Shown here: positions 1-30,007 of the stretch, piece by piece | Layout: each line of letters starts with the position of its first letter | Numbering within the stretch: the stretch's first letter is position 1 | Source of the DNA: a virus | DNA: 30,007 bases | Virus record (IMG/VR): IMGVR_UViG_3300020201_000722 | Coordinates: 1 to 30,007 of that record | Direction: 5' to 3' (one strand) | Translations under genes and position numbers: made by a program | The notes under the pieces: generated by a model | The model's database searches: none | What the model saw: only the letters and a program-made list of their open reading frames with translations | Told to the model about the DNA's origin: nothing

Positions 1-158
1 GCCATAGCCGGCAACCAGGGGGGTGCGGCTGAACGCGGTCGTGCCGACGACGGCGCGGGCCCCCACGAGGCGGGCACGTCGAGCGGGGCCACGTCGATCT
101 GGATGCCGCCGGGGGCCGCGTTGGGTGGGCTGGCGTAGATACTCGCGTGCTCACGCAC
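1..158 (-). other. Possible partial coding region at left edge, with apparent frame break
   Basis: A minus-strand frame opens with GTG at 158 and reads VREHASIYASPPNAAPGG, then a plausible IQIDVAPLDVP. After about position 55 that frame turns into low-complexity Pro/Ala/Ser/Arg. A neighbouring minus frame then reads more protein-like (LVGARAVVGTTAFSRTPLVAGYG) out to base 1. This is what a gene with a one-base deletion in a C-run would look like. No convincing ribosome binding site is visible, and the segment is too short to identify. It could equally be non-coding sequence downstream of the pilin-like gene. Confidence 0.22.
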
Positions 159-189
159 GCGACTGGGATGTCCGCGTGCACGCGCACGC
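143..189 (-). terminator. Two adjacent GC-rich hairpins downstream of the pilin-like gene
   Basis: Positions 143-162 form an 8-bp perfect stem with a TCAC loop. Positions 174-189 form a second stem, GCGTGC/GCACGC, with a 4-nt loop. Both lie 14-60 nt past the stop codon at 203 in the sense direction of the prepilin gene. Neither is followed by a T-tract, so classical intrinsic termination is uncertain. They may be a bidirectional or structure-only 3' end. Confidence 0.35.
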
Positions 190-202
190 AGGTGTGTTGA
201 CC

Positions 203-1294
203 TTACGGATTGGCTTCCTGGACCTTGTTGTCCCCTGAGATGCTGAAGAAGCGCTCGCCCCAGAGGCGGCGACGGACGGTGTCCAGAATATGGAGGTTCT
301 CGACGTGGCCGTCGACGAAGGCGAAGTTGGCCTTGCCGCCGTAGGACGCGTCCTGTCCGCCGCCACCGGGGTGGTGGCGACCGACGGCGTTCAGGGTGGT
401 CGGCGCGGAGTCGTCGAGCATGTTGGGCCCGAGCTGGTTCTCTTTGAGGATGTTATTGAGGGGTGGGTAGCGGAAGCGTGCGACGCCTGGGGTGTTCGGC
501 TCGAGATACACGTTCGAGCCCGAGGAGATGCCGACGAAGGGGGTGACGGGGCGATGGCTCTTGGAGATGTTCTCCTGATTGGCCAGGGTCTGCCAGCCGT
601 CCCGAGCCGTGAAAAGGAACTCCGTGACCAGGATCGTCCCCGCTCCGCCGCGGGCGGTCTGCTCGGGCTCGGCGCCACGCACGAAGCGATTCTGCCGTTG
701 CCCCGATTCAAGCGTGAACTTGTTTCGGGGGAAAATGGCGGCATTCCCGGTGTACGCGACGCGCGGCACCTGGCGATCCAGCGGCGTGGAACTGACGGCG
801 CTGCCGCCCAAATCGTTCTGCTGCCAGTCCTCCCAGTCGGCGTAGCGCCCGCCTGGATTGCTGCGGGGGGCGCCGCCGCTTGGCATGGTCGGGCACTCGA
901 AAGAGTCCTGACTGACGTTCCCGCCGTCGAAGAGAAAGAAAGACCAGTGGATGTAGCCGTTCTCCGTGTTTGGATTGGCGAGCTTCTGATCGGCAAGTGT
1001 CCACTTCCCCGAGTCCAAGTCCGCGCCGTACACATATGAGACCGGGTAGTAGTCGCGATCTATGGTGTAGGCGACGACGCCCTGGGCCACGGACCGTGCG
1101 CCAGCCTGGCACTTCAAGGACTGCGCGCTCCTGCGGACGCCGCCCAGGGCCGGGAGCAGGATGCCGATGAGAAGGGCGATGATGGCGATGACCACCAGGA
1201 GTTCAATCAGCGTAAACGCGCCTCGTGGGGCGTTCCGCAAGGCGGCGTGCCGCGCGGTGGGAGAGACAGCCAACGACCAGCGCACATGGGCCAT
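203..1294 (-). CDS. DUF1559 family prepilin-like protein (H-X9-DG type)
   Basis: This 363-residue protein starts with a short basic leader followed by AFTLIELLVVIAIIALLIGI. That is a class III (type IV pilin/pseudopilin) signal: F27 is at +1 after cleavage, E31 is at +5, and a hydrophobic helix follows. Prepilin peptidase would cleave near residue 26, with Ala rather than Gly at -1. The C-terminal half contains HHPGG and later ANFAFVDGHVENL, the hallmark of the H-X9-DG/DUF1559 family, which is massively expanded in Planctomycetota. The likely location is envelope or cell surface; the function of this family is not established. ATG at 1294 has GGAG about 8 nt upstream. It is the best indicator of the host lineage and is probably a chromosomal gene next to the phage-like region, although cargo status cannot be excluded. 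Confidence 0.88.
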   Translation of the reverse strand: MAHVRWSLAVSPTARHAALRNAPRGAFTLIELLVVIAIIALLIGILLPALGGVRRSAQSLKCQAGARSVAQGVVAYTIDRDYYPVSYVYGADLDSGKWTLADQKLANPNTENGYIHWSFFLFDGGNVSQDSFECPTMPSGGAPRSNPGGRYADWEDWQQNDLGGSAVSSTPLDRQVPRVAYTGNAAIFPRNKFTLESGQRQNRFVRGAEPEQTARGGAGTILVTEFLFTARDGWQTLANQENISKSHRPVTPFVGISSGSNVYLEPNTPGVARFRYPPLNNILKENQLGPNMLDDSAPTTLNAVGRHHPGGGGQDASYGGKANFAFVDGHVENLHILDTVRRRLWGERFFSISGDNKVQEANP

Positions 1295-1352
1295 GTGGGG
1301 AGCTCCGTGGGGGAGACATCGGGAGGGCGCGGGACACTAAACTTATCCGCGC

Positions 1353-1379
1353 GGCGTCCTGACTTCTTCGAGGACCGCC
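1353..1379. other. Imperfect hairpin between csrA repeat array and prepilin gene
   Basis: GGC-GTCCT at 1353-1360 pairs with AGGAC-(C bulge)-GCC at 1371-1379 around a 10-nt loop. It lies in the 166-nt stretch between the repeat array and the prepilin start, where I see no gene, tRNA or clear promoter. It may end the csrA transcript, but there is no T-tract. Confidence 0.3.
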
Positions 1380-1460
1380 CCAATGTCATGTGAAGAATCG
1401 GTTCAGGACACTCCACAGAGTTATCCGGGAGGTCCCTTGCCGACAGCTTGTGGCTCAACG

Positions 1461-1624
1461 CAGCGCCGACCACTACCCCTTGTGGTCAGGCAGCGCCGAC
1501 CACTACCCCTTGTGGTCAGGCAGCGCCGACCACTACCCCTTGTGGTCAGGGCAGCGCCGACCACTAACCCTTGTGGTCAGGGCAGCGCCGACCACTACCC
1601 CTTGTGGTCAGGGCAGCGCCGACC
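1461..1624. repeat. Tandem array of five 30-31 bp hairpin repeats plus a partial sixth
   Basis: Units start at 1461, 1491, 1521, 1552 and 1583, with a truncated copy from 1614. The first two steps are exactly 30 bp; the later steps are 31 bp through one extra G. Units are identical except for one C-to-A change in unit 4 (near 1567). Each contains the inverted repeat GACCAC-(8 nt)-GTGGTC, a 6-bp stem. In the csrA-sense (minus) RNA the loop is AAGGGGUA. The array overlaps the 3' end of csrA. The spacing of about three helical turns would also suit iterons or another phased protein-binding array. There are no variable spacers, so it is not a CRISPR. Confidence 0.95.
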
Positions 1625-1803
1625 CTGGCCTGGTCCACGATGCTGTCCGCGACCTCGCGGCGGTGCAGGTCGATGGCCTTGGGGAACTCCAGGGCCACCT
1701 GGACGCGGTCGCCCCGGATGCTGGAGATGCGGATCACCCCGATGGGGTCCCGCGGATTACCGACCACAATCTCCTCACCCTCCCGACGTGTGATGACCAG
1801 CAT
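1564..1803 (-). CDS. csrA: CsrA/RsmA-type carbon storage regulator with repeat-derived C-terminal tail
   Basis: CsrA is a dimeric RNA-binding post-transcriptional regulator that recognises GGA motifs in hairpin loops near ribosome binding sites. The first 58 residues match the family: MLVITRREGEEIVVG at the N-terminus, and FPKAIDLHRREVADSI at the position of the E. coli VSVHREEIYQRI segment. R6 and R48 correspond to the RNA-contacting Arg6 and Arg44. ATG at 1803 follows AAAGGA with good spacing, 12 nt after the upstream gene ends, so it is the distal gene of the operon. The family is usually about 60-70 residues. Here the last 20 or so of 79 are encoded by the hairpin repeat array, and the stop TAG comes from the variant base in repeat unit 4. 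The core identification is secure; whether the tail matters is unknown. Confidence 0.93.
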   Translation of the reverse strand: MLVITRREGEEIVVGNPRDPIGVIRISSIRGDRVQVALEFPKAIDLHRREVADSIVDQARVGAALTTRGSGRRCPDHKG

Positions 1804-1815
1804 GGCAGAGTCCTT

Positions 1816-2370
1816 TCAAGGCTCCGCGCCCCGCCGCAGGATGCCCCGGACGATTCCGGCGGTCACACGATCGCCGGCGTCGGCCAGATCCTCAGCGATG
1901 CGCTCGAGCGCCGCCCTCTCTATCGGCTGGAGAGGCGGTGGCGTGGTAATGTTTTTGACACGTACCACCTTCAGGCGGATTGGCCGCGTGACAACCCTCC
2001 TCACCACAGTCACGTGGACCTTCTCAACCAGGTTGAGCGTGACGATTCGGGGTCGCAGGACCCGGAACGGCGGGCGCCATGGGCGACTGGGTGCCCGGAT
2101 CGGCGGCGGCTTCGGGGAGGCGCGGAGGTGGTCCTTGGTGTACCGCTTACAGAGGGCCGTCTTCCGGGCGGCCCGCACGCGCTCCGGCGTGCGGTGGCCC
2201 CGCTGGTGCCAGCCGATGACCGCCTTGGTCCGCTTGGCCCCCTCCTCCGAGATGGCGTCCAGCACCACCTCGACCACCTCGCGGACCAGGGCGTTGTGGA
2301 CCCAGATCCGCCGGTGGTCTTGGGTGAGCCGGCGCTGCACCACGCGGGTCAGGACGCTCACGAGCCGCAT
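1816..2370 (-). CDS. Basic protein of unknown function
   Basis: This 184-residue protein begins with ATG at 2370, inside the end of the helicase gene (13-nt overlap, consistent with translational coupling). A longer in-frame extension upstream is only a shadow of the helicase. It is strongly basic, with many Arg/Lys. It has a Pro-rich middle (around residues 85-105), then a Val/Arg-rich beta-like segment, and an Ala/Glu helical C-terminus (PIERAALERIAEDLADAGDRVTAGIVRGIL). I see no enzymatic motif and no membrane segment. Nucleic acid binding is a reasonable guess from the charge and from its place between a helicase and csrA, but it is only a guess. Confidence 0.7.
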   Translation of the reverse strand: MRLVSVLTRVVQRRLTQDHRRIWVHNALVREVVEVVLDAISEEGAKRTKAVIGWHQRGHRTPERVRAARKTALCKRYTKDHLRASPKPPPIRAPSRPWRPPFRVLRPRIVTLNLVEKVHVTVVRRVVTRPIRLKVVRVKNITTPPPLQPIERAALERIAEDLADAGDRVTAGIVRGILRRGAEP

Positions 2371-4061
2371 TGCAGGCCCATCTCCGCCAGGAACCGGCTG
2401 GGGCCGGTGTTCCCCGGCTGCTCGCTGCCGACGACCAGGGTCAGCCCGTGGCGGGCCCGGGTGGCGGCCACGAACGCCAGCCGGCGCTCCTCCTCGAGCT
2501 GGTCCGCGTCCCGGTTCCGCCCCGGAAGCACCCCCTCGTCGAACCCATAGACGAAGACCTGGTCGAACTCGAGCCCCTTGGAGGCGTGGATGGTCATGGC
2601 CTGTAGGGGGTGGTCTGTGTCCACCTCGTCCTGCAGGTCCCGGGCGTTGAGCCAGGCCATGAACGCGGCGGGCGTCCGGCTGGCGTAGGCGGTCGCCCCG
2701 ACGAACCGGGCGACGATCCGCGTCACCTCGTCCCACGCCGCCCCAGGGCCGTCCCTGAGCCCCAGCAGGGCCGCCACGACCTCCAGGCGCTCGCCCAGCC
2801 CGAGGCCCTGGCAATCCTCCTCCAGCTCCCGCACCAGCTCGTCCTGAGCCGCGGCGACCTCCCAGAACGTCCGCCCGGAACCCTTGGCGTCCGCCATCAG
2901 GGTTATGACGTCAAGCTCCGACCACCCCATCGCCCGCAGCGCCCGCTCACAGACGCTCGTGCTCAGGGGCAGGGCAGCGAAGCACAGGGCCGCAAAGGCC
3001 TCCCGGACGTCCGGGCGCTCCAGGATCCGCTCCTGGCGCCCCACCAGGCTTGGCTTGAGCCCACAGGCCTCCATCTCGGCCATGGCCTCCGACAGGACCG
3101 CGTGCGTCCGGGCCAGCACGGCGACGGAGACCCCATCCCCCATCACCCCCAGGACGGCGGGGGCGAAGCGCTGGGCGTCGATGACGCGGACCTCCCCCTC
3201 GTCCTCCCGGTGCGGGATCATCACCTTGGCGATCCGGTTCTGGTTGTGGGCGATGAGGCGGTCGGCCGCGGCGACGATCCGCCGGCCGCTGCGGTAGTTG
3301 GTCTCGAGCTTGGCGATCCCGGCGCCCCACTCCCCCACCTGCCAGCGCATCGTCTCGACGCTCGCACCCCGCCAGCCGTACACGAGCTGGTCGATGTCCC
3401 CCACGGCGAACAGCCGCTCCGGCTTGCAGTGCTTGAAAAACGCCCACTGGGCGCGGTCAAGGTCCTGCACCTCGTCGGCGAAGATGTGGGTCCAGCCGGG
3501 GGGGTGGCGGGAGGCGAGTTCCAGCCCCAGGTACGCCGCGGTCTGGTAGTCGATGGCGTTGGCCTGCTTGAGTTCCTGGAGGTAGGAGTCGATGACAGCG
3601 CCAACCGCCGGCTCGAGCCCGGTGGGGCGGGTCCCGTGCTCCCCCATGTGATCGAGGGCCTTGTGGACGGCGGTCTTGGAGGGCTTGCGCCGGGCGGTGT
3701 TGATGACCCGGGCGATGACGCGGTCCTGCTCGATCCGGTCGAACAGCTCGATCTCCGGACCACGGAACCCCAACTCCTCCCAGGCGGCGCACACGAGCTG
3801 GTAGCAGACGCCGTGGAAGGTGCCGATGGTGAGGCCGCGGACGGTGCCCAGCCGGCGCATGGTCTCGGCCGCCGCCAGCCTGGTGAATGTCACCAGGAGG
3901 ATCCGGCGCGGGTCCACCGCGTCGTCGAGGGCGGCGCGGACGGCGGCGACCAGTGTGCGGGTCTTGCCGGAGCCAGGCCCGGCGACCACCATCATGGCCC
4001 GGAGGCCGCTCCGGACACAGTCGGCTTGGGCAGGGTCCAGATCGCTCGCCGGCTTCCGCAT
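2358..4061 (-). CDS. UvrD/PcrA-type superfamily 1A DNA helicase
   Basis: This 567-residue ATP-dependent 3'-5' type DNA helicase has every SF1 signature in order. They are the Q-motif region LDPAQADCV (8-16), Walker A AGPGSGKT (27-34), TFTRLAAAE (58-66), GTFHG (80-84), Walker B DEVQD (196-200) and GDIDQLVYGWRGA (221-233). NYRS (255-258), HASKGLEFD (492-500) and ERRLAFVAATRA (525-536) follow. It is shorter than typical UvrD (about 700), and I see no nuclease domain. ATG at 4061 is preferred over the upstream ATG at 4085 because it overlaps the preceding stop as TGATG and has GGGGAGG upstream. In this operon it probably acts with the SMC-like ATPase on DNA ends or recombination intermediates. 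Confidence 0.93.
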   Translation of the reverse strand: MRKPASDLDPAQADCVRSGLRAMMVVAGPGSGKTRTLVAAVRAALDDAVDPRRILLVTFTRLAAAETMRRLGTVRGLTIGTFHGVCYQLVCAAWEELGFRGPEIELFDRIEQDRVIARVINTARRKPSKTAVHKALDHMGEHGTRPTGLEPAVGAVIDSYLQELKQANAIDYQTAAYLGLELASRHPPGWTHIFADEVQDLDRAQWAFFKHCKPERLFAVGDIDQLVYGWRGASVETMRWQVGEWGAGIAKLETNYRSGRRIVAAADRLIAHNQNRIAKVMIPHREDEGEVRVIDAQRFAPAVLGVMGDGVSVAVLARTHAVLSEAMAEMEACGLKPSLVGRQERILERPDVREAFAALCFAALPLSTSVCERALRAMGWSELDVITLMADAKGSGRTFWEVAAAQDELVRELEEDCQGLGLGERLEVVAALLGLRDGPGAAWDEVTRIVARFVGATAYASRTPAAFMAWLNARDLQDEVDTDHPLQAMTIHASKGLEFDQVFVYGFDEGVLPGRNRDADQLEEERRLAFVAATRARHGLTLVVGSEQPGNTGPSRFLAEMGLQCGS

Positions 4062-4309
4062 CAGAGCCTCCCCGTGACGTTCCATACCTCGCCCTCGTCG
4101 ACGACCACCTCTGGCACCTCATACCCCAGCCGGCGGATGAAGGACAGGGCGTGTCGCATCTCAGTCGGGGACACCGCGTGCTCAGGGGAGTTTGGTCCGC
4201 TCGCCCTCAGAAGGCGGTGGTGGCCCCCCCGCTCCATGACCCGAAGCAACAGGCTCGACACGAACCAGACCCGGTCCACCGACACATGGCTGCCTTCGGC
4301 CCACTGCAT
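4061..4309 (-). CDS. Small protein of unknown function (82 aa)
   Basis: ATG at 4307-4309 has GGGAGG about 8 nt upstream, a strong ribosome binding site in this genome. The frame ends in a TGATG overlap with the helicase start, so the two are translationally coupled. The product is soluble-looking, with an Arg/His-rich centre and an acidic C-terminal segment (EVPEVVVDEGEVWNV). I do not recognise it. Being read immediately before the helicase, it could be a partner or adaptor of the helicase or of the upstream ATPase. A longer frame running upstream into the ATPase gene is a shadow. Confidence 0.65.
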   Translation of the reverse strand: MQWAEGSHVSVDRVWFVSSLLLRVMERGGHHRLLRASGPNSPEHAVSPTEMRHALSFIRRLGYEVPEVVVDEGEVWNVTGRL

Positions 4310-4373
4310 GCGCCGCCTCCCGGGCCGCGTCGTCACGCGCGGCGTTTGCCCTTCCGCGCCCGCCCCTGATCCG

Positions 4374-6401
4374 CTAGAGCCGGACGACCTGCCACTCATC
4401 CCGCCCACCCGCGTCCTCCACCCGCGACGTTGCGATCGCCGCGAAGTCGAGCCCGAGTTTGGGCAGCCCATTGAGGGCACCGACCATGCCGGTGTCGTCC
4501 AGGCCCGTGTCGTGCAGCAAGAGGAGGGAACCCTGTGTGCCACAGATCGCCTGCATCGCCGACAGGAACGCCGCGGCCGTCAGCACCGTCTCGCCGTCGC
4601 TGAGCATGTCCATGGGGACCTCGCGCCCGCGACGGGTGACGCGGAATCCGAAGTCGGTCGATCGCCCCGACCCCTCGGAGTGGTGGGAGGTCCTGGTGTC
4701 CGGCCCGAACAACAGGCCGAACCGCTCCTCGAACGGGGCCATGACCTTCGCGAGCGACTCGCGGAGGAGCTGGTCCCTGGCGTCCTGCACCAGCTCCACC
4801 AGGCGCTTGAGCACGCCCACCGCCATGTCGGCGCGGGCGATGTCGAGTTTTGCGGCCTCGATCTGCCCGTCGATGCCCATGGCCTTCTGGATCGCCGCGA
4901 TCTGAACCTTCCACTCCGTCCGCCTCGCCTTGAGGGCGGCCACCTGCTCATCGAGCGAGGCGGTCGACTCCACGGCCGCGGTCCTGGCGGCACTCTGCTC
5001 CAGGCTGCGGACCTGCTCCTCCGACGTCGCCACCGTGGCCCGCATGGCGTCGATGGTGTCACGTGCGGCCACCGCCGCGGCTCGCTTGGCCACAGCATCG
5101 TCGACGGCGACACGCGCCTTCTCCGCGATGTCCTCGGCCGCGTCCGCCGTCTTGGCGCGATCCGCGACGGCCTTGACAGCCTTCTCGAGCGCCGAACCCG
5201 CGTCCTTCTCCCTCGCCTCCCAGACCGGCGGCAGGCCGAGCACCGTCGTCACCACACCCGTCACCAGGCCGACCAGATCATCCTGCAGCGCCGGCGTGTC
5301 GTGGACCAGCTTCTTCAGGAGGGGCGACGCCTGCTCTATGACGGTGTGCATCTCCGCCATGACCATGGCGTTCCAGTCCAGGTTGGCGACCTTGCGGGCC
5401 AGCTCGAGCCGCTCCCGCACGCGCCCCAGCTCCACCTCGGCCTCGTCCCGGGTCTTCTGGACCGAGTCCACCCACGACAGCGCCGCGGACGCATTGCCGG
5501 CCGCTTCGTCCCGCGCTGTGCGGGCCCTCCCGAGCGAGTCCTCCAGGGACGGGATGCTCTCGACCGCCGCTTCCGCGAGCTTCAACGCCGCCTTGGCCTT
5601 GTCGACCTCTGACCTGGCGGACGCGAGCACCTTGCCCGCCGCTGTGTACCGCTCCTGATCGACCTCGACCGAGCGCTTGCGGCCCTCCAGATCGCCGATG
5701 GTCTTGTCGATCTCAGAGATGGAGTCCTGGGCCTCGGACAGGGACGCCGCCCGGGGCGTCGCCGCCGCCGTCTGGTTCAGGTGCTCGAGCCGCCCACGGG
5801 CGTCCTTGGCCCGCTGCGCGTACGCGTTCTGCTCATCCTTCACCCGCATCAGCAGGCCCGCCGGCGGGGCGGTGATCTCACCCATCGCCAGCAGATCCCC
5901 GAACCCGTCCAGCGTGCCAAGCTCCGCTTCGAGCCAGGTGTCGAACCCATCCCGCAACAGATCCTTGAGCGCCGTCTCGCTGCCAGCCTCCAGCAGGCGA
6001 GCGAACAGCTCCGCCCGCTTCTGCCCGGAGAGGCCAAGGAACGCCCCCAGATCGGCGTGGTGGGGCTCTGCGGTCGTGATGCCGGCGACCCTGGTCTTGT
6101 ACTGGGCCGCGGGCACCGCCATGCTGTCGACGTAGTACGAGCACTTGCCCCGGCGGAAGATGCGCTCGAGCGCCGGCCCACCATCGAACCGGAGGCCGAC
6201 GCTCCACTCGGAGCCCGGCGACAGCCGCTCCATGTTCGTCTGCCCATGCCGCGTGGGCAGGTCGAGCGTGATGGCCACGGCCTCGAGGAGCGTGGACTTG
6301 CCCGCCCCCATCCTGCCGGTCACCAGCAGGTTCCGGTGCGTGACGTCCACCTTCCGCGACAACCCCTTGAAACCCTTGTGACTGATCTGTGTGATCCGCA
6401 C
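4374..6401 (-). CDS. SMC/SbcC/RecF-like coiled-coil ATPase
   Basis: This 675-residue protein has split-ATPase architecture. Walker A GRMGAGKST is at 29-37 after an N-terminal strand of the RecF/SbcC kind. A long Ala/Glu/Lys/Arg-rich coiled coil spans roughly 190-560, with a non-coiled middle around 340-395. The C-terminal signature LSDGE is at 600-604, followed by a Walker B-like LLLLHDTGLDD (626-636). No zinc-hook CxxC and no TOPRIM domain are visible, so it is neither a normal Rad50/SbcC nor an OLD nuclease. The usual Asp-Glu pair of Walker B is replaced by HDTGLDD. The start is GTG at 6401, two bases after the previous stop, with GAAGGGG upstream. It likely binds or tethers DNA in recombination, replication or defence; its nuclease partner is not evident. 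Confidence 0.88.
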   Translation of the reverse strand: MRITQISHKGFKGLSRKVDVTHRNLLVTGRMGAGKSTLLEAVAITLDLPTRHGQTNMERLSPGSEWSVGLRFDGGPALERIFRRGKCSYYVDSMAVPAAQYKTRVAGITTAEPHHADLGAFLGLSGQKRAELFARLLEAGSETALKDLLRDGFDTWLEAELGTLDGFGDLLAMGEITAPPAGLLMRVKDEQNAYAQRAKDARGRLEHLNQTAAATPRAASLSEAQDSISEIDKTIGDLEGRKRSVEVDQERYTAAGKVLASARSEVDKAKAALKLAEAAVESIPSLEDSLGRARTARDEAAGNASAALSWVDSVQKTRDEAEVELGRVRERLELARKVANLDWNAMVMAEMHTVIEQASPLLKKLVHDTPALQDDLVGLVTGVVTTVLGLPPVWEAREKDAGSALEKAVKAVADRAKTADAAEDIAEKARVAVDDAVAKRAAAVAARDTIDAMRATVATSEEQVRSLEQSAARTAAVESTASLDEQVAALKARRTEWKVQIAAIQKAMGIDGQIEAAKLDIARADMAVGVLKRLVELVQDARDQLLRESLAKVMAPFEERFGLLFGPDTRTSHHSEGSGRSTDFGFRVTRRGREVPMDMLSDGETVLTAAAFLSAMQAICGTQGSLLLLHDTGLDDTGMVGALNGLPKLGLDFAAIATSRVEDAGGRDEWQVVRL

Positions 6402-6402
6402 T

Positions 6403-7641
6403 TCACGCCCCTTCGATCTTCTTCAACTCTTCCAGGAACTTCACCAGCTCCTCTGTGCTCGCCACCTCCAAGGTGTCAATCTCGAGACCCTTGAGCACCG
6501 TCCTCGCCTTCTTGACCCCCTTGAGCTGCGTCAGGCGGCCGAACCCCTTGATCGCGTTGGGCAACAGCTCCGCGTCCGGCTCGTCCGCCCCCGCCTCCGC
6601 CTCATCGTCCTTCGCCGCTTCCGCCGCCGCTTCCGATTGCGTTACCTCATCAAGCGCCACCAGATCCTCGGCGTCGATCGTCGTCTCCTGGCGGACGTCG
6701 ACCGATACCGACCGCCCCTTGCCGTCGCGGAACTCGTGCAGCAGATCGTTCTCCACGAGCTTGCGCAGGTTGTCGATCTCGCTCCGGTTGAAGTCGGTGG
6801 TCCAGCCGAAGACCTCAACCATGGCCACCCCGCGGTCCACGTGCAGGACGCGAGGGATGGACGGGTGGGCCTTGAGGGCGTTGCGTTCCGCGAAGGACTG
6901 CGCCAGTCGCTCGACGAACTTGAGTCTGGTTGTGTGGTCCTGGAAGACCGCCTGCATGGCGCGGCTGTGCTTGTTGACCCACAGACCGAACGCCCCGCCC
7001 GGGAAGGCGTGGATCGGCATGAACTTGTACCCGGCACGCTTCTGCCCCTGCTCGTCGGTCGGCGGCTCGTCGTCGGAGCCATAGATCGCGATCGCGTCGG
7101 CCTGCTGGGGCGTATCGGCCTTCTTCAACTTGGCTTGGATGTTCTCCATGATGTAGATGTTCATGTCCAGACGCACCATGACGTCGGTCGCGGCCAGAGA
7201 CCCGGTGGGGGAGTACCCCACCACAACGGCGCGGGCGTGCACCACCTTGGGCAGATCCGTGCGTGGGTCCACGATGATGTAGGGGTTGCCGCGCTTGTCC
7301 CCGTCCACCACCACGTACTCAGGGCGGATCACGGACAGGGCCGGCACCTCGTTGAGCTTGCGGAACCCGTCCATCGAGATAGAGAACTTCCCGTCGCCGG
7401 CGGGGTTCAGGGTGCCGTCCGCGATCGACAGCCGGACCCTGCTCCGCGTGCGGCGGATCGTGACACCCTCGCGCCGGACGAAGACCGTCTCGGGCAGGGC
7501 CGTGGTGTTCATCTTGACCAGGGCCATGATGAGCTGGCCGGCCACCTCGGGGTTGTTCCTCGCGATCTCGGTCGCGAACGCCTCGGTCAGAGAGCCCACG
7601 TCCAGGTTGGCCTTGGCGAGCTCGGTCTTGGGTTCCGCCAC
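6403..7641 (-). CDS. Unknown protein with C-terminal helix-hairpin-helix-like segment
   Basis: The start is GTG at 7641, overlapping the upstream stop as TAGTG with GGAGGGG just before it, giving 412 residues. The longer open frame up to 8127 crosses the neighbouring gene and the promoter and is rejected. The N-terminal 300 residues are a mixed alpha/beta domain I cannot place. A segment WVNKHSRAMQAVF followed by LKFVERLAQSFAERNALKAHPSIP loosely recalls the C-terminal part of RecT-like annealases, which is weak. An acidic linker (about 330-355) leads to a C-terminal stretch LTQLKGVKKARTVLKGLEID (from about 370), which resembles a helix-hairpin-helix DNA-binding unit. With an SMC-like ATPase directly downstream, a DNA-binding partner role is inferred. 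Confidence 0.75.
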   Translation of the reverse strand: MAEPKTELAKANLDVGSLTEAFATEIARNNPEVAGQLIMALVKMNTTALPETVFVRREGVTIRRTRSRVRLSIADGTLNPAGDGKFSISMDGFRKLNEVPALSVIRPEYVVVDGDKRGNPYIIVDPRTDLPKVVHARAVVVGYSPTGSLAATDVMVRLDMNIYIMENIQAKLKKADTPQQADAIAIYGSDDEPPTDEQGQKRAGYKFMPIHAFPGGAFGLWVNKHSRAMQAVFQDHTTRLKFVERLAQSFAERNALKAHPSIPRVLHVDRGVAMVEVFGWTTDFNRSEIDNLRKLVENDLLHEFRDGKGRSVSVDVRQETTIDAEDLVALDEVTQSEAAAEAAKDDEAEAGADEPDAELLPNAIKGFGRLTQLKGVKKARTVLKGLEIDTLEVASTEELVKFLEELKKIEGA

Positions 7642-7949
7642 TATCCCCTCCTCGGCAGCTTCCGGAGCTGCCTGACGATCTTCTTGGCGCAGACGCCGCA
7701 CGCGCCTCCCGCCACCCGCACCGCATCGTCCAGGCCAATCGACTCGGCCCCAGGCAGGGCGATGGCCCGGGCCCGGACGCCCTTGCGACGCTCCAGGGCG
7801 CCGCCCCGAATGAGATTGGCGATGTGCGCGACCACGGCGGTCTTGCTCACCTCCATCCCATCGGCGATTTCCTGGTGGGTTGGGGCGTAGCCGTGCTTGG
7901 CCACATACGCCCGAATCCAATCGAGCACCTCGCGCTGCCTCGGTGTCAA
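7641..7949 (-). CDS. LexA-type winged helix-turn-helix regulator lacking the protease domain
   Basis: This 102-residue protein has a first 65 residues that match the LexA DNA-binding domain: LTPRQREVLDWIRAYVAKHG, then YAPTHQEIADGMEVSKTAVVAHIANLIRGGAL. It has no S24 self-cleavage domain, so SOS-type autoproteolysis is not possible. The C-terminus instead carries CGVC (C84, C87) and a basic KKIVRQLRKL tail. The CxxC could bind metal as a dimer, which is speculative. The start is TTG at 7949 with GGGAG about 8 nt upstream; an in-frame TAG shortly upstream leaves no ATG or GTG alternative. It is the first gene of the left operon, about 55 nt from a strong promoter, so it probably autoregulates that operon. 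Confidence 0.85.
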   Translation of the reverse strand: MTPRQREVLDWIRAYVAKHGYAPTHQEIADGMEVSKTAVVAHIANLIRGGALERRKGVRARAIALPGAESIGLDDAVRVAGGACGVCAKKIVRQLRKLPRRG

Positions 7950-8005
7950 CTCTGTGCTCCCATCTGCTGGTGCGATCTGGCCCGCGCCGGCGTCGGCGAT
8001 GATCT

Positions 8006-8034
8006 AGCGTACCGCCCGGGCGGACACTTGTCAA
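8006..8034 (-). promoter_or_regulatory. Sigma-70-type promoter of the left operon
   Basis: On the minus strand a perfect -35 TTGACA (8034-8029) is separated by exactly 17 bp from TACGCT (8011-8006), which keeps the TA...T of a -10 box. Transcription would begin near 8000, leaving a 5' leader of about 50 nt before the TTG start at 7949. Confidence 0.7.
8012..8023. promoter_or_regulatory. Candidate operator: perfect 12-bp palindrome in the promoter spacer
   Basis: CCGCCCGGGCGG lies exactly between the -35 and -10 boxes, flanked by GTA on one side and AC on the other, so the symmetry nearly extends further. Its position is ideal for repression by the winged-helix protein encoded first in the operon. 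I know of no match to the classical LexA boxes (CTG-N10-CAG or GAAC-N4-GTTC). Confidence 0.5.
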
Positions 8035-8128
8035 AAGGTTACCACGCACATCACGGCTATGGCCGAAGGGCGAACTGGACCACCAGCCACTTGATGACCC
8101 GCACGCCACAGACCTTCCCTGTGCCAAG

Positions 8129-8911
8129 TCACGGCTTAGTGATGATGACGCCGGTGCCGATGGCGACTTGCAGCTCCGCCGACCCGCTCACCACCTGGAG
8201 GGTGAGCGTGATGTTGTGGCCGGCGGTGCCCACGTTGAAGACGCGGCTCATGTGGAGCGTGACGGGCGTCGAGGTGTCGCTGATTGTCGCGTAGGCGACG
8301 CCGCCCGTGACCAGCGCGCTGTTGACCTTGAGCTGCATAATGACCACTGTGTTGCCAGTGGAGGCCGGGGATCCCGGCACGCGCTCGATGGCGACGTCGG
8401 CGCTGATCTGGTGGTAGCCGGCACCGGCGGGAGCGATCCCCGCGGTCGCGGCCGTGTGGGCGAAATACCCATCCTTCACCAGCGCGACGTCCCATGGCAG
8501 ATCCACCTCCGTGCTGGTGAGCAGTAAGATCGCGGCGTCCGCCTCGCGACGCCCCACGAACCGGGGCGACGGGTTGCGGATCAGATATCCGTTGACGTAG
8601 ATCCCGCCGCACCCCTCGTCCTCGATGTAGAACCAGGTCCCGTTCTCCGGGGTGATGAAGGTCCAGCCGCCGTTCAGGCCGACCGCCACGTCGCCAATAT
8701 GGTTCTCCCAGTCCGCGCCGCTGGCACCGACTGGAACGATGTAGGCCTCGCCCTCCACAATCGCCAGCGACGCGCCATTGCTGGTGGTCCGGTTCTTGAC
8801 GTAGAGCCCGACGACCGTGGTGAGAATGTCCAGCGCCTCATTGTGCGCCGCCTCGGGGTTCTGCTGCGTCTCCTCAAGGTGCAGGAGGCCGTATCGGGGC
8901 GTGGTGGTCAT
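8129..8911 (-). CDS. DUF2793 family tail-associated protein
   Basis: This 260-residue protein begins with a segment typical of DUF2793: PEAAHNEALDILTTVVGLYV, then EGEAYIVPVGASGADWENH, then IGDVAVGLNGGWTFITPENG and TWFYIEDEG. DUF2793 proteins sit at the 3' end of gene transfer agent and siphophage tail modules and are thought to be virion surface or fibre components. The second half is beta-rich and Thr/Val/Ala-rich, resembling a small fibre or adhesin head. It is the last gene of the structural operon, 12 nt after the tip protein gene. Its ATG at 8911 is preceded by a run of nine C rather than a clear ribosome binding site. Its own 3' side carries only a weak CACAG/CTGTG hairpin. Confidence 0.8.
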   Translation of the reverse strand: MTTTPRYGLLHLEETQQNPEAAHNEALDILTTVVGLYVKNRTTSNGASLAIVEGEAYIVPVGASGADWENHIGDVAVGLNGGWTFITPENGTWFYIEDEGCGGIYVNGYLIRNPSPRFVGRREADAAILLLTSTEVDLPWDVALVKDGYFAHTAATAGIAPAGAGYHQISADVAIERVPGSPASTGNTVVIMQLKVNSALVTGGVAYATISDTSTPVTLHMSRVFNVGTAGHNITLTLQVVSGSAELQVAIGTGVIITKP

Positions 8912-8920
8912 GGGGGGGGG
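8912..8920 (-). promoter_or_regulatory. C9 homopolymer between weak ribosome binding site and start of the DUF2793 gene
   Basis: Nine consecutive C (minus strand) directly precede the ATG at 8911. The only purine-rich candidate Shine-Dalgarno, TGAGAA, lies just upstream and overlaps the stop codon of the tip protein gene. Slippage in the run would change SD-to-start spacing. Confidence 0.45.
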
Positions 8921-8923
8921 TTC

Positions 8924-11290
8924 TCACCGGAAGAAAACGCCAAAGACAGGGTTGCCGCGTCCGACGATGGTGGACATCTGGTAGACGGCCGCGGCCACGG
9001 GCAAGGGATAATTGCCGTTTTCGATCTGGGCTTCCTTATCGTACACGACCGTCTGCTCCTCCAGGACCTCGAGGGTGAGCACCTGGGTGCCGTAGATGTC
9101 GACCTCATAGGTCTCTGGGCCCTCGTCGTCCGCGAGGGTCTTGACGCTGAACAGGGCGCGGAGGAACTTGCTCCGCCGCTTCCAACTGAGCGTGAGATTA
9201 TCGTTCGAGTCGAACACGCCGCGCAGGTTGCAGGGCGAGAACGGCTTGATCGTGCGGCCGGTGACGAGGTATTGCGCGGCGTGGGCCGACGCGACCGCCT
9301 GGCCGAGCGACGGGGCCTTCCACCACAGGTTGCTGTTCAGGTTCAACTCCTGGAACCCGACCGGCCCCGCCTCGGCCAGCACCACCGGCCGGCCGATGTC
9401 GTAGTGGCCCTCGATCGCGTCCTCGGTGCCGCGCACGCCGCGGAGCAGGCGGCTGAGGGCGTAGGTCCGCTCCGCGATCAAGTCGGCCACCGCGAAGGCG
9501 ATGACCTCCCACCGGCCCTCGGCGTTGAGCACGCCCAGACGGTTGGCCCCCAGCAGCACCTCACGGTCACTGGCCGAAGCCAGGCCGCTCTCCCTCATCT
9601 CCACCACGAGCCGGCTGGTGGTGTCCCAGCGGCCCGGCCTGGGCTCGCGCCGCAGTGCCCCATCCACCGTGTAGCCGATCGTCGCCTCGCGGCCGACGTC
9701 GCTGAGCTTGACGTAGGTGCCGTCCTTGGCCGGGGAGTTCCAGAGCTGGCCGCCCCGCCACTGTGCCTCGGGGTCCTCGGCGCACATGGCTTTGTAGAGG
9801 CCGGTCTTTCCCTCCAGCTCCGTGGTCATGGTCGGCAGGTCCGCCATGATGAGGATCGTGTCCGGCGGGTCGTAGTTCGTGTTGGCGATCACCACACCAT
9901 CGGACGACGCCGATTGCTCGAACACGTCGCGGTCGTAGAACGTGCCCTCGACCTCGACGCGGTAGTTCGCTCCGATCGCGACACGGCGCACCCACACCTC
10001 CCGCTCGCGCCCGTCGACGTCCGGGAGCACCAGCGCCATGCCCTCACGCAGGGCGATGTACCGCGGGGGCAGGCTCAACGCGACACGCTTGCGCTCCGCC
10101 TCGGCCGCCCACAGGTAGCGCTTGGCGATCTTCACCGCCTCGTCGCGGGTGAGCGTCAGTGGCAGGGCCAGGGTGACGCGGTTCTGCGGCGTGTGCTCCC
10201 ACCGCTTGGCGGTGCGGGAGCCGCTGTTCAGGTCCGCCTCGACGTCGGTGAACTCAACCGTGACCTCGCTGGGCAGCTCGAACCCCGGCACATCGGTGAG
10301 GTCGTAGGGCCGGCCGCCCCCATCCTCCCCCTCGTCCGTCGCGGCCAGGTGCCCCATCCGGTCCACCAGGAGCCTGTCTTCCTCCCCCTTGGGGATGAAG
10401 TGGATCACCCCGTCACGCTCCTGCACGTTGACGTTGAACGCCAGCAGCAGTGGGGCGAGCACGCGCGACATCTCCTGCGGCCCAGACACGACATACCCGT
10501 TGACGCACTGGTAGAGCCGCTCGACGTTGTAATCCGCCGTCTCGTACCCAGCCCGCTCCATGATCGCGGTGATGGTCTCCTGCAGCGAGAGGGGATTGGC
10601 CTGCTCAACAATGATCTGGAGCTGTGGGATGCGGTTGCCGTAGTGCGAGAGGCGGAGCCGGTTGATGACGAAGTACGCGGTGTCCTTGAACGCGGGGACA
10701 TTGCCCGCGCCCTCGTACGACTCGATGAGCGGATCCGCGGCGAGTTGCGCGCCGTCATAGACGGCGATGCCGTCGTACTTGTCGGCGTAGTCGCCGGCCC
10801 CGTCGTAGATGAGCTTGCCGTCCGCGAGGATCTTGACGAAGCGCCCGATGGCCCCGTCCGGCAAGTTCGTGGTGTCACAGACGCTCACCGCGACGTCCAC
10901 GAAGTACTCGTAGTTCGACACGCTCTGCCCGCCGCCCAGCGTGGAGCCCCCGACCTTGGTCTTGACCTTGACCTCGATGAGCGGGGACTTCCAGATGACC
11001 GTGCCGGCGACCCGGGTCCTGGCCCCCAGGCACCAGGCCATCGGCGCGCCCTCCTGGCCGGACATGAGGCTCTGGTCGCCGATCCGAGGGCCCGACAGGG
11101 AGTTCTGGCCGAACAGCGCCGGGAAGAGAAAGGTCGAGTCGATGAACGACCCGATCGCCCCGCCGACGAACCCGCCGATCTGTGCGGCCGTCAGGCCGAG
11201 CGCGACCGCGGTGCCCGCAGCGACGCCGGCGCCGGCACCGATGGCGCCGCCGATAGCCGAGCCTACCGCAAAGAGGGCGAGGGTTGCCAT
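8924..11290 (-). CDS. Tail tip / host specificity protein (GTA gp15 or J-like)
   Basis: This 788-residue protein opens with a Gly/Ala-rich hydrophobic segment (about 1-55). It is followed by the conserved GPRIGDQSLMSGQEGAPMAW then GARTRVAGTVIW, the N-terminal signature of tail tip proteins of the Phage-tail_3/GTA gp15 group. The middle (GAGDYADKYDG, later ETITAIMERAGYETADYNVE) fits the hub-like domains of gpJ homologues. The C-terminal part contains fibronectin-like beta sequence (LTLSWKRRSK). This protein closes the tail tube and contacts the host. ATG at 11290 with AGGGGAA upstream gives a 28-nt overlap with the peptidase gene. At 788 residues it is shorter than the roughly 1300 of the RcGTA gp15 megatron. 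The DUF2793 gene downstream may supply the missing distal part, which is an inference. Confidence 0.88.
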   Translation of the reverse strand: MATLALFAVGSAIGGAIGAGAGVAAGTAVALGLTAAQIGGFVGGAIGSFIDSTFLFPALFGQNSLSGPRIGDQSLMSGQEGAPMAWCLGARTRVAGTVIWKSPLIEVKVKTKVGGSTLGGGQSVSNYEYFVDVAVSVCDTTNLPDGAIGRFVKILADGKLIYDGAGDYADKYDGIAVYDGAQLAADPLIESYEGAGNVPAFKDTAYFVINRLRLSHYGNRIPQLQIIVEQANPLSLQETITAIMERAGYETADYNVERLYQCVNGYVVSGPQEMSRVLAPLLLAFNVNVQERDGVIHFIPKGEEDRLLVDRMGHLAATDEGEDGGGRPYDLTDVPGFELPSEVTVEFTDVEADLNSGSRTAKRWEHTPQNRVTLALPLTLTRDEAVKIAKRYLWAAEAERKRVALSLPPRYIALREGMALVLPDVDGREREVWVRRVAIGANYRVEVEGTFYDRDVFEQSASSDGVVIANTNYDPPDTILIMADLPTMTTELEGKTGLYKAMCAEDPEAQWRGGQLWNSPAKDGTYVKLSDVGREATIGYTVDGALRREPRPGRWDTTSRLVVEMRESGLASASDREVLLGANRLGVLNAEGRWEVIAFAVADLIAERTYALSRLLRGVRGTEDAIEGHYDIGRPVVLAEAGPVGFQELNLNSNLWWKAPSLGQAVASAHAAQYLVTGRTIKPFSPCNLRGVFDSNDNLTLSWKRRSKFLRALFSVKTLADDEGPETYEVDIYGTQVLTLEVLEEQTVVYDKEAQIENGNYPLPVAAAVYQMSTIVGRGNPVFGVFFR

Positions 11291-11757
11291 GGACCGATTC
11301 CCCTGAGACGGAACGTATGGATTAGACGCCGCTCCCAGGATTGGCCAAACTCGACCTCCTGCACACAGCCCAGGTCGTTGACGCTCACACCCTTCCGCCG
11401 GTGGAGCCCCTGCCGGCCGGCCAGGTTGGTGGCATGCACCATGGTGCCGTCACAGAGGATCCCCAGGTGCCGGGGCTCGCGGGAGACGCGGTCCCACCAG
11501 AACAGGCCGATGTCGCCTGGCAGATGCTCCCCGCGCGGCACCTCGTCCATGCACTCGCGACACAGGTCGATAAGCATGTTCTTGTCGGGAATCTGGGCGT
11601 AGTTGCGGACGTCACGGTGGGGGTAGCCCAGCTCCCGGAAGACACCAGCGGCCAGGCCGGCACAGTCCACCCCCACTTCCTTCTTCCGGCCGCAGTGGTG
11701 GATGGGGGTGCCCACGTAGGAGCGGGCGGTCGCGATGACGGCGTGACGGTCGATCAC
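11263..11757 (-). CDS. NlpC/P60 family tail peptidase (GTA gp14-like)
   Basis: This 164-residue cysteine peptidase would cleave host peptidoglycan peptides from the tail tip. The triad is visible: Cys32 in GVDCAGLA, His97 in EPRHLGI and His108 in MVHAT. The family GDIGLFWW motif is at 81-88 and an ARSYVGTPIHHCGR start is at 11-24. GTG at 11757 is chosen because it overlaps the previous stop as GTGA and has GGAGG 7 nt upstream; an upstream in-frame ATG at 11778 would overlap the preceding gene more deeply. Position between hub and tip genes matches gene transfer agents and lambda-like gpK organisation. Confidence 0.9.
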   Translation of the reverse strand: MIDRHAVIATARSYVGTPIHHCGRKKEVGVDCAGLAAGVFRELGYPHRDVRNYAQIPDKNMLIDLCRECMDEVPRGEHLPGDIGLFWWDRVSREPRHLGILCDGTMVHATNLAGRQGLHRRKGVSVNDLGCVQEVEFGQSWERRLIHTFRLRGIGPWQPSPSLR

Positions 11758-12071
11758 ATCGCGGCCTCCGCGGCGCACCTCTGGGCGAACGCCACGGCGT
11801 CGGGATGCGCCGGCGACTCATAGCCCATCCCCGTGGGCGCCATGAGCGTGAAGTCGCTGGCCAGCCGCAGCTCGCTGGCCCGCCACACATCGCGCTCGAG
11901 CTTGGGCACGTCCCGCCGCCGCTGGAGCCCCGTGAACATGGTCACGAACTTCGTCGCGAACACGAACCCCGGCTTTCCGGGGATGATGACACACTCCTCC
12001 CCGTCCTTGTCCAGGGCGAGGAGCCCGCGCATGCTCTCGATCACCGCCGACTGGTTCTCGTCGATCTTCAT
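11754..12071 (-). CDS. Small unknown protein in the tail tip module (105 aa)
   Basis: ATG at 12071 has GAGGA about 8 nt upstream and lies 4 nt after the hub gene's stop. The end overlaps the peptidase start by 4 nt (GTGA). The product is a mixed-charge soluble protein with a central GKPGFVFATKFVTMFTGLQ segment and no recognisable motif. Canonical GTA-like modules go straight from the hub gene to the peptidase gene, so this is an insertion in a conserved order. It may be an assembly factor or peptidase regulator, but nothing in the sequence proves it. Longer upstream reading in this frame is a shadow of the hub gene. Confidence 0.72.
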   Translation of the reverse strand: MKIDENQSAVIESMRGLLALDKDGEECVIIPGKPGFVFATKFVTMFTGLQRRRDVPKLERDVWRASELRLASDFTLMAPTGMGYESPAHPDAVAFAQRCAAEAAM

Positions 12072-12075
12072 GTTC

Positions 12076-12945
12076 TCAGTCCTCGATCTTCTGGTCCGGG
12101 GTCTCGAACGTGTCGTCGTTGCCCGGGATGTGCGGGAACCCGCGGAAGTTGGCCTCGTTCTGGAAGCGCTGGCAGGTGCTGAACTCGCGATTGCAACCTG
12201 GGACGATGGTGAAGTCGTCGCCCACCTCGATGTCGTAGGGGGTCTCGACCTGCAGGACAATGACGCCGTTCGCCTCGGAGTAGGCCTTGACGTCCGACTT
12301 TAGGCCCTCGTTGGCCGAGCCGACGCCCCAGGTGATCTGCCCCTCGTCGTAGAACTCCTCGCCCTCGCCGGTGGGGATGGTGGTCTGGAGCTGCTTCCGG
12401 CTGTCCACCACCGTCACACTCGCCGAGACCCGGACGGCCTCGAGATCGAAGCCGCACCGCGCGTCGCCGAAGTTCTCGACGCTGCACGAACGCTGGTGGG
12501 TGTACCCGCGCGTGATGCCCAGCTTGGTGAGGGGGCCGTCCAGGTCCACCTCGTAGGTCTCGCCGTTGAAACTGGTGTTGATGATGTGGTACGAGTTGCG
12601 GCGGAGATTGCCCTTCCACGGGTACATGAGGTCGACGATGAACTCCTCGATCCGACACCCGCGGTACTTGCCGGCGTCGAGATCGGCGAAGGTGATCCGC
12701 TCGTCGCGGAGCACGCCCTTCAGGTCGCGGTTGCCGGCCCGCACCCCGTCCGTGCTCTCCTCGGCGCTGGCCGAGAAGCCGCCCACGGGCGAGTAGACGT
12801 CGCCGCTCAGGGTGATCTCGCGGTTCCCGTCACAGAATCGCAGCACCTCGCCGTCCGTGCGGGTCCACTTCCAGCACTTCACCCACCGCACCGCACCGGC
12901 CACGGTGAGCGCGTGCAGCGGGCTATTGAGTTGATTGCTGGGCAT
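12076..12945 (-). CDS. DUF2163/BR0599 family tail hub protein (GTA gp13-like), probable Fe-S protein
   Basis: This 289-residue protein has the C-terminal signature CNREFSTCQRFQNEANFRGF then PHIPGND (251-277), diagnostic of the BR0599 family. DUF2163-like sequence precedes it (ITLSGDVYSPVGGFS at 44-58). In the gene transfer agent hub and in lambda gpL this fold coordinates a [4Fe-4S] cluster. Four candidate ligands are visible here, Cys154, Cys164, Cys251 and Cys258, in the expected two pairs. ATG at 12945 lies 23 nt inside the upstream gene, with AAAGGCGG upstream. The protein would connect the distal tail ring to the tip protein. The family assignment is strong; the cluster is inferred from known homologues. 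Confidence 0.9.
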   Translation of the reverse strand: MPSNQLNSPLHALTVAGAVRWVKCWKWTRTDGEVLRFCDGNREITLSGDVYSPVGGFSASAEESTDGVRAGNRDLKGVLRDERITFADLDAGKYRGCRIEEFIVDLMYPWKGNLRRNSYHIINTSFNGETYEVDLDGPLTKLGITRGYTHQRSCSVENFGDARCGFDLEAVRVSASVTVVDSRKQLQTTIPTGEGEEFYDEGQITWGVGSANEGLKSDVKAYSEANGVIVLQVETPYDIEVGDDFTIVPGCNREFSTCQRFQNEANFRGFPHIPGNDDTFETPDQKIED

Positions 12946-13360
12946 CTCCCCCGCCTTTCGTGACCGTGAGCATAACGAGTCGCTTGGGGTTGTCCCAGTG
13001 CCCGTATGGGCACCTCTGCTTGGGATCCTTCCACTTGGCCTCAAGCCACTTGGCCGAGCACTGGCAGATGTTGCAGACCGGCTCGCCCCCCTTGAGGACC
13101 ATGAACTTCCCATTGGGGCATGCGCGGCAGATGTCCTCGTTCTCCTGGGCCACCTCCGCCGGCACCCGCCTCCACCCGAACCGAGACGTCGCAACGCGCG
13201 ACTCGGCCGCTGTCATCCCATCCGAGACCTTCTTCCGCATCGGTCGGATCGCGGTCGCCGCCTTCCGGTATTTGCCGGCGGTGAGGTTCTGGCACGGCTC
13301 CCCGGGGCGGAGCCACCCCTGCGCGACGGCATAGGCGATGATGTCTTGGTCGCAGTTCAT
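12923..13360 (-). CDS. Cysteine-rich, zinc-ribbon-like small protein
   Basis: This 145-residue protein has eight cysteines. Six are clustered as CRACPNGKF, then CNICQCSAKWLEAKW and RCPYG, looking like one or two zinc-binding knuckles. The N-terminal half (MNCDQDIIAYAVAQGWLRPG) looks helical. ATG at 13360 overlaps the preceding stop as ATGA with AGGA nearby, so it is coupled to the 1000-residue Cys-rich gene; its end overlaps the hub gene. Cys-rich proteins with a similar CPxC style occur as small virion or assembly proteins in some phages. Here a metal-bound structural or chaperone role for the Cys-rich neighbours is only an inference. Confidence 0.8.
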   Translation of the reverse strand: MNCDQDIIAYAVAQGWLRPGEPCQNLTAGKYRKAATAIRPMRKKVSDGMTAAESRVATSRFGWRRVPAEVAQENEDICRACPNGKFMVLKGGEPVCNICQCSAKWLEAKWKDPKQRCPYGHWDNPKRLVMLTVTKGGGDAQQSTQ

Positions 13361-16359
13361 GATCCTGGCACCGACTCACAGGTAAGCGCGCTCCACGCCC
13401 ACTGGGTGAGCCCCTTGCAGTTTTTCGGCTCGGTGTCGGAGGTGATTTCCGAGTCGGCGGGCCAGCACCGGCGCGGCACGACGAAGTTGGCGCCCGGGTA
13501 CGGCAGGGGGCACTCGCCGCAGTAGTAGGTCGCCGGGTAGCACCAGGACCCGAAGCACGACTTTCCATAGACGAGGAACATCGGCCCGCCCAGGTAGGTT
13601 GGGTCGGTCGGAGTGGGCAGGCCCTCCAGCAGCGTGCCCTCGGGCCATATCGCGCCCGTGACGCTGTAGAGAACCTGAAACTCCGAGCGGCAGTTGCAGA
13701 TTGCTGGCTCGCCCACCGCGGGCCAGCTGCCGCAGCCGTTGGTGGTCTCGCCCTCGCACTTGCCGTAGCCGTCGAGCAGCTCAAGCGGCGCGGTCAGCGA
13801 GCCGCTGTCGCTCGCCAGCTCAGACGCAAGCTCAAGGAACTGGGTCGAGTTGTCCACGATCACCCAGTTGTCGAACTCCGCGGTGTTCTCGGAGTCGGAG
13901 TCCTGGGTGGCGAGCACGGGCACACCCCCATCTTGGTAGGTGCAGTCGTTGGCGGTGAGCGATCCCGTCTCGCCGCCAACCACCTCCCACGCGACGGTGA
14001 AGCTGTAGCCCGAGAACGTGACCACCACATCAACCGTGTCGTCGTCCAGGACAATCGCCACCGAAGCCAGCACGATCTCCTCGTTCGCAACCATCCGGAT
14101 GATCTTCACAAGCCCAGTGTCAACCCCGGTGGGTTTGATGAACGCGAAGATGCCCGAGGCGTTGTCAAGCCCCTCTGTGCGGGCGCGCATCCCAGCCCCG
14201 TGGCTGGCGTTGGTGGCGTTGAGCGCTGTGAAGCTGATTACGGCGTCGCGCCAGTCGCCGTCCCAGATGCCGCGGGTTGGGGCGTATCCCACCATGGCCC
14301 GGATCGTCTTGGCGACGAAGCTCGCCGGCGTCACGGTTGCGCCCAGGGTCCACGTGCCGATCATATCAAGGATGTCGACCACGTCGCCCATGTCGTAGGT
14401 GTAGCTCCATGTCTCGGCCCGGGGGTCGAGCAGGTACCGCTTCCACATGATCCAGCGTTCGACAACATCCCCGCCGAGTGAGTAGTCGTACACCTCGAGC
14501 TCGTGCTGGGTGAAGTAGGAGCCGTCCATTTCACAGCCCGTTTCCAGGATGGTGCACGCCCCCCCGCTCGGGTCGCCGAACTCAAAGAACGTGCTCACGC
14601 AGGACTGGTACCAGAAGGCAATCGCCCGGTCGATCGTGACACAGCAACTCGTCCCGGGGACCAGTTGCCCGGGGATCGAGGCTGGTGTGGGGCCGGTGCG
14701 CAGGCACCCGTGCCCACCCCCCACGTCCCGGAAGGGCTCGGCCTCGTTGCCGTCGCAGCACTGGATGTCGAAGTCCGGCCAGGTGGCCCCGATGCACAGG
14801 CTGATCGTGCCGCTCGACTCGCTCGTGAGTTCGCCGATCTCCTCGTCCCACCCCGCGTGCGCCGGCTTGAAGTAGGTCCGCCCGGCCCCGAGGCCGTTCT
14901 CCCAGACCAGGTGCTCGACCGGGCGGGACACGGGGCAGTTGCCGCCCAGCGACATGGCGCGCCAGATGGCAAGCTCTGTGCCCATGCCGAAGACGACGTT
15001 GCGCAGGCCGGCTCCGGTCTCGTTGCAGTCCTCGCAGAGATTGGGCAGATCACGCTCAGGGTCGGTGATCCACGGGGCGCAGTTGGGGCGGCGGTACGCC
15101 CACTCGCGGTTGTACCCGCCATCGCGCTCGAGCAGCGGGATCCAGTTGAACTGGCACGGGGAGTGGAACGTCGTGGGCAGCATCGCCGCGGCGAGCAACT
15201 GCGGGTGGCAGAACTTGTCGTCGTTGTCCCCGCCCTCGACGCCGGGGGCGTTGCCCCACACCAGCGGATCGTGCCGGTGGAACACCACCGGGTCCGTGCC
15301 GCCGGTCGGGATGAAGGAGTCCCCGTCCTCGAAGTCCGGCTCCAGCTCGTTGGTGAACACGTACACGCAGAACAGGGCCCCCCACGCCCCCGCCTCGTCG
15401 TCGCAGGCCCCGCCGGCGGAGCCGCCAAAGGACGTCTTCCGCGGCTGAGGATCCGCCGTGTGCTCCATCTGGAACACGATCGAGAGAGTGAAGGTCTCCT
15501 CCCCGACCGTGTACTCGACCTCCCGCTTCCAGAAGTGCTTGGTGACGTTGAACGGGGGGCCGAAGGTCCACGCCGTCGCCGGCGGCGGGTCGCGCCCGAC
15601 GTGGTACGGGTTGCGGGTGGTCGCGTCCTCCAGCTCGGCGTCCTCATCGAACTGGAGGATGTGCGGGGTGTTCACGAGCGCCTGGAGGCACTCCGCGGAG
15701 AGCTGGCCCACGAGCCGGTGGTCGGGATCGCTCGTGAACTCGTCGGACAGACGGACAACGACCGCGCTGGGCATGATGCAATCGGCCCCTCGCACCGCCT
15801 CTCGCTCGCTGTTTCCCTCGTGCGGGAACCCCGACGCCCCGGGGCAGGGGTTGATGTACATGGGAGCCAGCACCGAGGGCGTGCCGTTCTCGGACACCAG
15901 CGCGATGGCCTGGGCCAGCTCGCAGTCGTCGCCCACGAAGCAGTTGGTCTGGTCGGGGGTGTAGGTGGCCGCGACGTCCGGGTTGACGATCGGATCGCGG
16001 GGCGTGAAGCCGGCGGCCCGCGGGGTGTTGAGCGGGCGCTTGAACGCGACCCACGCGGTCGGCGTCAGGCCGACGAACGCGACCTCCTGGTTGGCTAGGA
16101 CGATGAGTGTCACGGTCGATGGTACTTCCGCCGAAGATGGATGCTGCACGGTCACGCCCCGCCCCGAGTCGTTGACGATGACGAAGCGCGACGCGCCGTA
16201 CTCGCCCGGGTCGATGATGTGGTTGGTGGTGCTCGGGAGCGTCACAGTGAACGATCCCCCGGCCGACCCGCATCGCACCAGGCGCGGAGAGGCCATGGTC
16301 AGCGTGGTCGAACCCGAGATCGACATGGAGCCGCCGAACTGTGCCGATTCGCTAATCAT
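13357..16359 (-). CDS. Large cysteine-rich putative tail tip/baseplate protein (1000 aa)
   Basis: ATG at 16359 overlaps the DUF2460 stop as ATGA; no good independent ribosome binding site is seen, so coupled translation is likely. The apparent further extension upstream is a shadow. I count about 35 cysteines in 1000 residues, several in pairs (CEDC, QCC, SCC, CNC, CFGSWC, YCGEC), with high Trp, Pro and Gly. Residues of about 55-110 form a small beta domain (FVIVNDSGRGVTVQHP). Residues around 690-850 look like a laminin-G/concanavalin-type beta sandwich (RTEGLDNASGIFAFI, EFDNWVIVDN), which would suit carbohydrate binding. It lies inside the conserved tip gene order, so it is probably a virion protein. 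I do not recognise the family. Confidence 0.82.
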   Translation of the reverse strand: MISESAQFGGSMSISGSTTLTMASPRLVRCGSAGGSFTVTLPSTTNHIIDPGEYGASRFVIVNDSGRGVTVQHPSSAEVPSTVTLIVLANQEVAFVGLTPTAWVAFKRPLNTPRAAGFTPRDPIVNPDVAATYTPDQTNCFVGDDCELAQAIALVSENGTPSVLAPMYINPCPGASGFPHEGNSEREAVRGADCIMPSAVVVRLSDEFTSDPDHRLVGQLSAECLQALVNTPHILQFDEDAELEDATTRNPYHVGRDPPPATAWTFGPPFNVTKHFWKREVEYTVGEETFTLSIVFQMEHTADPQPRKTSFGGSAGGACDDEAGAWGALFCVYVFTNELEPDFEDGDSFIPTGGTDPVVFHRHDPLVWGNAPGVEGGDNDDKFCHPQLLAAAMLPTTFHSPCQFNWIPLLERDGGYNREWAYRRPNCAPWITDPERDLPNLCEDCNETGAGLRNVVFGMGTELAIWRAMSLGGNCPVSRPVEHLVWENGLGAGRTYFKPAHAGWDEEIGELTSESSGTISLCIGATWPDFDIQCCDGNEAEPFRDVGGGHGCLRTGPTPASIPGQLVPGTSCCVTIDRAIAFWYQSCVSTFFEFGDPSGGACTILETGCEMDGSYFTQHELEVYDYSLGGDVVERWIMWKRYLLDPRAETWSYTYDMGDVVDILDMIGTWTLGATVTPASFVAKTIRAMVGYAPTRGIWDGDWRDAVISFTALNATNASHGAGMRARTEGLDNASGIFAFIKPTGVDTGLVKIIRMVANEEIVLASVAIVLDDDTVDVVVTFSGYSFTVAWEVVGGETGSLTANDCTYQDGGVPVLATQDSDSENTAEFDNWVIVDNSTQFLELASELASDSGSLTAPLELLDGYGKCEGETTNGCGSWPAVGEPAICNCRSEFQVLYSVTGAIWPEGTLLEGLPTPTDPTYLGGPMFLVYGKSCFGSWCYPATYYCGECPLPYPGANFVVPRRCWPADSEITSDTEPKNCKGLTQWAWSALTCESVPGS

Positions 16360-17333
16360 GCGGCGTACCAGACAAAGCCACCCACACCATCGGTGCTGAG
16401 GTGGATGTGCGTGCCCTCTCCGGTGGCGAGGGTGAGGAGCGTGTTGTCCAGGTGGTCCTTGATGTCGATGTCCTCGGCTCCGACGTTCATCACCACCCAC
16501 AGGTCGGGGCCGGTGGGGAGATCGGCCGGATCCGGCAGCAGAGCGGCGAACCCGGCGGTCTCGGCGGACAGGACGTAGAGCTGGGCGATGGTGAGGGCCA
16601 GTGTCAGGTCCCCGGTCATCTCCCGCTCCTTGTGTCCACCGTAGTTGCGGTTGATGTTGACGCCGACCGGGCTCACCAGCTCGACCATCTCCAGGCTGGA
16701 GATGGTGTTCTGGTCCGGCTCCTCGCGCGTGGTCGCGAGCCACTCATCCACGTCCTTGCTGAACCGAACCGGCACCCGGAACTCGAACCCGACCGTGATC
16801 GCGTGGCCGGCGGTGGGGGGGGCCACGAACGTCACCAGGCCGGTGGTGTAGTCCACCGAGTAATCGGCCCCCTCCGTCTGCGCGACGCCGTTCACGGCGA
16901 CCGTGACGGCGTTGGCCCCCGTCACCTCCGCGGCGTCGGTGGGCTTGTTGATCGTCCGCGTGATGGTGGAGAGGCCGCTGGTGTACTTCTTGACGAGCTG
17001 GAACTGGGTCGTCGAGCCGTCGCCGGTGCCAATCTGGACGTCCGTGTTGGAGGGCTGGGAGACGCCGTCCAAGGCGGTCGTGAAGTCGTTGGGGTCCTTC
17101 ACGCGGAACCCGAGCAGGGCGCCCTGCTGGCCGATGACGAAGCGCCGGATGTCGGCGATCTCCTCGTTTGTGCGGTCGATCACGCGGAGTCGGAAGCGGT
17201 GGCGGGGGGTGTCCGACCGCGCCACGCGCTCCTCGCCGGCGTCGTCCGTCTCTGTGATGAGCGTGTTGTGCCCAGGTCCGGAGCCGGAGCCGAACCCCAC
17301 CAGATCCTTGTCGAAGTCGATCTCGTTGAACAT
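16356..17333 (-). CDS. DUF2460 family distal tail protein (GTA gp12-like) with extra C-terminal domain
   Basis: This protein has 325 residues; the family is usually about 200-210. The first 225 or so match DUF2460, with DTPRHRFRLRVIDRTNEEI, then IRRFVIGQQGALLGFRVKDP. It also has GDGSTTQFQLVKKY, VNGVAQTEGADYSVDYTTG, and VTFVAPPTAGHAITVGFEF before VPVRF. These are the distal tail proteins that form the ring below the tube, following the tape measure gene exactly as here. The last 100 residues (LWVVMNVGAEDIDIKDHL, then ending in GFVWYAA) are an added small beta domain. It is 4 nt after the tape measure gene. Ribosome binding site weak. Confidence 0.9.
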   Translation of the reverse strand: MFNEIDFDKDLVGFGSGSGPGHNTLITETDDAGEERVARSDTPRHRFRLRVIDRTNEEIADIRRFVIGQQGALLGFRVKDPNDFTTALDGVSQPSNTDVQIGTGDGSTTQFQLVKKYTSGLSTITRTINKPTDAAEVTGANAVTVAVNGVAQTEGADYSVDYTTGLVTFVAPPTAGHAITVGFEFRVPVRFSKDVDEWLATTREEPDQNTISSLEMVELVSPVGVNINRNYGGHKEREMTGDLTLALTIAQLYVLSAETAGFAALLPDPADLPTGPDLWVVMNVGAEDIDIKDHLDNTLLTLATGEGTHIHLSTDGVGGFVWYAA

Positions 17334-17337
17334 TGGC

Positions 17338-20300
17338 TCAGCCCCCGGCGAGTTCCATCAGCCTACCGCGCATCTGCCTGGACGACCGGCGGAAGGACCC
17401 CGCATCATTGGCCCGGACGTTCATGTAGATGTTGGTGCTCCGCCCGCCGCCGCCCGACGCGCGGATGCCCAGCGAGCCGTCCGGGGCCTGCACGACCGGC
17501 ATCACCGCCTCCGGGGCGTCCTCGCCGATGAGGCCGACCTGGTTGCCCCGCATCCCGAAGGTGGTCGGGCCGGTGGCCATGAAGCCCTTGGCCATGGGGC
17601 GCACCTGGCCCTGCGACACCACCATGCCCTTGGCGCCGATGGTCGGGAGCAGGTTGGCGCCGGTCAGTCCGAAGGTGCTGTTGAGCGCGGGGTTGACCAG
17701 GCCGCGGATGATCGTGAACTCCAGGATCATGCGGAGCACCTGCTGCTGGATCGAGCGGAGCAGGTTGCCGGTGATCTCGAGGATGTTGGCTCCGCCGGTC
17801 TCGAAGGCGTCGGTGAGGCCGGCAACGAGGGAGTCGCCGATGCCGGTGCTGATTCCGGCCGCGAGCTGTTGGAAGGCGATCTCCACCGTGTCGGCGACCT
17901 CGTTGGCCTTGGCCTTCAGTTCCTCAAGCTTCTCGATGGCGATGTTGAAGTTCTCAACCGCGATCTCGTCCCGGGTGGTCACCGAAGCCGTGGCCCGGCT
18001 GGCGAAACCCTGGGGGTTCTCGACTCGATCACGCTCTGCGCGGAGCCGCGCAATGAAGAGGTCGACCAGTTCCTCGGTCACCGCGACGCCGTCTTTGGCG
18101 TTCTCGTTGTAACGAGCCACCGCGTCGGCGATGTTGTTGATGGTGTTGACGATCGTGTCGCCCAACCGCGGGTCCAGGAAGGGATCCGCACCTGTTTGCG
18201 TGAGCACGCCCGCGAGCGAGTTCCCGACCACGCTCCGTTGATCGGCCCCCAGCTCCCTCGCTCGCTCCGACCCCAGGACACCGGCGATCCCGTTGATGCT
18301 GGTGAAGTCTTGCCCCGCGATGACGCTGAGGATGTCGGTGCTCTGGCGGATCCGGGCAATGTCCGGGAGCTGGCGAGTGAACCCCTCGGAGGCCTGCAGG
18401 AAGCCACCAAGTGCGCCACGGAATCCGTCCACGAATCCCTCGCGGGCGTCCGCCTCGGCCGCCAGCAGACGGGCGATCTTCTCCTCGAGTTCCGCGATCT
18501 GGTCAAACGCGCCCTCAAGCCTTGCACCCTCGAGCCTGGGATTGAGGCGCCCACGGACCTCGCCGGACTCAGCCAGGTTGCGATCAAGGGTTGCAGATTG
18601 CTCCCTCAGCGCCCCAGCGATGGCCTCGACATTCCCAACCAACGTGTCAACGTCGTTGAACTTCGGGAGCTGCTCCAGCGTCCGGCCGAGTTGCTGCCCG
18701 AATAACAGCAGCGCCTTGATGGTAGAGCTGTCGGTTGGCGTGGTTGGCAGTGCCGCTGCACTCTGGTTGGCCCTCTGCAATCTGAGCCTTTGGAGCTCGC
18801 TGTTAACGTAGCGGAGCTCCTGTGCAATCTCCTGTCTACGCACAAACGGACTCGTCGAGAGAGTGGTCAAGAGAGTGGTATCGTCACCCGTGAGGAGTTC
18901 TTGATCACGGACCACCATTGCCTGGCTGCTGGCAGCTAAGCCCAATGGAGCGACCTCGATCGCGTCGGCCGTAATCGCCGCCGCCGACGCGACGGCCGGG
19001 AAGGGGTTGAAGACGCCGAGCAATTCCCTGAGCGCGGAGGCGGCGGCGGTTTGGGCGGCGGCCACCGTTCCTGTGATCACATCACTCTGATCATCCAATT
19101 GAGTGAGCAAGGCCTCAAGTCTGGCCTGTCGGTCAAGGAGCCGGCGCATGGCGGTCTCTGGCGTTGGGGTCGCGCTCACGTCCACGCCCAAGCTTCTAGC
19201 AATCGACGAGGCAAATGCGGCGACCACCGGGACCGCCTCGAGCAACGAGGCCGTGAGCTTTCCCAAGCCCTCGATGGCGTTGCCAACCGACGTGGCCAAC
19301 GCGTCGATCTCGACGTTCTGGAGGTCGTCCGTGAGGTCGATCGAGACACCGCTCAGGGTGGTCAGCGCGACACTGGCGCTCTGCAGCACCCGGTCCAGCG
19401 TCGTGTCGAGGGCGCGATTGATGGTCGCGGCCCCGGCCTGCCCGCCCGGGGTGGTGATGAGGCCGGAGACCAGATCGCCGGCCCGGCGCACGATGCGCAC
19501 CACACGGTCGTAGATGCCCTGGTCGCCGATGAAGGCGAAGAACTCCTCGAGCACACCGCGGAACCGGACGCCCTGCACGGACAGCAGGTTGTTGAAGGCG
19601 TCGATACCCTCCTCGCCCACGAACGTGTCCACGAACGTGCGCAGGGCCTTGATCGTGAGCTGTGGGTCCGCCTTCAGCTCCTCCAGGGTGGCCCCGATGG
19701 AGCCGGCGATGGCGTCGGGGGACAGCTCGAACCGGAATCGCAGGGACCGGAACTCGCCCGCCAGCGCCTCGCGAACGGCGAACTGGGCGCCCTCGATCCC
19801 CTGCTCCGGGTCGATCGACGCCAGGCCGGAGAGGATGGTCAGCAGGTTGTTGAGCCCGTCGACCCGCTCCGCCCCCCTGTTCGAGAGGATCGACGCCGTG
19901 GCCGGCGTGAACGCAAGGCCGCGGATGCCGGTGAGGCCCTGCCGCGTGGTCAGGGGGAGGCCCTGGGACGCCTCGCGGATGTCGCCCACCAGCGAGCGCA
20001 CGCCGCCGCCCGCGCCCACCACGCCCGTCAGGGAGGCCTCCAGCCGGCGGAAGTTGTCCGTCGCCTCCAGGACCGACTGTGCCATCTGGCGGACAGGCTC
20101 CACCACGAACCGCTCGATCGTGCGTCCGAAGGTGCGGAGGGTGAACCCGATCAGCACGAACGACGCCAGCGTGCGGGTGAACGACGAGTACCCGGCCCCC
20201 AGCCTCGACAGCAGCCCTTGCTGCCGCTCCAGCTCCCGGTTCTTGCGCTCCGCGGCGCGGCGCTCGGAGGCGGCGCCCGCCAGGGTCTCCCGGGTCAGCC

Positions 20301-21150
20301 TCGACTGGGCGCGGGCGAGCGTGAGCATCACCTTCTCTCGAGCCCGGAGCGTAAGCAGCCCGCTCTGGAGCGCGGTGTTGAGGATCTCGATCTCGCGGCG
20401 GGCGTCCCGGGACGCGCGGGCAAACGCCGCCTGGGCCAGCACTTGCCGCTCGATATCGCGGTCACTGGTGCGGACCTTGCCCACCAGCTTCTTGAGACGC
20501 TCGGCCGCGGCCTTCCTGGTCTCCTCGGCCAGGCGGCGCTCTGCCTTCGCCAGGGCGATCGTGGCCTGCTCAGCCTGCTTGGTGGTCAGCACCCCGCCGC
20601 CCATGGCGGCGCGGAGGACCTCCACCTCCTTGGCGGTTTTGCCCGACACCCGCGCCAGAGCCGCCTCCGCCAGCGCCTGCCCGCCGATCGCCTTGGCCGC
20701 CTTGGCCGCCTCGGCGGTCAGCTTCCCCGTGACGATCGTGATCTGCTGCTGGAGCTGGAGCGCCTCCAGGGACTCGGCGTTGACGGACCCGAGCTGCGTC
20801 TTCAGGATGGCCAGGGCGTCGGTGTAGCGCCCCCCCACGGTGGCGGTGCGGGCGATAGCCACCTGAAGCCGCTGCTGGGCGGCGGCTTGGGCCTGGGTGA
20901 TCGCGGTGATCTGCCGCTGGCTCTTGTTGGTCTCGACGAACGCCCGGTTCTCATCCCGGATCGTCGGGATCATCAGTTTGTGCAGGGCAAGCTGGGCCTC
21001 GAGCGCCCGCGTGTATTCCCGCGACTGCTTGGCGGCGGCGACCTCGCTCCCGACGAGCGTGCGCACCGCCGCCTGGGCCTTGTTCAGGTTCGCGATCCCG
21101 CGGTCCTTTACCTCGAGAAGGATCGAAACAATGGATTCGATGTCGCCCAT
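17338..21150 (-). CDS. Tail tape measure protein
   Basis: At 1270 residues this is the longest gene, and it lies immediately after the frameshifting chaperone pair, the diagnostic place for a tape measure. The N-terminal 300 residues are Ala/Arg/Lys/Glu-rich and coiled-coil-like. A hydrophobic segment (FVLIGFTLRTFG) lies near 330-340. The C-terminus shows the family's VGLIGEDAPEAVMPVVQAPD then GSLGIRASGGGGRS motif. By the usual rule of about 0.15 nm per residue, the tail would be roughly 190 nm, so a siphovirus-type long tail. ATG at 21150 is used, 33 nt after the chaperone stop; the ribosome binding site is unremarkable. The middle (about 18500-19300) looks lower in GC by eye. Confidence 0.93.
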   Translation of the reverse strand: MGDIESIVSILLEVKDRGIANLNKAQAAVRTLVGSEVAAAKQSREYTRALEAQLALHKLMIPTIRDENRAFVETNKSQRQITAITQAQAAAQQRLQVAIARTATVGGRYTDALAILKTQLGSVNAESLEALQLQQQITIVTGKLTAEAAKAAKAIGGQALAEAALARVSGKTAKEVEVLRAAMGGGVLTTKQAEQATIALAKAERRLAEETRKAAAERLKKLVGKVRTSDRDIERQVLAQAAFARASRDARREIEILNTALQSGLLTLRAREKVMLTLARAQSRLTRETLAGAASERRAAERKNRELERQQGLLSRLGAGYSSFTRTLASFVLIGFTLRTFGRTIERFVVEPVRQMAQSVLEATDNFRRLEASLTGVVGAGGGVRSLVGDIREASQGLPLTTRQGLTGIRGLAFTPATASILSNRGAERVDGLNNLLTILSGLASIDPEQGIEGAQFAVREALAGEFRSLRFRFELSPDAIAGSIGATLEELKADPQLTIKALRTFVDTFVGEEGIDAFNNLLSVQGVRFRGVLEEFFAFIGDQGIYDRVVRIVRRAGDLVSGLITTPGGQAGAATINRALDTTLDRVLQSASVALTTLSGVSIDLTDDLQNVEIDALATSVGNAIEGLGKLTASLLEAVPVVAAFASSIARSLGVDVSATPTPETAMRRLLDRQARLEALLTQLDDQSDVITGTVAAAQTAAASALRELLGVFNPFPAVASAAAITADAIEVAPLGLAASSQAMVVRDQELLTGDDTTLLTTLSTSPFVRRQEIAQELRYVNSELQRLRLQRANQSAAALPTTPTDSSTIKALLLFGQQLGRTLEQLPKFNDVDTLVGNVEAIAGALREQSATLDRNLAESGEVRGRLNPRLEGARLEGAFDQIAELEEKIARLLAAEADAREGFVDGFRGALGGFLQASEGFTRQLPDIARIRQSTDILSVIAGQDFTSINGIAGVLGSERARELGADQRSVVGNSLAGVLTQTGADPFLDPRLGDTIVNTINNIADAVARYNENAKDGVAVTEELVDLFIARLRAERDRVENPQGFASRATASVTTRDEIAVENFNIAIEKLEELKAKANEVADTVEIAFQQLAAGISTGIGDSLVAGLTDAFETGGANILEITGNLLRSIQQQVLRMILEFTIIRGLVNPALNSTFGLTGANLLPTIGAKGMVVSQGQVRPMAKGFMATGPTTFGMRGNQVGLIGEDAPEAVMPVVQAPDGSLGIRASGGGGRSTNIYMNVRANDAGSFRRSSRQMRGRLMELAGG

Positions 21151-21183
21151 CTGCCCAACTAGACGCTCCGGCGGCGCGGGGGG

Positions 21184-22184
21184 CTATTTGCCCTTCTTCG
21201 AGGCGGCGTCGATCTTGGCGTTGAGATGGCGGTTGGAGATGGCGTCCATCACCATCACCCGCCGCATCACCTCGTCGGGCTCGTCGATCTCGTGGGCGTC
21301 CATGAGCCACTTGATGCCGGCGATGACCGCCTCGAGCCGCAACCCGAGCCTGTGCCCCGACATGGGGTTGGTGGTCTGTTGCTCGCGGACCAGGTTGTAG
21401 AGACGGAGGGTCTGGATGTTGATTCGGCCAAGCTCGGGCTTCGGGCAGGCCTCGCAGTCCGGCCGGGCCGCGTCCGGCAGGACCATGATGCCAGGGCGGC
21501 CCGCGCGGGTGATCTCCACCGGGTCGTCGAGCATCTCGCCCCGAACGGTGATCGTCACCTTGTTGTTGGCGGCCCAGAGCGACTCGACGTTCGCTATGCA
21601 GTCACGGCAGGTGGTTCGCCCGAACTCCCACTCTGACCAGATCCGGAGTTTCCCAAGGAGTCCTCCATCTTCTCCTCGGTCGACCGGCCCTCGCCGGTCT
21701 CGTCGTCGTCGTCCTCCTCATCCGGCCGGCCAAACCAGTACCCGTTGGTCTGCATGACCAGGTCGATCACACCGGGCAGGTTGCTCAGGCGGATCATCGC
21801 CTCGAGGTTGTCGGCGGTGAACCTGATGGCGTCGGTGGCCTTGATCTTGTCGAAGTCCACCTGCAGGCCCAGGGCGAAGGCGGCCGCGCCGTTGAGGCGC
21901 CAGTCGAGCAGGTATTCGGCGCACACGAGCCGGCGGACCCGTTCCTCGGCGATGTGCAGCGCTTTGACGCCCGACGCCTTGGCGGCCTTGCGCTCGGTGG
22001 CCGACGCGATCAGCTCGCGGTAATCGCGGGGGGTCGTGTACTTGAGCTTGAGGCGCAGGTCCGGGTCGCCCTTGTGGTCTTCCTTGGGATTCCGGAAGAC
22101 GACGCCCTGTCCCTCGCGAGCGTCGAAGTCGAACCAGCGCGGCTCGGGGGTCTTGATGAGGTTCTTGAGGATCAGCTCGGCCAT
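21184..22184 (-). CDS. Tail assembly chaperone G-T fusion made by -1 frameshift
   Basis: The predicted product is about 333 residues: 179 from the G frame, then 154 from the -1 frame after slippage at 21654-21648. The -1 frame is open from 21714 down to the stop at 21184 with no good independent start. The GTG at 21558 would cut through protein-like sequence (TTCRDCIANVESLWAANNKV). The T part includes a CxxC (ARPDCEACPKPE), then INIQTLRLYNLVREQQ and an amphipathic LRLEAVIAGIKWLMDAHEID. By analogy with lambda gpG-gpT, the fusion binds the tape measure and recruits tube subunits. The gene sits exactly between tail tube and tape measure. Frameshift evidence is from the sequence; efficiency is unknown. 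Confidence 0.85.
21594..22184 (-). CDS. Tail assembly chaperone G
   Basis: This is the 196-residue zero-frame product. The N-terminal part (FDFDAREGQGVVFRNPKEDH) is beta-like. A helical centre has ERVRRLVCAEYLLDWRLNGA, then NLEAMIRLSNLPGVIDLVMQ. The tail is acidic then Ser/Gly-rich (DEEDDDDETGEG), typical of gpG-type chaperones, in which the linker precedes the shift site. ATG at 22184 with GGAG upstream. The stop at 21594 lies 54 nt after the slippery heptamer, so the shorter protein has a 17-residue unique end. Confidence 0.85.
   Translation of the reverse strand: MAELILKNLIKTPEPRWFDFDAREGQGVVFRNPKEDHKGDPDLRLKLKYTTPRDYRELIASATERKAAKASGVKALHIAEERVRRLVCAEYLLDWRLNGAAAFALGLQVDFDKIKATDAIRFTADNLEAMIRLSNLPGVIDLVMQTNGYWFGRPDEEDDDDETGEGRSTEEKMEDSLGNSGSGQSGSSGEPPAVTA
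21648..21654 (-). promoter_or_regulatory. Programmed -1 ribosomal frameshift slippery site GGGAAAC
   Basis: The heptamer is in the required phase: zero-frame codons TTG GGA AAC (residues 177-179 of G) can re-pair as GGG AAA. It fits X XXY YYZ and differs from the lambda G-T site (GGGAAAG) only in the last base. Confidence 0.85.
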
Positions 22185-22217
22185 GATGGTGGTCTCCAGG
22201 TCGGGAGCATAGCGGCA

Positions 22218-23255
22218 CTACGCCCGGCTCACAAGGCCCGTGGATACCTCAGACTCGTTGTTGCCAACGATCCAATGGAACTCATCGCCCATGGCGTCCA
22301 CGATTGTCTGCCAGGTGAAGTCGACCCGGACGAGCCCGCGCCCGGCGATCTGGGGGATGGGGGTGCCCCGGATCTTCACCGCGGCGAACTGGAACTCGGC
22401 GAAGACCCCGGACCCGGCCGCGGCGTGCTGGCCGCTGATGTGGATGGTCACGTCCCGGTCGGCCAGCCAGGTGGCGATCAGCTCCTCGTCTGCGTTCGAG
22501 AATAGCGCCTCCATCCGGCCGTTGATGACACGCCGCCCCTGGGGGACCATCGACCGCCGGCCGTTGCCCTCGATCTCGTAGCGTTCCGGCCCAAGGCCGT
22601 TCTCGATCGTGAACTCTGCGCTCAGGATGTTGCCCGGCGACTCCATGCTGTACCCGTTGCGGGTCATGTGCACAGTGAACACGCGGCTGGGCATCGAGAG
22701 ATCGCCCGGCTCGTACCGCTCATCGTCCACCGCGGGGATGCTCGTAACGCGCTCCCGCCCGAGCATTTGGGCCCGCAGCTCGACGTTGCGGCCCCGGGCG
22801 AAGCGGAGCGTCAGGGCGTCGATCCGGCACCCCAGGAAGGTCTGGACGTACTGCCCGCCGCCCCGCTGGTACGGCGTGGCCTTGACCAGGCTGAGGCCCA
22901 CAGGCAGCGTCCCCACCGTCCCGGTGTGCTCGCGCGTACTCTCGCCAACGACCGTGTTGATTTGCCCGCTGGTCGCGTGCTTGAGCAGGAGCGGGCCCCA
23001 GCCGTTGGCGCACAGCTCTGTGACGATCTCCCCCTCGATGACCGACCGCCCGAGCGGGAGGGAGCCGGCCGGCGCGTGCCCACGCTCGATGGAGTGGAAG
23101 ACGCCGCCGCCGGCCTTGGACTCGCGGAGCGTCTCGCTGCTGACGGGGATCCGCACCGGATTGACCAGGAGCGTCTCGTAGACGCCGTAGGACACCTCCT
23201 CGGCCGCCCAGAGCCGAGCCTTGGTCGCACTCGCGTATCGGGTCGCGATGGACAC
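22218..23255 (-). CDS. Tail tube protein, second copy (adjacent to chaperones)
   Basis: This 345-residue protein belongs to the phage tail tube family seen in planctomycete- and cyanophage-like siphoviruses. Diagnostic parts are GWGPLLLKHATSG, the LGCRIDALTLRFARGRNVEL segment, AEFTIENGLGPERYEIEGNG, then VINGRMEALFSNADEELIATW and IAGRGLVRVDFTWQTI. The location directly before G/G-T and the tape measure is the standard place of the major tube protein. GTG at 23255 follows GGAAC. A paralogue of the same length and layout lies at 26488-27519. Which one forms the bulk of the tube cannot be told from sequence; position favours this one. Confidence 0.82.
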   Translation of the reverse strand: MSIATRYASATKARLWAAEEVSYGVYETLLVNPVRIPVSSETLRESKAGGGVFHSIERGHAPAGSLPLGRSVIEGEIVTELCANGWGPLLLKHATSGQINTVVGESTREHTGTVGTLPVGLSLVKATPYQRGGGQYVQTFLGCRIDALTLRFARGRNVELRAQMLGRERVTSIPAVDDERYEPGDLSMPSRVFTVHMTRNGYSMESPGNILSAEFTIENGLGPERYEIEGNGRRSMVPQGRRVINGRMEALFSNADEELIATWLADRDVTIHISGQHAAAGSGVFAEFQFAAVKIRGTPIPQIAGRGLVRVDFTWQTIVDAMGDEFHWIVGNNESEVSTGLVSRA

Positions 23256-23293
23256 CTAGTTCCAACCGCACGGAATGGAGTTGATAATCAGCA

Positions 23294-24097
23294 TCAGCTG
23301 TCTCGGCCCACCGGAAGGGTCTGGGTTCGCGTTGCACTGTCGATTGTCGCCGTAACGGTGGCCACCGCCTGATGACCGTCGGCCAGGAGCACGCCGGTCG
23401 AATAGCTGTAGGAGTTCAGCGATCCGATTCGAGTCATGGTGGTTTCGGCGATGATCTCCGTATTCGTGTTGATGTTGTAGACCGAGAGATCGGGGACGCC
23501 GGTGACGGGCACGGGCTCCCGGTCCTTGTACCAGACCACAACGTAGCGGTTCGTGGCCCCGTTCTGGTAGAAGTAGAGGATCGCCTCATACACCGGGCCG
23601 ATCGTCGATTCGTTGGTGATCGCGCCGTTGACCAGCACGAGGTCGACCTCCGGCACGCCAGCGACGGTGGGAACCGCCACAGTCGTACCGGCCCAGAGGG
23701 CCGTGCTGACCGGAGCGTTGAGCTGGAAGCGGTGGTGCACCGGGTCCAGGTTCGATGCCCCGGAGATACTGACCACCAGCTCCAGCGAGTTGACGACCGC
23801 GAACCGAGCGTTGGGGAGCTGGATTTCATACAGCCCAGGGTGGTTCGTCGCATCGACTTCCTGGAACCTGCACTTGTTTAGCGTGGGAGCCGCGAAGGTG
23901 CCGAGCGTGGCGATCGTCTCCACGTTGCTCGACCCCTGAGCGTAGACCGTCGCCGTGGCCTCGTTGTCGCAGATGGTGCCGATCCGCAGCCCCGTGCTGG
24001 TCGAGCTCAGGCCGGTGTATGCCGCTCCCGTCACCGCGTTCTTGAGGATCATACGGAAGAGGTTCGAGGTCTGTCCCCGAGTCCGTAGGTCAGCCAT
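23294..24097 (-). CDS. Virion beta-rich protein (probable fibre or spike-base component)
   Basis: This 267-residue protein has a family-like N-terminal pattern common in phage virion proteins: TGLSSTSTGLRIGTICDNEATA, a beta strand stretch, FQEVDATNHPGLYEIQLPNA, then SLELVVSISGASNLDPVHH. The DATNxPGLYxxxLP element recurs in many environmental phage structural proteins. The C-terminal half is again beta-rich (ATVTATIDSATRTQTLPVG). ATG at 24097 has a perfect AGGAGG and overlaps the preceding gene by 8 nt, so the two are coupled. It lies between two tail tube genes in a cluster of surface-type proteins. A receptor-binding or decoration role is inferred. Confidence 0.72.
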   Translation of the reverse strand: MADLRTRGQTSNLFRMILKNAVTGAAYTGLSSTSTGLRIGTICDNEATATVYAQGSSNVETIATLGTFAAPTLNKCRFQEVDATNHPGLYEIQLPNARFAVVNSLELVVSISGASNLDPVHHRFQLNAPVSTALWAGTTVAVPTVAGVPEVDLVLVNGAITNESTIGPVYEAILYFYQNGATNRYVVVWYKDREPVPVTGVPDLSVYNINTNTEIIAETTMTRIGSLNSYSYSTGVLLADGHQAVATVTATIDSATRTQTLPVGRDS

Positions 24098-25130
24098 TGT
24101 CGAATCCTCCTGCGAAGGCTGGGGCTACAACTGCGTCGATCACGAGGCCCATGAACAATGCGTCCGTGGCGACGTCGGTCCACCCAGTGGCATCGGTCCT
24201 GTGCGTCCGTCCGAAGGCGAAGCCGCAGTTCACTCGCAGCGCCGCCGTCACGAAGGGTATGATGTTCACTGTGACACTGTTGGCGGTCGTAGGCAGCACC
24301 GTGAGCCGGTACGTCCCCGCCGGGAGTGTCAGGGCAGAAGCCCAGAAGACCGTGATGTGGCCGTTTGCGCCCGTCCCGGCAAGCGCCACCGCCGTGACGT
24401 TGGCGGACCCCAGCAGGGTGTTGGAAGCGTCGTAGAGTTTGACGGTGAAGTCGCCGGTCGTCGTTGCCCCGCGAGCGTCCAGCATCGCTCCGATGGTCCG
24501 AACCGCGTGGGGAAGGACGATCAGAACACCGTTCTCGTCCGGGTTGGATCCAGTGTTGTAGGTCAGGGTGCCCGCAGTGTTGACCATGCCCCCGAACCCG
24601 TAGACCAGCGTCCCGTCGGAGTACTCGACCGCGATGCCGGGAGCGAAGTGGTCCACCTGATTGGAGCCTACGTTGTAGGCTCCGTGGGGCATGTAGTTGT
24701 ATGCGGCATTGACCCCGCGGAAGACAGTACCAGACGTCGCACCCGACTCATACCGCACGACGGCAGCCAGGTGTTCGTTCACCGTCGGGGTGTAGTCATT
24801 GGTGAGCGTGACCCAGTTCCACCCCACCGAGAAGGACGACGTCGACGCACTTGCCGGGTCCGGCGGGTCAGAGCCCTCGCCCTTGACCGTATTGTTGGGG
24901 TTGTTGAAGCCCGTGATGCCCTCCAGCCTGACCGAGAAGGTCGGGGTGCCGCTCTTTGCCGTGCAGTAGAACCCGATCCGACGGATCGCCTTGGCCTGAT
25001 CGGCCAGGAAGAACGCTGCCGCAAAGTGAGTCGCCGACGAGAGGGTCGCGACGGCCGCGTTCGACAGCGAGTCGTGGCTGAACATACCGTCGAAGCCGAA
25101 GAGCGTTCGGGAAGTTGGGATCGTGGGCAC
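24090..25130 (-). CDS. Virion surface protein with beta-sandwich repeats, unknown family
   Basis: This 346-residue protein is rich in Thr, Ala, Gly, Asn and aromatic residues, with alternating beta patterns. Two similar-looking halves can be suggested: IRRIGFYCTAKSGTPTFSVRL in the first, and IGAMLDARGATTTGDFTVKL in the second. Each is followed by a strand about applied values (FSVGWNWVTLTNDYTPT; ITVFWASALTLPAGTYRLTV). This is the style of carbohydrate-binding or jelly-roll modules in fibres and adhesins. GTG at 25130 has GGAGG about 5 nt upstream, 18 nt after the beta-helix gene. No signal peptide. I do not recognise the family. Confidence 0.72.
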   Translation of the reverse strand: MPTIPTSRTLFGFDGMFSHDSLSNAAVATLSSATHFAAAFFLADQAKAIRRIGFYCTAKSGTPTFSVRLEGITGFNNPNNTVKGEGSDPPDPASASTSSFSVGWNWVTLTNDYTPTVNEHLAAVVRYESGATSGTVFRGVNAAYNYMPHGAYNVGSNQVDHFAPGIAVEYSDGTLVYGFGGMVNTAGTLTYNTGSNPDENGVLIVLPHAVRTIGAMLDARGATTTGDFTVKLYDASNTLLGSANVTAVALAGTGANGHITVFWASALTLPAGTYRLTVLPTTANSVTVNIIPFVTAALRVNCGFAFGRTHRTDATGWTDVATDALFMGLVIDAVVAPAFAGGFDNG

Positions 25131-25148
25131 AGGACCTCCAGATCTATC

Positions 25149-26417
25149 TTAGGGACCCGAACCCGCAAACGTTCCGTCTGCGATGCGGGAGAGGCCCGCG
25201 CCGGTGTAGTTGTAGTTCCGGAACCCGGCCACGGTGTGGCCCGCAAGCGCAGATGAGACCCCAGCGAGGGTGGCGTTGCCGAGGGTGGAGTTACCGAGAT
25301 TACAGGCCACGACGTCCACGTGGGTGGGTTCGGTGTTGTCCGCTCCGTTTCGGATGCGAATGAGTTTCGAGCCAGCGCCTCGGATCTTCTCCAGGGTACC
25401 CTGGAAGCGTGATCGGGACTCGGCCCAGTAAACAGGATTTTCGCCGGTTTCGCCGGTGAAAAGTGTCGGCGCTGTGAACTGAGCGTTGCAGTTGACCCGA
25501 ACCATCGACCAGTCGGTATAGCCCCCTTCCGCTTCTCCGTCGATCCACAGGCCCCGCGTGCGTCGGAGAATGCCCTCACATCGAACATGCTCCACATGGA
25601 TCTCTCCACCGTTGGAGTTGCCCTTCTTGATCCGCAAGATGCAGCCCGCGTCCGTGGTCGCTACGCCGTGCATCCACACGAAGGCCGCTTGGTCACACTG
25701 AAGAACCACCCCACTCTCAGGGCCCCCGAGTCCGATTGCCTGGAGCCGGTGTACCAGGGACTGGTTGTGGCCGAGCCGGATCATGCCACCAATCGGCTCG
25801 CCGGATACTGAGTCGACACGCCCACAACCGAAGCCGTTGATGTTGATGTACTCGCTATCACTATCGAGGAGGGGCGCTGTAGTGTACTGCCCCATGTAGA
25901 TGCCGAAGTCCCTCACCCATGTGAAGTGGAGGTTCTCGAACCGCAGGCGGAAGGTGCCCGCTCCCGAGGTGCTCTTCGTTCCGAACACGCCGGGGACGCG
26001 GTCGCTTGTGGATTGGCCCGCGACCGAGAAGCCGCTGTAGGTGCAGTCGCTGTTGTCTTCGAGGCGGAACACGCTCTCCGATGGGAAGCCCGCAGCGCAG
26101 ACGATATGAGTGCTGTTGACGTAGGGGTTGTGCCCAACGCTGGTGGACTCACGCCGACCCGCTCCGATGAACCCACTCGACATCCGCCGCGTGACAAGGA
26201 TCTGGGATTCGAGGTTGATGACCTGACCCGCTCGACCGCCCACGTGGGTGTACCTCTGCCGCGATGCCCCACCGCCGAGAGCAATATCGTTGGCGACGGC
26301 AGTGAAGGCAGCCTGAAAGCGATCCTGGTCCGACGAACCCGCCACCTGATCGGTGAATAGGAGCTTGTGGTACTGGGGCTTCTGAGGGTATGATTGTGTG
26401 ATTAGCAGGTCTGCCAA
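25149..26417 (-). CDS. Right-handed beta-helix tailspike candidate
   Basis: This 422-residue protein has an N-terminal DQDRFQAAFTAVANDIALGG (residues about 30-49). This is the usual entry to pectate-lyase-like phage spikes, where a small domain selects a bundle of coordinates. Short periodic strands with turns follow: SVFRLEDNSDCTYSGFSVAG, FRLRFENLHFTWVRDFGIYM, SEYININGFGCG, SLVHRLQAIGLGG, GEIHVEHVRCEGI and STLGNATLAGVSS. This is the pattern of a parallel beta-helix. Such spikes trimerise and bind or cleave surface polysaccharide; no catalytic residues can be assigned by eye. The start is TTG at 26417 with GGAG 8 nt upstream. Its GC looks lower than neighbours by eye, suggesting a different history. 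Confidence 0.75.
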   Translation of the reverse strand: MADLLITQSYPQKPQYHKLLFTDQVAGSSDQDRFQAAFTAVANDIALGGGASRQRYTHVGGRAGQVINLESQILVTRRMSSGFIGAGRRESTSVGHNPYVNSTHIVCAAGFPSESVFRLEDNSDCTYSGFSVAGQSTSDRVPGVFGTKSTSGAGTFRLRFENLHFTWVRDFGIYMGQYTTAPLLDSDSEYININGFGCGRVDSVSGEPIGGMIRLGHNQSLVHRLQAIGLGGPESGVVLQCDQAAFVWMHGVATTDAGCILRIKKGNSNGGEIHVEHVRCEGILRRTRGLWIDGEAEGGYTDWSMVRVNCNAQFTAPTLFTGETGENPVYWAESRSRFQGTLEKIRGAGSKLIRIRNGADNTEPTHVDVVACNLGNSTLGNATLAGVSSALAGHTVAGFRNYNYTGAGLSRIADGTFAGSGP

Positions 26418-26487
26418 TGCGATCTCCTCGAGTGAGGGTCATGCAGCCAATCATGCCCATCAGACACACGGTCAACGGGGCGCGATC

Positions 26488-27519
26488 TTAGGCCGCCGTC
26501 GAGATCGCGGGGTCCTGGTTGGTGATGACGAGCTGGATGTCGGTGCCGGAGTCCTCGTCGCGGAACGCCTCGAACGTCCCCGACAGGTTGAGCGGGCCGC
26601 GCCCGGACACCTGAGGGGTGTTGATCCGCAGCTTCATCGCCGGGATCGTGAAGTGCCACGAGTTGACGCCGCGCGTCAGCACCAGCTCCATGCTGACCGT
26701 GGTGTTGTCCTTGGTCCGCTCATAGAGCTCGTAGGTGTCGTAGGTGAACATGACCTCGATATCGCCGTTGATCGACCGCTCATCCTCGGGGATGTCGGCC
26801 CGCAGTCCGGTGCCGTCGAGCACGAACTCCTCGGCCGACATGGCGTTGCTGCCGCGGATCGTCACGGAGCGGACGGTGGCCACCGCCACGCGCGAGCCAT
26901 CGCCCTCGGGGTCGAGGTAGATGACGGCCTGGAAGGAGTTGAAGGGCTCGTTGTTGGTCGGGTAGGTCGGCGCGGCGTCCATCGAAACGGTGACCAGCGC
27001 CTCCTCGCGGAACAGGAGGCCGGCCCGGGCGGTGACGATGCCCTCGTTGGGGACGCCGATCTCCCACTCGTTCACGCGCCCGCCCAGGTACCGCAGGATG
27101 CGGGAGTTGCCGCTGGGGAAGGCAAAGTACTTCTCGACCGTCAGGCCCTCGTCCAGGTCCGGGGAGCCCTCCATCGAGTGCACGTAGGGGCCCGAGCCGC
27201 TGGTGCTGACGCCGTCGGAGTTGGTCAGGGCGTGCTTGAAGATCAGCGCCCACGGCCCGTTGGGCTGCAGCTCGCCGATGACGTCGCCGCCCGGGCGGTG
27301 GTTGCCCGTCTGGGGGGCCGAGCGCATACGGTCGTCGCGGAGCAGGGTCGACTCGATGTTCGTGGGCGGATCGGCCAGCGTTTCGCTGCCGAAGTCCCAC
27401 CCGAGCGCCTCCTGCGCGACCGACGGATCGCCTTCCTCGCTCAGGGTGCCCCAGCACGGCTCCTCCTGGACGATGATTCGGGCGCGAGATCCAGTTGCAC
27501 GATCGGGCCGGCAAGTCAT
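26488..27519 (-). CDS. Tail tube protein, first copy (paralogue)
   Basis: This 343-residue protein shares the block order of the tube protein at 22218-23255. The blocks are GPWALIFKHALT, RYLGGRVNEWEIGVPNEGIV, EEFVLDGTGLRADIPEDERS, INGDIEVMFTYDTYELYER, and VSGRGPLNLSGTFEAF followed by the terminal strand. ATG at 27519 with GGAGG 8 nt upstream. It lies after the probable tail terminator and before the beta-helix gene, whereas a single tube gene would normally be followed by the chaperones. Possible roles are a minor tube subunit, a tube-initiator ring or a tube-end adaptor for the spike cluster. The homology to the other copy is visible, but no identity figure was computed. Confidence 0.8.
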   Translation of the reverse strand: MTCRPDRATGSRARIIVQEEPCWGTLSEEGDPSVAQEALGWDFGSETLADPPTNIESTLLRDDRMRSAPQTGNHRPGGDVIGELQPNGPWALIFKHALTNSDGVSTSGSGPYVHSMEGSPDLDEGLTVEKYFAFPSGNSRILRYLGGRVNEWEIGVPNEGIVTARAGLLFREEALVTVSMDAAPTYPTNNEPFNSFQAVIYLDPEGDGSRVAVATVRSVTIRGSNAMSAEEFVLDGTGLRADIPEDERSINGDIEVMFTYDTYELYERTKDNTTVSMELVLTRGVNSWHFTIPAMKLRINTPQVSGRGPLNLSGTFEAFRDEDSGTDIQLVITNQDPAISTAA

Positions 27520-27578
27520 GGGGGTGCCTCCAGGTCGGCATCTCGCGCCGCCACCTGTTTAGACGCACCTCGGCCCAG

Positions 27579-28139
27579 TCAATATGCCGAAATCTCGCAC
27601 AGCACCGTCGCCACCACCAGCGCCATGGGGTAATCGGCGTCAGCGGCCCACGCCAGGGAGTACTTCGCGTCGTCCACCAGGCCGTTCGGGCAATCGTCCG
27701 TGGCGAGCAGGTGGTTGTCGAAGAAGACGTGGTGGAAGTCGTAGAGGAGGCGGTGCATCTTGGCCGCCAGGGGGTTATCGTCGACGACGCCCCCGATGAC
27801 CACCTGCTGCCGGTCTGCGGTGACCTCCTGCTGGGTCAGCCGCACGAGCATCTGAACCTGGTACTGGGCGCGCCGGTCGTTCCTCCCCACGATGCGGTCG
27901 GCGCCATCGTTGACGACGGGCAGGAGGGTGATGATCCGCTCCCACCCCTCTTTGGCGGCGTCCTGGGCGAAGCGCAACGGACGGTCGTAGAGGCGGACGA
28001 TGTTGGGCGTCGCCCCCCAGAGCGTCACCGCCCCGCCATTGCCGCCGGTGCCGCTCACCACGAGGCCGGAGGCGATCCGGGCGATGTTGGCCTGCTGGGC
28101 GCGGAGGACCTGGTAAATCGGCTCTTCAAGGGCTGGCAT
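27579..28139 (-). CDS. Probable tail terminator/completion protein
   Basis: This 186-residue protein starts at ATG 28139 just after GTGAGG, 7 nt past the preceding stop. The central RRAQYQVQMLVRLTQQE strand, a short helix (LAAKMHRLLYDFHHVFF) and the final MALVVATVLCEISAY strand form the alternation seen in tail terminators (gpU/HK97 gp11 style). The position between the gp10-like gene and the tube gene is the expected one. The assignment is by pattern and order, not by a specific signature. It would cap the tail tube and join it to the head. Confidence 0.55.
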   Translation of the reverse strand: MPALEEPIYQVLRAQQANIARIASGLVVSGTGGNGGAVTLWGATPNIVRLYDRPLRFAQDAAKEGWERIITLLPVVNDGADRIVGRNDRRAQYQVQMLVRLTQQEVTADRQQVVIGGVVDDNPLAAKMHRLLYDFHHVFFDNHLLATDDCPNGLVDDAKYSLAWAADADYPMALVVATVLCEISAY

Positions 28140-28146
28140 GGCGACC

Positions 28147-28794
28147 TCACGGTGAAATGCTCAAGGGCCCGAAGATCCGCTCGATCTCGCCGGCGAACTG
28201 GGCGAGCGCGGTGTTGGACACGCGGCGGAGGTGCTCGCGGGTTTCGGCGACCATACGGTAGGGCTTGTGCCCAGGGTGGTTGACGCGGCGGGCGAGCACG
28301 AAGGCCTCGTCCGAGGAGTCGATGTCGAGGGTGTCCGAGACGCGGCCGGGGCGAGAACTCGAGCGGTTGATCTCGCTGGCCAGATCGCTGCTCCGCCCGC
28401 CGAACCGGCTCCGCCCGCCGTCCTGGTGCCACTTCATCATCGCGTAGCCGTGCTTGGGGATCCTGTGGGGTCGGGCTCCGAACTCCAGGGAGGCCAGCGC
28501 GATGCCGCCGCCGGTGTCGAGGGCCTGGTTGCGGATCACGGCCTGGTAGTGGTTGTCGAGCGTGATCTTCTCGATCACCTCCCACTGGTCGCGGAACGGC
28601 TGGTACCCGCGGCGCGACCCGGGCAGGCGGCCCTGGGAGCGATTCACCGGCGTCACGCGCTTGATGTACCCGAGCCCCTCGTTGGCGAGCTTGCGGCCAA
28701 TCAACGTCGAGGAGGCGGTGCCGATCGCGCGCTCGAGTCGCACCAGGGCGAGCAAGAGCCGCTTCGCGTTGATGACCCGGACGATGACCGGCAT
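28147..28794 (-). CDS. HK97 gp10-like head-closure / tail completion protein
   Basis: This 215-residue basic protein contains SLEFGARPHRIPKHG (around 101-115). That is very close to the (V/L)EFGTxPHxI element of the HK97 gp10 family, preceded by a region on TPVNRSQGRLPGSRR that matches the family's TPVDTGxLR-like motif. N-terminal helices LLLALVRLERAIG fit as well. ATG at 28794 has AGGAG at 7 nt. The next gene is the probable tail terminator and then tail tube, the standard order in long-tailed phages. Confidence 0.72.
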   Translation of the reverse strand: MPVIVRVINAKRLLLALVRLERAIGTASSTLIGRKLANEGLGYIKRVTPVNRSQGRLPGSRRGYQPFRDQWEVIEKITLDNHYQAVIRNQALDTGGGIALASLEFGARPHRIPKHGYAMMKWHQDGGRSRFGGRSSDLASEINRSSSRPGRVSDTLDIDSSDEAFVLARRVNHPGHKPYRMVAETREHLRRVSNTALAQFAGEIERIFGPLSISP

Positions 28795-28803
28795 AGCCCG
28801 CTC

Positions 28804-28860
28804 CTACGGCCACCCCATCCACCCCTCACGCGTCTCAATGACGGTCTGGCCTGGCAGCAT
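28804..28860 (-). CDS. Possible 18-residue coupling peptide
   Basis: ATG at 28860 overlaps the connector stop as TGATG and has GAGGTGGAG directly upstream. The frame ends in TAG at 28804, which touches the AGGAG of the next gene. The tiny product (MLPGQTVIETREGWMGWP) could keep ribosomes moving between the two genes, or it may mean nothing. Confidence 0.2.
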   Translation of the reverse strand: MLPGQTVIETREGWMGWP

Positions 28861-29579
28861 CACTCCACCTCGGCCTGGATGGCGTTGAGCCCCTCGGTCC
28901 ACTCGTTGTCCAGATCGCGCATGCGGCGCATGAGCACCATGATGCTGTCGCCGGCGAGCCGGTCCCCGTCCACCGCGATCGCCGCGCCCTGCTTGTCGAT
29001 GAACCACTTGAGGTTCTTCATCTTCAGGTACGCGAGCACCAGCTCGAAGCGGTCCTCCGGGATCGACTCCAGGTCGCGGTCCACCACCTCGTAGCGGACG
29101 ATGATCTGCTCGCCGTCCCGGATCGGGAACAGGAAGCGGACCTTCTCGCCACGCAGCTCAAAGGTGTCCTCGCGCTGCACCGCGCCGAGCTGCTGGCGGT
29201 TGAGGAAGTCCAGGGAGGCCGACATCTGCTGTCCGGAGGGGAGAGTGCCGAACGGGACCATCCCGCTCATGTACGCGTTGACGGGGATGCCGGCGACCTC
29301 GCGGGGCCCGCCCGTCGTGCCGTGGTCGCGCCGGATCCTGGTGATCTCGCGGCACCCGGTCGGCATCGCGTAGTCGGTGGTGCCATCAACGGTCGTGATC
29401 GTGGTCTCGAGCGAGGTGGTGCGGCCGCGCTTGGCGTTGATGGCTTGGGCGGCATCGGCCGCCCAGCGGGCGATGGTGGGCTCGTGGGGCTGGTTGTCGT
29501 CTTGGTTGCGCGGGATCTCGACGCCGTCCGGGCTGTGGATCTTGAGCGCGTCGATCAGCTCGTTGAGGTCGAGTGCCAT
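28860..29579 (-). CDS. Head-tail connector/adaptor-like protein
   Basis: This 239-residue protein starts at ATG 29579. N-terminal helices contain IARWAADAAQAINAKRG, then LETTITTVDGTTDYAMPTG leads into ITRIRR. This is a strand-turn pattern (TTxxxxYxLPxD-like) seen in phage head-tail adaptors. The C-terminal part is helical with FELVLAYLKMKNLKWFIDKQ, RLAGDSIMVLMRRMRDLDNE. Order (before the gp10-like and tail terminator genes) agrees. The ribosome binding site is weak (CAGG). A connector role is likely but the family was not identified. Confidence 0.6.
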   Translation of the reverse strand: MALDLNELIDALKIHSPDGVEIPRNQDDNQPHEPTIARWAADAAQAINAKRGRTTSLETTITTVDGTTDYAMPTGCREITRIRRDHGTTGGPREVAGIPVNAYMSGMVPFGTLPSGQQMSASLDFLNRQQLGAVQREDTFELRGEKVRFLFPIRDGEQIIVRYEVVDRDLESIPEDRFELVLAYLKMKNLKWFIDKQGAAIAVDGDRLAGDSIMVLMRRMRDLDNEWTEGLNAIQAEVE

Positions 29580-29585
29580 GCCTGA

Positions 29586-29705
29586 TTAGACGCCCGCGCT
29601 GTTGCGGTGGACGGTGAACGAGGCAATCCGAGACCAGAAGTCGGTCGCGGGGCTGGTGATCCGGCCCTGGATGAGCGGTCGATCGCTACTCGTCGTCCGC
29701 CCCAT
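29586..29705 (-). CDS. Possible 39-residue protein
   Basis: ATG at 29705 lies 20 nt inside the preceding gene and the frame stops at 29586, 6 nt before the connector start. The composition (DRPLIQGRITSPATDFWSRI) looks more protein-like than a shadow. The GAGG is directly against the start codon, a poor spacing. It could be a small coupled gene or simply intergenic sequence. Confidence 0.3.
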   Translation of the reverse strand: MGRTTSSDRPLIQGRITSPATDFWSRIASFTVHRNSAGV

Positions 29706-30007
29706 CCTCGACGTCGCTTTCAGTGGGCAGGTCGGCATCCGTCGCCTTCTCAGCCGGCGCGGCCCGCGCCGGCTCCATCGCCAGCGGCAGCGCCCGGTCC
29801 CCCGCGAGTATCGACTCCGCCGCGGACACGATCGCCTGGAGTGCCACCGCCCAGTCCGGCTGCTTCTGCATGCACGCGAACGCACCCTTGCACGCCTTGG
29901 CCTGCTCGAAGCAGGCCGGGCAGCTGATGATCTCGTTCAGGCTCACCGCACGCACCTGGCCGCTGGCGTAGAGCGGGTGGAAGGTGATGCGCTGGGCGGG
30001 GCGGGTG
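29686..30007 (-). CDS. Cys-motif protein, 5' end beyond the window
   Basis: The frame is open to the right edge (TRPAQRITFHPLYASGQVRA and onwards), so this is the C-terminal part of a longer gene. A start at the GTG 29955 would be an artefact of truncation. The visible 106 residues contain CPACFEQAKACKGAFAC, a four-cysteine cluster that could bind zinc. An Ala-rich helix follows, and the tail is acidic (ESDVEDGADDE). The location just upstream of the connector gene suggests a head or head-tail joining component, but I do not recognise it. Confidence 0.65.
   Translation of the reverse strand, partial: TRPAQRITFHPLYASGQVRAVSLNEIISCPACFEQAKACKGAFACMQKQPDWAVALQAIVSAAESILAGDRALPLAMEPARAAPAEKATDADLPTESDVEDGADDE

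Follow-up and report, generated by a model that had tools for sequence, protein, structure and literature searches.

The locus examined here raises the question of what a compact block of six genes, lying directly downstream of phage tail genes in the reading direction, might do as a whole. The DNA analysed (hereafter the window) is a stretch of 30,007 bases with a G+C content of 67%, corresponding to positions 1 to 30,007 of IMG/VR virus record IMGVR_UViG_3300020201_000722. A siphovirus tail module, encoded on the minus strand from about position 8,100 rightwards, includes genes for a GTA-type tail protein, tail assembly, tape-measure-like and minor tail proteins. Since the block comes after this module in a virus record, it is a phage early cassette and not a bacterial operon. 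An initial annotation of the sequence had described it as a single functional unit matching no system that could be named, with likeness to both recombination and defence genes.

Gene content and surroundings of the block

The genes, named A to F in reading order, and the gene that follows them are listed below.

A: 7641..7949, minus strand, 102-aa LexA-type winged-helix DNA-binding protein (PF01726, 1e-14)
B: 6403..7641, minus strand, 412-aa putative single-strand annealing protein (phrog_32428, 2e-26)
C: 4374..6401, minus strand, 675-aa SMC/Rad50-like ATPase (phrog_1499, 6e-13; SMC_N 1e-4, below cut-off)
D: 4061..4309, minus strand, 82-aa orphan protein (coding composition)
E: 2358..4085, minus strand, 575-aa UvrD-family SF1A helicase (UvrD-helicase PF00580, 7e-39; UvrD_C PF13361, 8e-28; phrog_1967, 7e-88)
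F: 1816..2370, minus strand, 184-aa basic orphan protein (coding composition)
csrA: 1564..1803, minus strand, CsrA-like RNA-binding regulator (PF02599, 5.5e-11)

The six genes initially annotated, with their strand, coordinates and junctions, were confirmed. A and B have one nucleotide in common (TAGTG, 7641), B and C are 1 nt apart, 64 nt separate C from D, and E overlaps F by 13 nt. The overlap between D and E is 25 nt when E is counted from its first ATG (4085), or 1 nt (TGATG) if translation starts at the second in-frame ATG at 4061, which would give a protein of 567 aa. The plus strand carries long shadow reading frames (for example 1000 aa at 2610-5612). Codon-position composition in A to F is that of real genes (GC3 0.84-0.93, GC2 0.40-0.50), and such GC3 values, in DNA of 67% G+C, support all six as coding. 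The proposed extent of the unit held for A to F but proved too short at its downstream end, where the block continues into csrA. This gene starts 12 nt after F and is likely to be on the same transcript.

Positions 1447-1624 on the minus strand consist of a 31-nt unit repeated in tandem almost six times, beginning inside the 3' end of csrA. Each copy can form the hairpin GACCAC-AAGGGGTA-GTGGTC, and the region folds better than shuffled sequences (z -4.7). The loops of these hairpins contain no GGA; it is conceivable that the repeats act as a CsrA sponge or an autoregulatory RNA. At the left end of the record, a pseudopilin-like gene (203-1294, minus strand) has relatives in metagenome-assembled genomes of Phycisphaerales and other Planctomycetota, with 46-50% identity in long matches. 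Because of these relatives, the host is probably a Phycisphaerales planctomycete; the gene itself could be host DNA at a prophage edge.

The product of A had been called a LexA-like regulator. The LexA-type winged helix was indeed found, but it is present alone, the S24 peptidase being absent. Only the closest relatives (L057/G401 and L022) have a homolog of A in this position, and A is probably a local regulator of the cassette. Upstream of A, at about 8009-8033 on the minus strand, the motif TTGACA adjoins a perfect 12-bp palindrome, CCGCCCGGGCGG, which is a possible operator. No sigma-70-like site passed the scan upstream of A, and no matching site was seen upstream of A in L057. Searches with family models, which had been proposed for the 412-, 82- and 184-residue proteins, gave a match for B and none above threshold for D and F in four libraries. 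D had no phmmer match at E 0.01 among the reading frames of the relatives, and no relatives of F were found.

B, C and E in related phages

The only family that B matches is phrog_32428, to which PHROGs assigns no function; neither Pfam nor NCBIfam gave a match, and the earlier label, HhH-like, is unsupported for the protein as a whole. Nothing was found when B, C, E or the tail protein was used singly to scan IMG/VR, or B to scan GTDB genomes, and a tblastn search with B and three relatives against named phages gave no true match. The first lead was a borderline match in a Clostridioides plasmid, whose protein matches phrog_32428 at 1.5e-21. We then turned a conserved motif, AQSxxxRNALKxxP, into a DNA pattern for an IMG/VR search. 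This pattern returned 14 stretches, in 13 of which the encoded protein is clearly related to B (phmmer 1e-109 to 5e-18), and two profile-guided scans raised the number to 31 other viral records (about 28 after removal of near-copies), some of which may be fragments. The motif specific to the family is AQ[ST]xxxRNxxK. Among 392 genomes of the planctomycete phylum, phrog_32428 gave one weak short match only. On Clostridioides plasmid pESS17301a (4349-8900), a ubiquitin-like gene set with a prokaryotic E2 (Prok-E2_D) and ThiF lies upstream of the phrog_32428 protein, and further along comes an AAA ATPase whose annotation is double-strand-break repair.

The gene-neighbourhood survey suggested in the initial annotation could thus be run. 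In 30 of the 31 other viral records, the gene next after B belongs to the C family, and the two often overlap by 4 nt; 29 records also encode an E-family UvrD helicase further downstream on that strand. The two records without a downstream E are L022, whose contig ends within C, and L067. A reading frame of 58 aa stands between B and C in L058, and the reading frame of B in L097 was read by eye. The closest record (L057/G401) has genes for the tail protein and a DUF2793 protein, then A, B and C, in the order of the window; four genes are inserted between its C and E, encoding AAA/BCS1-like, HerA-like, 139-aa and DUF5131 proteins. DUF5131 genes occur in 14 of the 28 cassette-bearing records, among them that of G401 (L050, 12695-13963), and in several they lie close to E. 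From the recurrence of C and E behind B, and from the order kept in the closest record, B-C-E is a conserved unit. The idea of one functional unit therefore applies to B, C and E, whose order recurs in about 29 viral records, but not to the six-gene set, as A is limited to the closest relatives and D and F are without relatives found. B-C-E is a recurring core of phage early regions, and recombination was the right field in which to place it.

Cas4-type exonucleases are the usual partners of phage single-strand annealing proteins (SSAPs). In L067, a Cas4-domain exonuclease (phrog_1990, 4e-13) directly follows B with a 4-nt overlap and is itself followed by a replisome organiser; C and E are absent from the fetched stretch, and E from the whole record. 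The gene order of this one divergent record is that of the classical SSAP-exonuclease arrangement. A second comparison is provided by Pseudomonas phages phi297 and BR153a, whose cassette reads PD-(D/E)XK nuclease, RecT, small protein, FtsK-like protein, SbcC-like ATPase. As in the window, a phrog_1499-type SbcC/RecF-like ATPase lies downstream of an SSAP and a CsrA-like gene is nearby; unlike the window, this cassette has RecT and a nuclease, and no UvrD is annotated in the stretch examined. In both phages (L002 and L003), the early region includes a gene for a carbon-storage or global regulator, which precedes the ATPase by a few kilobases. Phage CsrA near such ATPase cassettes thus recurs in the window, phi297 and BR153a.

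Genes for replisome organisers, DnaB_2, IstB/DnaC and SSB neighbour the cassette in relatives, and UvrD-family helicases can act in replication restart. Both points would fit a replication or restart module in which E is a replicative or restart helicase, B a non-annealing ssDNA-binding or loader protein, and C an organiser of the replisome. However, the relatives have separate replication initiators and SSB, and recombination is indicated instead by the Cas4 exonuclease that partners B in L067 and by the RecT that takes the corresponding position in the Pseudomonas phages. We consider a replication module unlikely.

Predicted fold of B

The predicted layout of B comprises a core at residues about 50-300, an acidic linker and a helical C-terminal domain at about 357-412. 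AF2 models were obtained for the whole protein (21 rows, pLDDT 70) and for the core (26 rows, pLDDT 82, pTM 0.77). When both were compared with the PDB, the best alignments covering the full core were with RAD52, then Mgm101, then RecT of Listeria phage A118. Over the two models, Z was 5.5-6.6 for RAD52 across 112-119 residues (6.6 over 117 for the core model), 4.2-5.3 for Mgm101 and 3.5-3.6 for the Listeria phage RecT. All these values are below 8, a range in which, by the alignment tool's own note, a score can reflect a common arrangement. Unrelated PDB rows with Z of 4 or more span only 53-91 residues, and two ribosomal-complex chains score as high as the SSAPs, over short stretches. Structure prediction, another of the analyses initially proposed, thus yielded an alignment with SSAPs over the whole core, but at Z of only 3.5-6.6, and the similarity to the annealase fold, a beta-sheet with a traversing helix and a beta-hairpin, is suggestive only.

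Other comparisons of B were negative. Foldseek gave no significant PDB or viral match with the models (best E 0.02 to 0.15), and profile-profile alignment with three RecT proteins (hhalign) returned a probability of 0.5%. A phmmer search of the PDB with B found nothing, and the B profile, run on PDB sequences, picked up a capsid protein and other marginally scoring entries but no SSAP. B also had no sequence match to the named SSAP models (RecT, ERF, Sak3, Sak4, Rad52), a result that concerns sequence families and not the fold of the superfamily. No Redbeta structure was among the VIA matches listed for B, which carries no weight as an exclusion. The annealase superfamily is described as keeping its fold while sequences diverge past easy recognition (PMC11783212).

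The same families were looked for elsewhere in these phages. RecT, ERF and Sak4 (AAA_24) were found in none of the 28 records, window included, which makes B their best SSAP candidate. B shares several features with the Rad52, RecT, Redbeta, ERF and Sak3 annealases (PMC11783212, PMC8093625): the predicted core aligns, at low Z, along its whole length with RAD52, Mgm101 and phage RecT structures, an acidic linker is followed by a variable C-terminal domain, and the gene lies, in the phage recombination region, beside that of an SMC-type ATPase or, in one case, an exonuclease. It differs from the named families in showing no detectable sequence similarity to them and in having its own motif. SMC genes adjoining recT or redbeta have been reported in Firmicutes phages (PMC8093625).

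We infer an annealing activity for B from its position, the L067 exception, the predicted fold and the lack of the SSAPs searched for. At a probability of about 0.78, B would represent a new SSAP (annealase) family with a diverged fold of the Rad52/RecT type, acting in a siphovirus recombination cassette together with C and E. Contrary to the view that the block matches no nameable system, cassettes of an SSAP and an SMC-like ATPase are a known kind, found also with RecT in the Pseudomonas phages; the set of partners is unusual.

Partners of B and a possible source of single strands

C carries a Walker A motif (GRMGAGKS), an LSDGE signature and a coiled coil, and its family matches to SMC_N/AAA_29 are weak. 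In the C family, Walker A is intact and the signature reads LSDGE, LSTGQ or LSGGE/Q, features in which C resembles Rad50/SbcC. The Walker B region (HDTGLD, IDNIENLD or EAAELD) differs in keeping the aspartate without the catalytic glutamate that follows it in Rad50/SbcC, where an Asp-Glu pair is typical; the ATPases of the Pseudomonas phages also do without this pair (LLDRFDVLD). The zinc-hook-like CxxC motif, common to several members of the family (CEQC in the single-chain C of L057), is absent from C of the window. In one well-supported clade of B (10 rows, 100/100), C is split in two genes: the N-terminal half ends in CxxC and the C-terminal half has LSGG and Walker B, as if a Rad50 had been cut at its zinc hook. 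The records with the split Rad50-like ATPase (L068-L078, L097 and L098, L073 excepted) form a single phage clade. Since the catalytic residue departs from the usual, the sequences suggest that C may be a clamp more than a fast motor.

These likenesses, the CxxC hook carried by L057 and the split forms, and the matches of relatives to phrog_77 SbcC would accord with an end-processing complex of the SbcCD or Mre11-Rad50 type, with C paired to a nuclease subunit and B as an accessory protein. Against this, no Mre11/SbcD partner was found for C: metallophosphoesterase PF00149 was detected in none of the 28 records, possibly fragments, while the control search succeeded in 14 of 14 genomes. The catalytic glutamate is, moreover, missing across the C family. 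An SbcCD-type complex is in our view very improbable.

E has both the N- and C-terminal UvrD domains, as in the UvrD/PcrA/Rep SF1A helicases, and is best described by phrog_1967, a phage DNA helicase. Its PADLOC match to GajB (1.5e-60) arises because GajB is a UvrD helicase; UvrD/PcrA models fit E about equally, and phrog_1967 fits it better. This match, together with weak ones of C to DndD (3e-8), mad3 (4e-7) and LmuB (3e-6), speaks for a defence module carried by a phage or prophage, of the Gabija, Lamassu or Wadjet type, with C sensing or loading on foreign DNA and E processing it. Gabija (GajA-GajB) does resemble the block in having an SMC/OLD-like ATPase adjoining a UvrD helicase. GajA, however, has a TOPRIM domain, which was not found in C; GajA and JetC match C in the Walker A region only (GajA models cover residues 1-49); and the block has the extra conserved partner B and a phage early-region site. 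Neither a nuclease nor an effector was recognised as a partner, and PADLOC gave no match for D and F. The cassette, moreover, belongs to the conserved early region of many phages, next to replication genes, and is not cargo of a variable site. A defence role is very unlikely.

The individual defence systems fared as follows. Gabija was rejected, C lacking the TOPRIM nuclease domain, and so was Wadjet (JetABCD), no JetA, JetB or JetD matches for A to F being among the PADLOC matches listed. The Lamassu reading is not supported by the sequences: the LmuA effector had no match among A to F in PADLOC, although the LmuB model does align weakly with the coiled-coil part of C. The defence-type likeness of the initial annotation is not borne out by these comparisons.

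If B anneals strands, it has to be asked where they come from. The nuclease models PF12705 and YqaJ were negative in the 28 records, but PF12705 also missed the nuclease of L067, so that a nuclease elsewhere in these phages is possible. With four phage nucleases as queries, phmmer searches of the fetched flanks and the whole window detected only L067 itself. A recognised nuclease is missing from the surroundings of B in records with C and E but present in the one without them, and this contrast suggests that C and E may substitute for an exonuclease.

In such a scheme, E, as a 3'-5' UvrD-type helicase, would open the duplex and thereby give B its single-stranded substrate, or would take intermediates apart, filling the role that an exonuclease normally has beside an SSAP. 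The single-stranded phage DNA would be coated by B, which would then anneal complementary strands, and C would hold, tether or clamp DNA ends. A may control the unit, and CsrA may regulate phage or host mRNAs. We propose only tentatively, as an idea rather less likely to be right than wrong, that B founds an SSAP family without dedicated exonuclease, C and E supplying and holding the strands, so that annealing would be helicase-driven and not exonuclease-driven as in Red or RecET.

SSAPs drive the mosaicism of phage genomes, and recombineering tools are built around them. If B is an annealase, it would add a family to the superfamily that includes human RAD52, and its relatives would be recombineering candidates for hosts without such tools, for example planctomycetes. 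It would also pose the question of how annealing is fed when an SMC ATPase and a helicase replace the exonuclease.
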